This document shows positions 1-64,000 of a stretch of DNA of 64,000 bases, in pieces. Position 1 is the stretch's first letter. Every line of letters begins with the position of its first letter. Made by a program: the position numbers and the translations under genes. The stretch lies in NCBI GenBank assembly GCA_902521805.1, contig CABYTL010000001.1, forward strand, positions 123,167 through 187,166. Direction: 5' to 3'. The notes under the pieces were generated by a model. It saw nothing but the letters and a program-made list of their open reading frames with translations. It ran no database searches and was not told the DNA's origin. This DNA is from an uncultured Pelagibacteraceae bacterium. GTDB lineage: Bacteria > Pseudomonadota > Alphaproteobacteria > Pelagibacterales > Pelagibacteraceae.

Positions 1-1
1 A

Positions 2-373
2 TTTCCTTCTGAGGTAATTCATAATATAAATGAATTTAATAGTTGTATAACTTCTATTAAAAAAAAAAATTATAAAACATCATATTATATTCCTAATAAT
101 ATTAAAACAAAATGTTTAGAAGAGTTAGAGTCTAGTATTTCTAATAATGGTGGATGTAGTTACGTAGATAAGATAACTAAAAAAATATATGAAAGTAAAC
201 TTTTTACAGATTTGTCGTTTGACTATAATAACTACGATTTTATAAAAAATAGTAAATATATTGATAAGTTTTTACTTAACACTTGGTATGTACCTGATAA
301 TGAAATTGCGTTAATAAACGACCAAAATTTCCGTTTAATAATTCCGTATAATGATAATGTTAATTATAACTAA
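2..373 (+). CDS. C-terminal part of an unrecognised protein (gene starts before the window)
   Basis: The frame beginning at base 2 is open for 123 codons and ends with TAA at 371-373; it has no start in the window, so this is the 3' end of a longer gene. The visible part is rich in Asn, Lys, Tyr and Ser, with one Trp near the end (LNTWYVPDNEIAL). I see no membrane segment and no motif I can name. It converges on slt with a 6-base gap. An unbroken frame this long is unlikely by chance at this base composition, but the function is unknown. Confidence 0.6.
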   Translation, partial: FPSEVIHNINEFNSCITSIKKKNYKTSYYIPNNIKTKCLEELESSISNNGGCSYVDKITKKIYESKLFTDLSFDYNNYDFIKNSKYIDKFLLNTWYVPDNEIALINDQNFRLIIPYNDNVNYN

Positions 374-379
374 AAGATT

Positions 380-2602
380 TTAAAATAGTGGCTTATCTTT
401 AAAAAAATCTAACATTTTAATTGGTCTTTGTTCTAATATATATCTGTAAACATTATAATTTTCTAAAACCCTTTGGACATAATTTCTAGTTTCTTTAAAT
501 TTGATTAGCTCTATCCAATCAACATAGTCAATTTGATTTTTTTGTGGATTTTTATTAATTTTTTTCCAATATTTAACTCTTTTGGGACCTGCGTTGTAAG
601 CCGCTATAGCAAAAGGATAAGCACCCTCATAATTAAGAATTAATCCTGCAATATAATGAGATCCTAAATTAATATTATATTCAGGATCAGTCGTTAATCT
701 TGATCTAGAGTAAGGTAAATTTGCTTGTTTAGCTACTAATTTTGCTGTGTAGGGCATTAATTGCATCAAACCTTTTGCACCTGCATGGCTATTTGCACTT
801 AAATCAAATTCACTCTCCTGTCTAATTATAGAAAGTATGAATGCAGTTTCAGGGATTTTTCTACCATTTACATATTTAGGAGCACTTATGATTGGATAAT
901 TATATTTGTTATGAAATCTTTTTTCATAAGAAGCTATTTTAGAAATTTGGATTGCAAAATCGAAACGTTCAATATTTGTTGAAAGTTCAGCTGCGAGTAA
1001 TTCACTTCCACTTCCAATATTATCATTAGCGATATGTCTTAAAAGAAATTTCGCATATTTATTTTCATTCAGTTCATCTAATAAATAAATCAATTTTACA
1101 ATCTCTTTTTTGAAAAAATATTCTCGATATTCTTTATTAATATCTATATCTTTTGATAATTCAAATTCTTGGCTGGGATCTAATTCTAAAAAAGCTAATT
1201 GTCCATAATAAGTAGTCAGATACATTGAAGCAATTTTAAACCATTCTTTAGATGATTCATTATTTCCTAGTTTTTTATATGTTCTTCCAAGCCAATAAGC
1301 TCCTCTTGCTACACTTATAGGATATCCGACATTTTCATGAAATTTTTCAAAATGATCTTTTGCTAACAAAGGATCATTTAAAAAACTTAAAGCTATCCAT
1401 CCACTCATCCACTCTGCTGCAGCAAATTCAGGACCTTCTGTCATTGCGTGATTACTTGTTATTTTATAAGCTAACTCATATTTTTTTTTGTATATTAGAG
1501 ATCTTGAAATAATTTCTCTTTCCACCCACCATTTATCTGGCCTTATAAGATAATCTTTTGTATTATTTATTTTTGTTAATATCTCAATAGAGCTGTCTAC
1601 TCTACCTCTTTTCCTTCTCCATTTTAATCTATCGTAATTAAGTCCTGCATCATCTTTAAATTTTTTAGGGACTTTTGATATTGCATTATCTACGCCATAA
1701 GATTTACTCATTAATAATTGTCTAGCAGTATACAAAAGCTCGTAATCTTTTGGTAAATATCTTAACAATCTTTTTAAATCCCAATACTTATTATTCCATG
1801 CAAGATAATCGGCTCTCTTAACATAATCGTCAGCATTTAAATATTTTTTAAATTTTTTTCGATAAAATCTTAATTGAGATTTTGATAATTCTGCAGTTAT
1901 CCAACCTTCTTTAATATATCTAGTTCCTTTTTCGTTATTTCCAATTAATATATAACTTTCACCAAGAATCATTTTACCAAATCCACTTAATGGTTCCGAT
2001 AAACCAAACCATCTAATAATTTTTTTTGGAGATATTTTCTCATTGGAAAGTTTATGTTCTGCTAAATATTTTAATCTATTTATTCTTGGATAATTCTCAT
2101 TATTATCTATAAAAACTTTATATTCATAATATGATGCATTATTTCCTTTTGTTAAGAGATGTCTCCATTGAATAAAATTATAAATAGATTTATCATTAGC
2201 TTTTTTGGCCACTTTTAGAGCTGAGGGCCAATTTTTTTTTTTCATCTCTAAAATGGCTTTTTTTGCAAGAGAAACATCTTTTTTACTATAAAATTTTGAA
2301 GAGATATTTTTCTTTTTTATATTTAACCCAGCAATTATTGGTTTTTTTTTTGGCAATAAAAGAATTATCTTTTTGTCCTTATTTTTATTTTCACTAATTT
2401 TTATATCTCCTTTGTCTTGAAAGTCTTTTTTTGGTTTAGATAGAGGTTTTAATAGGTTGACTGAAATTTTTTTTTTAATTTCTTTTTCAGTTAAAACTGG
2501 TTTTTTTAAAGGGAGTAATTTTTTTTCATCAGCTGATAAATAAGCTAAATTACAGGTAGTACAATAAATACAACCGATAAAAAACAATATTTTTTTACTC
2601 AT
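380..2602 (-). CDS. slt: soluble lytic murein transglycosylase (Slt family)
   Basis: This enzyme cleaves the MurNAc-GlcNAc bond of peptidoglycan to give 1,6-anhydro ends, in the periplasm. The 740-residue protein starts with a hydrophobic signal-like segment (about 5-25), then a Lys-rich linker, a long helical repeat region typical of the Slt70 doughnut (about 110-560), and a C-terminal SLT domain (about 582-700). The domain has catalytic Glu596 in RQESEFD, then AGAKGLMQLMP and AIAAYNAGP. It diverges from dapA across 42 bases. The family call is secure; the exact E. coli counterpart is less so. Confidence 0.92.
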   Translation of the reverse strand: MSKKILFFIGCIYCTTCNLAYLSADEKKLLPLKKPVLTEKEIKKKISVNLLKPLSKPKKDFQDKGDIKISENKNKDKKIILLLPKKKPIIAGLNIKKKNISSKFYSKKDVSLAKKAILEMKKKNWPSALKVAKKANDKSIYNFIQWRHLLTKGNNASYYEYKVFIDNNENYPRINRLKYLAEHKLSNEKISPKKIIRWFGLSEPLSGFGKMILGESYILIGNNEKGTRYIKEGWITAELSKSQLRFYRKKFKKYLNADDYVKRADYLAWNNKYWDLKRLLRYLPKDYELLYTARQLLMSKSYGVDNAISKVPKKFKDDAGLNYDRLKWRRKRGRVDSSIEILTKINNTKDYLIRPDKWWVEREIISRSLIYKKKYELAYKITSNHAMTEGPEFAAAEWMSGWIALSFLNDPLLAKDHFEKFHENVGYPISVARGAYWLGRTYKKLGNNESSKEWFKIASMYLTTYYGQLAFLELDPSQEFELSKDIDINKEYREYFFKKEIVKLIYLLDELNENKYAKFLLRHIANDNIGSGSELLAAELSTNIERFDFAIQISKIASYEKRFHNKYNYPIISAPKYVNGRKIPETAFILSIIRQESEFDLSANSHAGAKGLMQLMPYTAKLVAKQANLPYSRSRLTTDPEYNINLGSHYIAGLILNYEGAYPFAIAAYNAGPKRVKYWKKINKNPQKNQIDYVDWIELIKFKETRNYVQRVLENYNVYRYILEQRPIKMLDFFKDKPLF

Positions 2603-2644
2603 AATCTTTACTATATGAATCTATAAATTATGTTATAAGTATTT

Positions 2645-3526
2645 ATGTTTAAAGGTTCAAATGTAGCTTTAGTTACCCCGTTTAAAAATGATAAACTTGA
2701 TGAGGAGAATTACATCAAGTTAATTCATTTTCACATCGAAAATGGCACTAATGGACTAGTTCCAGCTGGAACAACTGGGGAATCTCCTACCTTAAGTCAT
2801 AATGAACACGAAAAAGTGATAGAACTTTGCGTTTCTGAAAGTAGAGGTAAAATCCCAGTTTTTGCTGGAACAGGATCAAATTCTACTGAAGAAGCTGTAT
2901 CTTTGACAAAACACGCTGAAAAGATTGGAGCAGATGGTGCTCTTATAGTAACCCCATATTATAATAAACCAACACAAGAAGGTTTGTATCAACATTATAA
3001 ATTAATTAATGACCAATGTGGAATTCCAATTTTAATCTACAATATACCAAGTAGATCTGTAATAGACATGTCAGTAGATACGATGGCAAGATTAAGTGAA
3101 TTAAAAAATATTATAGGTGTAAAAGATGCAACTGGGGATCTAGATAGAGTAGATCAGACTTTAAAAAAAATAGGAAAAGATTTTATTCAGTTAACCGGAA
3201 ATGATGATAATGCTTTAGAATTCAACAAAAGAGGAGGAGTAGGAGCAATAAGTGTTACAGCAAATATTGCACCAAAGATTTGTTCTGATTTTCAAAAATT
3301 TTCAATTTCAAACAACAGTACAGAAAATATGGAGGCTGAAGCTTTAAATAGAATTTTACAACCGGTTCACCATGCAATGTTTGTTGAGAGCAATCCTAGT
3401 CCTGTGAAATATGCCGCAAAATTATTAAAATTATGTGATGATAGCGTTAGGTTACCATTAGTCAAAGTGACAGATAAAACAAAAGACATTGTAGAAAAAG
3501 CTCTTAAGTCTGCAAAATTGCTTTAA
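2645..3526 (+). CDS. dapA: 4-hydroxy-tetrahydrodipicolinate synthase
   Basis: DapA condenses pyruvate with aspartate semialdehyde, the first committed step to lysine and meso-diaminopimelate. The full 293-residue barrel shows the substrate motif [10 protein letters not shown] (about 41-50), Tyr132 in LIYNIPSRS and Schiff-base Lys160 in GVKDATGD. It heads a ten-gene plus-strand run and overlaps smpB by one base. No Shine-Dalgarno sequence precedes the ATG. A TATAAG box lies only five bases upstream, so the mRNA may be leaderless. Confidence 0.96.
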
Positions 3527-3996
3527 TGATTAAAAAAACCAATGTTGGTTTAAAGATTATTTGTTTAAATAGAAAAGCAAACTTTAACTATTTTTTTGAA
3601 GATTTAATTGAAGCAGGTATAGTTCTTAAAGGATCAGAAATAAAATCAGTCAGAGATGGAAAAGTTAATTTAGCAGATTCCTACGCTGTTGAAAAAAATA
3701 GAGAAATAATTTTAATTAATTCACATATCGCACAATATAAACAAGCAAGTATTTCTAATCATAATCCAATTGACGATAGAAAATTATTACTAAATAAACG
3801 ACAAATAAATAAATTAATTGGTAAAATGCAGAGAGAAGGTTTTACAATAGTTCCAACAAAAATGTATTTTAAAAATGGTAAAGCAAAAATTGAAATTGCA
3901 GTTGCAAAAGGAAAAAAACAATACGATAAAAGAGCAACAAAAAAAGAGAGAGATTGGAATCGTGATAAAGCTCGTTATATTAGAAAATCAAGTTAA
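3526..3996 (+). CDS. smpB: SsrA-binding protein
   Basis: SmpB delivers tmRNA to stalled ribosomes for trans-translation. The 156-residue protein has the typical N-terminal barrel ([18 protein letters not shown] core, NLADSYA) and the basic C-terminal tail ending in [12 protein letters not shown]. Length is normal. It overlaps dapA by one base (TAATG) and abuts folK. The tmRNA gene itself is not visible in this window. Confidence 0.95.
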
Positions 3997-4473
3997 ATGA
4001 TATATATAGGAATTGGCTCCAACCTTGGAAACAGAATACATAATATTGAAAAAGCTAAATACTTTTTAAATTTAAGTGGAGTTAAAATACATAAATCCTC
4101 AAGTTATTACGAAACCTTATCTTGGCCTGACACAAGTCAACCAAAATTTATTAATATAGTTATACAATCTAAATCCAGATTTTCACCTGAGAAATATATG
4201 AAAATTTTCAAGTCAACTGAAAAAAAATTAGGTAGAAAAAAAGGGTTAAAGAACTCACCACGTATATGTGATATTGATATAATTTCTTACGATCAAAAAA
4301 TATTATCTGGAAATATTACAATCCCACATAAAAGAATGTTTGAAAGAAATTTTGTGCTTTTTCCTATGTATGAGTTAGATAAGAATTGGATTCATCCTAA
4401 AAAGAATATAAGTATAAGAAAATTAATCTTTTCTTTACCAATAAAGGATATTAAATCTATTAAACAAATTTAA
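3997..4473 (+). CDS. folK: 2-amino-4-hydroxy-6-hydroxymethyldihydropteridine pyrophosphokinase
   Basis: HPPK transfers pyrophosphate from ATP to the pterin precursor in folate synthesis. The 158-residue protein begins IYIGIGSNLGNR, carries the ICDIDIISY acidic Mg-binding motif and the PHKRMFERNFVLFPM segment, all diagnostic of HPPK. The start codon immediately follows the smpB stop, with no spacer. The other folate genes are not beside it. Confidence 0.93.
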   Translation: MIYIGIGSNLGNRIHNIEKAKYFLNLSGVKIHKSSSYYETLSWPDTSQPKFINIVIQSKSRFSPEKYMKIFKSTEKKLGRKKGLKNSPRICDIDIISYDQKILSGNITIPHKRMFERNFVLFPMYELDKNWIHPKKNISIRKLIFSLPIKDIKSIKQI

Positions 4474-4493
4474 TTTAATGTTATAATAAATTA

Positions 4494-6239
4494 ATGCTAA
4501 ATTCAGATGATTTAATCAACAAAATTAAGGGTTATAATAAATTTGTAAACTTAGATCGTTTAAATAAAGCTTATGATTTTGCTATTAAAGCTCACTCAAA
4601 TCAAAAAAGAGATTCAGGAGATCCTTATTCAGTACATCCTATTGAGGTAGCAAATATATTAACTGACTTAAAATTAGACTCAGCCACTATAGCAACTGGT
4701 TTATTACACGACACTATAGAGGATACATTCGCAACTTATGAAATTATCAAAAAAGAATTTGGTGAAGAAGTGGCTGAACTTGTAGACGGAGTAACTAAGA
4801 TTTCTGTGTTTGAAAATACCGCAGCAGCTAATTCAAAAGCTGAGAATTTTAGAAAACTTATTTTAGCTACCTCTAAAGATATTAGAGTTTTGTTAGTTAA
4901 GTTAGCTGATCGACTTCATAATATGAGAACAATTAAATCAATCAAGCGAGATGATAAAAAAAAGAGGATTGCTCAAGAAACTATGGAAATTTATGCTCCT
5001 TTGGCTGATAGGATGGGTATGCACAGAATAAGAGATGAACTTGAAGATTTGTCCTTTGAGATATTAAATTTTGATGCAAGAAAACTTATTCAAAACAGAC
5101 TAAATGAAATTAAAAAAGACAAAGAAGATGTATTTGACACTCTTTCTCAAGAAATCAAAAGTTTACTTACTGAAAATAGTATTAATGTATCAATAAACGG
5201 AAGAGAAAAGACTCCTTTTTCTATTTGGAGAAAAGTACAGAAAAAAAGAGTTTCATTGGAACAAATTACAGACATATTAGGCTTTAGAATAATTTTAAAT
5301 GATATAGATGAGTGCTATCAAACATTAGGTATCTTACATAAAAAATGGAATTGTATTCCTGGTAAATTTAAAGATTATATTTCATCACCAAAAATTAATG
5401 GTTACAAATCTCTTCATACTTCTGTCATAGGTTCTAATAAAAAACCCATAGAAATTCAAATAAGAACTTCAAAGATGCATGATTTTGCAGAAAGAGGAAT
5501 CGCATCACATTGGCAATATAAATCGTCTGAAAAAATTAATTCATTACAATGGAAAGAATACGACTGGTTAAAAGACTTAGTAGAGATTATTGAAAAAAAC
5601 GAAAATCCTGAACATTCATATGAGTATACAAAATTACAAATGTTTCAAGAAAATGTATTTTGTTTTACACCTAAAGGATCAGTAATCAAATTACCAAAAA
5701 ATGCATCATCTGTAGATTTTGCATATGCAGTACATACAAAAATAGGTGACACAGCAGTTGGGTGTGAAATTAATGGAAATAAAAGCGAGATGCAAACTAT
5801 TTTGAGAAATGGAGATAGAGTTAAAATCATAACTTCTAAAAATCAATCTCCATCATTACACTGGATACCTGTAACAAAAACTGGAAAAGCTAGGGCGGCA
5901 ATAAGAAGATATTGGCATAATAAAGGAGAAGAAAAAGAGAGAAAATTAAAGAGATATAATACTACCCTTTGGATATCTTTACCTGATAAACCAGGACAAT
6001 TAGGAAGCATAAGTTCACTTATAGGAAACCATAAATTAAATATATCAGGTCTAGAAATGGCTGGAAAAAATCCCAATTACATCAATTTTAAATTTCAATT
6101 AATTATTAAAAATTTAAAGAATTTTACTAATTTTATTGCGGAGTTAAAACAAAAAGGTATAAAATTTAAGATAATTAGACACGAAGATAAAAGAAATGCT
6201 TTCACACAAAAAATCCTTAGATATTTTAAAAAGAACTAA
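4494..6239 (+). CDS. spoT: bifunctional (p)ppGpp synthetase/hydrolase, shortened
   Basis: This Rel/SpoT enzyme makes and degrades (p)ppGpp. The HD hydrolase domain shows His48, His72-Asp73 and LADRLHNMRT (138-146). The synthetase domain (about 240-345) has DYISSPKINGYKSLHTS and EIQIRTSKMHDFAERG, so both activities should be present. A TGS domain (386-447) and a C-terminal ACT domain (492-565) follow. At 581 residues it is shorter than the usual 700 or more: the helical and zinc-finger segment between TGS and ACT is nearly absent. TATAAT ends six bases before the ATG. pyrE begins inside its 3' end. Confidence 0.94.
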   Translation: MLNSDDLINKIKGYNKFVNLDRLNKAYDFAIKAHSNQKRDSGDPYSVHPIEVANILTDLKLDSATIATGLLHDTIEDTFATYEIIKKEFGEEVAELVDGVTKISVFENTAAANSKAENFRKLILATSKDIRVLLVKLADRLHNMRTIKSIKRDDKKKRIAQETMEIYAPLADRMGMHRIRDELEDLSFEILNFDARKLIQNRLNEIKKDKEDVFDTLSQEIKSLLTENSINVSINGREKTPFSIWRKVQKKRVSLEQITDILGFRIILNDIDECYQTLGILHKKWNCIPGKFKDYISSPKINGYKSLHTSVIGSNKKPIEIQIRTSKMHDFAERGIASHWQYKSSEKINSLQWKEYDWLKDLVEIIEKNENPEHSYEYTKLQMFQENVFCFTPKGSVIKLPKNASSVDFAYAVHTKIGDTAVGCEINGNKSEMQTILRNGDRVKIITSKNQSPSLHWIPVTKTGKARAAIRRYWHNKGEEKERKLKRYNTTLWISLPDKPGQLGSISSLIGNHKLNISGLEMAGKNPNYINFKFQLIIKNLKNFTNFIAELKQKGIKFKIIRHEDKRNAFTQKILRYFKKN

Positions 6240-6783
6240 TGCACTTTTAGAAGGACATTTTGTATTATCTTCAGGCTTACATTCATCAAAATATATTCAG
6301 TGCGCAAAGTTATTAAGCTATCCATATCAAGCACAATTAATATGCAAGTCATTAGCTAATAAAATAAAAAATAATTTTAAGAAAATAGATCTAATACTGG
6401 CCCCTGCAATGGGTGGAATTATTATAGGATATGAAATTGGAAAATTATTAAAAAAGGAAACAATTTTTTGTGAGAGAGTGAATGGTAAATTTACACTAAG
6501 AAGAGGTTTTGAAATTCAACAAAATTCAAAAGTATTAATTATTGAGGATGTAATTACAACTGGTAAATCAAGCAATGAATGTGTTAAGCTGATTAAAAAA
6601 GCTAAAGCTAAATTAGTAGGATTTGCTGCTATAATTGATCGCTCAACAAAAAAAAATTTAAAAATAGAAAAAAAAATAATTTCCCATCTTAAAATCGATG
6701 TTCCAACTTATAAATTTAATCAATTACCTAATGAATTAAAATCAATACCAATCACAACACCAGGAAGTAGATTTATTAAGTGA
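6196..6783 (+). CDS. pyrE: orotate phosphoribosyltransferase
   Basis: PyrE joins orotate and PRPP to form OMP in pyrimidine synthesis. The 195-residue protein contains the PRPP-binding motif VLIIEDVITTGKS (about 113-125) and GHFVLSSGLHSSKYIQ near the N terminus. The ATG at 6196 lies 44 bases inside the rel/spoT gene, in another frame. It is preferred because the conserved LLEGHFVLSSG segment comes only 16 residues later, leaving no good later start. It overlaps pdxJ by four bases (GTGA). Confidence 0.92.
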   Translation: MLSHKKSLDILKRTNALLEGHFVLSSGLHSSKYIQCAKLLSYPYQAQLICKSLANKIKNNFKKIDLILAPAMGGIIIGYEIGKLLKKETIFCERVNGKFTLRRGFEIQQNSKVLIIEDVITTGKSSNECVKLIKKAKAKLVGFAAIIDRSTKKNLKIEKKIISHLKIDVPTYKFNQLPNELKSIPITTPGSRFIK

Positions 6784-7496
6784 AAAGAATAGGTGTGAAC
6801 ATTGATCATATTGCAACTCTTAGAAATGCAAGAGGAGAGCATCATCCAGATCCTTTTTTTGCTGCAAAATTTGTAAAAAAATTAGGTGCAGACTCAATTA
6901 CAATACATCTAAGAGAAGACAGACGTCATATTAATGACTCTGATGCTAAAAAAATTTGTTCAATAAAAAATCTTTTGGTAAATTTAGAAATTTCAATTAA
7001 GGATGAAATAGTTGAGAATGCTCTAAAAATAAATCCTAATTTTATTTGTATAGTTCCAGAAAATAGAAAAGAAGTTACAACTGAAGGTGGATTAAATTTA
7101 AAAAAAAATAAGAATAAAATAAAAAGTATTATTAACTTATTTAAAAAAAAAAGGATAAGAACCAGTCTTTTTATAAATCCAAATTTAAATGATATTCTAA
7201 TTTCAAAAGATTTGGGAGCTGATTGTATCGAAATCCACACTGGAAGATTAGCTAATTTAGTTAAATCAAAAAAAAATATCTATAAGGAATTATTAAGAAT
7301 TAAAAAGTCCTCAAAATTAGCTGAACAATTAGGTATGGAGGTTCACGCTGGTCATGGACTGGATTATAGATCAACTAAATTATTATCAAAAATTAATGAG
7401 ATAAAAGAATTTAATATAGGACATTTTATTATAGGCGAGTCAGTTTTTTACGGTCTCCAAAAAGTAATAAAAGAATTTAGGAAAATTGTAAAATAA
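6780..7496 (+). CDS. pdxJ: pyridoxine 5'-phosphate synthase
   Basis: PdxJ condenses 1-deoxyxylulose 5-phosphate with 3-amino-2-oxopropyl phosphate to pyridoxine phosphate (DXP-dependent vitamin B6 route). The 238-residue barrel begins GVNIDHIATLRNARG and includes VNLEISIKDE, EVHAGHGLDY and FNIGHFIIGES, all characteristic. The start is GTG, overlapping the pyrE stop. It shares TAATG with acpS. Confidence 0.95.
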   Translation: MKRIGVNIDHIATLRNARGEHHPDPFFAAKFVKKLGADSITIHLREDRRHINDSDAKKICSIKNLLVNLEISIKDEIVENALKINPNFICIVPENRKEVTTEGGLNLKKNKNKIKSIINLFKKKRIRTSLFINPNLNDILISKDLGADCIEIHTGRLANLVKSKKNIYKELLRIKKSSKLAEQLGMEVHAGHGLDYRSTKLLSKINEIKEFNIGHFIIGESVFYGLQKVIKEFRKIVK

Positions 7497-7882
7497 TGAA
7501 AACTATTGGTATCGGAGTAGATATTGTTAAGACCGCTAGAATTAAATCTTCCTTAAAAAATAAAAGATTTATAAATAAAATTTTTGGAAAAAAAGAAATT
7601 TTTACTTCAAAAAAATTATCTAATAGAACAAGTTATTATTCAAAACGATTTGCTGCAAAAGAGGCGTTAGCTAAAGCTTTAGGAACAGGCTTTAGAAATA
7701 ACCTTAATTTTCAAGATATCCAGATAGCTAATGACAAATTAGGAAAACCATATTATTTGATAAATACGAAGATAAAAAACTTGATTAAAAAAAATAAGAA
7801 AGTTAAAAATTTTGATTTATTTCTCTCAATTTCTGATGAAAAAGATTACTCTATAGCTTTTGCGATAATTCAAAAATTATAA
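7496..7882 (+). CDS. acpS: holo-[acyl-carrier-protein] synthase
   Basis: AcpS moves phosphopantetheine from CoA to acyl carrier protein, activating it for fatty acid synthesis. The 128-residue protein has GIGVDIVKTARI (Mg-binding Asp8), the YYSKRFAAKEALAKALGTGF signature and a C-terminal LSISDEKDYSIAFAI strand. It overlaps pdxJ and lepB by one base each, matching the alphaproteobacterial pdxJ-acpS-lepB-rnc order. Confidence 0.94.
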   Translation: MKTIGIGVDIVKTARIKSSLKNKRFINKIFGKKEIFTSKKLSNRTSYYSKRFAAKEALAKALGTGFRNNLNFQDIQIANDKLGKPYYLINTKIKNLIKKNKKVKNFDLFLSISDEKDYSIAFAIIQKL

Positions 7883-8616
7883 TGATAAAAAAAAAATTTT
7901 TATTAGATAATATTAAAACTTTATTTTACGCTCTTATAATAGCTATAATTATAAGATCATTATTAATTCAACCATTTTATATTCCTTCCTCATCAATGGA
8001 ACCAACATTATTAGTTGGAGATAGAATATTTGTAACTAAATATTCATATGGTTACAGTAAAAACTCATTTCCATTTAGTCCACCTATATTAAATAAAAGA
8101 ATATTTTTTTCCAAACCAGAGAGAGGTGATGTAGTAGTATTTAAAACACCAGCAGATAACAGAACTGATTATATTAAAAGATTAATAGGTTTACCGGGTG
8201 ATAGTATTCAATTTATAGACTCAAATTTATATATTAATAATTCTGAAATAATAAAATCTGTGATTTCAAAAAATGATAAGATTTATTGTGGAACCAAAAC
8301 TATAGATGTATTTACATTTCAAGAAAAACTTCCAAATGGTAAATCCCATATATCAGTATATTTAAAAAATTTCACTTTTCAAGATTCTGATATTTTTAAA
8401 ATACCAGAAAATCACTATTTCTTTTTAGGTGATAATAGGGACTGCTCTAAAGATAGCAGATTTTTATCTAGTGTAGGATATGTTCATAAAGATAATCTTG
8501 TAGGTAAAGCCCAATTTATTTTTTTTTCATCTGACAAATTGATAGGTAGTTTTTTTACATTTTGGAAATGGCATAAATCAATAAGATTAAATAGATTCTT
8601 AAAAAAGATTAATTGA
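7882..8616 (+). CDS. lepB: signal peptidase I
   Basis: LepB removes signal peptides from exported proteins on the outer face of the inner membrane. The 244-residue protein has one N-terminal membrane segment (about 13-30). Catalytic Ser38 lies in PSSSMEPTL, Lys99 in DYIKRLIGLPGD, and the GDNRDCSKDSR box is near residue 190. A 10-base A run near the start stays in frame. The gene overlaps rnc by four bases (ATGA). Confidence 0.95.
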   Translation: MIKKKFLLDNIKTLFYALIIAIIIRSLLIQPFYIPSSSMEPTLLVGDRIFVTKYSYGYSKNSFPFSPPILNKRIFFSKPERGDVVVFKTPADNRTDYIKRLIGLPGDSIQFIDSNLYINNSEIIKSVISKNDKIYCGTKTIDVFTFQEKLPNGKSHISVYLKNFTFQDSDIFKIPENHYFFLGDNRDCSKDSRFLSSVGYVHKDNLVGKAQFIFFSSDKLIGSFFTFWKWHKSIRLNRFLKKIN

Positions 8617-9281
8617 TGAAAAAAGATTATTTAAATTTAGAAAAAAAAATTAATATAAAATTTAAAGACATCGATTTATTAATTAGAAGTTTAACACATA
8701 AAAGTTTTGACAAAATTGACAACAATGAAAAAATTGAATTCTTAGGCGATAGAGTTTTAGGTCTTGTTATTGCAAAAAAACTTCTTGAAATATATCCAAA
8801 TGAAAAAGAGGGAATATTAGATAAAAAATTTGCTTCTTTAGTAAATAAAAAAACTTGTTTAGAAATAGGAAAATTTATTAAACTAGAAAAATATATCTTA
8901 ACTTTGAATCCAAAGAATAAAAATGTCTCAATAGAAGATAAGGTAATCTCTGATTGTTGTGAAGCTTTAATAGGTGCAATATATCTTGATAAAGGCTTTA
9001 CAACTACAGAAAATTTTATTCTTACTTTCTGGAAGGAAAATATTAAAAAAAGTATAATTACTCAAATTGACTCAAAAACAAAATTACAAGAATATTCCTT
9101 AAAGAAATATAAAAAACTTCCAACATATAAAACATTATCTAATACAGGACCAAGACACAAACCAATATTTAAGATAGGTGTAAAACTTCCTAATACAAGA
9201 TTTTACATTGGAGAAGGTTCTTCAAAAAAAGATGCTGAGCAAGATGCTGCATCTTTATGTATAAAAAATAATTTGAAATAA
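8613..9281 (+). CDS. rnc: ribonuclease III
   Basis: RNase III cuts double-stranded RNA in rRNA and mRNA processing. The 222-residue protein shows the catalytic signature KIEFLGDRVLGLVI (about 41-54), the acidic second site DCCEALIGAIYLD and a C-terminal dsRNA-binding domain (TKLQEYSLKK to AEQDAASLCI). It overlaps recO by one base. In most alphaproteobacteria era sits between these two genes; here it does not. Confidence 0.94.
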   Translation: MMKKDYLNLEKKINIKFKDIDLLIRSLTHKSFDKIDNNEKIEFLGDRVLGLVIAKKLLEIYPNEKEGILDKKFASLVNKKTCLEIGKFIKLEKYILTLNPKNKNVSIEDKVISDCCEALIGAIYLDKGFTTTENFILTFWKENIKKSIITQIDSKTKLQEYSLKKYKKLPTYKTLSNTGPRHKPIFKIGVKLPNTRFYIGEGSSKKDAEQDAASLCIKNNLK

Positions 9282-9964
9282 TGAATTGGGACGATACAGG
9301 CTTTTTACTATCTAAGCTTAAATATAACGAAAATTCTCTAATAACAGAGTTTTTTACTCAAGAGCATGGTAAAGTAACAGGCATAATATTTGGCGGTACT
9401 TCAAAAAAAATAAAAAATTACTTACAAATAGGAAATCAATTATCTCTAAATTATAATTCAAAATCTGTAAATAGAGTTGGTTATTTTAAGATAGAGATTT
9501 TAAAAGCTTTTTCTCCTATGTATTTTGACGAACATAACAAGTTATATTGTATTTCATCAGCTATGAATTTGATTAAATTATTAACTGCTGAGTCTCAAAC
9601 TAATATAAAAATATATGAACTTATAAAAAATTTTTATTTAATTTTATCAAACAAAGACTGGTTACAGAATTATATTTATTGGGAATTAAAACTATTAAGC
9701 GTGTTAGGTTATAATTTGGATTTTAACACAATTGTTAATAAAAAAATAATAAATAATAAAACATTATACGTTGCTGAGACATCTTCAGAAATAAAAGTTG
9801 TTCCAGATTTTCTTATTCATAAAGACAAATCAATAGAAGATTTTAAGACTTTATTAGATGGTTTAAAATTAGTTGGAGATTATATGGATAAAACAATTTT
9901 GAAACCTAATAATTTAAACCTCCCAATAAGTAGAAATCAATTTGTGAACTCGCTTAAAAACTAA
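9281..9964 (+). CDS. recO: DNA repair protein RecO
   Basis: RecO helps load RecA onto SSB-coated DNA in the RecFOR pathway. The 227-residue protein has the N-terminal OB-fold start (DDTGFLLSKLKYNENSLI), the GKVTGIIFGG turn and a helical C-terminal part. The call rests on these and on its place after rnc. No zinc-finger cysteines are visible. It ends the dapA operon and overlaps the hemB 3' end by four bases, tail to tail. Confidence 0.9.
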   Translation: MNWDDTGFLLSKLKYNENSLITEFFTQEHGKVTGIIFGGTSKKIKNYLQIGNQLSLNYNSKSVNRVGYFKIEILKAFSPMYFDEHNKLYCISSAMNLIKLLTAESQTNIKIYELIKNFYLILSNKDWLQNYIYWELKLLSVLGYNLDFNTIVNKKIINNKTLYVAETSSEIKVVPDFLIHKDKSIEDFKTLLDGLKLVGDYMDKTILKPNNLNLPISRNQFVNSLKN

Positions 9965-10956
9965 ATTAAAATTTTATTTATTCGATCTGCGTAATAACTT
10001 ATGATGGCTGTAGCTCCAGCTCTTTTAAATGCCATTAAACTTTCGTATATTGCATCTTTATTTATGAATCCTTTTTTTATTGCATTTGAAATTAAACTAT
10101 ATTCTCCTGAAACTTGATAAGCTAAAACAGGTATCTTAAATTTTTCTTTAATTGATTTAATAATATCTAAATAAGGCATTCCTGGTTTTATCATAACCAT
10201 ATCTGCTCCTTCTTTTATATCTAGGGCAACTTCTCTTAAAGCTTCATCACTATTTTTAAAGTCCATTTGATAAGTTTTTTTGTTCCCTTTTAAAGATTTT
10301 TTTGATCCTACAGCATCTCTAAAAGGTCCATAAAAATTAGATGCATATTTAACTGCATATGAAAGAAGCAAAACATCATTATATCCAGATTTATCTAAAG
10401 CTTTTCTAATTTTTCCAATTCTTCCATCCATCATGTCAGAAGGTGCTAAAATATCACAACCCATCTGTGCTTGAAGCAAAGATTGATTTACTAAAAGATC
10501 AACAGTTTCATCATTGATAATTTTATTTGATTTAATTAATCCATCATGTCCATGCGAAGTATAAGGATCCAAAGCAACATCACACATAATTCCTATTTGG
10601 TTCTTATATTTTTTTTTAATTTCTATTATTGCCTTACAAACTAAATTATTTTCATTCAGTGATTCTGAGCCTGTCTGATTTTTCAAATTATTATTTGTTT
10701 TAGGAAAAAGAGCAACTGTTGGTATACCTTTTTTGATTGCTCTATCTACTACCTGAGATAATCTATTTATTGAATATCTATAAACTTCTGGCATGGATGA
10801 TATCGATACTTTTTTGTTTGATCCTTCAATTAAAAATATTGGTAAAATAAAATCACTTGGGCTTAAGGTGTTTTCTTGAATTAATTTTCTAGACCAAGAA
10901 TACTTTCTATTTCTTCTAAGTCTCAATTCTGGATATCTACCTGTAATCATGTTCAA
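9961..10956 (-). CDS. hemB: delta-aminolevulinic acid dehydratase (porphobilinogen synthase)
   Basis: HemB condenses two 5-aminolevulinates to porphobilinogen for heme. The 331-residue protein has both active-site lysines, in SYAVKYASNFYGPFRD and MVMIKPGMPYLD. The metal-site segment reads DVALDPYTSHGHDG, with Ala and Asp where zinc-type enzymes have Cys; this indicates the magnesium-type enzyme. The gene is transcribed alone, convergent with recO and divergent from the hydroxylase at 11042. Confidence 0.96.
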   Translation of the reverse strand: MNMITGRYPELRLRRNRKYSWSRKLIQENTLSPSDFILPIFLIEGSNKKVSISSMPEVYRYSINRLSQVVDRAIKKGIPTVALFPKTNNNLKNQTGSESLNENNLVCKAIIEIKKKYKNQIGIMCDVALDPYTSHGHDGLIKSNKIINDETVDLLVNQSLLQAQMGCDILAPSDMMDGRIGKIRKALDKSGYNDVLLLSYAVKYASNFYGPFRDAVGSKKSLKGNKKTYQMDFKNSDEALREVALDIKEGADMVMIKPGMPYLDIIKSIKEKFKIPVLAYQVSGEYSLISNAIKKGFINKDAIYESLMAFKRAGATAIISYYADRINKILI

Positions 10957-10993
10957 TAATATTTGTAATATGCGACAAATGTTATATACAAAT

Positions 10994-11011
10994 ATATCTT
11001 AAAAAAGATAT
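10994..11011. repeat. short inverted repeat in the hemB/hydroxylase divergent region
   Basis: ATATCTT and AAGATAT form a perfect 7-base inverted repeat with a four-A loop, midway between two divergent genes. It could be an operator or only chance in AT-rich DNA. No T run follows on either side, so it is not an intrinsic terminator. Confidence 0.3.
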
Positions 11012-11022
11012 TAAACAACATC

Positions 11023-11028
11023 AGGAGG
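11023..11028 (+). promoter_or_regulatory. strong Shine-Dalgarno sequence AGGAGG
   Basis: AGGAGG lies 13 bases before the ATG at 11042, longer than the usual 5-9 base spacing. Full anti-SD matches are rare in this window, where most genes have none. No alternative in-frame start exists between it and the ATG, because the upstream codons run into a stop. Confidence 0.55.
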
Positions 11029-11041
11029 CAATAATTACCAA

Positions 11042-11632
11042 ATGATTCTAAATTTTAATGATTTCCAAAAACAAGATATTAGATTTGATATTTTCAAGCT
11101 TCAAGAAGCGTACAATGAGGTATTGGCTATAAAAGGATTTGTTGGTGTAAATGGCGTCTCAAATTTTGGTGCAATATCACTAACTCAAATACCTGGTGAT
11201 CCAGACTCGATTAAGGGCAACAAAGTTAGAGGTGTCTTCTGGACAAAACCAGACTCATCTGGAAAAGAATCAATGCGAGACCAAATTATAGATGAGTCAG
11301 CTTATTCAGAATTTATAGCAGATTTTAAAAAAACTTATTTTAAGGAAGTCTTCGATGTTTTATCTTCAAAATATAAATTGGGAAGAGTAAGAGTTTTGCT
11401 TAAAGAGCCAAGGTCTACTCTAAGTTGGCATCGAGATCCTGAACCAAGACTTCATATCCCAATTATCACTAATCCTGGATCAATTATGGTAATAGATAAT
11501 GTTGCAAAACACATGCCAGCAGATGGATCGGTTTGGATTACAAATAACACAAAATATCACAATGCTTTTAATGGTGGGGAAGAAAACAGAATTCACTTAG
11601 TAGCATGTGTTTTAGATTATAAATTTAATTAA
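11042..11632 (+). CDS. aspartyl/asparaginyl beta-hydroxylase-like 2-oxoglutarate dioxygenase
   Basis: This is probably an Fe(II)/2-oxoglutarate oxygenase of the aspartyl/asparaginyl beta-hydroxylase-like family. The 196-residue protein has the iron-binding HxD in SWHRDPEPRLHIPI, a distal His in KYHNAFNGG and the 2-oxoglutarate-binding Arg in ENRIHLVAC, in the family order and spacing. No signal peptide or membrane segment is seen, so it should be cytosolic. The substrate is unknown. It leads the run into rpiB and glyA, with a one-base gap to rpiB. Confidence 0.7.
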   Translation: MILNFNDFQKQDIRFDIFKLQEAYNEVLAIKGFVGVNGVSNFGAISLTQIPGDPDSIKGNKVRGVFWTKPDSSGKESMRDQIIDESAYSEFIADFKKTYFKEVFDVLSSKYKLGRVRVLLKEPRSTLSWHRDPEPRLHIPIITNPGSIMVIDNVAKHMPADGSVWITNNTKYHNAFNGGEENRIHLVACVLDYKFN

Positions 11633-11633
11633 T

Positions 11634-12059
11634 TTGAAAAAGATATATATTTCATCTGATCATGCTGGTTTCAGCCTTAAAGAACAAATAAAAAAAAAAT
11701 TTTTAATGAAATTTAGGTTTGAGGACCTAGGAACTTACGACTCAAAAAATTCTGTAAATTATCCAGATTACGCACATAAGCTGTGTAAAAAAGTAGCTAA
11801 TAATAGTAAAAATATAGGTATTCTAGTGTGTGGCTCCGGAATCGGTATGTCAATGGCTGCAAATAGGCATAAAAAAATAAGAGCTGCCGTATGTTATTCC
11901 GTTAAAAATACAAAATTATCTAGATTGCATAACAATGCAAATATTATTACATTAGGGTCTAGATTAATAAAAAAAAAAATTGCTTTCAAATGTATTGATG
12001 TTTTTTTAAACACAAAGTTTGAAAGAGGAAGGCACTTAAAAAGAATAAAGAAGATTTAA
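11634..12059 (+). CDS. rpiB: ribose-5-phosphate isomerase B
   Basis: RpiB interconverts ribose 5-phosphate and ribulose 5-phosphate. The 141-residue protein starts at TTG and shows [15 protein letters not shown], the catalytic-loop region [17 protein letters not shown] and the [14 protein letters not shown] segment. A 10-base A run near the start remains in frame, which contrasts with the broken runs in hom. It is two bases from glyA, the usual alphaproteobacterial pairing. Confidence 0.92.
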
Positions 12060-12061
12060 TT

Positions 12062-13369
12062 ATGTCTAGCGAAAAAAATTATTTAAATGACAGTTACAAA
12101 AGTTTTTTTGAAGATAGTCTATCTAAAAAAGATCCAGATCTTTATAAAGCTATTAAAGATGAATTAGTCAGACAACAGCAGCATATAGAATTAATAGCTT
12201 CAGAGAATATAGTTTCCCAAGCAGTTTTAGAAGCTCAAGGATCAGTGTTAACAAATAAATATGCGGAAGGTTATCCAGGAAAAAGATATTATAATGGATG
12301 TGAACATGTAGATGTTGCTGAAAATCTTGCTATAGAAAGATTAAAAAAATTATTCAATTGTAAATTTGCAAATGCACAACCACATTCAGGTGCTCAAGCT
12401 AACGGAGCAGTTTTTTTGGCTTTGCTTAGTCCTGGGGATAAATTCATGGGTATGAGTTTAAATTCTGGAGGACATATAACTCATGGTCTAAAAATTTCTA
12501 TGTCAGGCAAATGGTTTGATGCAATCGGATACGATGTTGATAAGAAATCTGAATTAATAGATTATGATAATGTTGAGAAATTAGCTTTAGAGCATAAACC
12601 AAAATTAATCATTGCTGGTGGAAGTGCATATTCAAGAGTTATAGATTTTAAAAGATTTAGAGAGATTGCTGACAAAGTTGGAGCTTATTTAATGATTGAT
12701 ATGGCTCATTTCTCTGGCTTAGTCGCTGGTAAAGGATATCCAAACCCGTGTGATTATGCTCATGTTGTTACTTCAACAACTCATAAAGTTTTTAGAAGTG
12801 CAAGAGGGGGAATTATTTTAACTAATCATGAGGATCTTGCAAAAAAATTTAATACTGCTGTTTTTCCGGGCTATCAAGGGGGTCCTTTGATGCACATTAT
12901 AGCTGCTAAAGCAGCTGGCTTTCTTGAAGCATTACAACCTGAGTTTAAAGATTATATAAAAAGTGTTCTAGCTAACGCAAAAATACTTGCTGAAACTTTA
13001 AAAAATAATGGATTTAAGATTTATTCCGATGGAACTGATACTCATTTAATGTTAGTGGATTTAAGACCTTATAATATTAAAGGTAATCTTGCCGCCGAGA
13101 GTTTATCAAGAGCAAACATTACCTGTAATAAAAATGGAATTCCTTTCGATACAGAAAAACCAATGATTACTTCAGGTATAAGACTTGGAACTCAAGCAGC
13201 TACTACACGTGGTTTTGGACTTAATGAATTTAAAACCGTAGGTGAGTTAATTACAAAAAATTTAAAAGGTTTATCAGAAAACCCAAAAGATAATTCTAAA
13301 ATTGAAAATGAAGTAAGAAATGAAGTTATTTCATTAACTTCATCGTTTCCAATATATAAAAACCTATAA
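12062..13369 (+). CDS. glyA: serine hydroxymethyltransferase
   Basis: GlyA converts serine and tetrahydrofolate to glycine and methylene-tetrahydrofolate, using PLP. The 435-residue protein contains [32 protein letters not shown], the PLP-lysine segment [14 protein letters not shown] and [11 protein letters not shown]. It sits two bases after rpiB and three before nrdR. No glycine riboswitch can fit upstream, because the gap is two bases. Confidence 0.97.
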
Positions 13370-13372
13370 TTA

Positions 13373-13831
13373 ATGATTTGTTCAATATGTAAAAAAGGGG
13401 AGACCTCTGTTGTCGACTCTCGACCAACAGAAGACGGTGCAGCTATTAGAAGAAGAAGACTTTGTGTATGTGGTGCACGATTCACCACATTTGAAAGAGT
13501 TCAATTTAGAGAAATTATGGTGATAAAAAAAAATGGAAGAAAATCTGCATTTGATAGAGATAAATTATCAAAATCTATTTATATAGCTCTAAAAAAAAGA
13601 CCATTAGACACCGAGACAGTTGAAAAATTTATTAGTAAAATTTCAAGATCTGTAGAGGATCTTGGGCAAAATGAAATTTCATCTAATACTATAGGCACAA
13701 TGGTTATGGATGGATTAAAAGAACTAGATCCTGTTGCTTACGTAAGATTTGCATCTGTCTATAGAAATTTTAGAGAAGAAAAAGATTTTGTACAATTCGT
13801 GGACAAACTTGATGTCTACAAAAAAAGATAA
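13373..13831 (+). CDS. nrdR: transcriptional repressor NrdR with an altered zinc ribbon
   Basis: NrdR represses ribonucleotide reductase genes through a zinc ribbon and an ATP-cone. The 152-residue protein has Cys3 and Cys6, the IRRRR helix, and then Cys31 and Cys33 spaced CxC where the family normally has CxxC. The ATP-cone follows ([17 protein letters not shown], about 47-137), ending [13 protein letters not shown]. The glyA-nrdR-ribD order is standard for alphaproteobacteria. The family is certain; the zinc-site spacing is the odd feature. Confidence 0.95.
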
Positions 13832-14918
13832 ATTTTCAATAAAAGATAGAACATATATGGAGATAGCCCTTAAATTGGCTAAGTCCAGATATGGTCATAC
13901 GGGATCTAATCCATCTGTGGGGTGTGTTATTGTCAAAAATGATAAAATAATCTCGATAGGTCAGACTTCAATTAATGGAAGACCTCATTCAGAATTTAAT
14001 GCTATAAAAAATTCTATAGAAAATTTAGAAGGATCTAGAATGTATGTTACTTTAGAACCATGCTGTCATCAAGGTGTGACACCACCATGCACAAATTTAA
14101 TCATCAAATCCAAAATCTCTGAAGTAATTTATTCAGTTTCAGATATAGATATTAGAGTTAAGAATAAAAGTTTTAAAATTTTAAAATCAAAAGGAATCAA
14201 AGTCAAAAAAGGACTTCTTGAAGAAAAAGTTAAAAACTTTTATTCAACATATTTTTTTAATAGAAAAAAAAAATTACCATTTGTCACTGGCAAAATAGCT
14301 GTTTCAAAAAATAATCTGATTTATAGTAAAATAGATAAAAAAATTACCAATACAAAATCTGACAATTTTACTCATTTATTAAGATATAAAAATGATTCAT
14401 TAATGATTTCATATAAAACCTTGAATAATGATAATCCAAAATTAAATTGTAGATTAAAGGGGTTAAAAAAATACTCACCAAAAAGAATTATCTTAGATAA
14501 TAAACTTAATACTAATATTAAAAGTTTTATTATAAATACAGCTAATAAATCTAATACTATTATTTTTTACAATGAGGCAGATAAATCACGTGTTTTGAAT
14601 TTTAAGAAAAAAAAAATAAAGTTAATTAAATCTAAAATTAATAATCATGGAAGATTTGATATCAAAATTATACTAAAGAAATTATATAAATTAAATTGTA
14701 GGAATTTGCTAATAGAGGGTGGAAATTCATTAACACACCATCTATTAAAAAACAAAATTTTCAATAGATTTTATCTTTATGAAGGCAATAAAAAACTTTC
14801 AAAAAAAACAGAATATTTGAATTTTAATAGTTTTGATTTGTTGGAAAAAAAATATAAAAAAAGAAATAACTTAAAACTAAATTTAGGAAAAAACAAAATT
14901 ACATTGTATATAAACTAA
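13812..14918 (+). CDS. ribD: bifunctional diaminohydroxyphosphoribosylaminopyrimidine deaminase / reductase
   Basis: RibD performs the second and third steps of riboflavin synthesis. The deaminase domain has the zinc motif [10 protein letters not shown] and [12 protein letters not shown]; the reductase domain ends with [16 protein letters not shown] chose the ATG at 13812 (368 residues, 20-base overlap with nrdR) because it places the conserved [10 protein letters not shown] near the N terminus. An upstream in-frame start at 13749 would lie much deeper in nrdR. The reductase half is very Lys/Asn-rich and diverged. Confidence 0.92.
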
Positions 14919-14919
14919 T

Positions 14920-15513
14920 ATGTTTAATGGGATAATTTATAATCAAGGTTTAATCAAAAAAATTGTTAAAAGACCTAAAGGTATTAATATATTTGTAAAA
15001 AGTAATCTAAAAATATCCAATAAAGATATTGGATTATCAGTAGCTTGTGATGGAGTATGTCTAACATTAATTTCGTATAGATCTAGATTAATGGAATTTT
15101 ATCTTTCAAAAGAAACAATAATAAGATCTAAATTTAAATTTCTTAAAATTAACGATGTAATTAATTTGGAATTACCTTTAAAGTACGGGACAAAAATCTC
15201 AGGGCATATTTGTCAAGGACATGTTGATACTGTTGCGAAAGTTTTAAGTATCAAAAAAATTGATAAATCTTTTATTTTTGATTTTGAAATACCCAAAAAA
15301 GAAAGAAAACATCTTATTGAAAAAGCATCGATTTGTGTGAACGGAATATCACTTACAATTTCAAAAGTAACAAAAAAAGGTTTTGAAATTTGGATAATTC
15401 CACATACTTACAAAGAAACTAATTTATCAAAACTTAATAATTTAGGCTTGGTAAATATTGAGATAGATATCTTATCTAAATACGTTAGAAATTATTTCTA
15501 TGAAAAAAAATAA
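14920..15513 (+). CDS. ribE: riboflavin synthase, alpha subunit
   Basis: This enzyme dismutates two lumazines to riboflavin and pyrimidinedione. The 197-residue protein has two tandem lumazine-binding repeats: MFNGII with SVACDGVCLTLI in the first, and GHICQGHVDTVAKV with CVNGISLTISKV in the second. Length is normal. It starts one base after ribD ends and overlaps ribB by 14 bases. Confidence 0.94.
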   Translation: MFNGIIYNQGLIKKIVKRPKGINIFVKSNLKISNKDIGLSVACDGVCLTLISYRSRLMEFYLSKETIIRSKFKFLKINDVINLELPLKYGTKISGHICQGHVDTVAKVLSIKKIDKSFIFDFEIPKKERKHLIEKASICVNGISLTISKVTKKGFEIWIIPHTYKETNLSKLNNLGLVNIEIDILSKYVRNYFYEKK

Positions 15514-16600
15514 TTTCGCACCTATAGAAACAATTATAAATGTTGCCAAAAAAGGTGGTATGTTTATCTTAGTAGATGACGAAAAAAGAGAGAATGAGGG
15601 CGACTTAGTAATATCATCATCGGATTCTACAGCAAAAAATATTAATTTCATGGCAAAACATGGTCGAGGATTAATTTGTTTAGCGTTAGATAGTTTGCAA
15701 GCTAAAAAATTGAATCTATCTTTAATGTCACCTGTAAATCAATCACGAAATAAAACTGCTTTTACAATTTCCATAGAGGCAAAAAAAGGGATTACAACTG
15801 GTATATCAGCTAAGGACAGAGCTAAGACAATTAAAATTGCATCAAAAAAAAATGCTAACAAAAAAGAAATAGTATCACCTGGTCATATTTTTCCAATTAT
15901 TGCCAAAGATGGTGGTGTTCTTGTAAGAGCGGGTCATACCGAAGCATCTGTAGATATTTCTAAATTGGCAAAAAAAAATAATTCAGCGGTTATTTGTGAA
16001 ATTATGAATGAGAATGGAACAATGGCTAAAGGACAAGATTTATTTAATTTTGCTGAAAAACATAAACTTAAGATTGGAAAAATAGAAGATTTAATTGCTT
16101 ATAGATTAAAAAAAGAAAAACTTATTAAACTAAAAAAGCAAAGTAAAATTGAAGTAAAAAAACAGAAATATAAAATTAGAATTTATGAAAATTTATTAGA
16201 CGGTTCTGAACATTTTGTTTTAATTAAAGGAAAAATAAAAAAAGAAATCCTTCCAAGAGTAAGAGTTATTTCTTCTAATGTAGTCCAAAATTATTTGTTA
16301 AATCAACAATTACCAAATTCTTTTAACAAAACATTAAATTATTTTAAAAAATATCAAAATTGTGTTCTAGTATTTATTAAAGACTCAAATTTAAAGTCTG
16401 TGTCACAAACACTTAAAAATTTTAATAATAAGCAAATAAATAAAAAAAGTAATGAAAAATCAATTCGAAATTACGGAATTGGAGCACAAATTATAAAAGA
16501 TCTTAAAATTAAAAATATGATATTAATAACCAAATCTCCAAAAAAAGTTATCGGATTAGATGGATATGGTATAAAGATTAAAAGACAGGAGTTAATTTAA
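15500..16600 (+). CDS. ribB: 3,4-dihydroxy-2-butanone 4-phosphate synthase with degenerate second domain (RibBX type)
   Basis: The N-terminal domain (about 1-205) makes the four-carbon unit of riboflavin from ribulose 5-phosphate: VDDEKRENEGDLV, HGRGLICLAL, ISAKDRAKTI and RAGHTEASVD are all present. The C-terminal domain (about 206-366) resembles GTP cyclohydrolase II at its end (IRNYGIGAQII, GLDGYGIKI) but has none of the zinc cysteines of the normal CxxDCxxQ region. It therefore matches the described RibBX variant, and cyclohydrolase activity is not expected. It overlaps ribE and shares TAATG with ribH. Confidence 0.92.
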   Translation: MKKNNFAPIETIINVAKKGGMFILVDDEKRENEGDLVISSSDSTAKNINFMAKHGRGLICLALDSLQAKKLNLSLMSPVNQSRNKTAFTISIEAKKGITTGISAKDRAKTIKIASKKNANKKEIVSPGHIFPIIAKDGGVLVRAGHTEASVDISKLAKKNNSAVICEIMNENGTMAKGQDLFNFAEKHKLKIGKIEDLIAYRLKKEKLIKLKKQSKIEVKKQKYKIRIYENLLDGSEHFVLIKGKIKKEILPRVRVISSNVVQNYLLNQQLPNSFNKTLNYFKKYQNCVLVFIKDSNLKSVSQTLKNFNNKQINKKSNEKSIRNYGIGAQIIKDLKIKNMILITKSPKKVIGLDGYGIKIKRQELI

Positions 16601-16989
16601 TGAAAAAAAAATTTCTTTTAGTAATTGCAAACTATTATAAAGATATTTCAAAAGGTTTATTAAAAAGTGCTTTAAAAAGTATTCCAAAATCAAACATTGT
16701 TAAGATTATTTATGTCCCAGGAACTTTCGAAATACCCGTTACAATTTCTAAAAATATAAAAAGATATGACGCATTTTTAGCTTTGGGCTGTGTTATTAAA
16801 GGTAAAACTCCTCATTTCGATTTTATTTCTCAAGCATCAACTAATGCGATTATGGATTTGTCTGTATTAAGTAAAAAACCAATAGGTAATGGTATAATCA
16901 CTTGTCTTAACATGGCTCAAGCAAAATTAAGAAAAAAAAAAGGATCAGAAGCTGCAAAAGCAGTAATTTCTATTTTAACACAAAAATGA
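16600..16989 (+). CDS. ribH: 6,7-dimethyl-8-ribityllumazine synthase
   Basis: RibH condenses the pyrimidine and the four-carbon unit to lumazine. The 129-residue protein contains VPGTFEIPVTISK, LGCVIKGKTPHFDFI with the catalytic His, and KPIGNGIITCLNMAQA. It is shorter than the usual 150-160 residues, mainly at the N terminus. It overlaps nusB by four bases (ATGA). Confidence 0.93.
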   Translation: MKKKFLLVIANYYKDISKGLLKSALKSIPKSNIVKIIYVPGTFEIPVTISKNIKRYDAFLALGCVIKGKTPHFDFISQASTNAIMDLSVLSKKPIGNGIITCLNMAQAKLRKKKGSEAAKAVISILTQK

Positions 16990-17387
16990 GAACATTTTTT
17001 AGTCCTAAAAATAATCCAAGAGTAATTATTATTCAAAAATTATACGGTAGTTATTATAATGAAACAGATTTAGATTTTCCAAAACATAGATTTAGAAAAT
17101 TTATCAAAGATACAGTTTTAGGAACGATTGAAAGAAATGATCTTATTTTAGAAGAATTAAACAAAAAATTAGGTGATAAATTTATTATTAATAAATTAGA
17201 TAAAGTTTTTCAAACTATTTTAAAAGCTGCAACATATGAAATAATGTATAAACCTAATTTATCAATAAATATCATAATTAAAGAATATTTAAACTCATCA
17301 AATTTTTTTCTTGAAGATTCACAAACTAAATATCTAAACGCTTTATTGGATGATATTGGAAAAAAATTAAGATCAACTAATGCATGA
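16986..17387 (+). CDS. nusB: transcription antitermination protein NusB
   Basis: NusB binds boxA with S10 (NusE) during rRNA transcription antitermination. The 133-residue helical protein has AATYEIMYKPNLSINIIIKEYL, matching the conserved A-x-YE and I-N-E-Y/A core, and ends with the FLNALLDDI-like helix. The ribH-nusB-thiL order supports the call. The sequence is otherwise quite diverged. Confidence 0.88.
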   Translation: MRTFFSPKNNPRVIIIQKLYGSYYNETDLDFPKHRFRKFIKDTVLGTIERNDLILEELNKKLGDKFIINKLDKVFQTILKAATYEIMYKPNLSINIIIKEYLNSSNFFLEDSQTKYLNALLDDIGKKLRSTNA

Positions 17388-18339
17388 ATTTGAAATAATA
17401 AATAAATATTTTACTAAATTATCAAAAAATAACAAAACTGCACTAGGCCTTAATGATGATGTTTTTTTTGATAAAAAAAGAGGCGTTGTTATTTCTGTAG
17501 ATACTTACAATATAGGATCTCATTTTATTGATTTTAAATCACCCGAACTTGTAATTAAAAAAATTTTACGTTCCTCATTATCAGATTTGATTTGCAAAGG
17601 CGTAAAACCAGAATTTTATTTTATCTCTGCCTCAGGTAATAAAAAAACTTTTTCCAAAAAAAATTTAAATAAAATTTCAAACTCCTTAAAAAAGGAACAC
17701 ATTAAATATAATATTAATTTATGTGGTGGAGATACAACCTTTTCTAACAAATTAAGTTTTACTATAGTTTCTTTAGGCTATTCAAATAAGATTGTGTTAA
17801 GAAATAAAGCAAAATTAAATGATGATATATACTTAACTGGTAATGTTGGTGATAGTTTTCTAGGATTACAGATATTAAAAAAAAAGATTAAAGTTAATAA
17901 AAAGTTATCAAATTTTTTTATAAAAAAATACTATCACCCTGAATTACAAACTAAGTTTACAAATTATCTTCAAAAATATGCCAATTCTTCAATTGATATT
18001 TCTGATGGGTTAATTGATGACTTAAAAAAAATGTTGAATAAACAAAATTTATCATTTGAACTATTTGAGAACAAAATACCTATTTCAACACAATTAGCCA
18101 GTTTGATTAAAACTAGAAAATTACAAAAAAAAAACTTGATTTCTAATGGAGATGATTATCAGATACTTTTTACTGCAACTGAAAAAAAAGCCAGAATCAT
18201 TAAAAACATTTCTAGGATTGAGAGTATAAAAATAACAAAAATTGGGAAAATAGTATCAGATAAAAAAAGTTCTGTGATGTTTGATGAAAAAGGCAAGAAA
18301 ATAAAGGTTAAAAACCAGGGATATATTCATTACTTTTAA
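17380..18339 (+). CDS. thiL: thiamine-monophosphate kinase
   Basis: ThiL phosphorylates thiamine monophosphate to the active pyrophosphate. The 319-residue protein shows GLNDDVFF and [12 protein letters not shown] (metal binding), [26 protein letters not shown] and [13 protein letters not shown], the AIR-synthase-like fold pattern. It overlaps nusB by eight bases, a standard neighbour pair in alphaproteobacteria. Confidence 0.92.
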
Positions 18340-18349
18340 AAGTTAAATA

Positions 18350-18377
18350 TTGTCTTTTTTATCTTTTTTTGTATTGT
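18350..18377 (+). promoter_or_regulatory. possible promoter for hppA
   Basis: TTGTCT (18350-18355) and TATTGT (18372-18377) are separated by 16 bases, in the only sizeable gap of this operon. A start near 18384 would leave a leader of about 33 bases before the ATG at 18417. T-rich DNA makes chance matches easy, so this is tentative. Confidence 0.3.
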
Positions 18378-18416
18378 CCGGGCTTAAATTTTATAACCAA
18401 TAAACTTAAGGTAATT

Positions 18417-20525
18417 ATGAGCATATCAGTAGAATCAATATTATTATATACAATAGGATCTGGTTTTCTATCCATAGTTTATGGATATTTTACAGGAAAA
18501 AATATTTTAAATTCAAGCACTGGAAATGCAAAAATGCAAGACATTGCATCAGCTATTCAAATTGGGGCAAAAGCTTATTTAGCCAGACAATATAAAACAA
18601 TCTCAATTGTTGGATTAGTTGTTTTAGTTATAGTGAGTATTGCTTTTAGTCCTTTAGTTGGATTGGGCTATCTTATAGGCGCATCATTATCAGGAATTGC
18701 TGGTTATGTGGGGATGCTAGTTTCTGTTCAAGCAAATGTAAGAACTGCTGAAGCATCAAGAAAAGGACTTGCAGAAGGACTTTCTGTTGCTTTTAAATCG
18801 GGAGCCGTAACTGGGATGTTGGTAGCTGGTTTGGCCTTGTTATCTATTGCTGTATATTATTATTTATTACTAAAATTTAATGTTGATGATAGAGAAATAG
18901 TTAATGCTCTTGTTGCATTAGGTTTTGGAGCTTCTTTAATATCTATTTTTGCAAGATTAGGTGGCGGCATATTTACTAAAGGTGCTGACGTTGGTGCTGA
19001 TCTTGTGGGGAAAGTAGAGGCAGGTATACCTGAAGATGATCCAAGAAACCCAGCAGTAATAGCTGACAACGTTGGTGATAATGTAGGTGATTGTGCTGGT
19101 ATGGCAGCAGATTTATTTGAAACTTATGCAGTAACAATTGTTGCTACTATGGTTCTTTCCTCAATCTTTTTTGTAGGAAACTTAAGTATGATGATTTATC
19201 CTTTAACTATTGGTGGTGCTTGTATTATAACTTCAATTATTGGAACTTTTTTTGTGAAACTTGGTCGTACTAATAATGTAATGAATGCATTATATAAAGG
19301 ATTTGTAGTTTCTGCAATATCATCTTTAATAATCTTATATCCAGTCACAGATTATGTAATTGGATTTTCAAGTGAGTATACAGTTAATAACAAAACTTTT
19401 AATGGTATGAGTTTATATTATTGTGGTGTTATTGGGCTGGTTATTACGGGATTACTAATATGGGTAACTGAATATTATACCGGTACTGGATATAGACCAG
19501 TCAAATCAGTTGCTGCTTCATCTACTACAGGTCATGGAACAAATGTAATTCAAGGTTTAGCTATTTCTTTAGAGGCTACAGCAATACCAGCATTAATTAT
19601 TGTGGCAGGTATTTTACTTACTAATTATATTGCTGGTCTTTTTGGAATCGCTATTGCAGTTACCACGATGTTAGCATTAGCAGGAATGGTAGTAGCATTA
19701 GATGCTTATGGCCCTGTAACAGATAATGCAGGAGGTATAGCTGAGATGTCGAATTTAGATAAAAAAGTAAGAAAAACAACCGATGCACTAGACGCAGTAG
19801 GAAACACAACTAAAGCTGTCACCAAGGGATACGCAATTGGTTCAGCTGGATTAGGAGCTTTAGTTTTATTTGCTGCATATACAGAGGATATTAAACATTA
19901 TTCAAAAGAAGCAGGTTCTGCACTGGAAGGAATTGTGGTAACTTTCGATTTATCAAATCCTTATGTGGTTGTCGGATTATTAATTGGAGGCATGCTACCT
20001 TATCTTTTTGGCTCAATGGGTATGCAAGCAGTTGGTAGAGCAGGTGGTGCTGTAGTTATTGAAGTTAGAAGACAATTTAAAAAATATCCTGGTATTATGA
20101 AAAGAAAACAAAAACCAGATTACGCTAAACTAGTTGATCTATTAACAGTTGCTGCAATTAAAGAAATGATTATTCCATCATTATTACCAGTCTTATCTCC
20201 TGTAATTCTTTATTTTGTAATATTAAGTATTGGTGGTCAAGTAGCAGCACTAGCTTCTGTAGGAGCTATGTTACTTGGGGTTATTATAACAGGATTATTT
20301 GTAGCTGTATCAATGACTGCTGGAGGTGGCGCGTGGGACAATGCAAAAAAATATATCGAGGACGGAAATCATGGCGGTAAAGGCTCTGAAGCACACAAAG
20401 CAGCTGTAACTGGTGATACTGTAGGAGATCCATATAAAGATACGGCAGGCCCAGCAGTAAATCCAATGATAAAAATAACTAATATAGTTGCATTGTTATT
20501 ACTAGCAGTTATTGCTGGACATTAA
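18417..20525 (+). CDS. hppA: K(+)-independent proton-pumping membrane pyrophosphatase
   Basis: This pump hydrolyses pyrophosphate and exports H+ across the inner membrane, recovering biosynthetic PPi energy. About 16 membrane segments and the signature [34 protein letters not shown] are present (quoted here in two overlapping pieces: [15 protein letters not shown] and [19 protein letters not shown]). The [10 protein letters not shown] motif has Lys where K+-dependent enzymes have Ala, which marks the K+-independent class. I prefer the ATG at 18417 (702 residues) over an upstream TTG at 18369, since AAGG precedes it and the membrane region starts there. It overlaps the bamE stop. Confidence 0.95.
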
Positions 20526-20983
20526 TTTTTGATCCTCTTTTTACCGAGAGGATCATCGATCTTTTGTCTCACAGAACTTAAAAAGTTAAAAATAAATGAT
20601 CTTTTTGCATAATTCACACCTGTTATTTTTTCATCAAAATTTATTAAGTTCATATCTTCTTTATTATAAAACTTTTTACTTAGTAGTATCCCTGAATTAT
20701 CTATTTCAAGAACTAAAACATCATTTTTAATTAATTTTTTCTTACCTAATTTTGTTAGTTTAGAGTTACTAGTTTTTTTTTCTATGTATATATAAATTTC
20801 ATTATCGAACAGGTTTTTTGTTGAAGGAGGGCCTATCAATTTCACTATATCATTTTTATTAGTATGACTAATCTTAAGTTTTGATTGTTTTTTTTCTAAA
20901 TTGTGAACACCATGATGTTGTACAACCTTGTTCAAAGAACAACTTGCTAATATTATTAATAATAGTAATAATAATTTTTTCAT
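20522..20983 (-). CDS. bamE: outer-membrane assembly lipoprotein of the BamE/OmlA family
   Basis: BamE is a small lipoprotein of the machine that inserts outer-membrane beta-barrels. The 153-residue protein has a lipoprotein signal with lipobox LASC (Cys15) and the SmpA/OmlA core [28 protein letters not shown] strand pattern. It ends inside the hppA stop codon. Its ATG shares the palindrome CATG (20981-20984) with the divergent gene at 20982. The 3' end holds an 8-base inverted repeat (20531-20554) without a T run. Confidence 0.82.
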
Positions 20984-21452
20984 GAAATCTAAATATATTA
21001 ATTTTTATAATAATTTAATTAAATTAACCACAAATAAATCATTATACAAAAACATTAAGAATGATCAGGATAGCTTTAGCGATAGATTGAGCATTTTTTT
21101 ATTCCATTTTGCTTTTATTCTTAAGGAATTTAAAAATGATAAAAATGATAAGATACTTCAAGAAATATATGACTATAATTTTAGACAATTAGAGCTTAGT
21201 ATAAGAGAGATAGGATACGGAGATCAATCTATAAACAAAAAAATGAAAGATTACATAAACCTTTTTCATAGCATAATATCAGAAATACATTTTTGGAATG
21301 AGCTAGAATCTATGAAAAAAAAAGATATACTAGCTAAGTTTTTAGATAATTTCAGTGATATTGAATATTTGGTTGATTATTTTAACAAATTTAGTGAAGA
21401 ACTTTCAAAAAATAATTTGAATTCTTACTTAAAAAGTGTAATTAGTCAATAA
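20982..21452 (+). CDS. ubiquinol-cytochrome c chaperone family protein (CBP3-like)
   Basis: Proteins of this family help assemble the cytochrome bc1 complex. The 156-residue sequence carries the recognisable core [25 protein letters not shown], quoted here as [14 protein letters not shown] plus SINKKMKDY, and the preceding [13 protein letters not shown] helix. The ATG at 20982 is chosen over an upstream in-frame start at 20928 because that one lies inside bamE and lacks family similarity. It precedes rpmF by two bases. The omlA-chaperone-rpmF-plsX neighbourhood fits alphaproteobacteria. Confidence 0.72.
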
Positions 21453-21454
21453 TT

Positions 21455-21637
21455 ATGGCAGTTCCAAAACGAAAACAGACACCATCAAGAACAGGAATGA
21501 GAAGAGCTAAAAATATGACATACTCTCCTAAAAATATCGTTGAAGATAAAAAATCTGGTGAATATAGATTGTCTCATCATTTAGATTTAAAAACAGGTAT
21601 GTATAAAGGTCGACAAGTTATAGACCCTAAAGAATAA
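21455..21637 (+). CDS. rpmF: 50S ribosomal protein L32
   Basis: L32 is a structural protein of the large ribosomal subunit. The 60-residue sequence begins [18 protein letters not shown] and continues with the [20 protein letters not shown] core, close to alphaproteobacterial L32. The four zinc cysteines of some L32 versions are absent, as is normal for this group. It sits 12 bases before plsX. Confidence 0.96.
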
Positions 21638-21649
21638 TTATTTTTAACA

Positions 21650-22651
21650 ATGTCATCTTTAATTAAAATTGCAGTTGATGCAATGGGGGGTGATAACTCA
21701 CCAGATAAGATAATTAATGGAATCATTCATCATTTCACAAATAATGAAAATGTTTTTTACACAATTTTTGGTGATGAAAAAAAAATAGAATATTGTTTAA
21801 ATAATAAGATTAATGCAAATAATTATAAGATCATTAATACTTTAAATAAAGTTTCAAGTGAAGATAGTCCTCTTGAGGCAGCTAAAAGAGGTAAGGACAC
21901 AAGCATGTGGCTAGCTATTGAAAGTGTTAAAAAAAGAGAGTGTGATATAGTAATATCAGCTGGTAATACAGGAGCTCTATTAGTTATATCAAAATTAAAT
22001 TTGAAAATGATTGATAATATAGATAAACCAGCTTTATCAGCATTATGGCCTAATAAAAAAGGGATGAGTGTTGTATTAGATCTCGGAGCTAATATTGAAT
22101 GTAATTCAAAAAATTTGATTGATTTTTCTGTGATGGGAGCATCTTTATACAAGTCATTATATCCTCAAGAAATTCCTAATGTTGCTCTTTTGAATATAGG
22201 GTCTGAAGAATTAAAAGGCAACGAAACAATAAAAGAAACATATAAAATATTGAATGAAAAAAAATCTGATGATTATAATTTTGCTGGATACGTAGAAGGT
22301 AATGAGCTGATGAATGGAAAAGTAAACGTAATAGTTTCAGATGGTTTTACTGGAAACGTGGCTTTAAAAACTGCAGAAGGAACTGCCAATTTTATTACTG
22401 AAGAACTTAAAAATGCATTAGATGGTTCATTAATCAGTAAAATTTCATCTTTACTTAATATTTCAAATTTAAAAAAATTTAAAAAACGTTTAGATCCCAG
22501 ATTATATAATGGAGCAATTTTTATAGGTCTAGATTCACCAGTTGTAAAGAGTCATGGTGGAACAGATTATATAGGTTTTTCAAATTCACTTGATGTTTGT
22601 TGTAGGATAATTAAAGGTAATTTAATCGAAAAAATTAAAAAAAATATTTAA
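21650..22651 (+). CDS. plsX: phosphate acyltransferase PlsX
   Basis: PlsX makes acyl-phosphate from acyl-ACP, the first step of phospholipid synthesis. The 333-residue protein has IAVDAMGGDNSPDKII, ISAGNTGALLVISK, LDLGANIECN and VSDGFTGNVALK, all characteristic. In most bacteria fabH follows plsX. Here the next gene is ihfA after two bases, so fabH is missing from this locus. Confidence 0.95.
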   Translation: MSSLIKIAVDAMGGDNSPDKIINGIIHHFTNNENVFYTIFGDEKKIEYCLNNKINANNYKIINTLNKVSSEDSPLEAAKRGKDTSMWLAIESVKKRECDIVISAGNTGALLVISKLNLKMIDNIDKPALSALWPNKKGMSVVLDLGANIECNSKNLIDFSVMGASLYKSLYPQEIPNVALLNIGSEELKGNETIKETYKILNEKKSDDYNFAGYVEGNELMNGKVNVIVSDGFTGNVALKTAEGTANFITEELKNALDGSLISKISSLLNISNLKKFKKRLDPRLYNGAIFIGLDSPVVKSHGGTDYIGFSNSLDVCCRIIKGNLIEKIKKNI

Positions 22652-22653
22652 TT

Positions 22654-22950
22654 ATGAGAATTAACTTAACTAAAAGAGATTTAGTTAATTTAGTTTACAT
22701 GCAGCTTGGTTTTTCAAAACAAATAACAGAAAATTTGATTGATGACTTTTTTCAAACCATAATTGAAAATTTACATAAAGAGAAGATTTTAAAAATTTCA
22801 AAATTTGGAACTTTTACTATTAGACAAAAAAAAACAAGAATCGGTAGAAATCCCAAAACAAAAGAAGAAAAAATTATTTCTGAACGATATGTAGTATTAT
22901 TTAGACCTTCAAAAAATTTTAAAGAATTTATAAATTTTCAAAATGATTGA
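22654..22950 (+). CDS. ihfA: integration host factor alpha subunit / HU-family DNA-bending protein
   Basis: This family bends DNA and shapes the nucleoid. The 98-residue protein has the DNABII signature KISKFGTFTIRQKKTRIGRNPKT (given here as SKFGTFTIRQKK and RIGRNPKT), with the Pro at the tip of the DNA-intercalating arm. The alphaproteobacterial plsX-(fabH)-ihfA-merR order favours IhfA over HU. It overlaps the next gene by eight bases. Confidence 0.88.
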   Translation: MRINLTKRDLVNLVYMQLGFSKQITENLIDDFFQTIIENLHKEKILKISKFGTFTIRQKKTRIGRNPKTKEEKIISERYVVLFRPSKNFKEFINFQND

Positions 22951-23317
22951 TAAATCTGATCAAGCTTACAAAACCATAGGAGAAGTTGTTAAGATTTTGA
23001 ATGATAATAATAGATCTAAGAAAGAAATAGCGACTCATACTATAAGATTTTGGGAGAAACAATTTAAACAAATAAAACCAAAAATTTTATCTGGCAATAG
23101 ACGTTACTATGATAAATCAAATATCGATTTATTGAAAAAAATTATGTTTTTATTAAAAGATCAGGGCATGACCATTATTGGAGTTAAAAAAATCCTTAAT
23201 TCTAAGCACACTAATAATCTTGACGAAATTTCAAATAAACTTATAAAGGCTGATAATTTAAAAAATAAAATTTCAAATATATCTGAAATTATAAAAGATT
23301 TAAAAAAACTAAAATAA
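22943..23317 (+). CDS. MerR-family transcriptional regulator
   Basis: The 124-residue protein has a MerR-type winged helix: a GEVVKILN helix, THTIRFWEKQF, then SGNRRYYDKSNIDLLKKI, followed by a helix region (FLLKDQGMTIIGVKKIL). The C-terminal coiled part is short and has no cysteine-rich metal site, so the signal is unknown. A MerR gene after ihfA is usual in alphaproteobacteria. It overlaps ihfA by eight bases and precedes rpmG by one. Confidence 0.85.
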   Translation: MIDKSDQAYKTIGEVVKILNDNNRSKKEIATHTIRFWEKQFKQIKPKILSGNRRYYDKSNIDLLKKIMFLLKDQGMTIIGVKKILNSKHTNNLDEISNKLIKADNLKNKISNISEIIKDLKKLK

Positions 23318-23318
23318 T

Positions 23319-23510
23319 ATGGCAAAAAAAACTCATGTGAAAGTTAGACTTGTTCCTGAGAAGAACCCAGATAGTCCTTTTTTTTACTACGTCAAAAAAC
23401 CAGCAGGAGGTGAAAAAGCAAAAGTAAAACTAAAATCTAAAAAGTATAATCCGGCAACTCGTAAACATGAAGTTTTTATTGAAAAAAAACTTCCTCCTCA
23501 TAGTAAATAA
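23319..23510 (+). CDS. rpmG: 50S ribosomal protein L33
   Basis: L33 is a small protein of the large ribosomal subunit near the E site. The 63-residue sequence matches the family pattern: THVKVRLVPEKN, FFYYVKKPAG, then KLKSKKYNPATRKHEVFIEKKL (quoted as KKYNPATRKHEVF). It ends the plus-strand operon and converges on aroQ with no spacer. Confidence 0.92.
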   Translation: MAKKTHVKVRLVPEKNPDSPFFYYVKKPAGGEKAKVKLKSKKYNPATRKHEVFIEKKLPPHSK

Positions 23511-23522
23511 CTATTTTTTTTT
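23500..23522 (+). terminator. weak intrinsic terminator after rpmG
   Basis: ATAGT and ACTAT can form a five-base stem around AAATA, followed directly by nine T. It overlaps the rpmG stop and the aroQ 3' end. The short AT-rich stem makes it weak, but its position between two converging units is right. Confidence 0.35.
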
Positions 23523-23801
23523 GAAGTTCCTTTTTTCAAAATCTATATAAGACCAAATCATATTTTTCCAAATTCTATTAGTTATTTTAGGATCAATATT
23601 ATTTTTTAATGATTTTTTTTTTATATTTCTTAAAATTAATTTAATTCTTTTTTGATCAACAATTTGATTTTTTTTTTCTTTTAATTTAAGTACTTTTTTA
23701 ACTAAATTTGTTCGTCTTTTAATTATATGTATTAAAGAATTATCTAATTTATCCAACTCTAATCTAATTTTACTTAGTTTTTTTCTCTTTAATGGCGACA
23801 T
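23511..23801 (-). CDS. AroQ-type chorismate mutase
   Basis: Chorismate mutase converts chorismate to prephenate on the way to Phe and Tyr. The 96-residue all-helical protein shows the family pattern: ELDKLDNSLIHIIKRRTNLVKKV in helix 1 (quoted as LDKLDNSLIHIIKRR), a KKNQIVDQKRIKLIL loop and WKNMIWSYIDFE in helix 3. Very high Lys content makes it look diverged. It stands alone between rpmG and ctaA. The call is good but not certain. Confidence 0.78.
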   Translation of the reverse strand: MSPLKRKKLSKIRLELDKLDNSLIHIIKRRTNLVKKVLKLKEKKNQIVDQKRIKLILRNIKKKSLKNNIDPKITNRIWKNMIWSYIDFEKRNFKKK

Positions 23802-23844
23802 TTATATATTTGGATAATCAAAAAATTATTATATTTATCCAATT

Positions 23845-24858
23845 ATGTATACATTAAATACTAAAATAAATAATCAATTATCAATTTGGCTAATACTAAT
23901 GTTTTGGTTTGTTTCCTTGATGATAATTGTTGGAGGCTTAACCAGACTCACAGACTCTGGTCTCTCAATTACTGAATGGGAACTTTTCAAGGGTTTCTTA
24001 CCCCCTTTAAACCATAATGACATGGTTGAATATTTTGAACTTTATAAACAAATACCAGAATATCAATTACAAAATTTTTCAATGAATTTGGAAGAATTCA
24101 AAATTATATTCTGGTGGGAATGGTCACATAGGTTTCTTGCCAGAATGATAGGACTTTTTTATATCTTACCACTAATATATTTTACTATTAAAATTGGTTT
24201 CAACAAACTTAAACACTTATATGCAATATTTTTTTTGATATGTTTACAAGGATTTATAGGCTGGTATATGGTAACAAGTGGATTAACAAATAGAGTAGAT
24301 GTTAGTCATTTTAGATTATCTTTGCATTTAATAATTGCTTTTTTGATTTTATCTTTAATTTTTTGGAATTACTTAAAATTAAATAATATCAGTGATAATA
24401 AAAGAATTTTATCAAATAAATTACCAGAAATTTTTTTAATTTTGATATTTGCTCAAATTATTATTGGAGCATTTGTTTCAGGAATGGATGCTGGAAAAAT
24501 TTATAACTCTTGGCCACTTATGGGCAACACATATTTTCCCAACGATAATGAGTTTTTAAATTTATTTAATATTTCTGCATTTAGTGATCCATCTTTAGTT
24601 CAATTTATGCATAGAAATTTAGCTTATTTTATTTTTATTGTGTATCTAATCTTATTTTATATAGTGTATAAAAAAAAAATTAACCTTTTATTTAAGTCTA
24701 TTAACATATTAGGGTTGATGATTTTGTTTCAAATTTTTTTAGGCATTATGACAGTTTTAAACAATGTCAATATAGTTGTTGCTTCTCTTCATCAAATAAG
24801 TTCAATAATGCTTGTTTCATCATCTATATATCTATTATTCAAAAACAGATTTAATTAA
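23845..24858 (+). CDS. ctaA: heme A synthase (COX15/CtaA family)
   Basis: CtaA oxidises heme O to heme A for aa3-type cytochrome oxidase, in the inner membrane. The 337-residue protein has eight predicted membrane segments and the heme-ligand histidine motifs WEWSHRFLARMIG, VSHFRLSLHL, FMHRNLAYF and SLHQISS. VGGLTRLTDSGLSITEW near the N terminus is diagnostic for the alphaproteobacterial/mitochondrial type. A TATATT box lies nine bases before the ATG. Confidence 0.95.
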   Translation: MYTLNTKINNQLSIWLILMFWFVSLMIIVGGLTRLTDSGLSITEWELFKGFLPPLNHNDMVEYFELYKQIPEYQLQNFSMNLEEFKIIFWWEWSHRFLARMIGLFYILPLIYFTIKIGFNKLKHLYAIFFLICLQGFIGWYMVTSGLTNRVDVSHFRLSLHLIIAFLILSLIFWNYLKLNNISDNKRILSNKLPEIFLILIFAQIIIGAFVSGMDAGKIYNSWPLMGNTYFPNDNEFLNLFNISAFSDPSLVQFMHRNLAYFIFIVYLILFYIVYKKKINLLFKSINILGLMILFQIFLGIMTVLNNVNIVVASLHQISSIMLVSSSIYLLFKNRFN

Positions 24859-24859
24859 T

Positions 24860-25972
24860 TTATTTTTTTTTTTCAATTACAAATAGTTCATTAAAAAAAT
24901 ACAAACCTTTATATTTCTTTACAATATTATTTACAATTTTTTGGTAATTTTTTGATCTTTCTACCCTCATAATTTCTTCATCTGAAATTTGATTAACATA
25001 AACAGATGCATTCCATGCAGAAAATATTAGTGAAGTTGCTATTCCTCCACTTATTTCATTTGGCAATGCCCTCAATATATATTTTACAATCTTTTTCTTG
25101 CCAAATTTTAATTCCTTTAATTCATTTTTTTCAGTGTGTGATTTAATATAATCTAAAATTGATTTATAAAGTGTTGGAAATGGTTTATCATTAGGCCATA
25201 TTTTCTTTATTATTTTATTTGCAGGATCATTTCCACATGCATGTATGACAATTAGCTTACCTTTTTTATTTAAGGATTTGATCATTGGATTTATAACATA
25301 TTTTACTTTTTTTTCTGCAGATATTCTTGATCTGTAGGGCTGAGAAGCAATAATCAAATCATAGTTATTTTTTCCATTATTTTTTTTTGGAATAATGTTC
25401 TTTAGTGAAAATTCTTGATCTTTTCTATAAATAATTATTACAGATGGTTCTTTATAAGTTGGATTTCCAGTTTTATTGTTTCGTTCTATTTGCCAATTTT
25501 TATTTAAAAAATTTTGATTTAATTTCCTTAATTGTATTGAAAAATCTAACGATGAATTACCTTTTAATTTTACTACTTTCCAATTCATCTTCTTTTGTTT
25601 GTGTTTATTTTTTGACTTAAGCAAAGTAGACTCATCATAATTTAAATTTGAAATTACGAATACAGTGTTCTTATGTTCAACAAATCGGTCTGGCAACTTG
25701 TCTAATCCGAGTCTAACATCTTCCATACTTATTTCTTTAGTTGAAACAAGTATAGGTATATGGGGCATTTTTTGATGACATTGCCTCATTACATTCATTA
25801 ATAGAGAACCATCACCCATACCTGCATCAAATATTTTTAAAGCTGGATATGTAGGTTTTAATTTTTGAACAAATGGTTTTATTGCATCAGCAATTTTATT
25901 TTTCTCATTGGTAGTAGTAACAAATAAAAGATATTTTTGTCTATTATCAAAAAATCTAAAATTTTTTTTCAT
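24860..25972 (-). CDS. putative SAM-dependent methyltransferase, substrate unknown
   Basis: The 370-residue protein shows a class I methyltransferase fold: motif I KIFDAGMGDGSLL (about 46-58), IPILVSTKEIS after it, a motif-IV-like LIIASQPYRSR, and a GKLIVIHACGND strand. I cannot assign a substrate. It is the last gene of a three-gene unit with an alpha/beta hydrolase (one-base gap) and metY, which suggests a role in sulfur or methyl metabolism, but that is only inference. Its 3' end faces ctaA. Confidence 0.6.
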   Translation of the reverse strand: MKKNFRFFDNRQKYLLFVTTTNEKNKIADAIKPFVQKLKPTYPALKIFDAGMGDGSLLMNVMRQCHQKMPHIPILVSTKEISMEDVRLGLDKLPDRFVEHKNTVFVISNLNYDESTLLKSKNKHKQKKMNWKVVKLKGNSSLDFSIQLRKLNQNFLNKNWQIERNNKTGNPTYKEPSVIIIYRKDQEFSLKNIIPKKNNGKNNYDLIIASQPYRSRISAEKKVKYVINPMIKSLNKKGKLIVIHACGNDPANKIIKKIWPNDKPFPTLYKSILDYIKSHTEKNELKELKFGKKKIVKYILRALPNEISGGIATSLIFSAWNASVYVNQISDEEIMRVERSKNYQKIVNNIVKKYKGLYFFNELFVIEKKK

Positions 25973-25973
25973 T

Positions 25974-26792
25974 TCAAGATTTATTTGGTGGATAGTTGTC
26001 TAATATAAAACTTTTTAAAACTTTTAGTACTCTATCTGCCTCTTCTAATAACATCATATGACCGCAATTATCAATAATATCAACCTTACTTCCTTCTATT
26101 AAGTCAGCTAATTTTTTGCCCTCTTTTACAGGACACATTTTGTCATCAGTTGCTAGGATTGATAAAGTTGGGATCTTAATTTTTTTTGCAGCTTCAAAGC
26201 CATTTTTATAATTATCACATGCTCTAAAATCAACCGCTAGTGTTTCTTTGATAGTTCTTGATTTTGCAAGCATTCCTCCAGTGTTAATATGATATAGTCC
26301 TGGCACAGGGTGTCCACCGAAATGACCAGCTGGACCATGAGCCCAATCCATCATTAAATCTACAGCTTTAGGGTCACCATTTTCTGCTAGTGATAGTAAT
26401 TCAGGATTCATTGGAATAGCTCCAGCACCTCCCATTAAACTTAGAGTTTTTATTTTGTTCGGATATCTTGAAGTACATTCAACTGTTACTAAACAACCTT
26501 GTGAATGACCTACCAATGATGCCTCTTTATAACCAACTGAATCTATAACATCACTGATCCACACAGCCATATCTTCGATAGATTTCAAACTTTTTCCACC
26601 CGAAAGTCCATGACCAGGTAAGTCTAATGCTAAGACACTATAACCGTGAAAAGCAAAATATCTAGCTTGTAAAACCCATGTCATGTGAGTCAATCCACTC
26701 CCATGAACAAAAACGATTAATGGTTTATTTTTATCAAAAGGACGTCCTCCTGTAGATGCATAAACTTCTTGTCCGTTTACTTTAAATTTCAT
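25974..26792 (-). CDS. alpha/beta-fold hydrolase
   Basis: The 272-residue protein has the full hydrolase pattern: oxyanion loop VHGSGLTHMTW (about 29-39), nucleophile Ser97 in GHSQGC, the acid in ATDDKMCP and the histidine in NCGHMMLLEE. There is no signal peptide. The substrate is not deducible. It overlaps metY by four bases, so the two are almost surely co-transcribed. It is too short for MetX, which shares this fold. Confidence 0.85.
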   Translation of the reverse strand: MKFKVNGQEVYASTGGRPFDKNKPLIVFVHGSGLTHMTWVLQARYFAFHGYSVLALDLPGHGLSGGKSLKSIEDMAVWISDVIDSVGYKEASLVGHSQGCLVTVECTSRYPNKIKTLSLMGGAGAIPMNPELLSLAENGDPKAVDLMMDWAHGPAGHFGGHPVPGLYHINTGGMLAKSRTIKETLAVDFRACDNYKNGFEAAKKIKIPTLSILATDDKMCPVKEGKKLADLIEGSKVDIIDNCGHMMLLEEADRVLKVLKSFILDNYPPNKS

Positions 26793-28120
26793 TGATTTGA
26801 AACTAGTCTAGGCTTTCTTGCAGCTCTAAAACCAACTTCAAAATCATTTTTAATATCGTCTATATCTTCTATTCCGACTGATAGTCTAATCATATCGTGC
26901 GATAATCCAGCAAATTTTAATGTTGCCTCATCCATTTGTGAGTGGGTCCCTGAAGCTGGATGAATTACTAAAGTCCTTGTGTCACCAACATTAGCTAGAT
27001 GTGAAGCTAAACTTACATTATTAATGAATGCTACTCCTGCGTCCTTTCCACCTTTTATCCCAAAGGCAATCATAGATCCACGACCATTAGGTAATAATTT
27101 TTTAGCTAAATCATGATCTGGATGATCTGGCACACTTGGATGTGATACCCAAGCTACACTTTCATGATTCAATAAATATTTAACCATTTCTTCTGCGTTT
27201 AAGCAATGTTTTTTCATTCGAACAGATAATGTTTCAATTCCTTGTAAAACATTCCAAGCATTTTGTGGACTTAAACATGGACCAAAATCTCTCATACCTT
27301 CAGCTCTTGCTTTCATAGTGAATGCCGTTGGTCCAAATTCTTCTGCAAAAGATAAACCATGATAACCTTCATAAGGTTTTGTCATTGTTGGGAATTTATC
27401 ATTTTGCATCCAATCAAATTTTCCACCTTCGACTAAAATACCTGCCATTGATGATCCATGACCTGCCATCCATTTGGTTAATGAATGAATTACTATATCA
27501 GCACCATGTTCAAAAGGTTTACATAGATATGGAGTTTGATAAGTTGCATCTATAATTAATGGTATTCCAGCATCATGAGCTATTTTAGCAATTTCAGGCA
27601 TATTCATAAGTTCATTACCAGGATTACCTACCAATTCACCAAAAATACCTTTAGTGTTTTTTTGAATTGCTTTTTTAAAACCTTCTGTGTCTCTTGGTTT
27701 TACAAAAGTACATTTGATACCAAACTTTGGCAAAGTTAATCTAAACAAATTAACAGTCCCACCGTAAAGTTGAGATGAAACTACTAAATGATCTCCAGCT
27801 TCGCATAAAGTCATTACTGTTAGGAATATTGCACTCATACCAGATGAGGTCGCTAAAGCAGCCGTTCCACCTTCAAGGGCGGCTACTCTTTCTTCTAATA
27901 CTCCTACTGTTGGATTTGAAATTCTACTGTATATATGTCCACCTCTTTCTAAATTAAAAAGGGCAGCAGCATGATCAACATCATCAAATAGATAAGAAGT
28001 TGTTTGATAAATTGGAACTTGCCTTGATCCAGCATTTTTATGTGGTTGATATCCTGCATGAAGGCTTAAAGTATCAAACTTATAAGTTTTTGGATTAGTT
28101 ACTTTCTTCTTATCACTCAT
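26789..28120 (-). CDS. metY: O-acetylhomoserine sulfhydrylase (Cys/Met metabolism PLP enzyme)
   Basis: MetY makes homocysteine from O-acetylhomoserine and sulfide. The 443-residue protein has YSRISNPTVGVLEERVAALEGG (quoted as SRISNPTVGVLEERVAALE), Asp191 and PLP Lys216 in HSLTKWMAGHGSSMAG, and LVIHPASGTHSQ. The length and the inserts fit O-acetylhomoserine sulfhydrylase better than cystathionine synthase. A good AGGAG site precedes the ATG. I found no SAM riboswitch in the 107-base leader. Confidence 0.92.
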   Translation of the reverse strand: MSDKKKVTNPKTYKFDTLSLHAGYQPHKNAGSRQVPIYQTTSYLFDDVDHAAALFNLERGGHIYSRISNPTVGVLEERVAALEGGTAALATSSGMSAIFLTVMTLCEAGDHLVVSSQLYGGTVNLFRLTLPKFGIKCTFVKPRDTEGFKKAIQKNTKGIFGELVGNPGNELMNMPEIAKIAHDAGIPLIIDATYQTPYLCKPFEHGADIVIHSLTKWMAGHGSSMAGILVEGGKFDWMQNDKFPTMTKPYEGYHGLSFAEEFGPTAFTMKARAEGMRDFGPCLSPQNAWNVLQGIETLSVRMKKHCLNAEEMVKYLLNHESVAWVSHPSVPDHPDHDLAKKLLPNGRGSMIAFGIKGGKDAGVAFINNVSLASHLANVGDTRTLVIHPASGTHSQMDEATLKFAGLSHDMIRLSVGIEDIDDIKNDFEVGFRAARKPRLVSNQ

Positions 28121-28125
28121 GTTAA

Positions 28126-28130
28126 CTCCT
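28126..28130 (-). promoter_or_regulatory. Shine-Dalgarno sequence of metY
   Basis: AGGAG is read on the minus strand five bases before the metY ATG. It is one of the few canonical ribosome binding sites in the window and supports this start codon. Confidence 0.7.
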
Positions 28131-28227
28131 ATATTATTATAAATTTAAAATGTTATTAATTAATATGTTTATGAATGAAAACTAGCATAAATACACAATT
28201 ATTATAGTCTTTTTTTTATCTTATAAA

Positions 28228-28256
28228 TTGACAATAAAGAAATTAATAAGTATTAA
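28228..28256 (+). promoter_or_regulatory. rplM promoter, near-consensus
   Basis: A perfect -35 TTGACA (28228-28233) and TATTAA (28251-28256) are exactly 17 bases apart. Transcription should start near 28263, only about four bases before the rplM ATG at 28267. This is the best sigma-70 promoter I see in the window. Confidence 0.75.
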
Positions 28257-28266
28257 TCCCGCATCC

Positions 28267-28725
28267 ATGACAAAATTTGTTAAAAAAGCTGAAGTAGACA
28301 GTAAATGGTATGAAATTGATGCTGAAAATGCTGTAGTTGGTAGATTAGCTACTATTATTTCTAAAATCATTAGAGGAAAAAATAAAACTTCATTTACACC
28401 TCATATGGATAACGGAGATTTTGTAATCGTAAAAAATATAAAAAAAATTAAGTTTACCGGAAAAAAATTTCAAAATAAAAAATACTTTAGACACACTGGA
28501 TATCCAGGAGGAATCAAAGTTTCTACACCTGAAAAAATGTTTGAAAAAAAACCGGAAGAGATACTTAAATTAGCTGTCAAAAGAATGTTACCAGGCGGTG
28601 TATTAGGAAAAAAACAACTCACTAAATTAAAGATTTATCAGGGAAATGAACACCCTCATACTTCACAAAACCCAAAAATTATTGAAATTAATACTTTAAA
28701 CAATAAAAACGTAATAAGAAATTAA
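28267..28725 (+). CDS. rplM: 50S ribosomal protein L13
   Basis: L13 is an early-assembling large-subunit protein. The 152-residue sequence has KWYEIDAENAVVGRLATIIS near the start and VKRMLPGGVLGKKQLTKLKIY, KIYQGNEHPH in the second half. An in-frame TTG at 28228 would start inside the promoter -35 box, so the ATG at 28267 is the true start and also matches family length. It precedes rpsI by one base. Confidence 0.96.
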   Translation: MTKFVKKAEVDSKWYEIDAENAVVGRLATIISKIIRGKNKTSFTPHMDNGDFVIVKNIKKIKFTGKKFQNKKYFRHTGYPGGIKVSTPEKMFEKKPEEILKLAVKRMLPGGVLGKKQLTKLKIYQGNEHPHTSQNPKIIEINTLNNKNVIRN

Positions 28726-28726
28726 G

Positions 28727-29164
28727 ATGGAGTCTGCTCAATTTAATACAAAAAAATCAAAATTAAAATTAGATTTTAAAGATAGCAAATATGCTACTGG
28801 TAGAAGAAAAAAATCTATTGCAAAAGTATGGTTGAAGAAAGGTTCTGGCAAAATTTATGTAAATGGAAAACTTTATAATGAATATTTTGTCAGTGAAAGT
28901 CACAAAATGCAAGTTACTAGACCTTTTGAAATTATAAATCAGTCTACTTCCTATGATGTCAGATGCAGTGTAGCTGGTGGTGGACATACAGGTCAAGCAG
29001 GTGCTCTGGTGCTTGGAATTTCTAAAGCATTAGTTTTATTTGATGAAAATTTTAGACCAGTATTAAGAAGTGAAAAACTAACAACAAGAGATCCTAGAGC
29101 AGTTGAAAGAAAAAAACCAGGTAGAAGAAAAGCTAGAAGAAGCTTCCAATTCTCTAAAAGATAA
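28727..29164 (+). CDS. rpsI: 30S ribosomal protein S9
   Basis: S9 contacts the P-site tRNA through its C-terminal tail. The 145-residue protein has YATGRRKKSIAKVWLKKGSGKI, quoted as TGRRKKSIAKVWLK, the AGGGHTGQAGAL core, LTTRDPRAVERKKPGRRKARR in two parts (RDPRAVERKKPG and RRKARR), and ends in FSKR, the conserved terminal SKR. It pairs with rplM as in nearly all bacteria. Confidence 0.97.
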   Translation: MESAQFNTKKSKLKLDFKDSKYATGRRKKSIAKVWLKKGSGKIYVNGKLYNEYFVSESHKMQVTRPFEIINQSTSYDVRCSVAGGGHTGQAGALVLGISKALVLFDENFRPVLRSEKLTTRDPRAVERKKPGRRKARRSFQFSKR

Positions 29165-29181
29165 TTTTTTTAATTTTAAGT

Positions 29182-29190
29182 TGCTATAAT
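29182..29190 (+). promoter_or_regulatory. extended -10 promoter of argC
   Basis: TGCTATAAT is a perfect extended -10 element (TGnTATAAT). Its last base lies only five bases before the argC ATG at 29196, so transcription would begin at or just after the start codon, giving a leaderless mRNA. No Shine-Dalgarno sequence is present. Confidence 0.6.
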
Positions 29191-29195
29191 ATAAA

Positions 29196-30218
29196 ATGTC
29201 CAAACTTAATGTACTAGTTGCCGGATCCAGTGGATATATTGGAATTCAATTAATTAAATTATTGTTAAAACATCGTAATATTAATATTAAATATTTATGT
29301 GGTAATTCATCTATTGGTAAAAAAATATCTTACTTCGATAAAAAAATAAATAACAAAAAATTACCAAAAATTATTAAATTTAATGAGAATTTACTTAATG
29401 AAATAGATGTCGTCTTCACAGCATTACCGCATGGTGAAGCACAAGAAATATCAAAAAAACTTTTAAAAAATAATATTTTAATCGACCTGGCAGCTGATTT
29501 TAGATTAGAAAAAGTATCTGAGTATATTAAATGGTATAAATATCGACATAAAGCACCAGACAAAATTAAAGATTCGATTTATTCTTTGCCTGAAATAAAT
29601 GGAAATAAATTAAAAAAACAAAAAATAATATCTTGTCCAGGATGTTATCCAACTTCGGTATTACTTCCTTTAATTCCATTAATAAAAAAGAATATAATAA
29701 AAACCAACAATATTATAATTGACTCTAAATCAGGTTATTCAGGTGCGGGAAGGGGTGTGCATCAAAAATATAAAGGAAAAAATTTATATGGGTCTTTAGG
29801 TGCATATGGTGTTGGTTTCCACAGACATAATCCTGAAATAGAGCAAATGATAAAAAAATTCACAAATAAAAAATTAAAGTTTTTATTTACTCCTCATATT
29901 TCTCCTATGTTTAGAGGAATTTTAAGCACTATGTATTTAGATTTAAATAAAAATACAAGTACAACAAAAGTAATTAAGATTTTAAATGATTTTTATAAAA
30001 AACACAGATTTGTGAAAATATTAAAATTAAATTCTTTATTAAGTACTAACGATGTCATAAATACAAATTATTGCTATATTTCTGTATGCAAAACAAAATA
30101 TAATAATAGAATTATTCTATTGTCTGCTATTGATAATTTAATTAAAGGAGGAGCAGGTCAGGCAATCCAAAATATGAATATCATGTTTAATTTTAATGTC
30201 ATAGAAGGATTAAAATGA
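29196..30218 (+). CDS. argC: N-acetyl-gamma-glutamyl-phosphate reductase
   Basis: ArgC reduces N-acetylglutamyl phosphate to the semialdehyde in arginine synthesis. The 340-residue protein begins with a dinucleotide-binding VAGSSGYIGIQLIKLL, has the catalytic Cys in ISCPGCYPTSVLLPL, and SKSGYSGAGRG. It follows rpsI, a known alphaproteobacterial arrangement. It overlaps the small lipoprotein gene by four bases. Confidence 0.95.
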   Translation: MSKLNVLVAGSSGYIGIQLIKLLLKHRNINIKYLCGNSSIGKKISYFDKKINNKKLPKIIKFNENLLNEIDVVFTALPHGEAQEISKKLLKNNILIDLAADFRLEKVSEYIKWYKYRHKAPDKIKDSIYSLPEINGNKLKKQKIISCPGCYPTSVLLPLIPLIKKNIIKTNNIIIDSKSGYSGAGRGVHQKYKGKNLYGSLGAYGVGFHRHNPEIEQMIKKFTNKKLKFLFTPHISPMFRGILSTMYLDLNKNTSTTKVIKILNDFYKKHRFVKILKLNSLLSTNDVINTNYCYISVCKTKYNNRIILLSAIDNLIKGGAGQAIQNMNIMFNFNVIEGLK

Positions 30219-30388
30219 AAAAATTACTAATTACAGTATTTTTTTTATCCTCTTGTACATTGAGTCAAGAAAATAAACAAATGAATTTACAAGATTTAAA
30301 TTTTGAAGATAATTTAACAATGAATGAATTTAAGCTTCGTTTAGAAGAATATGCTGTGAATAACTCTTTTCCTAATATTGATAATTAA
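30215..30388 (+). CDS. small lipoprotein of unknown function, 57 residues
   Basis: ATG at 30215 overlaps the argC stop (ATGA), and TAA at 30386-30388 is followed directly by the hom ATG. The product has a lysine start, a hydrophobic core (LLITVFF) and a lipobox LSSC at 11-14, giving a mature lipoprotein of 44 residues with a lipid-modified Cys. The mature part is acidic and helical (MNEFKLRLEEYA). I know no family for it. Tight coupling on both sides and the lipoprotein signal make it a convincing gene. Confidence 0.75.
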   Translation: MKKLLITVFFLSSCTLSQENKQMNLQDLNFEDNLTMNEFKLRLEEYAVNNSFPNIDN

Positions 30389-31683
30389 ATGAGTAAAATA
30401 ATTAATATTGCTATCGTTGGTTTAGGTCAAATAGGATCATATCTTTACAATGAATTAAATCAAAAAAAAAAAGACATAGAAAATAAAACTGGAAAAAAAA
30501 TTAGAATTGTAGGTATATCTGCAAAAAATATAAATAAGAAAAGAAAATTTAAGATTGATAAAAAAATTTTTTATAAAAACCCATTGAATCTTTTAAAAGA
30601 TAAAAAGGTAGATATCTTATTTGAAGTTATTGGTTTATCCGATGGAATTTCTAAAAGAATTGTAGAAAAAGCAATAAAAAAAAAAAGTAAATGTTATTAC
30701 ACCAAATAAAGCTCTTATAGCTAAACATGGAGATTACCTAGCAAATTTAGCCGAGAAATATAAAGTAAATTTAGAATTTGAAGCATCAGTTGCAGGTGGA
30801 ATACCAATATTAAGAACAATAAAAGAGGGATTAGCTACCAACAAATTAACCAAAATTTATGGAATTCTAAACGGAACAACTAATTATATTTTAACTGAAA
30901 TGGAAAATACGAATGAATCATTTCAAAAAGTTTTAAAAAAGGCACAAGCTCTTGGATATGCAGAGCCTATAAATCCAAAATTAGATCTTAATGGTTTTGA
31001 TGCATTTGCTAAAGTAAGAATCTTGTCTGCTTTATCTTTTAATAATAAAATTTCGAAACATAAATGCATAATGGAAGGCATTGAAAATATAAATTTAAAA
31101 GACATTAAGATTGCAAATCAATTAAACTTGAGAATAAAATTATTGGGAATATCAGAAATGATAAATAATAAATTATTTGAAACAGTTCATCCATGTCTTG
31201 TAAACAAGAACTCTTATATCGGAAATGTTAATGGAGTAATGAATGCAGTAATAATGGAGGGAAAACCAATAGGCCAAAGTGTTATGCAAGGAGAGGGCGC
31301 TGGCCCAGGACCAACATCATCTTCACTATTATCTGATCTTTTGTCTATTTTGCGAGGTAATATTAAAAGACCTTTTGGAATATCATCTATTAATAGAAAA
31401 AAAAATAACTAGTTACAACAGTGATGATTATACAAACTCTCTATATTTAAGATTTGAAGTGAAAGATAAACCTGGTGTTTTGTCTTTCATTACAAAAAGG
31501 TTGGCTAAATATAAAATTTCAATTCAAAGAATTATTCAAACACCGGATAAAAAAAAGAAAAATGCTACAATCGTAATAATAACCCACAAAACGTCGGAAT
31601 TAAATTCAAAAAATTGCTTATCAATTTTCAAAAAAAATAAAAATATTCTTAAATTTCCAACATTAATTAGACTTTATAATTAA
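30389..31683 (+). pseudogene. hom: homoserine dehydrogenase, broken by two one-base poly(A) frameshifts
   Basis: Homoserine dehydrogenase reduces aspartate semialdehyde to homoserine for Thr and Met. Three frames together make the complete enzyme. The NAD domain (30389-30686) has VGLGQIGSYL. The catalytic part (30687-31405) has VITPNKALIAKHG, EASVAGGIPI and GILNGTTNYIL. A C-terminal ACT domain (to 31683) has LRFEVKDKPGVLSFI. Frame changes lie at A11 (30676-30686) and A9 (31397-31405), and removing one A from each restores one reading frame. The rest is well conserved, so this may be a sequencing error or a slippage-tolerated gene rather than a dead one. Confidence 0.88.
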
Positions 31684-32579
31684 TGGAAATCTATATAAAG
31701 ATTTTTGAGGTTATTTTCCCTGTTTTTTTTGTCATTGGAGTTGGTTATTATTTGGGTAAAAAAAGCCCTAAATTTGATACTACTTTTATAACTAATTTTG
31801 CTGGAAATATTGGTACACCGGCGATGATTTTTTATACAGTTACAACCACAGGAATTACACTAAGTATTTTTATTCATTATTTCATTTATGCATTAATTAT
31901 GATTGGTGGATTCGCTATAATTGGACTTTTACTTCTTTTTTTTCTTAGAAAAGATCTTAGTATGGAACTACCACCCTTAATACTTCCAAATACAGGTAAT
32001 ATGGGTATTCCAATTTGTCTTTTTGCATATGGAACAGAAGGTCTTGGTGTTGCCTCTGCCATTGCTTCTGTTATTATTCTATTCCACTTCACACTAGGTG
32101 TTTTTTTAGCAAAAAAAAATTTCTCTTTTGATATTTTAATTAAAAGTCCACCTGTGTATGCGATCATTATATCTGTTTTCTTTTTATATTTTGAAATTGA
32201 CACCCCTTTATTTCTTGAGAACACAACATTCCTTTTAACTTACGCGACAATTTTTTTAGTTTTAATGTCATTAGGTATTGCTCTGACAAAATTCAAGTTT
32301 TCTCTAAAAAACTCAATTATACTTTCTATATGTAGAGTTATAATAGGACCCTTAATTGCATTTACCGTGATTTATAATTTCAATTTATCAGGATTAGCTG
32401 CTGGAGTATTACTTATTCAGAGTGCAATGCCTAGTGCGATATTGAATTATCTTGTTGGAAGTATGTATTCACCAAAAAAAATTGTTGATAGTGTTGCAAG
32501 TACTATTGTCGTTTCAACTCTCATGTCTTTCATAACTATTCCAATTGTTGTATTCTTTGCTTTAAAATACTTTAATTAA
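31683..32579 (+). CDS. AEC-family transporter (auxin efflux carrier superfamily)
   Basis: The 298-residue protein has about ten membrane segments and the family pattern: FVIGVGYYLGKK in the first third, LPNTGNMGIPICLFAYG at the central discontinuous helix, and SAMPSAILNYLVGSMY near the C terminus. Bacterial members move malonate, malate or other small organic anions; the substrate here cannot be told. It shares TAATG with hom. Confidence 0.85.
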   Translation: MEIYIKIFEVIFPVFFVIGVGYYLGKKSPKFDTTFITNFAGNIGTPAMIFYTVTTTGITLSIFIHYFIYALIMIGGFAIIGLLLLFFLRKDLSMELPPLILPNTGNMGIPICLFAYGTEGLGVASAIASVIILFHFTLGVFLAKKNFSFDILIKSPPVYAIIISVFFLYFEIDTPLFLENTTFLLTYATIFLVLMSLGIALTKFKFSLKNSIILSICRVIIGPLIAFTVIYNFNLSGLAAGVLLIQSAMPSAILNYLVGSMYSPKKIVDSVASTIVVSTLMSFITIPIVVFFALKYFN

Positions 32580-32599
32580 TCTATATCCTTCTTTAATAG

Positions 32600-33451
32600 A
32601 TGAAGGCTATAACTTTTAATTTATTGGCTTGGGTAATGCTTCCAATTATGGACGGATTTGCAAAATATTTAAGTGCAGATCTACCAGTTTTACAAATTAC
32701 TTGGGCAAGATATTTTTTTACTGTTGCTTTTACTCTACCGATCATGTTTTTCTTTTTTAGGCAAAATTTAGTTTGGACCGATAAACCTAAATTACAGTTT
32801 ATTAGAGGTTTAATCTTACTCTGTGCAAACATTTGTTTCTTTTATGCAATATCAGTCATATCTTTGGCTAAGGCATTAACTTTAGCATTTATTGCTCCAT
32901 TAATTGTTACCGCTTTCTCACCGATATTTCTTAAAGAAAAAGTTGGTTTTAGAAGATGGGCAGCAGTAATTATTGGATTTATAGGTTCTTTAGTAGTTAT
33001 TAGACCAGGATTTGTTGAAATTAATTTAGCAAGTTTAGCTGCGCTTGGTACAGGAGTTATGTATGGATTTTATTTAATTATTACTCGTAAACTTAGCACC
33101 TCAGACAATCCATTATTAACTTTATTATTAACTGGAGTAGTAGGGGCCATAATAATATCGGTTGTAATGCCATTTGTGTGGGTTAAGCCTAGTTTAAATC
33201 AGTGGTCTATGATGGCTGCCATAGGTATATTTGCCTGTATAGGGCACTTATTCCTAATATTGTCTCTCAAATACGCTGATGCTTCTAAATTAGCTCCATT
33301 TAGCTACTTTGAAATCATTACAAACATCATTATAGGCTATTATTTCTTTAGTGATTTCCCAGATAATTGGACTTTTCTTGGATTATTTATTATTGTACTA
33401 AGTGGCATCTACATCTCAAGAAGAGAGAAGATAATTAAAAAACTAAATTAA
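32600..33451 (+). CDS. EamA/DMT-superfamily transporter
   Basis: The 283-residue protein has ten membrane segments made of two EamA repeats. Typical pieces are ITWARYFFTVAF, SLAKALTLAFIAPLIVTAFSP (quoted as ALTLAFIAPLIVTAF), GFIGSLVVIRPGF and ASKLAPFSYFEII. The family exports amino acids and other metabolites; the substrate is not predictable. It follows the AEC transporter after 20 bases and is the last gene before the gene-poor stretch. Confidence 0.87.
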   Translation: MKAITFNLLAWVMLPIMDGFAKYLSADLPVLQITWARYFFTVAFTLPIMFFFFRQNLVWTDKPKLQFIRGLILLCANICFFYAISVISLAKALTLAFIAPLIVTAFSPIFLKEKVGFRRWAAVIIGFIGSLVVIRPGFVEINLASLAALGTGVMYGFYLIITRKLSTSDNPLLTLLLTGVVGAIIISVVMPFVWVKPSLNQWSMMAAIGIFACIGHLFLILSLKYADASKLAPFSYFEIITNIIIGYYFFSDFPDNWTFLGLFIIVLSGIYISRREKIIKKLN

Positions 33452-33882
33452 TAGGTATTATTTATTTACTAATATCTAAAGTACTACATTAAGTATTTAT
33501 TTTAAACTATTGTTTTTATTGAATTTTATATATTATAAAGTATTATAAAATTAAGACTTATTTAGAATATAAATATACTTAATTTGATATAATAGGTTCT
33601 GAGATATTGTTAAATTATGAAAAATGTAAAAAATCCAATAAAATATAGCATTTTTAACCATAACAAATATAAAATTAATTGAAAAACAGGGTGGTCTAAA
33701 AGTGTTGATATAGTTGAATAGTAGAGAGATGCACTAATTGAATATACCATTTAAACGGCCGTAGAGGGGTCTATTTTAAGTGTAAGCTTATATATGGTAC
33801 AACTGAAGGGTGAACTTTGCTATTTTAAAACAAATAAGGTAAAAACATTAAAAAACGTTGATTTTACTGACTTTTTTAATGT
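33452..33882. other. 431-base gene-poor stretch with a decayed reading frame and a hairpin
   Basis: No intact gene is visible. The first 160 bases are plain AT-rich DNA. From ATG 33617, one frame runs to TAG 33899-33901 with only four internal stops at three places (TGA, TAG TAG, TAA) over 94 codons. Its last 47 codons are open, which could be the remains of a small gene. Bases about 33690-33830 are less AT-rich and include the palindrome ACGGCCGT, so a small RNA is also possible. I could not match it to tmRNA, SRP RNA or 6S RNA. Confidence 0.4.
33845..33882. repeat. 11-base perfect inverted repeat, possible second terminator
   Basis: ACATTAAAAAA (33845-33855) pairs exactly with TTTTTTAATGT (33872-33882) around a 16-base loop. 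It lies directly downstream of the ogt terminator on the minus strand and is followed there by a further T run, so the two hairpins may act in tandem. Confidence 0.5.
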
Positions 33883-33905
33883 AAAAAAAGCCCTAAAATA
33901 GGGCT
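33883..33905 (-). terminator. intrinsic terminator of the MGMT gene
   Basis: On the minus strand AGCCCTA, a TTT loop and TAGGGCT form a perfect seven-base GC-containing stem followed by six T. It overlaps the stop codon of the MGMT gene. This is the clearest rho-independent terminator in the window. Confidence 0.75.
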
Positions 33906-34173
33906 AAATCGCTACCTTTTCAGATCTAAGTAATTTGACCTTTTGTTTAATTCCACCTCTCCCAGAGTAACCTCCAAGACCTCCGTCAGATCTAATCACT
34001 CTATGACAAGGTATTTTTGGGGCATATGGGTTTTTAGCACAAGCATTAGCCACAGCACGAGCTGATTTAGGGCTTTTGATGCCAATAGCCACCTGTTTAT
34101 AAGTTTTTACCTTACCTTTTGGTATTGTTTTAAGGTATTTCCAGACTTTTAATTGAAATTTTGTTCCCTGCAC
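33904..34173 (-). CDS. minimal methylated-DNA--protein-cysteine methyltransferase (MGMT family)
   Basis: MGMT proteins remove alkyl groups from O6 of guanine. The 89-residue protein, starting at GTG, consists only of the DNA-binding/active-site domain: KYLKTIPKGKVKTYKQVA, the Arg finger in SARAVANACAKNP, and the acceptor Cys in IPCHRVIRSDGGLGGYSG. The normal N-terminal domain is missing. Because Cys is kept, it is not an alkyltransferase-like (Trp) protein by sequence, though its size is similar. It follows a small membrane protein gene by six bases. Confidence 0.82.
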   Translation of the reverse strand: MQGTKFQLKVWKYLKTIPKGKVKTYKQVAIGIKSPKSARAVANACAKNPYAPKIPCHRVIRSDGGLGGYSGRGGIKQKVKLLRSEKVAI

Positions 34174-34179
34174 TGATTT

Positions 34180-34356
34180 TTATCGTGGAATTAATAAAAT
34201 TATGTAACTTACAAAGAAAATAATAGCCATTATAGAAAGAAATATTGTATTGAAGCTCTTTCCAGTGTTTCTGTATTGAATAAAAGTTAATATAACGAAA
34301 CCAATCGAACTAATTAAAAACCATACTGCAGGAATTTCTCCATCAATTGAACCCAT
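34180..34356 (-). CDS. small two-helix membrane protein of unknown function, 58 residues
   Basis: ATG at 34354-34356 (minus strand) opens a 58-codon frame ending TAA at 34180. The product has two hydrophobic segments, about 9-23 (VWFLISSIGFVILTF) and 39-57 (FLSIMAIIFFVSYIILLI), joined by a polar loop QYRNTGKSFN. No family is recognised. It is probably co-transcribed with the MGMT gene and diverges from the recombinase. Confidence 0.6.
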   Translation of the reverse strand: MGSIDGEIPAVWFLISSIGFVILTFIQYRNTGKSFNTIFLSIMAIIFFVSYIILLIPR

Positions 34357-34375
34357 AATTTTTTAATTTAAACTA

Positions 34376-34404
34376 TTGACATTAAAAATCACCTATAATA
34401 TAAC
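34376..34404 (+). promoter_or_regulatory. promoter of the tyrosine recombinase gene
   Basis: A consensus -35 TTGACA (34376-34381) and TATAAC (34399-34404) are 17 bases apart. The last two bases of the -10 overlap the left arm of the inverted repeat at 34403-34431, so a protein bound there would block transcription. Confidence 0.7.
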
Positions 34405-34431
34405 TTCCGATAATTAATGGTTATCGGAAGT
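34403..34431. repeat. perfect 11-7-11 inverted repeat, dif-like candidate recombination site or operator
   Basis: ACTTCCGATAA (34403-34413) and TTATCGGAAGT (34421-34431) are exact inverted copies around TTAATGG. Arm length, the 6-8 base centre and the inner ATAA...TTAT ends are those of tyrosine-recombinase core sites such as dif. It lies between the -10 box and the ATG of a tyrosine recombinase. That it is a crossover site is inference; an operator or mRNA hairpin is also possible. Confidence 0.65.
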
Positions 34432-34435
34432 ATAT

Positions 34436-35342
34436 ATGAATAATTTAATAACTGACGTAAAAAGCTTAGAAATAGAAACTATTAAAAATTTAAAGAATTC
34501 AAAAGCTAATAATACCTTAAGAGCTTATCAATCTGATTTTAGAGATTTTTCAGCTTTCTGTGCAAAAAATGGATTAACTGCAATCCCAACAAAGCCAAAA
34601 ATTATTGCTCTCTACATTACACATCTTTCAAAAACATCAAAATTTAGCACATTAAAAAGAAGAATAGCCTCCATAAGTGTTATTCATAAGTTAAAAGGAC
34701 ATTATCTTGATACTAAACATCCAATAATAATGGAAAATTTACATGGGATTAAAAGAACTTTAGGATCAAGACAAAAAGCAAAAAAAACCATTATTAATCA
34801 ATGATTTAAAATTAATAATTAAAGTAATAAATGAAAAAAAAATTAGAGATAAAGCATTAATTTTAATCGGATTTGCAGGTGGATTCAGAAGGTCTGAATT
34901 AGTAAATATCGATTATGAAGATATTGAATTTGTTCATGAAGGTGTAAAAATTCTAATTAAAAGGTCTAAAACAGATCAATCTGGAGAAGGGATTATCAAG
35001 GCGATCCCCTACTTCGAAAATAAAGAATTCTGCCCTGTATTATCACTTAAAACCTATATCAAAGAAAAATTTTCCTTTAAAAATGTAGGAAAAGTTTTTG
35101 ATATATCAGATAAATCTGTAGCACTTATAATAAAAAAATATGCAGAAAAAGCTGGTTTAGATTCATCTAAATATGCAGGACATAGTTTGAGATCAGGCTT
35201 TGCAACAACAGCAGCAGAATTTGGAGCAGAAGAAAGAAATATAATGGCTATGACAGGTCATAAGACCACTCAAATGGTAAGAAGATATATTCAAGAAGCA
35301 AATTTATTTAAGAATAATGCACTAAATAAAATAAAGATCTAA
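34436..35342 (+). pseudogene. tyrosine recombinase/integrase, split by a one-base poly(A) frameshift
   Basis: Tyrosine recombinases cut and rejoin DNA at specific sites. The first frame (34436 to about 34787) is the N-terminal SAM-like DNA-binding domain (NNTLRAYQSDFRDFSAFC). The second (34788-35342) is the catalytic domain with every key residue: Arg in GGFRRSELVNI, Lys in RSKTDQSGEG, HxxR in GHSLRSGFATT, His in TGHKTTQM and Tyr in VRRYIQ. An eight-A run (34780-34787) puts them out of frame by one base; seven A would restore a protein of about 300 residues. It converges on the GT11 gene with a four-base overlap. Confidence 0.85.
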
Positions 35343-36232
35343 ATAGATATCCATTTATCAGGCCAAAAATCAGAATTATTTGATGGATTTATATTTTTAG
35401 GTCTTATGCATATTTTATTTGGATTATTATTTAACCAAGCACCCCACCAGTGGAAAGGTGTCGGACCAATTATAAAATGTTTGCTATACATAAAAAGATT
35501 AAAATCGTTTAAGGATTTATTTTCTTTATTTTCGATAAAAATATATTTATTGTCGTTAAAGTATTCATTTAAATTTTGAAATTCATTTGACCAGATAAAA
35601 AAAACAGGATTATCAACTTTTTTTTTTAAAAAGGATATGGATCTTTTCACGTAATCTATCGTATTTTTTGTGAATTGATTAGATTTTTCTTGATTTTTAA
35701 TTTTTCCTTCAGAATATCTATTTTGCCTTATACATATTGAAACAGAATTATGTTTTTCTAATAAATTAATATATTTTGTATTTTTAGATAGGTAATCATT
35801 TTTTATAATAAATTCTCTTTTAAGGTCATTTGAGTAATTTAAAAAATATTTCTCACTTTGAAAATACCCTTCTGTAGTTAATATGTCAGAAAATATATGT
35901 TTATTGGAATTTTGATATGAAGTAGTTTTATTTTTATCAGTTTTTTCTAAATAAAAAGATTTATCATTTTTGATTAAATCAAATATTTTTAAAAATTTTC
36001 TTTTAAAATCTTTAGAGTAATTATCAAATTTATAAATATCATCGCATATTGATGCAGAGATATTGAATTTATCTAATTCATAATTTCTTATTTTATTTTT
36101 GACTTTAAAATATCCAGATGTGTTATCTAAGAACAGATCATATCCTAATTCTCTTGATAAAGCATATGCATGTGAATACATAAATAATTGATTTCCAAGA
36201 CCTTCGGCAATTCTGACTATCAATTTTTTCAT
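35339..36232 (-). CDS. glycosyltransferase family 11 (fucosyltransferase-like)
   Basis: GT11 enzymes are mostly alpha-1,2-fucosyltransferases that decorate surface polysaccharide. The 297-residue protein has the N-terminal AEGLGNQLFMYSHAYALSREL motif (quoted as EGLGNQLFMYSHAYAL), TEGYFQSEKYF, and GPTPFHWWGAWL near the end. The usual HxRRGD motif reads CIRQNRYSEG, keeping the first Arg only. It overlaps the next gene by four bases. The family is fairly clear; fucose as donor is inference. Confidence 0.78.
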   Translation of the reverse strand: MKKLIVRIAEGLGNQLFMYSHAYALSRELGYDLFLDNTSGYFKVKNKIRNYELDKFNISASICDDIYKFDNYSKDFKRKFLKIFDLIKNDKSFYLEKTDKNKTTSYQNSNKHIFSDILTTEGYFQSEKYFLNYSNDLKREFIIKNDYLSKNTKYINLLEKHNSVSICIRQNRYSEGKIKNQEKSNQFTKNTIDYVKRSISFLKKKVDNPVFFIWSNEFQNLNEYFNDNKYIFIENKENKSLNDFNLFMYSKHFIIGPTPFHWWGAWLNNNPNKICIRPKNINPSNNSDFWPDKWISI

Positions 36233-37080
36233 TTAAAAATTTTGAAATAATAATATTTGATTTTATTTATAATCAATTCGATAATCATAATCAATGTATA
36301 GGAGGGATTCTGAAGCGTACCATCAAATTTATTCTGGTTATCTCCTCGCAAATAATATTTTCTAAAAAATCTAGGGTTAAAACCATATTTAATTAAAAAA
36401 GTTTTAGTACCATTATTTAATTTTATCTGGCTTTTTCTGGTTGTGATAGAATTGAAGTGATAAACTTTAAATTTAGAAATGGTTTTAAAAATTCTAACAT
36501 TATTATTCCACAACTTCATACAAAAATCTGGATCAGAGCCATCTCCTGGGTTGAATTCCTCACTAAAACCACCTATTTTATTCCATATTTTACGATGAAC
36601 TACGTGAGGTGCCCAATGCGATCCTTGAAGATCAGCACTTAGATCATTTTTACAAAAATTATCAAACCTAATATGATTAAAATTTTCAGGTGTTGTGCCA
36701 CAATCAAAATTTATTAGCCCATTTTTTATTGAAATATTTGTACCTGATAAATAAAATAATTCATCTGGAAATTTATCTATTTCATTCGTCAAATGGATAT
36801 CCCAATCTTTACAAAAATACATATCATCATGAGCATATAGAATAAAATTTGTTTTAACTAAAGTTGAAGCTTTATTTAAAGAACTACATAAGCCAATATT
36901 AATTTTACTGTGTGTAAATTGTAATTGCCCCTCCTTCGCAAAATCTAGAGTTCCATCCGAACCATCATTTATATGAAGAATTATTTGATGATCAAAATTT
37001 GAATTATTTTTTATAGAATTAATAAAAAACTTAAGAAATTTTAAATTATTATATGTTGGTACAATAATAGATATTCTCAT
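36229..37080 (-). CDS. glycosyltransferase family 2
   Basis: The 283-residue protein has a GT-A fold start, ISIIVPTYNNLKFLKFFINS, then ILHINDGSDGTLDFA with the nucleotide-binding acids, and a metal-binding region YAHDDMYFCKDWD. EEFNPGDGSDPDFCMKLW resembles the acceptor/ED site. No membrane segment is obvious apart from a weakly hydrophobic C-terminal part. It shares one base with the upstream GT4 gene and overlaps the GT11 gene. It likely adds a sugar to a surface glycan. Confidence 0.85.
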   Translation of the reverse strand: MRISIIVPTYNNLKFLKFFINSIKNNSNFDHQIILHINDGSDGTLDFAKEGQLQFTHSKINIGLCSSLNKASTLVKTNFILYAHDDMYFCKDWDIHLTNEIDKFPDELFYLSGTNISIKNGLINFDCGTTPENFNHIRFDNFCKNDLSADLQGSHWAPHVVHRKIWNKIGGFSEEFNPGDGSDPDFCMKLWNNNVRIFKTISKFKVYHFNSITTRKSQIKLNNGTKTFLIKYGFNPRFFRKYYLRGDNQNKFDGTLQNPSYTLIMIIELIINKIKYYYFKIFK

Positions 37081-39185
37081 TAATATAATGACGATCTGTT
37101 TCCCAGAGATTTGTCAATGATATATTTTGCTATATTCAATTCATTAAATAATTTAAAATATTTTTTTCTTCCAGCTGAAGCAATTTTTTTTCTAAGATGA
37201 TCATTTTTCTTATAAAAATTAATCTTATCTGTTAGATCATTTATATTATTGTACATTATAACTTCTTTATTATTAAACATATCATCTAGTTGTGTTTTTT
37301 TATCTATAAAAGTTAAAAGCCCGTTACCCATTAGCGATGCAATTCTGTTACTAGTATAATATTTTGTAGGTAAGCCCCTACTCAAATTCAACCCCATTTT
37401 AGAATTATTCAAAGCTTTGTAAAAATCATTTCCCCAAATTGGCTCTTTATTTTGAAAACCATAAAAATCATAATCGATATTATCTAATTTTTTGATCAGA
37501 CTATTTAAAAAATGAATTCGTGAGTCACTTTTTCCTCTTTTTAATGTAGCTCTATTTACACCATGACTCATTGCATAAAATAAATCTTTTATTGGTTGTT
37601 TTTTTGAAACATTAAAACATTCTATGTTTTTGTCGACTGGTACAAAGAAAAAATGGAAGTTATTTATATTATTGATCTGTTTTTTTAAAATACTTGGGTC
37701 TGTAGTAATGAAATTATGATCCACAATATTCGAGTAATTGGTTATATTTTGAAGATTTTGTTTTGAATAACTAAGACTTTTCATAACAGGATCTTCATTC
37801 CATTGTGATAAAATTACGTTATTATTTAGATTTTTTAACTCACTTATTGTATCTTTTTTAATATTTTGAGTATGTCCAAAAAATATTAAGTCTGGATTAT
37901 AATTTTTATAGGTATTTACAAGATATTCTTGAAATTTATCGGGATTTTTTATTTGAAAAAAGTTTCTACTCTGTCTTACAAAATCACGATCACTTATTTC
38001 CAATACATCATGGCCGTTTCTAATAAATCCATTAGTAAATTTTTTACCGAGTGAAATATTGTACAATCTATGAAAGTTTTTTTGTCCAGTATTATATATA
38101 TTTATAATTCTTAATTTATTTCTAATATAATTTAAGCTAAAATTTTGTATTAAACTTTCCCTTAATTTATCAATAAGTATAGTATTATCTTTTACTAAGT
38201 GTTTGATATTATTAAAACCATCAAGTTGTAATTTTTTCCGAAACTTTTCATTCTTAATTAAATATTTAATTTGTTTATATAATTCATTAGAATCCAATTT
38301 TTTTAAAATAACACAATGATCGGTTGTTTCGGGCAGACCTCCTCTATTAGATATAATTGTTGCACAAGCTCTTGATGAGGACTCTAGAGCCGTTCTTCCA
38401 AATGGTTCCTCCCATCTTGAAGGTACAACTGCTATTTCTGATTTTCCTAAAAAATTTAATACTTCTTTATGTTTCAAAAAACCTAATTCTCGATGATTAA
38501 TATGATCAATTATTGGTCTTTTTCTGTCTTCGTCACCTATTGAAAATGCTTTCCAATTTTTAAATTCATCGAGAATTTTTATAATTGCATCTTTATAAAT
38601 ATCATAACCTTTTGATGTATTTAATTTTCCAACAAAAGTTATTTTTTTTTCTTTTTTATATTTTTTGTTAATTCTATTAATACTATGATAAATAACTTCA
38701 GTTTTATCAGAAAGTTTTTTATCTAAATTAATAAAAAATCTTTCTTGTACCCATTTACTTATAAAAACAATCTTATCGAGATTTATTAATAATTTTAATC
38801 TTTCTTTTGCACTTTTTGATCCATACATACTTAAAGGATCGTTATGAAAGTATAAAACAAACTTTGAATTGAAATTATTTTTTAATAAATTAAATACTTC
38901 TGGTCTATTATGAATTTCTATAATATCAAATTTTTTGTTCTTTGTTTTTTTTATAAAATTATCACAATACTCTTTTGTTGTACTTGTGAATTTTGTTCTT
39001 AAATTATTAATACTAATATTAACATAATTTTTAGTTAAATAATCCTTTGTTAATGTATTGCCATAAATAAATGTATTATTTCTAAATTTCGAAAACTTAT
39101 AAAAATCACTCACCCAAATAGCAGCAGCTTGTGCTTTTGAGACTGTATAATTTTCTTTATAAGGAAGAATTGTAGCTATTTTCAT
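37080..39185 (-). CDS. two-domain glycosyltransferase: GT4 plus CgeB-like GT-B domain
   Basis: The 701-residue protein joins two GT-B enzymes. Residues 1 to about 345 are GT4-like, with VFISKWVQERF, ITFVGKLNTSKGYDIY and the donor-site motif VPSRWEEPFGRTALESSS. Residues about 360-701 resemble the CgeB-type glycosyltransferase domain: RNGHDVLEISDRDF, LNLSRGLPTKYYTSNRIASL and a DHLRKKIASAGRKKYF tail. Two active sites in one chain could make a two-sugar repeat unit; this is inference. It heads the three-gene set. Confidence 0.75.
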   Translation of the reverse strand: MKIATILPYKENYTVSKAQAAAIWVSDFYKFSKFRNNTFIYGNTLTKDYLTKNYVNISINNLRTKFTSTTKEYCDNFIKKTKNKKFDIIEIHNRPEVFNLLKNNFNSKFVLYFHNDPLSMYGSKSAKERLKLLINLDKIVFISKWVQERFFINLDKKLSDKTEVIYHSINRINKKYKKEKKITFVGKLNTSKGYDIYKDAIIKILDEFKNWKAFSIGDEDRKRPIIDHINHRELGFLKHKEVLNFLGKSEIAVVPSRWEEPFGRTALESSSRACATIISNRGGLPETTDHCVILKKLDSNELYKQIKYLIKNEKFRKKLQLDGFNNIKHLVKDNTILIDKLRESLIQNFSLNYIRNKLRIINIYNTGQKNFHRLYNISLGKKFTNGFIRNGHDVLEISDRDFVRQSRNFFQIKNPDKFQEYLVNTYKNYNPDLIFFGHTQNIKKDTISELKNLNNNVILSQWNEDPVMKSLSYSKQNLQNITNYSNIVDHNFITTDPSILKKQINNINNFHFFFVPVDKNIECFNVSKKQPIKDLFYAMSHGVNRATLKRGKSDSRIHFLNSLIKKLDNIDYDFYGFQNKEPIWGNDFYKALNNSKMGLNLSRGLPTKYYTSNRIASLMGNGLLTFIDKKTQLDDMFNNKEVIMYNNINDLTDKINFYKKNDHLRKKIASAGRKKYFKLFNELNIAKYIIDKSLGNRSSLY

Positions 39186-39190
39186 TTATC

Positions 39191-39442
39191 TTATGTTAAT
39201 CCTTTTATTATGGATAATCTTTTTTTTCTATCATTTTTAAGTGAATATTCAAACGACATAGCTTTTGATTTTGATCTAAATCCTTTTTTATAGATTATCT
39301 CCCATTTATAGCCACGAGTCGATTTTGCTCCTTTAGACATATTGTGTTTATGTAATCTCAACAAAACATTTGTTGTATAACCAACATAAGTTTTTTTCTT
39401 AAACCCGTTTAATGTTTTAAGAATATAAACATAGTGATACAT
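39191..39442 (-). CDS. small GIY-YIG nuclease-superfamily protein
   Basis: The 83-residue protein consists of one GIY-YIG domain: YHYVYILKTLNG (with YVYIL in the GIY position), TYVGYTTNVLLRLHKHN with the catalytic Arg, and a KSKAMSFEYSLKND helix holding the metal-binding Glu. Such stand-alone proteins are common in bacteria and often of unknown role; some resemble Slx1 or YhbQ. It starts five bases after tRNA-Glu and may be read through from it. Confidence 0.85.
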   Translation of the reverse strand: MYHYVYILKTLNGFKKKTYVGYTTNVLLRLHKHNMSKGAKSTRGYKWEIIYKKGFRSKSKAMSFEYSLKNDRKKRLSIIKGLT

Positions 39443-39447
39443 ATTTA

Positions 39448-39522
39448 TGGCGGTCCCTAGGGGAATCGAACCCCTCTTTCGAGGATGAAAACCACGTGTC
39501 CTAACCGATAGACGAAGGGACC
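39448..39522 (-). tRNA. tRNA-Glu (anticodon TTC)
   Basis: The 75-base minus-strand sequence folds as a cloverleaf: acceptor GGTCCCT/AGGGACC, D arm GTCTATCGGTTAGGAC, loop TTTTCAT with TTC at 34-36, T arm GGGGTTCGATTCCCC and encoded CCA. The anticodon stem CGTGG/CCTCG has a U-U mismatch at 29-41. It lies at one edge of the glycosyltransferase block. Confidence 0.95.
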
Positions 39523-39532
39523 ATTTTGAGAT

Positions 39533-39561
39533 CTTTTATTTGAAAAATATTTAATTATCAA
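39533..39561 (-). promoter_or_regulatory. promoter of tRNA-Glu
   Basis: On the minus strand TTGATA (39556-39561) and TAAAAG (39533-39538) are 17 bases apart. The expected start is a few bases before the tRNA 5' end at 39522. The -10 match is imperfect. Confidence 0.45.
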
Positions 39562-39573
39562 GTCTATAATAAA

Positions 39574-41268
39574 TCACAATATTAAATCATTTATGATTAG
39601 TTGTAGAGATCTTTTATTATTCCAAAAATTTTCAGTAATTTGACCTATAACATTAAAATTTTTTTTATAATTTAATAAATAATTTCCGATTTCTTTATCA
39701 AAAGAATTAAATGATATCGAATTGATAGAAAATCCAATCTTAGTTTTTAAAAGGCAAGAAATATGCTTATTATTGTGAGTTTTAGTTTTGATTACTTTTA
39801 GATCCCTAAAGAGAAAAGTTGGAGTTGGATTTTTAGTTCCAAATGGTCCAATTTTTTTAATATCATTATAAAAATTTTTGTTAAATGCATATGAAGATAT
39901 TTCTGAATCATAAGTAAATGAATTACTTTTAGAAATTTTATTTTTTGCATAATCTTGATTAATGAACTTTTTAAATTTGAATAAATTTTCTTTTTTTAAT
40001 GAAAATCCTGCAGCCATACTATGGCCCCCTCCGTTAGAAATTAAATTATTATCTAAAGATTTTTTAATTAATTTTCCAATGTTATAATTATCAACAGAAC
40101 GTGCAGAACCTTTAAGAATATTATTTGAACTTGTTATAACTACAGCTGGTTTGTTAAAATGATCTTTTAACCTCGCAGCAATAATACCAATAAGACCTTC
40201 ATTTATGTTTGAATTGTAATATATTATAATATTATTATCTTTTTTTTGTAGATTTTTAAAATCAATATCATCAAGAATTTTAGTTTCAATTTTTTTTCTT
40301 TTATTATTTAAATTATTAAGAACTAAAGTTTTTTGAGAAATAACATCAAAATTATCTGCAGTTAATAACTCTGTTGCATAATTCGATTTGCCCAATCTGC
40401 CTCCAGAATTTAGTATTGGACCTATGAGATATGCTAAGTCTGTAATATTAATTTTATTTTGTTTTTTATTAATCTTATATATTTCATTAAAAATTTTATT
40501 ATCATCATTCTTGAATTCTTTAAGTGCTAAAATTGCAATTAATCTATTTAATTTTCTTATTGGCATCACATCACAAACAGTAGCTAATAAAACATAAATT
40601 AAATATTTTCTTAAATTAATTTTACTTTGTATTTTCTTTGATAATAATTCCAAAAAAAAATAAGTTAATGTAGTCGCACAAAGATAATCATATTTATTAT
40701 AACCATTATCTTTCTTTGGATTTATTATAATATTTGCTTTTGGGAATGGTTTGTTAATTTCATGATGATCAATTATTAAAGATCTAATATTATTATTATT
40801 TAAATAATCAATTGCGTCAATATTGGTTGATCCACAATCTACCATTATTACTAATTTTGGTTTTTTTAAAATCAATTTCTTAAATAATTTTTTACTAGCG
40901 CCATATCCATCTTTAAATCTGTCTGGTATATAATAAAAATATGGATGATTTAATTTTTTAAAAAAGTTGATTAATAATGAAGCCGCTGATGAACCATCAA
41001 CATCATAATCACCTAATATACATATATTTTCTTTATTCTTAATGGATTTTTCAACTAATTTAACTGAGTTAATAAAATCTGGAATATCTTTAAAAATATT
41101 TGTGAGTTTTAATCTATTTTCAATTAAATAGATCTCATCATCGTCAAAATTTCTAGAAACGATTAATTTTGATAAAATTCTTGAAAAATCATATTCCTGC
41201 TGAATTTTTTCAATTAACCGATTATTAATCTTATTCTCATGCCATTTTCTTCCAGTAACTGAAATCAT
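39574..41268 (-). CDS. recJ: single-stranded-DNA exonuclease RecJ
   Basis: RecJ degrades single-stranded DNA 5' to 3' in recombination and repair. The 564-residue protein has the DHH phosphoesterase motifs ILGDYDVDGSSAASL, VMVDCGSTNIDAI and LIIDHHEINKP, then the DHHA1 motif NGGGHSMAAGFSL and a C-terminal OB-fold region. Length is typical. It follows glpX by six bases, a conserved alphaproteobacterial pair. Confidence 0.95.
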   Translation of the reverse strand: MISVTGRKWHENKINNRLIEKIQQEYDFSRILSKLIVSRNFDDDEIYLIENRLKLTNIFKDIPDFINSVKLVEKSIKNKENICILGDYDVDGSSAASLLINFFKKLNHPYFYYIPDRFKDGYGASKKLFKKLILKKPKLVIMVDCGSTNIDAIDYLNNNNIRSLIIDHHEINKPFPKANIIINPKKDNGYNKYDYLCATTLTYFFLELLSKKIQSKINLRKYLIYVLLATVCDVMPIRKLNRLIAILALKEFKNDDNKIFNEIYKINKKQNKINITDLAYLIGPILNSGGRLGKSNYATELLTADNFDVISQKTLVLNNLNNKRKKIETKILDDIDFKNLQKKDNNIIIYYNSNINEGLIGIIAARLKDHFNKPAVVITSSNNILKGSARSVDNYNIGKLIKKSLDNNLISNGGGHSMAAGFSLKKENLFKFKKFINQDYAKNKISKSNSFTYDSEISSYAFNKNFYNDIKKIGPFGTKNPTPTFLFRDLKVIKTKTHNNKHISCLLKTKIGFSINSISFNSFDKEIGNYLLNYKKNFNVIGQITENFWNNKRSLQLIINDLIL

Positions 41269-41274
41269 TTCATT

Positions 41275-42234
41275 TTAAATATGATCAAAAATAATCTTTC
41301 TTTTTTCAATTGTTGAATAATTGTTATTAGAATTTTTATGTGTAACAAGAGTTTCAGTAATAAAAGAATTTTGATTTTCAATTATCACACCTTTCATACC
41401 CATAGTTTTGGTTATAGCTGTAGCACAAAACATCGTATCGCCTTTGATGATTTCTTTAAGATCATATTTCTTATCTAAATTTTTAATACCCATTTTTTTG
41501 GCCTCTTCAATACTATCTTTTTGATTAAATATAAATTTGCCTTGAAAATAACAGTCATAAGAATCAAGTGCTGCTGCAGCCAGAACACCCTCTGGACCAC
41601 CACCAATACCTAAAAAAATATCTACATTAAATGATGGTTTTGTTACTAATAGTGCTCCAGTGATATCACCATCAGATATCAATTTAATCTGAACTTTTAG
41701 TTTTTTAAGTTCATCTATAATTTTTTTATGTCTCGGACGATCTAATATACATGCTCTTAAATTTGAAGGTTGAGTATTTTTAAATTCAGCTAAATTTGAT
41801 ATATTTTTTTTAATTGAGTAATCAAGATCGATTAAACCTTTTTCAGTTCTTGATGTAGCAATTTTATGCATATATGTCTCTGGAGCTTTAAACAGATTAC
41901 CTTTATTGGAGATAGCGATGACTGATAATGCCCCAGGTAAATTATTTGCAGCAAAATTTGTCCCCTCAAGTGGATCTACAGCAATATCAAATTCAGGTCC
42001 ATTTTGAGTACCTAGCTTTTCACCATTATACAACATAGGTGCTTCATCTAAACTACCCTCTCCTATTACAATTTCACCTCTCATATCAATATTATTTAAT
42101 TCTTTTCGCATTGAATCTACGGCAGCTTGATCAGCTGCTATTTTATTTTTTTTTCCTAATAAGAAGGATGAAGCAATTGCAGCTTTTGATGTAACATTAA
42201 TAAGTTTATCTAAATATTTTTTATCTATAGTCAT
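41275..42234 (-). CDS. glpX: class II fructose-1,6-bisphosphatase
   Basis: GlpX dephosphorylates fructose 1,6-bisphosphate in gluconeogenesis. The 319-residue protein has DMRGEIVIGEGSLDEAPML (metal-binding Glu and Asp), DIAVDPLEGTNFAA and GIGGGPEGVLAAAAL. It overlaps the SbmA-like gene by four bases. In related genomes hom lies beside glpX and recJ; here hom is 11 kb away. Confidence 0.94.
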   Translation of the reverse strand: MTIDKKYLDKLINVTSKAAIASSFLLGKKNKIAADQAAVDSMRKELNNIDMRGEIVIGEGSLDEAPMLYNGEKLGTQNGPEFDIAVDPLEGTNFAANNLPGALSVIAISNKGNLFKAPETYMHKIATSRTEKGLIDLDYSIKKNISNLAEFKNTQPSNLRACILDRPRHKKIIDELKKLKVQIKLISDGDITGALLVTKPSFNVDIFLGIGGGPEGVLAAAALDSYDCYFQGKFIFNQKDSIEEAKKMGIKNLDKKYDLKEIIKGDTMFCATAITKTMGMKGVIIENQNSFITETLVTHKNSNNNYSTIEKRKIIFDHI

Positions 42235-43226
42235 GTAACTTTAGGATTAAGTTCATCTGATAAGTTTAATTTTGCTTCAAATTCTCTTAATCGTTTCCAG
42301 ACAGATATTAGTTCAACGATTGTTGACCAACTTTTAACTAAATATTGAAGAGAGCCTTCTACTCTACCAAATGCTCTGGTTATTTGCTGAACAAATCCCA
42401 AAGTAATAGCGCCAGTTACAATTGTGGGTGCTAAAGCTAAATATGGAACTATTACCATTCCTTGGAAATAACTCCATTTAACTGTATTAAAATATAAATA
42501 ATGAAAATATGATTTATAATGTATTCCTCTTACCCTATTATAAAGTTGTCCAATTGTTGGGGGGGCAGCCCTAATAGGATCATCTTCACCATGAACTAAT
42601 TCTTTTCTATAACCCGCCTCTTCTTTTTGTATATCATATTCAATACCTGGTAATTTAATTCCTACTGCAGCTAATAACAATGTTCCTCCAAGTGCCGATA
42701 TTATTGCGACCCAAACTAAAGCATGGTCTACAGGACCAATCCATGGAAGCACGTCTATTTGTTTGGATAAACCCCATAGTATAGGCGTAAAAGCGATTAG
42801 AGTCATTATGCTGTCTAATAATCCGGTACCAAGTCCTTCCATAATACGAGCAAACTTTAATGTATCTTCTTGAACTCTTTGAGATGCTCCTTCAGTTAAC
42901 CTAGCTTTAAACCATTGCTCATGATAATAATTTGCCATTGAAGTTCGCCATCTAAAAACCCAGTGACTTGTAAAAAAACCGGTAAATACAGCTATTAAGA
43001 TCCATAAAGCCGCTATTTTGGCAAATGTAAAAAGATATCCAATGAATTCAGCCTCTGAGACTGAATTTGGAGTTGTTAATGCTTTTTGAAGAGTGTCATA
43101 AAATTCTCCAAACCACTCATTGATTCTAACATCTAATTGAACCTGATACCAAGTAGATATTAAAATAAAAATTGATCCAAAAATGCTCCATAAAAACCAC
43201 TGCTTTTGAGTAAAAAATTTAAACAT
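42231..43226 (-). CDS. SbmA/BacA-like family transporter
   Basis: SbmA/BacA proteins import peptides and very-long-chain fatty acid precursors across the inner membrane. The 331-residue protein has about six to seven membrane segments and the family features VFRWRTSMANYYHEQWFKARL (quoted as FRWRTSMANYYHEQWF), ASQRVQEDTLKFARIMEGL and IPYLALAPTIVTGAITLG-like VPYLALAPTIVTGAITLG. No ATPase domain is fused. It is richer in GC and in aromatic residues than its neighbours and diverges little from family length. Confidence 0.85.
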   Translation of the reverse strand: MFKFFTQKQWFLWSIFGSIFILISTWYQVQLDVRINEWFGEFYDTLQKALTTPNSVSEAEFIGYLFTFAKIAALWILIAVFTGFFTSHWVFRWRTSMANYYHEQWFKARLTEGASQRVQEDTLKFARIMEGLGTGLLDSIMTLIAFTPILWGLSKQIDVLPWIGPVDHALVWVAIISALGGTLLLAAVGIKLPGIEYDIQKEEAGYRKELVHGEDDPIRAAPPTIGQLYNRVRGIHYKSYFHYLYFNTVKWSYFQGMVIVPYLALAPTIVTGAITLGFVQQITRAFGRVEGSLQYLVKSWSTIVELISVWKRLREFEAKLNLSDELNPKVT

Positions 43227-43229
43227 ATT

Positions 43230-43511
43230 TTATTTTATAAAATTGTCTGCATATGATTTTTTAACGGTTTTTCGTTTTTTAGGTTCTATTAAATCAAAGT
43301 ATATTTTTTTCTTTTTTGCATAATTAATTGCTAATTCTTTTGTTGAAAATTCCAATCTCAGTTCCGAGTAAGTATCTGTAGAACTTTCCCATCCCATCAA
43401 AGGATTATTTGTTGGATTTTTAGTCTCATATTCCAAAATCCACTTATCAGTTTTACCGTATCCTGATTGCATAGGACTTTTATTTGGAATGTAAATTTTA
43501 GCTTTTTTCAT
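43230..43511 (-). CDS. NDUFS4-like accessory subunit of NADH dehydrogenase (complex I)
   Basis: The 93-residue protein matches the ETC complex I subunit (NDUFS4/18 kDa) family found in alphaproteobacteria and mitochondria: KIYIPNKSPMQSGYGKTDKW, with WILEYE, PLMGWESSTDTYSEL and FSTKELAINYAKK. The core nuo genes are not nearby. It follows tRNA-Pro by five bases and leads into the SbmA-like gene. Confidence 0.88.
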   Translation of the reverse strand: MKKAKIYIPNKSPMQSGYGKTDKWILEYETKNPTNNPLMGWESSTDTYSELRLEFSTKELAINYAKKKKIYFDLIEPKKRKTVKKSYADNFIK

Positions 43512-43516
43512 AAATA

Positions 43517-43593
<77 letters not shown>

Positions 43594-43602
43594 AATGTTG
43601 TA

Positions 43603-43630
43603 CTAATACAGTACTTATTAAATATTTCAA
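43603..43630 (-). promoter_or_regulatory. promoter of tRNA-Pro
   Basis: TTGAAA (43625-43630) and TATTAG (43603-43608), read on the minus strand, are 16 bases apart and place the start a few bases before the tRNA. They sit in the divergent gap with the zinc-ribbon gene at 43686. Confidence 0.5.
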
Positions 43631-43685
43631 AGTATAAAGATCAGCAAAATAAAGGAATTATAAAAAGAATATGATATAAGAAACT

Positions 43686-44120
43686 ATGATTATTACATGT
43701 CCTTCTTGTGATAAAAAATTTGAAATTGATGCGACTTTAATACCAGATAAAGGACGTACTCTAGAATGTGGCTCATGTAGCAAACAGTGGTTTTTTAGAC
43801 TAAATCAAGAAATCAAATCTATAAATAATGATGACGGTGTAACTGAAGAAATAATTGAACCAAGTAACCTGAGCGAAAATATAGAGGATGATAAATTTGA
43901 GGAAAAAGGTAATGAAATTGAAAAATCTAGTAATTTTAATTTAACAAAAATATTATCGTATTTACTTGTGGGATTAATCTCATTTGCAGGAATTATAATT
44001 ATTTTAGATACTTTTAAAACACAGTTAAGTAATATTTTTCCTGGACTTGAGTTACTTTTATACAATCTTTTTGAGTCTATAAAAGATATATTCTTATTTA
44101 TTAAAGATTTATCTAAATAA
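43686..44120 (+). CDS. MJ0042-type zinc-ribbon membrane protein
   Basis: The 144-residue protein starts with a zinc ribbon: CPSCDKKFEIDATLIP with Cys5 and Cys8, then LECGSCSKQW with a second CxxC. A charged linker follows, then a membrane segment (about 92-110) and a short C-terminal tail. This N-terminal family is widespread in alphaproteobacteria, but the role is not established. A TATAAG box is five bases before the ATG. nhaA follows after three bases. Confidence 0.8.
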   Translation: MIITCPSCDKKFEIDATLIPDKGRTLECGSCSKQWFFRLNQEIKSINNDDGVTEEIIEPSNLSENIEDDKFEEKGNEIEKSSNFNLTKILSYLLVGLISFAGIIIILDTFKTQLSNIFPGLELLLYNLFESIKDIFLFIKDLSK

Positions 44121-44123
44121 TAT

Positions 44124-45296
44124 ATGATACAATATATCTCAAAACCTTTTAAATGGTTCTTCAGACTTGAGGCTTCAAGTGGATTAGTTTTATTATTTGC
44201 AGCTATTATTGCATTAATAATTAGTAATTCAAATTTTTCAGAATTATATTTTTCAACTCTAGATAAATATTTATTTCTTGGTGTAAATGATTTTGGATTA
44301 AAACTTTCAGTTTTACACTGGATTAATGATGCTTTAATGGCAATATTTTTTTTCTTTGTTACATTAGAAATAAAGAGAGAGTTTTTACAGGGAGAACTTT
44401 CTAATATTAAACAAGCCTTATTACCTATTATAGGAGCTGTAGGCGGAATGTTAGTTCCAGCTTTAATTTATGTTTTTATAAATTTTGGTGATAGTGAGAC
44501 TTTAAATGGATGGGCAATACCTTCAGCAACAGACATTGCGTTTTCTCTAGGTGTTTTATCTTTATTGGGTAAAAGAGTACCTTTGTCATTAAAAGTATTC
44601 TTAACAGCTCTTGCCATCATAGATGATCTAGGAGCGATAGTTATTATTGCAGTATTTTATTCTGGTGATTTAAGTATTAAATATTTAGTTTTAATGTTAG
44701 CAGCTTTTATTTTATTATTAGTAATTAATAAATTTGATATAAAAAAATTTTTACCATATCTAGTTATAGGAATATTTCTTTGGGACTTTACTCATAATTC
44801 TGGTATACATGCTACTATTGCTGGTGTTTTGTTAGGAATGACAATACCTCATAGAAAGAAAGAAAAAGATTTTTCTTTACTGATTAAAGTTGAACATGCA
44901 ATTAGCCCTTATGTTGCTTATGGTATAATGCCGTTATTTGCATTTGCAAACGCCGGAGTTTCATTAGAAGGTTTATCACTTGGATCTTTGTTAAACAAAG
45001 TCCCTTTAGGAATTGTGTTGGGATTATTTTTAGGAAAACAATTAGGTGTATTTGTATTCTCCTATGTGGCAATTAAAACTAAAGTTGCTCAAATGCCTAA
45101 TAACTCAAACTGGTTTAATTTTTATGGAGTTGGAGTTTTAACAGGAATCGGTTTTACAATGAGTCTTTTTGTGGGAAATTTAGCCTTTGTTGAGAATATG
45201 CAATATATGGATGGTGTAAAAATAGGTGTATTGGCTGGGTCACTTTTATCCACTTTATTTGGCTACTTCTTGATATTACTTACTCCAAATAGGTAA
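44124..45296 (+). CDS. nhaA: Na+/H+ antiporter NhaA
   Basis: NhaA exports Na+ in exchange for two H+ across the inner membrane. The 390-residue protein has about 12 membrane segments, the ion-binding Asp pair in AIIDDLGAIVIIA, WINDALMAIFFFFV, PSATDIAFSLGVL and GIGFTMSLFVGNLAF. Length is normal. In a sea-water organism it serves Na+ and pH balance. Confidence 0.97.
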   Translation: MIQYISKPFKWFFRLEASSGLVLLFAAIIALIISNSNFSELYFSTLDKYLFLGVNDFGLKLSVLHWINDALMAIFFFFVTLEIKREFLQGELSNIKQALLPIIGAVGGMLVPALIYVFINFGDSETLNGWAIPSATDIAFSLGVLSLLGKRVPLSLKVFLTALAIIDDLGAIVIIAVFYSGDLSIKYLVLMLAAFILLLVINKFDIKKFLPYLVIGIFLWDFTHNSGIHATIAGVLLGMTIPHRKKEKDFSLLIKVEHAISPYVAYGIMPLFAFANAGVSLEGLSLGSLLNKVPLGIVLGLFLGKQLGVFVFSYVAIKTKVAQMPNNSNWFNFYGVGVLTGIGFTMSLFVGNLAFVENMQYMDGVKIGVLAGSLLSTLFGYFLILLTPNR

Positions 45297-45305
45297 TCAT
45301 CATTC

Positions 45306-45851
45306 ATGAAAAAAAAAATATTTAAAGTAATAATAGTAATTATGTTTTTTTTTAAAAATTTAGCTTATGCAAATTACGAAAAAGTTTTTTATGATTTTAG
45401 TATGGAAGATATTTCGGGAAAAAAGATTAATTTTATTGATTATAAAAACAAAGTTGTACTAATAGTTAATACTGCAAGTTATTGTGGTTTCACATCTCAA
45501 TATGAAGATTTACAAAAATTATGGGATATCTATAAATCTCGAGGGTTAATTGTACTTGGTGTACCGTCAAATTCATTTAATCAAGAAAAGAAAAAAAATT
45601 CTGAGGTTAAAGAATTTTGTGAGGTAAAATTCGATATTAATTTTCCTTTGACGTCAATAACTGAAGTTAAAGGCAAGAATGCTCACGATTTATTTAAATG
45701 GGCTAAAGACAATCATGGTAAATCTGCAATACCTAAATGGAATTTCCATAAGATTCTAATCAATAAAGATGGAAAAATTGAAGATACATTTGCATCATTT
45801 ACAAAGCCTACGTCAAAAAAAATAATAAGTAAAATTGAAGATATTCTATAA
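45306..45851 (+). CDS. glutathione peroxidase-family thiol peroxidase, exported
   Basis: The family reduces peroxides with a Cys (or Sec) nucleophile. The 181-residue protein has catalytic Cys60 in NTASYCGFTSQY, Gln93 in NSFNQEKK, Trp in PKWNFHKIL, and a likely resolving Cys105 in VKEFCEVKFD, typical of thioredoxin-linked members. A signal peptide (MKKKIFK, hydrophobic core, cleavage near LAYA/N) indicates a periplasmic location. It converges on the MBL gene with a six-base overlap. Confidence 0.9.
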   Translation: MKKKIFKVIIVIMFFFKNLAYANYEKVFYDFSMEDISGKKINFIDYKNKVVLIVNTASYCGFTSQYEDLQKLWDIYKSRGLIVLGVPSNSFNQEKKKNSEVKEFCEVKFDINFPLTSITEVKGKNAHDLFKWAKDNHGKSAIPKWNFHKILINKDGKIEDTFASFTKPTSKKIISKIEDIL

Positions 45852-46616
45852 TTCAATTGTTAGTCCATCATGAGCAGGAATAACATTATTTGGTAAAAGT
45901 TTTTTGAGCTGTTTATAGTCTAAAACAGGAGATAAATTTGTTAAAATAGATTTTTTTGGTTTAAATATTTTTATCATTGATAGAGACATTTCTAAATTAA
46001 AGTGAGATGGATGAAAATCGTACCATAAACAATCAATTATCAAATATTTTAAATTTTTGAAATATTTGAAATCTTTTTTATGTATCTTATTTACATCACT
46101 TATATAAGCTAGTTTTTTATCTATTATAAAGCAGTTTGATTTAACATTTCCATGATCAACCTCAATTGATCGAATATTGATTTTCTTTTTTTTATGAGTT
46201 GTTAAAGAAAGTTTTTTTAAAATATTCAATTTTAGGGTAGCAGGATATTCTTTTGAAAAACTTTGAAAAATATATGAAAAGTTATTTTTAAGATAATTTA
46301 GAGTATAATAATCCGCGTAGACATTAATCTGTTTTTTGCTATTTATATAAAATGATCTTAAATCATTTATACCATGTGTTTGATCCCCATGCATATGTGA
46401 ATAAAAAACTTTATTTATCCTTTTAATTTTATGTCGTAGAAGTTGTTGTCTTAGATCAGGAGATGTATCAATTAAAACATTTTCGTCTGAAGTTTTTATT
46501 AATGCAGAACACCTAGTTCTATAATTTTTTTTGTTATTTGGATCGCAATTTCCAAAAAAACCGTCAGGTCTTGGTACACCCATTGAACTGCCACAACCTA
46601 GTATAATAAACTTCAT
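45846..46616 (-). CDS. MBL-fold metallo-hydrolase (PhnP-like)
   Basis: The 256-residue protein begins with ILGCGSSMGVPRPDG and RTRCSALIKT, typical of the PhnP-like phosphodiesterase group. The metal motif reads YSHMHGDQTHGINDLR; the Gln after Asp, in place of the usual His, is common in the alphaproteobacterial members. Further ligands lie in IEVDHGN, AYISDVN and DCLWYDFHPSHFNLE. It closes the tatD cluster, as is usual. The true substrate is unknown. Confidence 0.86.
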   Translation of the reverse strand: MKFIILGCGSSMGVPRPDGFFGNCDPNNKKNYRTRCSALIKTSDENVLIDTSPDLRQQLLRHKIKRINKVFYSHMHGDQTHGINDLRSFYINSKKQINVYADYYTLNYLKNNFSYIFQSFSKEYPATLKLNILKKLSLTTHKKKKINIRSIEVDHGNVKSNCFIIDKKLAYISDVNKIHKKDFKYFKNLKYLIIDCLWYDFHPSHFNLEMSLSMIKIFKPKKSILTNLSPVLDYKQLKKLLPNNVIPAHDGLTIEL

Positions 46617-46622
46617 AATTAA

Positions 46623-47384
46623 TTATTCGAAAAAGAGTTTGTTAAAATTGTTAGTAGTAATTTTAACAACTTCTGATTTAGATATATCTTTAATTTCACC
46701 TAATTTTGCTGCAGTAAAATCAATATATGATGGTTCATTTTTTTTGCCTCTATTTGGTTCTGGAGCTAAATAAGGACTATCTGTCTCAATAAGTAATTTT
46801 TCTAGTGGCAAACCTTTAAATGTTTCTTGAAGATCTATAGAATTTTTAAATGTAATTATCCCACTAGCAGAAAAAAATGCATTTAGATTTAACATATTTT
46901 CAGCAAATTTTTTGGAACCTGTAAAACAATGCATTAGTATTTTTAAATTTTCATTTTTAAATTGATTTAGTACTTCAAAAGTTTCGGTCTCTGCATTTCT
47001 TGAATGAATAATTAATGGAATTTTTAGATTTATTGATGCCTTAATATGATTAATAAAACTATTTATTTGGTCTTTTTTATCACTATGATTATAATAAAAG
47101 TCTAGACCAGTTTCTCCTATACCAATTATTTTTTTATTCTTATTTATTTCATCAATAATTAATTTTGTTGTAACCTTGTTTTTTTTTACTTCATGAGGAT
47201 GAATTCCATAAGTTCCGAATATTATTTCATCTCTTTGAACTAAAAATTTTATTTTATCAAAACTTTTTAAAGTAGTGCAAATGGTTAATAACTTTTCAAT
47301 TCCAATTTTTTTTGATCTTATTAAAATTTGATCTAAGTTATCAAAAAGTGGCTCATAATCTAAGTGACAGTGTGAATCAATCAT
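46623..47384 (-). CDS. tatD: TatD-family metal-dependent deoxyribonuclease
   Basis: TatD proteins are metal-dependent hydrolases with DNase activity in quality control and repair. The 253-residue barrel has MIDSHCHLDYEPL, IIGIGETGLDFYYNHS, LIIHSRNAETE, ILMHCFTGS and IETDSPYLAPEPNRGK, every family motif. It overlaps metG by four bases. The metG-tatD-MBL order is conserved. Confidence 0.95.
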   Translation of the reverse strand: MIDSHCHLDYEPLFDNLDQILIRSKKIGIEKLLTICTTLKSFDKIKFLVQRDEIIFGTYGIHPHEVKKNKVTTKLIIDEINKNKKIIGIGETGLDFYYNHSDKKDQINSFINHIKASINLKIPLIIHSRNAETETFEVLNQFKNENLKILMHCFTGSKKFAENMLNLNAFFSASGIITFKNSIDLQETFKGLPLEKLLIETDSPYLAPEPNRGKKNEPSYIDFTAAKLGEIKDISKSEVVKITTNNFNKLFFE

Positions 47385-48913
47385 TTCTCTACCTTTTTAA
47401 ATAATATATCAATTTTTTTAATTTTACTATTTTCTCTCAGATATAAATGATTTTCTAAAGATGAAAATTCAATTTCATTCTCATTTATACCAAAAATTTT
47501 AAGTGCATTTATACTTGATTGAGGAATAATTGGATAAAGCATATAACAAATTTTTCGAACAATTTCTAATGTAGTATAAACTATTGTATTCAATCTTGAA
47601 GTATCGCTTTTTTTATTCCAAGGTTCCTGATCATTAAAATATTTATTTGTCTCAAATAATGTATTGACTATAAAATCTATATAAAAATTTATATCCTGAT
47701 CGTCTATTTTTTTTCTAATTTGATTTATGTTAGATTTGAATTTATCAAGAATTTTTAAATCATCTTCTAAAAACTTAATATTATCAGGTATTTTTCCATC
47801 ACAATTTTTCATAGCAAATGCCGTTACTCTTTGACATAAATTTCCGAAATTATTTGCTAAATCACTATTAATGCAATCCTCTAATTTTTCTTTTGAAATA
47901 TTACCATCATTTCCAAAAGAGACTTCTTTTATTAAATAATACCTTAAAGGGTCAAGGCCATATTCTTGAATAATTTCTATAGGATCCAAAATATTCCCTT
48001 TTGATTTTGACATTTTTTCTTCACCTGAAAGAATCCATCCATGTCCATAGATTCTTTTAGGTAGAGGAATTTTTGCCGCTAATAAAAAAGCTGGCCAATA
48101 TATAGCATGAAATCTTAATATATCTTTTCCTATCAAATGTATTGTTGCTGGCCAGAATCTTTTATATTTATCGTCATTAATATTGGGATAATTTAAAGCG
48201 CTTATATAATTTGTTAAAGCATCTAACCAAACATAAATTACATGATCCTTATTTTTTGGAACAGGTATTCCCCATGAGAAACTCTTTCTACTAACTGATA
48301 AATCTTTCAATCCACTTTTAACAAAACTAACTACTTCATTTTTTCTTGATATAGGCTTTATAAAATCTGGATTTTCTTCATAATACTTTAATAGTTGTTT
48401 TTCCCATTTTGAAAGTCTAAAAAAAAATGACTCTTCATCTACCCACTCCACAGCAGATTTTGATATTTTAGATACTTTCTTTCCATTTATTTCCTCTATC
48501 TCAGAATCTGAATAAAATGCCTCATCAGAAACTGAATACCAACCAGAATATTTTGAAAGATAAATTTCATTATTTTTTTGGAGCTCATTCCAAAGATTTT
48601 GAACTGATTTTTTATGTCTATCTTCTGTAGTTCTTATAAAATCAGTATTTGATAGATTTAAAGTTTGAGATAAGTCTCTAAAAGTTTTACTTAATTCATC
48701 ACAAAATTTTTGAGTTTCCATTCCTTTTTTTTCGGCAGCCCTTTGTATTTTTAAACCGTGTTCATCAGTACCAGTTAAAAAACAAACTTTAAAACCATCT
48801 ATTTTTTTGAATCTAGCAAAAAAATCAGCAATTATACTTGAATAGGCATGACCCATATGGGGCTTTGCTGAAGGATAATATATTGGAGTTGTAATAAAAA
48901 AATTTTTATCCAT
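47381..48913 (-). CDS. metG: methionyl-tRNA synthetase
   Basis: MetG charges tRNA-Met. The 510-residue class I enzyme has TPIYYPSAKPHMGHAYSS, with PHMGH as the HIGH motif, TGTDEHGLKI, and EEKMSKSKGN as KMSKS. It lacks the C-terminal tRNA-binding domain of longer versions, and the zinc knuckle is absent, as in many alphaproteobacterial forms. It overlaps holB by eight bases. Confidence 0.96.
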   Translation of the reverse strand: MDKNFFITTPIYYPSAKPHMGHAYSSIIADFFARFKKIDGFKVCFLTGTDEHGLKIQRAAEKKGMETQKFCDELSKTFRDLSQTLNLSNTDFIRTTEDRHKKSVQNLWNELQKNNEIYLSKYSGWYSVSDEAFYSDSEIEEINGKKVSKISKSAVEWVDEESFFFRLSKWEKQLLKYYEENPDFIKPISRKNEVVSFVKSGLKDLSVSRKSFSWGIPVPKNKDHVIYVWLDALTNYISALNYPNINDDKYKRFWPATIHLIGKDILRFHAIYWPAFLLAAKIPLPKRIYGHGWILSGEEKMSKSKGNILDPIEIIQEYGLDPLRYYLIKEVSFGNDGNISKEKLEDCINSDLANNFGNLCQRVTAFAMKNCDGKIPDNIKFLEDDLKILDKFKSNINQIRKKIDDQDINFYIDFIVNTLFETNKYFNDQEPWNKKSDTSRLNTIVYTTLEIVRKICYMLYPIIPQSSINALKIFGINENEIEFSSLENHLYLRENSKIKKIDILFKKVEK

Positions 48914-49838
48914 TTAAAATTTCATCCTCAAATTCCATAAATATAGACTCTTCATCTAAATTATATATTTTAGTATCCGAAAATCTTTTGAGATAATGAC
49001 TGTATTTTTGACTTATCTTTTGAGATATCGATGTATTAAGCTTTCTAAAATAAAATTCTATTAAATCAAATATTATATATCTTATAAATGGATCAGTTTT
49101 ATAATGATTATCTTTTATGATTATTTTTAGTAAAGCTTTAAGATCGAACTCAACCAAATTAAGATTATTTTTCTTAGCAAATCTAACAAGATTAAAAATA
49201 TTTCCAGGTGTAAAATAGTAATTAATCAAATCATTATTTATTAAATTCTCTAAGTCATCTTCTAAAAGATGATATAAAATATTTTTGCACTCATTATTAG
49301 ATAAATTAATTTTATAATTAATACATCTTGATAATAGTGTAGGTAGAGTTTTTTTATAATTATGTATTAGAATAAAATTTATATTCTTGTTAGGTTCCTC
49401 AAGTACTTTTAATAAAGCATTAATAGAATTAACGTTTAATAACTCAATATTATCAATTAGAACAAATCTTGGTTTATTGTTAAAAGACGATTTATTCAAA
49501 TCATCAATTAATTTTCTTATTTGACTAATTTCTATAATTTTTTTATCTGAATTAATATCCAGATTGATCAAATTAGTATTTGATTTATTTAATATAGTCC
49601 TAAAAGTTTTGCTTTTAGAATGAATTTCGAAATTTTTTAAATCGTAAGAATTATTTTCATTTTTTGATAATACATAATTTATAAAATGATATGCCAAAGT
49701 TGATTTACCGACACCTTTGAGACCACTTAATAAAATCTTATTTGGATAAGCATTATCTTCGTAGAGTCTGACTAATTCTAAAAAATAACTATCTAAGCCT
49801 AAAAGTTTTTGTTGGCTTATAGGTTCTGCATTAATCAT
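48906..49838 (-). CDS. holB: DNA polymerase III subunit delta'
   Basis: HolB is part of the clamp loader. The 310-residue AAA+ protein has ILLSGLKGVGKSTLAYHF (Walker A), KPRFVLIDNIELLNVNSINALLKVLEEP (quoted as FVLIDNIELLNVNSINALLK), and FILIHNYKKTLPTLLSRC with a sensor/Arg-finger region. It lies between tmk and metG as usual. The zinc cysteines of some delta' proteins are not present. Confidence 0.9.
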   Translation of the reverse strand: MINAEPISQQKLLGLDSYFLELVRLYEDNAYPNKILLSGLKGVGKSTLAYHFINYVLSKNENNSYDLKNFEIHSKSKTFRTILNKSNTNLINLDINSDKKIIEISQIRKLIDDLNKSSFNNKPRFVLIDNIELLNVNSINALLKVLEEPNKNINFILIHNYKKTLPTLLSRCINYKINLSNNECKNILYHLLEDDLENLINNDLINYYFTPGNIFNLVRFAKKNNLNLVEFDLKALLKIIIKDNHYKTDPFIRYIIFDLIEFYFRKLNTSISQKISQKYSHYLKRFSDTKIYNLDEESIFMEFEDEILNG

Positions 49839-50449
49839 AATAAATTTTTTATGGTTTCGATGACTAAATCTTGATTAAATTTAATATCGAGATCTGAATT
49901 AATTATTTTGTATCTTCTTTTATTCTTATTAGCTATTTTTAAATAACCTCTTTGTACATCTGTATAAAATCTATTATTAAATTTATCGTATCTATTCAAT
50001 GATTTTCTTAAATTTAATCTTTTAATCATATTATTTTTACTAACTAGGTTTAAAAAAGTAAAATCGATCTTAAAATTTTTAATTAAATGATTATTTATAA
50101 AATTTATTAACTCAATATCCACACCTAAACCAAAATGTTGATAAGCAATAGTTGAGTCAATAAATCTATCTATAAGTATTATCTTCTTTTTATAATATTT
50201 TTTTAATAGTTTAACATTTTCATTTCTTGCTGCTAAGTAAAGTAATAAATCAGTTGTTTTATCAAAATTATTTTTTTTATTTAAAATAAGTTTTCTAATT
50301 TTTTCTGAATTAGGGTTTCCGCCTGGTTCTCTAAATTTAATGTAACTAATCTTTTTTTTTTTTAAATATTTTGTGACGTTTTTAATGTGGTGACTCTTAC
50401 CACTGCCTTCAATACCTTCAAAAACTATTACAGGTTTTTTAAACATCAC
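49835..50449 (-). CDS. tmk: thymidylate kinase
   Basis: Tmk phosphorylates dTMP to dTDP. The 204-residue protein has P-loop FEGIEGSGKSHHIKN, KFREPGGNPNSEKIR and LIDRFIDSTIAYQHFG, the DR(Y/F) motif. It overlaps dacA by 11 bases and holB by four. Confidence 0.94.
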   Translation of the reverse strand: MMFKKPVIVFEGIEGSGKSHHIKNVTKYLKKKKISYIKFREPGGNPNSEKIRKLILNKKNNFDKTTDLLLYLAARNENVKLLKKYYKKKIILIDRFIDSTIAYQHFGLGVDIELINFINNHLIKNFKIDFTFLNLVSKNNMIKRLNLRKSLNRYDKFNNRFYTDVQRGYLKIANKNKRRYKIINSDLDIKFNQDLVIETIKNLL

Positions 50450-51590
50450 CCCAGATTAAATAATTCAAAGACTTAATTAACCTGGTAAATATATTAACTT
50501 TTTCAACACTGTTTGCTGCTAACAAATCGTATTCACCAACTAGTTCATCATTATAAACAACTTTAAATTTTCCAATTTTGTCATCTTTTGTAATAGGTGC
50601 CTCAATTGGTCCTTCATATTTTAAAGTAACTTTAAGTAGTTTTTTTTTTGCTTTTTTAATAGTTTTATAAATATCTTCTTTGACATATACATTAAGTTGA
50701 TTTTCTTTACCTAACCAAACATCAACTTTATCAATAGGTGTCCGAGATTTGTTAATTTCTACTAAATCAAAATTAGTAAGTCCATAAGTTAAAAGTTTTA
50801 AGCTTTCTCTTGATCTTGAACCTTTTGTTTCAAAGCCGCTACCCACAGCAATTAATCTTCTACCTTTTCTTTCAATTGAGGATGCTAATGAAAATTTTTC
50901 AACAGCTAGGTAACCAGTCTTAATTCCGTCAGCGCCAATATTCTTATAAAGAAGAGGATTTCTATTTCCTTGTTTAATTGGGTCCCCTCCTGTTCTATCC
51001 CATGTAAAGTTTTTAATTGAAAACCATTTATAAAATTCTGGGTGTTCTTTAATAAGATAATGAGACATTTTTAAAATATCTCTCACTGTTGAATAATTAT
51101 CAGGATCATTTATGCCCGAAGAATTAGTAAAGTTAGTATTTTCCATTCCTAATTCTTTAGCTTTAGTTGTCATTAATATTGCAAATTCCTCTTCGGTTCC
51201 AGCTATACCTTCTGCTATAGCAATACATGCATCGTTCCCTGAAGCTATTATTATTCCGTTAAGCAAATTTTCTACTGATACTTCGTCACCAACCATTATA
51301 AACATTGAGGAAAATCCCGCTGTAGAAAGTCTCCAAGCTTTCTCAGATACTATAAATTTATCTTCAAGACTTAAATCTCCAGATTTAATTAGATCAAAAG
51401 CAATTATTGAAGTCATTATTTTTGTCATTGAAGCAGGATAAATTGATCTATCAGGATCCTTTTCATACAAGATTTCTCCTGAATAAAAATCTTGCAAAAT
51501 TGCAGTTCTAGCTTTTATTTCTATAGCTGAAAACGAATTATAATTAAAAATTGATATAAAAAAAATTATATAAAATAAATATTTAAACAT
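50439..51590 (-). CDS. dacA: D-alanyl-D-alanine carboxypeptidase (DacA/PBP5 type)
   Basis: DacA trims the terminal D-Ala from peptidoglycan stem peptides. The 383-residue protein has a signal peptide (to about residue 22), the SxxK motif SMTK (54-57), SGN in IASGNDACIAIAEG and KTG in ADGIKTGYL. A PBP5-like C-terminal domain with an amphipathic tail follows. It overlaps the rlpA-like gene by eight bases. Confidence 0.95.
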   Translation of the reverse strand: MFKYLFYIIFFISIFNYNSFSAIEIKARTAILQDFYSGEILYEKDPDRSIYPASMTKIMTSIIAFDLIKSGDLSLEDKFIVSEKAWRLSTAGFSSMFIMVGDEVSVENLLNGIIIASGNDACIAIAEGIAGTEEEFAILMTTKAKELGMENTNFTNSSGINDPDNYSTVRDILKMSHYLIKEHPEFYKWFSIKNFTWDRTGGDPIKQGNRNPLLYKNIGADGIKTGYLAVEKFSLASSIERKGRRLIAVGSGFETKGSRSRESLKLLTYGLTNFDLVEINKSRTPIDKVDVWLGKENQLNVYVKEDIYKTIKKAKKKLLKVTLKYEGPIEAPITKDDKIGKFKVVYNDELVGEYDLLAANSVEKVNIFTRLIKSLNYLIWGDV

Positions 51591-52335
51591 TCTTGATGAT
51601 TTCTAAATTTTCAAAATATAGTGAATTCATTTTTTCAAAAGATTTTTTTAAAGAATTTATATCATTAAAAGGACCTAATAATACCCTGTAATTTGTTTTA
51701 GATATCTTTAATAATTTAATTTTATTGATTGAGGTTTCTGTTTTAATTCTACCTATCATTAATTCAGCTGTTTTTTTATAGTAAAAATCGGCAACTTTAA
51801 TAAAATATGAAAACTTGGCTTCAGAATTTTTTTTATTGTCCAAGATAATATTTTCATTTAAATTGCTTATTTTTATACCATCTATCGGGGCTTTTTCAGC
51901 GACTTCTTTTTCTTCTTCAAAAGTCTTAGACTTTTTTGCAACAAATGTAGAATTTTTTGAAATCAAAGTTATTTTTATGTAAGGTTCATTTGGATTCAAA
52001 TCAAGAGTTTCAGCAATTCTTTTGCTAATAATTGAATTATAAAAATTAGAAAACTTAACTCTGTTTGATTTTACCTCAGCAATTAAAGATTTATTATTTA
52101 AAGGGTTAGTAATTTTAACAAGTGATCTACTTTTTAAATTATTATGAAAAATTTGTAATGATCTGTCGTCTAATTTTTTTAAATTCAATTTTTCGTCATA
52201 TATTAACGAAAAGCCAATATTATAGTATTTTTTTTCAGGTTTAAAATTTAGTTCTGATGATTTATCTATTTTGTATGATTCACAACCACTGGACAATAGA
52301 AGAATCATCAAAAAAATTAAATTACTAAATTTCAT
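51583..52335 (-). CDS. degenerate RlpA-like lipoprotein with SPOR-like C terminus
   Basis: By position (mltB-rlpA-dacA) and layout this is RlpA, a septal lytic transglycosylase. The 250-residue protein has lipobox LSSGC (Cys18), an RlpA-like barrel remnant (SLVKITNPLNNKSLIAEV, ISKRIAETLDLNPNEPYIKI) and a C-terminal SPOR-like region (about 175-250; YRVLLGPFNDINSLKKSF). The catalytic NDRGPF segment is replaced by SNRVKF, so the usual acid is missing. It may keep a binding or scaffold role only. Confidence 0.7.
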   Translation of the reverse strand: MKFSNLIFLMILLLSSGCESYKIDKSSELNFKPEKKYYNIGFSLIYDEKLNLKKLDDRSLQIFHNNLKSRSLVKITNPLNNKSLIAEVKSNRVKFSNFYNSIISKRIAETLDLNPNEPYIKITLISKNSTFVAKKSKTFEEEKEVAEKAPIDGIKISNLNENIILDNKKNSEAKFSYFIKVADFYYKKTAELMIGRIKTETSINKIKLLKISKTNYRVLLGPFNDINSLKKSFEKMNSLYFENLEIIKNV

Positions 52336-53326
52336 TTTTAAATCTATTTTTTAAAGTACAGACTGCTAATGCAAATCTAAGAGACCGATTCCATCTTAGT
52401 ATAATTTCATAATTATTAAACACGATATAGGCTGGATTAAGTGTTTCAGCGTCAGGTATAATATCTTTGTCTGGCGTAATTATAGCTGCTTTTAAATTAT
52501 CGTCGAAATGTTCTAATTCAATGTTATTATTTATATAATTTTTAAAGTATTTAAGTTTTTTTTTATTATGAATTTTTTTTGCGGAAATATTTAAGTATTT
52601 TTTTGGAATTTTTGTACTTAAATCAATTTTGTAAAAACAAGGTTCATTTTTTTTCCATCCTATTTTTTTAAGATAATTTGCTGCTGAAGGGTAAGCATCT
52701 TCATTATTTTTAAGATCGATAAAGTCATCCCCATTATAATCTAATGCATAATTAGTTATAGTACTTGGCATAAATTGAAAAAAACCAAATGCACCTGCCC
52801 AAGAGCCATATAAAGATTTATAATCAATTTGTTGAGTTTCAATTAATTGTAATAGAGTAATTAATTCTTTTGAAAAAAACTCAGATCTTCTTTCATCAAA
52901 ACTTAATGTTGCTAATGATGATAAAATATCCATTTTACCAACATATTTACCATAATTTGTCTCAATACCCATTAGAGCTAAGAGTAATTCTTTTTCAACT
53001 CCGAATTCAGATTCAACCATATCTATTAGTTCCATATTGTTTAAATAAAATTTTTTTCCAAAATCAAATTTTTTGTCTGAAGTTCTTTTATCAATATATG
53101 TTTTTGTATCTTCATAAAACTCAGGTTGAAATCTATCAAACTTAATTACTTTTGGTAAAAATTTTACATTAGCCATTGCTATATCAAAAGTCTTTTCAGA
53201 GATATTATTAGCTAATGCTTTGATTTTAAACTTTAGTTTCCATTCATCAAAGTCGTCTTTTACGTTAGCAAAACAATTTTGTGTATTTATTAAAAAAAAT
53301 ATTAAAAAAATTTTAATTAGTTTCAT
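52325..53326 (-). CDS. mltB: lytic murein transglycosylase, MltB family
   Basis: The 333-residue protein has a signal peptide (MKLIKIFLIFFLINTQNCFA), catalytic Glu122 in LMGIETNYGKYVG, LYGSWAGAFGFFQFMPST and AYPSAANYLKKIGW, the MltB catalytic domain. The signal has Cys18 but only a weak lipobox, so it may be soluble periplasmic. It overlaps rarD by 14 bases and the rlpA-like gene by 11. Confidence 0.93.
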   Translation of the reverse strand: MKLIKIFLIFFLINTQNCFANVKDDFDEWKLKFKIKALANNISEKTFDIAMANVKFLPKVIKFDRFQPEFYEDTKTYIDKRTSDKKFDFGKKFYLNNMELIDMVESEFGVEKELLLALMGIETNYGKYVGKMDILSSLATLSFDERRSEFFSKELITLLQLIETQQIDYKSLYGSWAGAFGFFQFMPSTITNYALDYNGDDFIDLKNNEDAYPSAANYLKKIGWKKNEPCFYKIDLSTKIPKKYLNISAKKIHNKKKLKYFKNYINNNIELEHFDDNLKAAIITPDKDIIPDAETLNPAYIVFNNYEIILRWNRSLRFALAVCTLKNRFKNEI

Positions 53327-54191
53327 AAAGATCTCTCAAATATATAATTACAGCAATCCAGATAAAAATAAAACTGACTAATTTTAATAATGAAAAAGGT
53401 TCATTATAGTAGAAATACCCCAATAAAAATTGAAGTGTAGGTGTAATATAAAAAATCATACCTGCTGGACCTAATCCACTTAATTCAACTCCTCTAACAT
53501 ATAAAAATAAGGGAATCACCGTCATTGGACCTGCTAATAAAATAAATAAAGATAGCCCAGGATTATTAAATGAAAAATCGTTAAATCCGCTTATATAAAC
53601 AAAATAAAATGCAAATAATGCAAATGGCAATATAAACAAACTTTCAATTAATAATCCAATATCAGTATCTACATTAATTTTTTTTCTAATTAAATTATAA
53701 AAACCCCAACTAAAACCTACTATTATACCAACCCAAGGTAATGATTTAAGATTAAATAATAGAAGTATAATAATTGAAATTATTACTAATATAATTGAAA
53801 AAATTCTTTTTTTATTTAATTTTTCATTAAAAAATATATATCCAAGGAAAACGCTTAATATTGGCATAATAAAATATCCAAAACTAGCATCAATAATTTT
53901 TTCTGTAGCAACTGCATAAATCCAAACTCCCCAATTAATAAAAATCAAAAATCCAGAAGAAAATAATCCTGCTAAGTTTTTTTTATTAGAAATTATTGAA
54001 AAAAAAATATTCCATTTTGAAAAAAAAAAAGTTGTAATTATTAATGAAGCTGCTGTCCAAACACATCGGTGGATTACAACCTCTATATAACCTATGAAAT
54101 CTAAATATTTGAAATATATGACACCAATAAATCCCCACCAAAAAGATCCCATTGCTGTAAATAAAAGACCTTTGTTAAATTGTTGATTCAT
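53313..54191 (-). CDS. rarD: RarD-type EamA transporter
   Basis: The 292-residue protein has ten membrane segments. GLLFTAMGSFWWGFIGVIYF, the EVVIHRCVWTAASL loop, SFGYFIMPILSVFLGYIFFNE and GPMTVIPLFLYVRGVELSGLGPAG (last quoted in part) are RarD-like. The ATG at 54191 is preferred to an in-frame TTG at 54203. The role of RarD is poorly known. It starts the eight-gene minus-strand block that runs down to the MBL gene. Confidence 0.85.
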   Translation of the reverse strand: MNQQFNKGLLFTAMGSFWWGFIGVIYFKYLDFIGYIEVVIHRCVWTAASLIITTFFFSKWNIFFSIISNKKNLAGLFSSGFLIFINWGVWIYAVATEKIIDASFGYFIMPILSVFLGYIFFNEKLNKKRIFSIILVIISIIILLLFNLKSLPWVGIIVGFSWGFYNLIRKKINVDTDIGLLIESLFILPFALFAFYFVYISGFNDFSFNNPGLSLFILLAGPMTVIPLFLYVRGVELSGLGPAGMIFYITPTLQFLLGYFYYNEPFSLLKLVSFIFIWIAVIIYLRDLYETN

Positions 54192-54236
54192 TTTCTTAAG
54201 CAATTTTATAATTAAGGAGTTTAATAGACCATTTTA

Positions 54237-54265
54237 TTGTTGAATTAAATAATTATAATTATAAA
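54237..54265 (+). promoter_or_regulatory. promoter of tRNA-Ser
   Basis: TTGTTG (54237-54242) and TATAAA (54260-54265) have 17-base spacing and place the start near 54272, five bases before the tRNA 5' end. Confidence 0.55.
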
Positions 54266-54276
54266 ACGTTGCACAA

Positions 54277-54366
54277 GGAGAGATGGCTGAGCGGTTGAAA
54301 GCACCGGTCTTGAAAACCGGCAAAGGGGCAACTCTTTCCTGGGTTCGAATCCCAGTCTCTCCGCCA
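54277..54366 (+). tRNA. tRNA-Ser (anticodon TGA)
   Basis: The 90-base sequence has the long variable arm of a class II tRNA, acceptor GGAGAGA/TCTCTCC, anticodon stem CCGGT/ACCGG around CTTGAAA with TGA, T arm CTGGGTTCGAATCCCAG and encoded CCA. It ends one base before the sdhE stop codon on the other strand. Confidence 0.97.
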
Positions 54367-54630
54367 TTATTTTTTATATTTATAATTTTTAAACAATTGT
54401 AATAAATTTGTTTTTATTAAATTTATTTCAATTATTTGATTATTATAGAATTTATAGAGTGTATCGTCATCAATTTCTAAAAATTTTTCTAATTCTTTTA
54501 ATTCAATTATATTTAGTTTGTTAATATTATTTTGAACAAAACTACCAATTAACTTATCCATTTCTTTAGTTCCTCTATATTGAGATCTGTAAATTAATCT
54601 TTTTTTTAAATTATCTATTTCGTTATTCAT
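54367..54630 (-). CDS. sdhE: FAD assembly factor SdhE (succinate dehydrogenase assembly)
   Basis: SdhE helps attach FAD to the SdhA flavoprotein. The 87-residue protein has the hallmark KKRLIYRSQYRGTKEMDKLI with the YRGT/RGxxE motif, then ELKELEKFLEIDDDTLYKF. The ATG at 54630 is chosen over a longer upstream frame because the extra region would lie antisense in recG. It diverges from recG by 22 bases, as in other alphaproteobacteria. Confidence 0.9.
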   Translation of the reverse strand: MNNEIDNLKKRLIYRSQYRGTKEMDKLIGSFVQNNINKLNIIELKELEKFLEIDDDTLYKFYNNQIIEINLIKTNLLQLFKNYKYKK

Positions 54631-54652
54631 TAATAATTTATAATAATATGAA

Positions 54653-56701
54653 ATGGTTAATAATACATATAAATTTCTTTTATCTGATCTTAAGAATATT
54701 AAGGGGGTTGGAATTAAAACCTCTAATATCTTGAGAAAAAAAAAAATTAATACTATTTTCGATTTATTATGGAGATTGCCGAAATCATATACAGATAGAA
54801 GCAAGTCGACCAAAATTGAAGATATTAAGATTGGAGAAATACAAACAATAACATTAGTACCATATAAGTATAATTTTCCAAGAAAAAGAAATTTACCTAA
54901 TCGAATAATTTGCAGAGATAATACTGGGGAAATGGATTGTGTATTCTTTAATAGTTATGAAGGGTATATAAAAAAAATTTTACCTTTAAATAAAGAGGTT
55001 ACTATAAGTGGTAAAATTAACCGTTTTAAAAATAAATACCAAATAACAAACCCGAAATATGTTTCAGAAGATCCTTCATTGATTAGAGAAAAACATAATA
55101 AATATTCTTTAACAGATGGAATTTCAGAAAAAGTATATAACAAAATTATAAACCAAATTTTATCAAATATTCCAAAATTAGACGAATGGCATGACAAAGA
55201 TATACTTAAAAGATTTAACAATATATCTTGGAATGAATCTATAATTGAACTTCATAAACCTGAAAATGTTGGAAAATATAAATCGAATTTTTATGAAAGA
55301 TTAGCATATGATGAAATATTAGCATCATTTCTAGTTCACTCTGAAATTAGAAAAAAAATTAAAAAAATTAAAAAACAAAAAAAAATTTTTAATGATAATT
55401 ATCAAAATTCTATTTTATCTAAATTAGATTTTGAATTAACCGATGATCAAAAAACATCTTTGAATGAAATAAATTTAGATCTTAAATCCAATCAAAAAAT
55501 GTTTAGATTACTCCAGGGAGATGTTGGTAGTGGTAAAACAATTGTAGCCTTATCAGCGGCTTATAATGTGATCAAGTCAGGTTTTCAAGTTGCTGTAATG
55601 GCTCCAACCGAAATACTTGCTAAGCAACATTATAATCTAGCAAAAAAAATTTTTGATAAAAAAATTAAAATTGAAATTCTCTCTAGTAAATCTGAATATA
55701 AAGAAAAAAAAAATATTACCAAAAAAATAGCTGATAATAATATAGATATAATTTTTGGAACTCATTCTATATTTCAAAAAAAAATTTTGTTTAAAAAACT
55801 TGGTTTAATCATTATCGATGAACAGCATAAATTTGGTGTTAACCAAAGAAAAAAGCTTTCTGATAAAGGTGGAAATAATTGTGATGTATTACTAATGACT
55901 GCAACACCAATACCGAGAACATTAACAATGACTATTTATGGAGATATGGATTTGTCAATAATTAGGGAAAAACCTAAAACCAGAAAAGAGGTAAAAACTT
56001 ACAGCAAACTAGAAAGTAAAATTGAGGATGTATTAAAATTTATTAATAAAGAAATAGACAAACAGAATCAAATTTTTTGGGTATGCCCATTAATTGATGA
56101 GTCCAAAAAATTAGATAATTCATCAGCTATAAAAAAATATGAATTTCTAAATAAAAGATTTCCAAACCAAGTTGCTTTGTTGCATGGCAAAACTGATATT
56201 GATGAAAAAGAAACAATTTTAAAAAAATTTTTAAATCAAAAAATTAAAATATTGGTATCTACAACTATAATTGAAGTAGGTATAGATTTTCCTAATGCAA
56301 ATGTAATAGTTATTGAAAATGCAAACAAATTTGGACTCTCTCAACTTCATCAGTTAAGAGGCAGAGTTGGACGTGGTGAAAAGCAATCAACATGCATTTT
56401 GATGTTCAAATCATCGTTAACAGAAAATGCTAAAAAAAGACTTAAAGTATTAAAAGATTCAACCGATGGATTTAAAATTTCTGAGGAGGATATGAAATTA
56501 AGAGGTTTTGGTGACATACTTGGATTTAAACAAAGTGGTGTCAAAATGTTTAAATTAGCAGATCCAATACATAATGATAATCTTTTTGAACTTGCTCAAA
56601 AACAAATAAAACAAATGGAAAAAAATAATATTGATATAAGTAAGTATAGGACGCTAATGAAATTATATGATCAAGCAGATATTATAAACGACATTGTTTA
56701 A
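54653..56701 (+). CDS. recG: ATP-dependent DNA helicase RecG
   Basis: RecG remodels stalled forks and branched DNA. The 682-residue protein has an N-terminal wedge/OB region (SDLKNIKGVGIKTSNIL), Walker A GDVGSGKTIVAL, DEQH box IIIDEQHKFGVNQR, MTATPIPRTL, and motif VI HQLRGRVGRGEKQS. TATAAT ends eight bases before the ATG, which suggests little or no leader. It ends in a four-base tail-to-tail overlap with the DUF502 gene. Confidence 0.96.
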   Translation: MVNNTYKFLLSDLKNIKGVGIKTSNILRKKKINTIFDLLWRLPKSYTDRSKSTKIEDIKIGEIQTITLVPYKYNFPRKRNLPNRIICRDNTGEMDCVFFNSYEGYIKKILPLNKEVTISGKINRFKNKYQITNPKYVSEDPSLIREKHNKYSLTDGISEKVYNKIINQILSNIPKLDEWHDKDILKRFNNISWNESIIELHKPENVGKYKSNFYERLAYDEILASFLVHSEIRKKIKKIKKQKKIFNDNYQNSILSKLDFELTDDQKTSLNEINLDLKSNQKMFRLLQGDVGSGKTIVALSAAYNVIKSGFQVAVMAPTEILAKQHYNLAKKIFDKKIKIEILSSKSEYKEKKNITKKIADNNIDIIFGTHSIFQKKILFKKLGLIIIDEQHKFGVNQRKKLSDKGGNNCDVLLMTATPIPRTLTMTIYGDMDLSIIREKPKTRKEVKTYSKLESKIEDVLKFINKEIDKQNQIFWVCPLIDESKKLDNSSAIKKYEFLNKRFPNQVALLHGKTDIDEKETILKKFLNQKIKILVSTTIIEVGIDFPNANVIVIENANKFGLSQLHQLRGRVGRGEKQSTCILMFKSSLTENAKKRLKVLKDSTDGFKISEEDMKLRGFGDILGFKQSGVKMFKLADPIHNDNLFELAQKQIKQMEKNNIDISKYRTLMKLYDQADIINDIV

Positions 56702-57315
56702 TTTTTACCAGAGGAGGTACCTGCAGAGACAATAAATTTTGACGCTTCTTCAAATGTCATATTTAAATAAATTACATCCTCTATTGGAAACATTAACAAA
56801 AAACCACTTGTTGGGTTTGGAGTTGTAGGAACAAATACATTAATAAGTTTTTGTTTAGTTTTGAGAGCCATTTCACCTGTATTTTCTTTAGTTGCAAAAC
56901 CTACTGCCCAAACACCTTTTCTAGGATACTCTATTAAAACAACACTTTTTTTTTCACTATCTTTATTTGAAAAAGTTTCAGTCATTTGTGAAATGGCTGA
57001 ATAAATTGTTCTTAGCAATGGTATTCTTTTAAATAAATCATCAATTATCTTAAGTATCTTTTTACCAAAAAAAGATAAAGATAGACCACCAACAAATGTA
57101 ATAAATATAATAGAAATAATAATCTCTATTCCAGGTATAGCATATGGTAAATAGCTATTAGGATTTATATTTTCAGGTATTATTTTAGAGGAGAGGCTAA
57201 TGAAAAATTTACTAAGATAAAGAGTAAAACCGATAGGTATTAAAACAACTACACCTGTAATAAAATAATTTCTCAAAATTAGTGCTAAAGATTTTTTTTT
57301 AGTATTTTTTGCCAT
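56698..57315 (-). CDS. DUF502-family membrane protein
   Basis: The 205-residue protein has two membrane segments (about 14-35 and 55-80) and the family core IPLLRTIYSAISQMTETFS, VVLIEYPRKGVWAVGFATKE, VFVPTTPNPTSGFLLM and EDVIYLNMTFEEASKFIVSAG (each 20 residues or fewer as quoted, last in part). The function is not established. It is regularly placed beside recG in alphaproteobacteria. Confidence 0.9.
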   Translation of the reverse strand: MAKNTKKKSLALILRNYFITGVVVLIPIGFTLYLSKFFISLSSKIIPENINPNSYLPYAIPGIEIIISIIFITFVGGLSLSFFGKKILKIIDDLFKRIPLLRTIYSAISQMTETFSNKDSEKKSVVLIEYPRKGVWAVGFATKENTGEMALKTKQKLINVFVPTTPNPTSGFLLMFPIEDVIYLNMTFEEASKFIVSAGTSSGKN

Positions 57316-57393
57316 TTAATTAAAACTCGAGTATATAACAAATGATATAGCTACTATAAAAAGTACAACTAAAATATTATTATTTAGATTCAT
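57316..57393 (-). CDS. possible 25-residue single-helix membrane peptide
   Basis: ATG at 57391-57393 (minus strand) opens 25 codons ending TAA at 57316, directly abutting the DUF502 start. The product is one membrane helix (ILVVLFIVAISFVIYSSF) with a polar N terminus. A hydrophobic 25-codon frame can arise by chance in T-rich DNA, so this is tentative. Confidence 0.3.
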   Translation of the reverse strand: MNLNNNILVVLFIVAISFVIYSSFN

Positions 57394-57425
57394 GATTATA
57401 TATTATAATATCAATGTTATTAAAA

Positions 57426-58250
57426 ATGGATAGAAGAAAATTCTTATCATATGTAGGTTGTGGATGTTGTGGATTTGTTTTAAATGCTTGTTCCACCGCA
57501 CCTATAACTGAAAGACGCCAATTAAAAATAATACCTGAAGCTAAGCTAAATGCTCAAGCTGCTGCTATTTTTGAAAAAGTTAAAGAAAAAGAAAAACTTA
57601 GTGATGATATAAAAAAATTGAATGAGATTAAAGAAATTGGAAAAAAGATGGAAAATTCTATTGGTGAATATTTTTATAAAGAAAAATTAAATAATCCTAC
57701 CGAGAACTTTGATTGGGAATACATATTAATTGATAACAAAAAAGTAAGAAATGCTTGGTGTATGCCTGGTGGAAAAATTGCTGTTTACTCTGGAATGTTA
57801 GATGTCACCAAAAATACAAATGGGCTTGCTGCAGTTATGGGGCATGAAATAGCTCATGCTGTTGCAAAACATTCAGTTGAAAGAGCTAGTAGAGGAACTC
57901 TATTGAATATCAGCACACAAATAATAGATATAGCTAGTGGAGGTAAATTATCTACAGTTAATCGAACAACCGGAATGAATACTGTTGGTCTATTATCTCA
58001 ACTCGGGATTATGAACCCATTTAGTAGAAAACAAGAAAGCGAGGCTGATTACTTAGGAATGATTTTTTCATCTTTATCTGGTTATGATATTAGAGAAACA
58101 GTCAAAATTTGGGAAAGAATGAAAGAGTTTAATAAAGGTAAAGAGCCAGCAGAGTTTATGAGCACTCATCCATCTGCTGATAATCGAATTAAAAAAATCA
58201 ATGAGTGGACCAACAACATAATTTTAGATTATCCACCGATTATAACCTAA
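57426..58250 (+). CDS. M48-family zinc metalloprotease, Tat-exported lipoprotein
   Basis: The 274-residue protein starts MDRRKFLSYVG, a twin-arginine signal, followed by lipobox LNAC (Cys22). The metalloprotease core has HExxH at 140-144 in VMGHEIAHAVAKHS and the third ligand in QESEADYLG, the M48 (HtpX/LoiP-like) pattern. An ATG at 57414 would add four residues before the signal; the TATAAT at 57404-57409 favours 57426. It probably degrades misfolded envelope proteins. Confidence 0.9.
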   Translation: MDRRKFLSYVGCGCCGFVLNACSTAPITERRQLKIIPEAKLNAQAAAIFEKVKEKEKLSDDIKKLNEIKEIGKKMENSIGEYFYKEKLNNPTENFDWEYILIDNKKVRNAWCMPGGKIAVYSGMLDVTKNTNGLAAVMGHEIAHAVAKHSVERASRGTLLNISTQIIDIASGGKLSTVNRTTGMNTVGLLSQLGIMNPFSRKQESEADYLGMIFSSLSGYDIRETVKIWERMKEFNKGKEPAEFMSTHPSADNRIKKINEWTNNIILDYPPIIT

Positions 58251-58266
58251 CTAATTTATCAATAAG

Positions 58267-58342
<76 letters not shown>

Positions 58343-58366
58343 ACAAAATATTCAAAGTGAATAGTT

Positions 58367-58396
58367 GTTATATATAGAATTATTATAAATTTTCAA
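58367..58396 (-). promoter_or_regulatory. promoter of tRNA-Lys
   Basis: On the minus strand TTGAAA (58391-58396) and TATAAC (58367-58372) are 18 bases apart, with the tRNA starting 24 bases further. An overlapping TTGACA at a different spacing is also present upstream. Confidence 0.4.
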
Positions 58397-58427
58397 ATGT
58401 CAAATTGGACTAAAAATTATAATTCTT

Positions 58428-59540
58428 CTATAACTTATCTATATATTTGTCATGAAATTGATCAAAAGTACCTTCTTTAATGTTTTTTCTAATCGCAGCC
58501 ATAAGATCTTGGTAGAAATTAATATTATGAAGAGTTAATAACATTGAGGCTAAAATTTCATTAGTATTGAATAAATGATTTAAATAATTTTTTGAGTATT
58601 TGTTCAAGTTAAGATTTTTACAGTTTGGATCTAAAGGAGAATTATCATTTTTGTAAATATTATTCTTAATATTAAGTCTTCCGTCCCAAGTAAATGCCAA
58701 ACCAGTTCTACCAGATCTCGTTGGTAAAACACAATCAAACATATCTATACCTCTTTTTACAGAGCCTATAATATCAGATGGTGTACCAACACCCATTAGA
58801 TAACGAGGTTTTTTATCTGGAAGAAACTCTTTAATATTATCTAATACTTTAAACATTTCATCCTGTGTCTCTCCTACAGCCAAACCTCCTAAAGCATATC
58901 CATCAAAATTTATTTTAATCAATCCCTCTAAAGATTGAAGTCTTAAATCTTTAAAAAGGCCACCCTGAACTATTCCAAATAATGCTTTATGTGGAATTAT
59001 ACCAAAAGCTTTCTTTGATCTTTCTGCCCAATGTAAGGATAATTTCATTGAATTCTTTATAATTTCATAATCTGTTGTTTTTTTTGGACATTCATCCATT
59101 ATCATCACGATATCTGAATTTAATCCTAGTTGTATTCGAATACTTTCTTCAGGACTTAAGTAAAATTTTTTTCCGTCTACATGTGAATTAAAAATGGCAC
59201 CTTTTTTTTTATCAATCTTATTTAATTTTGAAAGAGACATAACCTGAAATCCACCAGAGTCAGTTAAAATTGGTAAGTCACAATTCATAAATTTGTGAAG
59301 CCCACCCGCATTTTGAATACGTTCAACACCGGGTCTGATCATTAGGTGGTAAGTGTTAGACAAAATTATTTCTGAATTTGTTTTTTTAATATCGTCAATA
59401 GTACAAGCTTTAACAGTAGCTTGTGTACCAACTGGCATAAATGCTGGAGTTTGTATATTTCCTCTGTGAGTTTCAACTAAACCACATCTTGCGTATTTAT
59501 CTTTTTTTAGAACTTTAAAGGCAAATTCTTTTAATGCCAT
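58428..59540 (-). CDS. tgt: tRNA-guanine transglycosylase with an incomplete zinc site
   Basis: Tgt exchanges guanine 34 for preQ1 in queuosine tRNAs. The 370-residue barrel has ILTDSGGFQVMSL (catalytic Asp), GIVQGGLFKDLR, YALGGLAVGE and MFDCVLPTRSGR (nucleophile Asp). The zinc motif CxCxxC...H is reduced: Cys307 and His338 remain, but residues 309 and 312 are Asn and Leu (CKNLNLNKYS). It follows the cyclophilin gene by seven bases. Confidence 0.93.
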   Translation of the reverse strand: MALKEFAFKVLKKDKYARCGLVETHRGNIQTPAFMPVGTQATVKACTIDDIKKTNSEIILSNTYHLMIRPGVERIQNAGGLHKFMNCDLPILTDSGGFQVMSLSKLNKIDKKKGAIFNSHVDGKKFYLSPEESIRIQLGLNSDIVMIMDECPKKTTDYEIIKNSMKLSLHWAERSKKAFGIIPHKALFGIVQGGLFKDLRLQSLEGLIKINFDGYALGGLAVGETQDEMFKVLDNIKEFLPDKKPRYLMGVGTPSDIIGSVKRGIDMFDCVLPTRSGRTGLAFTWDGRLNIKNNIYKNDNSPLDPNCKNLNLNKYSKNYLNHLFNTNEILASMLLTLHNINFYQDLMAAIRKNIKEGTFDQFHDKYIDKL

Positions 59541-59547
59541 TCAAATA

Positions 59548-60108
59548 TTATAAAGATTTAAAACTAATAATCTTATCTGGTTCAGTAACTGCACCATTGT
59601 TATTTTCATCACCTCTTTTGATTTTATCGACAAATTCCATTCCCTCAATTACTTTACCAAAAACTGTATACTGTCTATCTAAAAAAGGAGCAGGTTTAAA
59701 ACATATAAAAAATTGACTATTTGCACTATTTGGATCTGAAGATCTAGCCATTGATAGGGTCCCTCTTTCATGAGGTAGATTATTAAATTCTTGATTTAAA
59801 TCAGGTAAATTAGAACCACCCATACCTGCTCTTTTTAAATCAAAATCATTGGATTTAGAATTACCAAATTTTACATCTCCCGTCTGAGCCATAAATCCAT
59901 CTATAACTCTATGGAAAACTACATTGTTATATTTACCACTATCAGCTAATTCCTTAATTCTTTTTACGTGATTAGGTGCTATATCTGAAAATAATTCAAT
60001 CTTTACATCTCCATCTTTCAATTTTAGTATCATAACGTGCTCCTCAGCTATTGATTGGTTAATAATAAATAATAAAAATACTAATATCTTTAAAAAAAAT
60101 TTATTCAT
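59548..60108 (-). CDS. cyclophilin-type peptidyl-prolyl isomerase, periplasmic
   Basis: The family catalyses prolyl cis-trans isomerisation in protein folding. The 186-residue protein has a signal peptide (cleavage near SIA/EE), then VVFHRVIDGFMAQTGDV, LPHERGTLSMARSSDPNSANSQFFI (quoted as ERGTLSMARSSDPNSANSQF), and QYTVFGKVIEGMEFVDKI. It overlaps coaD by eight bases. Confidence 0.94.
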   Translation of the reverse strand: MNKFFLKILVFLLFIINQSIAEEHVMILKLKDGDVKIELFSDIAPNHVKRIKELADSGKYNNVVFHRVIDGFMAQTGDVKFGNSKSNDFDLKRAGMGGSNLPDLNQEFNNLPHERGTLSMARSSDPNSANSQFFICFKPAPFLDRQYTVFGKVIEGMEFVDKIKRGDENNNGAVTEPDKIISFKSL

Positions 60109-60595
60109 ATTTCTTTTTTAAAGATATTATTGTACTTTTAGTAGTAAATTTTTTTATATCTCCACCTAATTTAACAATTTCTTTAACAAATTTAGATGAA
60201 ATAATTTGATTTTCTATATCAGACATTAAAAAAAGAGTTTCTATGTTATTATCAAGTTTTCTATTCATGCCTGCTAATTGAAATTCATATTCGAAATCAG
60301 AGACAGCCCTTAAACCTCTAAGTATAATATTAGATTTATATTTTTTGCATAAGTCTGTAGTTAAAGATGTAAATGATGTAACTGTTATTTTTTTTCGACT
60401 TAATTTAAGATCTTCAAATAATGCTTTTTTAATAATTTCTATCCTTTCGTCAACATCAAATAGATATTTTTTATTTTTGCCGTCTGAAACAGCTACAATT
60501 ATTTTTTCAAATAATTTTAATGATTTTTTAATAACATCAATATGACCAAAAGTTATTGGATCGAATGTTCCTGGATATATTGCTATTTTAGACAT
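60101..60595 (-). CDS. coaD: phosphopantetheine adenylyltransferase
   Basis: CoaD makes dephospho-CoA from phosphopantetheine and ATP. The 164-residue protein has IYPGTFDPITFGHIDVI with the nucleotidyltransferase TxGH-type site, ILRGLRAVSDFEYEFQLAGMNR (quoted as LRAVSDFEYEFQLAGMNR) and ISSKFVKEIVKLGGD. It shares one base with gyrA, the usual alphaproteobacterial order. Confidence 0.96.
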   Translation of the reverse strand: MSKIAIYPGTFDPITFGHIDVIKKSLKLFEKIIVAVSDGKNKKYLFDVDERIEIIKKALFEDLKLSRKKITVTSFTSLTTDLCKKYKSNIILRGLRAVSDFEYEFQLAGMNRKLDNNIETLFLMSDIENQIISSKFVKEIVKLGGDIKKFTTKSTIISLKKKYE

Positions 60596-63174
60596 TAAAT
60601 TAAATTATCTTCAATTTTTATAGCTGAAACTACTTTTTCATCACCAGATAATTTTATTATACGAACTCCCTGAGTGTTTCTACCTGCAGTACGTATTTCT
60701 TTTACTGCAACTCTAATAACCCTTCCTTTATTAGTGGATATCATTATTTCATCTCCCTCAAAAACTGGAAACGATGAAGAAATATTTCCATTTCTAGGAG
60801 AATTTACAATACCAATAATTCCCTTTCCTCCTCTATTGGTTACTCTATATTCGTAATGTGATGTTTTTTTACCATAACCGTTTTCTGTTATAGATAGTAT
60901 AAATTTTTCTGAAGCTTTTAGTTCAGATTTTTCATCAAGTGATTTTTTACCATTTTTTTTAACTTTATCATTGTCTAAAATCGATAATGAAACAATTTCA
61001 TCATCTGAAGCTAGTTCAATTCCTTTAATACCTTTTGAAGATCTTCCCTTAAAAATTCTTAATTTCTTCGACTCGAATCTTATACATTTGCCTAATCTAG
61101 TGCCTAAAATTACGTCTTGATCATCTTTACAAGTTTTAACTCCAACAATTCTATCATTAACATCTAATTTCATGGCAATTTTTCCTGAGGCATTTATTGA
61201 AGAAAAATCGTCTAAACTATTTTTCCTAACCTTGCCTTTAGCAGTTGCAAAAATAATTTGATAATTACTTAAATTTTGATCACTATTTGGAAAGGGCATA
61301 ATTGAACTTATAGATTGATGGTTCTTTAATGGTAAAATATTGAATAAAGATTTACCCTTTGAAGATGCAGTGCCTTCAGGAATTTTCCATGCCTTTACTC
61401 TATAAACAAGACCTTCTGTGGAAAAAAAAAGAACAGACGTATGTGTATCGACTGACAAAGTCTGTATTACTGAGTCTTCATTCCTTGTTGTAATTCCAGT
61501 TTTCCCTTTTCCTCCTCTTTTTTGTGTTTTTACGCTGTTTAAAGATCCTCTTTTTATATATCCTTGTAATGTGACTGTTATTAATACTGACTCTTTTTGA
61601 ATTGTTTCCTCAATATCATAATTTAAAACAGCATCTATTATTTTTGTTCTTCTTGGTATGGCAAATTTTTCTTTAATGCTCCTTAAATCTTCACTAATTA
61701 CTTTCAGAAGCTCTTTTTTTGATGATATTATCTTTTTATATTTTGATATTAATTCTGCTAATTTTTTAATTTCAGATTCAATTTCATGAATCCCGAGTGC
61801 TGTTAATTTTTGCAATCTTAATTCAAGGATTGCTACAACTTGAGATTCAGACAAATTATAATTATTTTTAGATTTTTTACTTTCTATAATAGAGATAATT
61901 TTTTGAGATTTAATAACTTTCCATTTAGTATTTAAAAGAATTTCTTTTGCTTTTTCAGGATTTTTTGAATTTCTTATTATCTTTATAATTTTATCGATAT
62001 TCTCTACTGATATAGAAAGACCAATTAAAATATGCGCTCTCTCTTCAGCTTTTTTTAAATTAAATTTAGTTTTTCTTATTACTACGTCTTCTCTGAAAGA
62101 AAGAAAATTTTCCAAGAAATCTTTAAGATTACATGTTTTGGGTTTACCTTCTACAATAGCAAGAGTGTTAAAACCAAAAGAACTTTCTATTTGTGTATTT
62201 TTGTAAAGTTGTCTTTTAACTGTTTCAGGCTCAACACCAGTCCTTAAATCAATAGAAACTCTTATACCTTCTCTATTTGATTCATCACGTATGTCTTTTA
62301 TTCCCTCTATTTTCTTTTCTCTAACTAATTGAGCAATTCTTTCATTTAATACAGATTTATTTACTTGATAAGGTATTGAATTTATTACAAGTCTATCTCT
62401 TCCATTTTTTTGAATTTCGTTTGTAATTTCTCCTCTTATTTTAAATGAACCTCTTCCTTTATTATAGCCTTGTTTAATAATGTCTTTACCAATTATTACA
62501 CCTCCTGTTGGAAAATCAGGTCCGGGAATATGTTTCATTAACTCCTTAATTTTTATATCCTTATCATCAATTAGAGCTAGTGTTCCGTTTATTATTTCTC
62601 CCAAATTGTGAGGTGGTATACTTGTTGCCATACCAACAGCTATTCCTCCCGCACCATTCACCAACAAATTTGGGTATTGGGCTGGCAAGACAGTTGGTTC
62701 CTTTTCGGTTTCGTCATAATTATTTTTAAACTCAATTGTATTTTTTTCTATATCATCTATTAGAAATTGAGATACTTTTGACAATCTTGTTTCAGTATAC
62801 CTCATAGCTGCAGCTGGATCACCGTCAATAGATCCAAAATTACCTTGACCATCCACTAATGGTAAGCTCATAGAAAAATCCTGTACCATTCTCACTAAAG
62901 CATCATAAACAGATTGATCTCCATGTGGATGATATTTACCTATTACATCTCCAACTATTCTTGCTGATTTTCTAAACTGTTTTGACCAATCATATCCCCC
63001 TTTATGCATTGCATATAAGATTCTTCTGTGCACTGGTTTTAAACCATCTCTTACATCAGGTAAGGCTCTACTCACGATAACACTCATGGCATATGATAAA
63101 TATGATGAGCTCATTTCATCATGCATAGAAATAAGTTTTATATTTTTATCTTTTGGTACTTCAGTTTTTTCCAT
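60595..63174 (-). CDS. gyrA: DNA gyrase subunit A
   Basis: GyrA breaks and rejoins DNA during negative supercoiling. The 859-residue protein has [20 protein letters not shown], catalytic Tyr126 in [11 protein letters not shown], and a C-terminal beta-pinwheel with the GyrA box QKRGGKG and its degenerate repeats. At the position of E. coli Ser83 it has Gln87 ([10 protein letters not shown]), while Asp91 (E. coli Asp87) is kept. It follows ssb by five bases. Confidence 0.97.
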
Positions 63175-63179
63175 AAAAA

Positions 63180-63632
63180 TTAAAAAGGAATTTCATCATC
63201 CATATCATTAGTCTCTTGGGATGTATCTTCTATATTATTGTTTTGAGATGAATCATTCTGGATCCCACCACTACTATTACCACCACCTAGCATTGTTAAA
63301 GAAGAATTGTATCCTTGAATAACAATTTCAGTAGAATATTTATCTTGGCCTGATTGTTCATCTTTCCACTTACGTGTTGTTATCTGGCCTTCAACATAAA
63401 TCTGGGCACCCTTTTTTAAATACTGTTGTACAACATTTACTAATCCTTCATTAAATACAACCACACGGTGCCACTCTGTTTTTTCTTTTTTTTCACCAGT
63501 ACTTTTATCTTTCCAAGATTGACTTGTAGCTAAACTAAGTCTTGCTACACTTTTGCCATTAACCATTTGTTTAATTTCAGGGTCTGCGCCCAAACGACCA
63601 ATTAATAATACTTTATTTAAACTTCCAGCCAT
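63180..63632 (-). CDS. ssb: single-stranded DNA-binding protein
   Basis: SSB coats single-stranded DNA and recruits repair proteins by its tail. The 150-residue protein has the OB fold ([40 protein letters not shown]), a Gly/Ser/Asn-rich linker and the acidic tip DMDDEIPF. It heads the minus-strand gyrA group and diverges from uvrA, the standard arrangement. Confidence 0.97.
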
Positions 63633-63720
63633 AATATTTAATATTTGTTAAATTAATTAATTAGATTTATATCATAGTTCTTGTGAATATTAATTTTATT
63701 AACTCAAAGCAACAAAAAAT

Positions 63721-64000
63721 ATGATTAAAAAGATAGTTATTAAGGGGGCCAAAGAGCATAATCTAAAAAATGTTTCAGTTGAAATCCCTAAAGATCAATT
63801 TGTTGTAATAACTGGCCTATCAGGTTCAGGAAAATCCTCATTAGCTTTTGATACAATTTATGCAGAAGGTCAACGAAGATATGTTGAGAGCTTATCAGCT
63901 TATGCGAGACAATTTCTAGACAAAATGAAGAAGCCCAACGTTGATCTTATTGAAGGTTTAAGTCCCGCAATTGCCATTGAACAAAAAAATACATCAAAAA
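63721..64000 (+). CDS. uvrA: excinuclease ABC subunit A, 5' part (cut by window end)
   Basis: UvrA recognises DNA damage with UvrB in nucleotide excision repair. The visible 93 residues have [17 protein letters not shown], Walker [21 protein letters not shown] (exactly 20) and [16 protein letters not shown], all diagnostic. The gene continues past 64000. It diverges from ssb across 88 bases. I see no clear LexA box in that gap. Confidence 0.95.

What the first reader, a model, noticed from the sequence alone, without database searches (positions are those of the whole stretch)
34376..34431. dif-like 11-7-11 perfect inverted repeat under the promoter of a tyrosine recombinase
TTGACA and TATAAC (17-base spacing) lead directly into ACTTCCGATAA-TTAATGG-TTATCGGAAGT, which ends five bases before the recombinase ATG. 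Seen: the repeat is perfect and overlaps the -10 by two bases. Known: XerC/D, XerH and XerS sites have 11-base arms around a 6-7 base centre with inner ATAA/TTAT ends, and difH/difSL lie beside their recombinase gene. Inferred: the recombinase may act at this site and repress itself, or recombine it with a second copy.
Basis: partly seen in the sequence, partly recalled or inferred. Interest (0 to 1): 0.75.

Follow-up and report, generated by a model that had tools for sequence, protein, structure and literature searches.

The report
SAR11's missing chromosome dimer resolution site
SAR11 bacteria, the commonest cells in the ocean, carry one Cre-like recombinase gene with a 29-base palindrome built into its promoter, close to where the chromosome's strand bias flips; the pair is predicted to be the system that separates joined chromosomes, which a 2009 survey said these bacteria lack.

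Summary
The window is SAR11 (Pelagibacterales). ACTTCCGATAA-TTAATGG-TTATCGGAAGT (34403-34431) is the only perfect 11-(6..8)-11 repeat in 64 kb and occurs once in the 1.0-Mb assembly. All 102 distinct full-length orthologues whose upstream DNA I hold (95 reached without using the site) have an 11-7-11 site in front, 99 of them 0-13 bp before the start codon. In 40 of the 46 genomes found to have the gene it is the only tyrosine recombinase; a sister family keeps a XerC/XerD-like pair. In three single-contig SAR11 genomes the local maximum of cumulative GC skew lies 0.6-2.8 kb from the site; in Veillonella parvula, where the site lies 2.4 kb from a related gene, 0.1 kb. Arms come in two classes (TTCC, TAAY and kin); the residue aligned to Cre Arg259 is Lys/Arg with the first and Gln with the second in 122 of 122 proteins from two phyla. 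I conclude: a single-recombinase, Cre-like dif/Xer system with dif inside its own promoter. Recombination, dimer resolution and autorepression are inferred. Unexpectedly, HTVC010P-type pelagiphages carry mimics of the site. The window's own gene copy is frameshifted.

The parts
34376..34381 (+). -35 box TTGACA of the recombinase promoter
   Evidence: Sequence; all 102 orthologous sites have a -35 box of at least 5 of 6 starting 25-28 bases before the site
34399..34404 (+). -10 box TATAAC, its last two bases being the first two of the site
   Evidence: Sequence; the hexamer at this place is TATTAC, TATAAC, TATAAT or TATTAT in 68 of 102 orthologues, other AT-rich hexamers in the rest
34403..34413 (+). 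Left 11-bp arm ACTTCCGATAA (class A), predicted recombinase half-site
34414..34420 (+). 7-bp asymmetric centre TTAATGG, predicted strand-exchange region
   Evidence: TTAATGG in 67 and TTAATTG in 30 of 102 orthologous sites
34421..34431 (+). Right 11-bp arm TTATCGGAAGT, perfect inverted copy of the left arm
34436..34804 (+). N-terminal (core-binding) half of the recombinase, 122 aa
   Evidence: PF02899, E 1.4e-5; frame broken after it
34780..34787 (+). A run at which the reading frame is broken in this copy
   Evidence: relatives read through in one frame
34776..35342 (+). Catalytic half of the recombinase in the second frame, with the Lys of the recognition switch (SDKSV)
   Evidence: PF00589, E 9.1e-21; translation

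Best explanation
The 29-bp repeat is most likely the dif site of SAR11, and the Cre-like recombinase encoded directly behind it likely acts there, alone, to resolve chromosome dimers at the replication terminus. Two recombinase monomers would bind the two 11-bp arms; two such sites on a dimeric chromosome would synapse, be cut at the edges of the 7-bp centre and exchange strands, giving two monomers. The asymmetric centre (TTAATGG or TTAATTG) would fix the direction. FtsK, whose gamma domain is kept, would probably bring the sites together at the septum. Because the left arm starts inside the -10 box, a bound recombinase would probably also shut off its own gene. Shown here: the site, its conservation, its place at the strand-bias switch, the scarcity of other tyrosine recombinases, the Cre-like fold of the model, and the match between arm class and one residue. 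Inferred: binding, cleavage, dimer resolution, FtsK dependence and autorepression.
Against: No biochemistry. 17 of 150 genomes at least 90% complete have no match in the order, and 10 of the 12 such genomes looked at again have no PF00589 protein of the orthologous kind or any other, 2 only another one; plus G056 with only another one; binning loss of the terminus region or real loss cannot be told apart. The window's own copy is frameshifted. SAR11 skew is weak, with a second local rise 20-40 kb past the site. The class switch rests on only three changes in the tree, and the residue rule fails in a more distant relative (L338). In 38 of 65 Negativicutes loci no such site lies within the held DNA.
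Confidence: 0.88

Rival explanations
1. The repeat is only an operator: the recombinase, or another regulator, binds it to control the promoter, and the protein does something else in the genome.
For: It overlaps the -10 box and ends a few bases before the start codon in nearly all SAR11 orthologues.
Against: The asymmetric 7-bp centre is as conserved as the arms, which an operator does not need; the site sits at the skew switch; in seven Veillonella loci it lies about 2.4 kb from the gene and is still conserved; phages carry it without the gene.
Confidence: 0.07
2. It is an attachment site left by an integrated element, whose integrase gene has been kept by chance.
For: The gene lies near glycosyltransferase genes, a kind of region that varies among SAR11 strains; tyrosine recombinases of islands are common.
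Against: Single copy, found in all 11 single-contig genomes of the family that I looked at and in seven genera with its site; at the skew switch; no second attachment site.
Confidence: 0.03
3. A DNA invertase or cassette switch: the site recombines with a second copy in the genome.
For: NCBIfam invertase models give weak hits to the catalytic half.
Against: No second copy at up to 3 mismatches in the own genome; the further hits in relatives have 2-3 mismatches, are scattered, and are about as frequent as the reversed-pattern control.
Confidence: 0.02

Closest known systems
difH/XerH (Helicobacter, Campylobacter) and difSL/XerS (streptococci, lactococci)
   Same: One tyrosine recombinase, site near its gene and near the terminus (PMC2731167 and PMC5357621, passages).
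difL/XerL (Legionellales)
   Same: Single recombinase in proteobacteria first thought to lack dif/Xer; long symmetric arms; exploited by a mobile element (PMC9765430, abstract and passages).
   Different: There dif and gene are more than 400 kb apart in L. pneumophila; protein kinship to XerL was not tested.
Cre/loxP of phage P1
   Same: Best PDB profile hit over nearly the whole length, best fold match, Arg259 aligned with the switch residue; symmetric arms bound by one protein.
   Different: About 20% identity; chromosomal and vertical here; 11-7-11 site, not 13-8-13 (loxP layout recalled).
Canonical dif/XerC-XerD
   Same: About 28 bp, inner ATAA/TTAT, at the skew switch; FtsK gamma domain present.
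   Different: One recombinase, 65-73 bits against XerC/XerD cut-offs of 330-335; symmetric arms; 7-bp, not 6-bp, centre; gene beside the site.
IMEX (elements that use host Xer at dif)
   Same: Integrase-less phages carrying a copy of the host site.
   Different: No integrated copy seen in 399 genomes; tailed-phage genes, and sites of two classes in tandem in some.

Membership tests
dif/Xer chromosome dimer resolution (general) | Single site at the replication terminus / skew switch | tested here: met
dif/Xer chromosome dimer resolution (general) | Two recombinase arms of about 11 bp round a short centre, inner ATAA/TTAT | tested here: met
   11-7-11 in 102 of 102
dif/Xer chromosome dimer resolution (general) | Conserved core chromosomal tyrosine recombinase | tested here: met
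   All 11 single-contig genomes of the family examined; but 17 of 150 near-complete genomes of the order lack a match
dif/Xer chromosome dimer resolution (general) | Recombination at the site resolves dimers; loss causes filamentation | not testable with these tools
   Needs bench work
dif/Xer chromosome dimer resolution (general) | FtsK with gamma domain and oriented polar motifs (KOPS) | tested here: inconclusive
   Gamma domain 18 of 18; GGGNAGGG 7 toward to 0 away from the site, GAGNAGGG 26 to 4, in sampled stretches of three genomes, not corrected for skew
XerC/XerD | Two recombinases scoring over the XerC and XerD model cut-offs | tested here: not met
   65-73 bits against 330-335; usually one PF00589 protein
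XerS | Score over the XerS model cut-off | tested here: not met
   49-57 bits against 267
XerA (archaeal) | Score over the XerA model cut-off | tested here: not met
   70-80 bits against 220
XerH | Orthology to XerH | tested here: inconclusive
XerL | Orthology to XerL | not tested
   No XerL sequence was fetched
Cre-like tyrosine recombinases | Full-length two-domain similarity to Cre with the catalytic residues | tested here: met

The most novel reading that the evidence does not exclude
HTVC010P-type pelagiphages, a group described as lacking an integrase, carry copies of the SAR11 dif site beside their terminase genes, several of them one for each of the two host specificity classes side by side. 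They borrow the host's single Cre-like recombinase, for integration at dif or for resolving their own genomes, so that the commonest ocean phages and the commonest ocean bacteria share one recombination site and its specificity switch.
Probability: 0.5. Interest if true: 0.88.

Novelty: new variant of a known kind. Interest (0 to 1): 0.8.

Why it matters
Carnoy and Roten (PMC2731167, passage seen) took Pelagibacter ubique as a case in which genome streamlining has discarded dif/Xer. These data say that SAR11 did not discard it: the family has a different, one-protein version that searches with XerC, XerD, XerS and dif would miss. That changes how chromosome segregation is understood in the most abundant bacteria in the sea, marks their terminus, and gives a compact recombinase with a natural two-way specificity switch at a position known to set specificity in Cre. 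The same system in Negativicutes, including Veillonella, makes it testable outside SAR11. The phage mimics add a concrete lead on how integrase-less pelagiphages might interact with the host chromosome.

Tried and rejected
Second copies as an invertase partner: none in the own genome, only 2-3-mismatch scatter in relatives. Exact class A site in all SAR11: present in only 35 of 201 genus genomes at up to 2 mismatches, of which G184 and G143 are chance-like; this looked like a refutation until the upstream DNA of the other group showed class B arms at the same place. An integrated HTVC010P-type prophage: one genome with a TerL hit in 399, G178 contig C20 (14.5 kb) with two TerL copies in opposite directions, which I take for a phage contig, not an insertion. 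blastn of a 31-mer site against phage records is too short to be significant by itself (E 0.07 at best). KOPS: suggestive only. Residue-arm rule beyond SAR11 and Negativicutes: L338 has class A-like arms with Glu, L335 and L341 differ in arms and residue. Of 15 other alphaproteobacterial loci (L335-L349), 14 went into, which found no open frame over the asked span in five. In the tree, 7 of the 27 Negativicutes loci with sites were not included; one search covers all 27. The tree is of the quick kind and warns of long branches that meet. Synteny of the gene was not worked out. Kinship to XerH or XerL by tree was not done. A canonical dif in family f2 was not sought. Paper searches for prior reports; I saw search listings, and opened passages or the abstract of PMC2731167, PMC3025954, PMC9765430, PMC5357621, PMC3861242, PMC6811365 and PMC10906006; none of what I saw reports a SAR11 dif, and PMC10906006 names Pelagibacter only for cell and DNA crowding. 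A paper on HTVC010P-type pelagiphages (doi 10.1099/mgen.0.000596, recalled) is not held, so novelty of the phage part is not established.

Full report
What is there. The window holds one perfect 11-7-11 inverted repeat at 34403-34431, between a TTGACA/TATAAC promoter and the ATG (34436) of a tyrosine recombinase gene. It is unique at up to 3 mismatches in the assembly of 1,016,178 bases. The gene is split by a frameshift in an A run into an N-terminal and a catalytic part; relatives are intact. A hit name, 'site-specific integrase [Pelagibacterales bacterium SAG-MED07]' (P0120), and genome sizes near 1.2 Mb place the organism in SAR11.

Conservation. In 201 genomes of the genus, 143 have a match to the catalytic half, two of them (G056, G187) too weak to be orthologues; the rest fall into a close group and a group at 60-70% identity. 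The exact class A site is found only in the first, but the 20 loci first fetched from the second group all carry a sister site at the same place, ACTANYGATAA-TTAAT(G/T)G-TTATCRATAGT or a variant one or two letters off. Over both groups and six further genera there are 103 distinct full-length proteins; one lay at the edge of a fetched stretch, and all other 102 have the site, 64 class A and 38 class B; seven of the 102 had been reached by the site itself. The one at the edge (G203) has its site too. The gap from site to start codon is 0-13 bp in 99, -1 or -2 in two and 35 in one, with start codons as I chose them. A -35 box of at least 5 of 6 starts 25-28 bases before every one of the 102 sites, and the centre is TTAATGG in 67 and TTAATTG in 30.

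Where it lies. Cumulative GC skew in the window peaks in the 2-kb bin 34001-36000, and most genes to the left are on the + strand, most to the right on the - strand. In three single-contig genomes, over 120 kb of contiguous sequence, the maximum is 1.8 kb (G012), 0.6 kb (G203) and 2.8 kb (G211) from the site; elsewhere these chromosomes were sampled, and the SAR11 skew is weak with local reversals. G211 has the length that I recall for strain HTCC1062. In V. parvula SKV38 all sampled stretches before the site have positive skew and all after it negative, and the maximum is 0.1 kb from the site, at 52% of the chromosome.

What else the genomes have. Of 30 genomes, 28 of them at least 90% complete, 26 have the orthologue and in 24 it is the only PF00589 protein; G039 and G056 have only another one, G033 and G037 none. 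Of 39 further genomes, 20 of family f1 have it (sole in 16); of nine chosen because they lacked it eight have none and one has an unrelated protein; and 10 of 10 of family f2 have two or three others. Those of two f2 genomes score 314-316 bits with the XerD model and 300-314 with the XerC model, just under the curated cut-offs. All 11 single-contig f1 genomes in these two calls have the orthologue. In the order-level search 255 of 298 genomes match, 38 of them f2 genomes at E 1e-4 to 1e-10 only; among genomes at least 90% complete 133 of 150 match. FtsK gamma is present in 18 of 18, three of them f2. So one family of the order has a XerC/XerD-like pair and the SAR11 family a single, different protein.

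Relatives in another phylum. One IMG/VR record (L233) carried the site about 400 bp from a 331-aa relative. A scan with that protein found 65 loci, all of Negativicutes by the names in their titles. In 27 of 65 a palindromic GATAA-N7-TTATC site is in the held DNA: 20 within 613 bp before the match start and seven (Veillonella) about 2.4 kb away; 38 have none within reach. Both arm classes occur again: ACTTCCGATAA in most, ACTAATGATAA and kin in Sporomusa, Propionispira and Pelosinus. Of ten such genomes, V. parvula has five PF00589 proteins and V. magna two, none scoring like a canonical XerC or XerD, but Sporomusa and Anaerospora have further 297-aa proteins at E near 1e-56, so there the family may not act alone. 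In the class Alphaproteobacteria 25 non-SAR11 genomes of 386 searched have a relative at E up to 1e-20.

A recognition switch. In the alignment of 122 proteins with known site class, residue 243 (G211 numbering) is Lys in 77 and Arg in 1 of the 78 class A proteins, and Gln in all 44 class B proteins. HMMER aligns it to Cre Arg259, which is reported to bond with the C-G pair at loxP half-site position 10 (PMC6486577, passages), by my count the sixth base from the inner edge; the two classes differ at bases six to eight. The tree needs three changes of class, one in SAR11 and two in Negativicutes, so the events are few (two independent pairs on well-supported branches, no significance possible), but the residue went the same way each time. 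All 27 Negativicutes loci with sites obey the rule, counting L257, one of whose arms has CTGATAA; the 38 without a site nearby all have Lys. More distant alphaproteobacterial relatives do not obey it (L338).

Phages. A degenerate class A pattern occurs in 33 IMG/VR contigs and a class B one in three. Apart from L233 none encodes the recombinase in the held DNA. In the ten phage contigs laid out the site lies just before the small gene that precedes the large terminase (terminase in view in nine), and the nearest named relatives of two of these terminases are pelagiphages, HTVC010P and its kin among them. In 273,815 bases of 35 contigs only 43 sites score at least 14; 35 are the ones by which the contigs were found and 7 are class B sites beside a class A site. 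Of 12 pelagiphage isolates read at this place, 11 exceed the best of 20 shuffles of the same stretch (Lederberg barely, 17.4 against 16.9; HTVC010P itself is weak, 13.2 against 5.4); HTVC028P (439 bp held) does not, nor does the Methylophilales phage Venkman. HTVC035P, HTVC100P and HTVC106P have two sites in tandem. A paper on freshwater relatives reports no integrase in HTVC010P-related genomes (PMC6811365, passages). I found no integrated copy, so what the phages do with the site is open.

Reading. The simplest account of all this is a dif/Xer system run by one Cre-like protein, with dif lying in the promoter of its own gene. The published statement that P. ubique lacks dif/Xer (PMC2731167) would then be a matter of search method. 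What remains to be shown is every biochemical step.

Noticed in passing
L214-L232, L234-L249 (IMG/VR contigs); L250-L252, L318-L326 (pelagiphage isolates): Copies of the SAR11 site beside the terminase genes of HTVC010P-type pelagiphages, in several with a class B and a class A site in tandem; the recombinase is not encoded in the held DNA.
   Followed up: partly
L253-L317: Negativicutes have relatives of the recombinase (36% identity for L233), 27 of 65 with the same kind of site in the held DNA, in both arm classes.
   Followed up: partly
window 34780-34787: The recombinase frame is broken at an A run in this assembly; whether this is real or a sequencing error is open.
   Followed up: partly
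L370-L375 (family f2): A sister family in the same order keeps a XerC/XerD-like pair, so the single Cre-like protein marks a replacement or loss within the order.
   Followed up: partly
G285, G301, G194, G310, G312, G322, G324, G337, G338, G033, G037, G039: Twelve genomes at 90-95% completeness without the orthologue; two of them have only another tyrosine recombinase. Missing contigs or true loss.
   Followed up: partly
L335, L338, L341, L343: Some other alphaproteobacterial relatives also have GATAA-N7-TTATC repeats 55-181 bp before the matched part of the gene, with other outer arms.
   Followed up: no
window 33900-34180: The - strand reads like the C-terminal part of a methylguanine-DNA methyltransferase (PCHRVI stretch) without a full-length frame; read by eye, not searched.
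   Followed up: no
G012, G203, G211: GGGNAGGG (7 to 0) and GAGNAGGG (26 to 4) point towards the site in the sampled stretches, as KOPS would; not corrected for GC skew.
   Followed up: no
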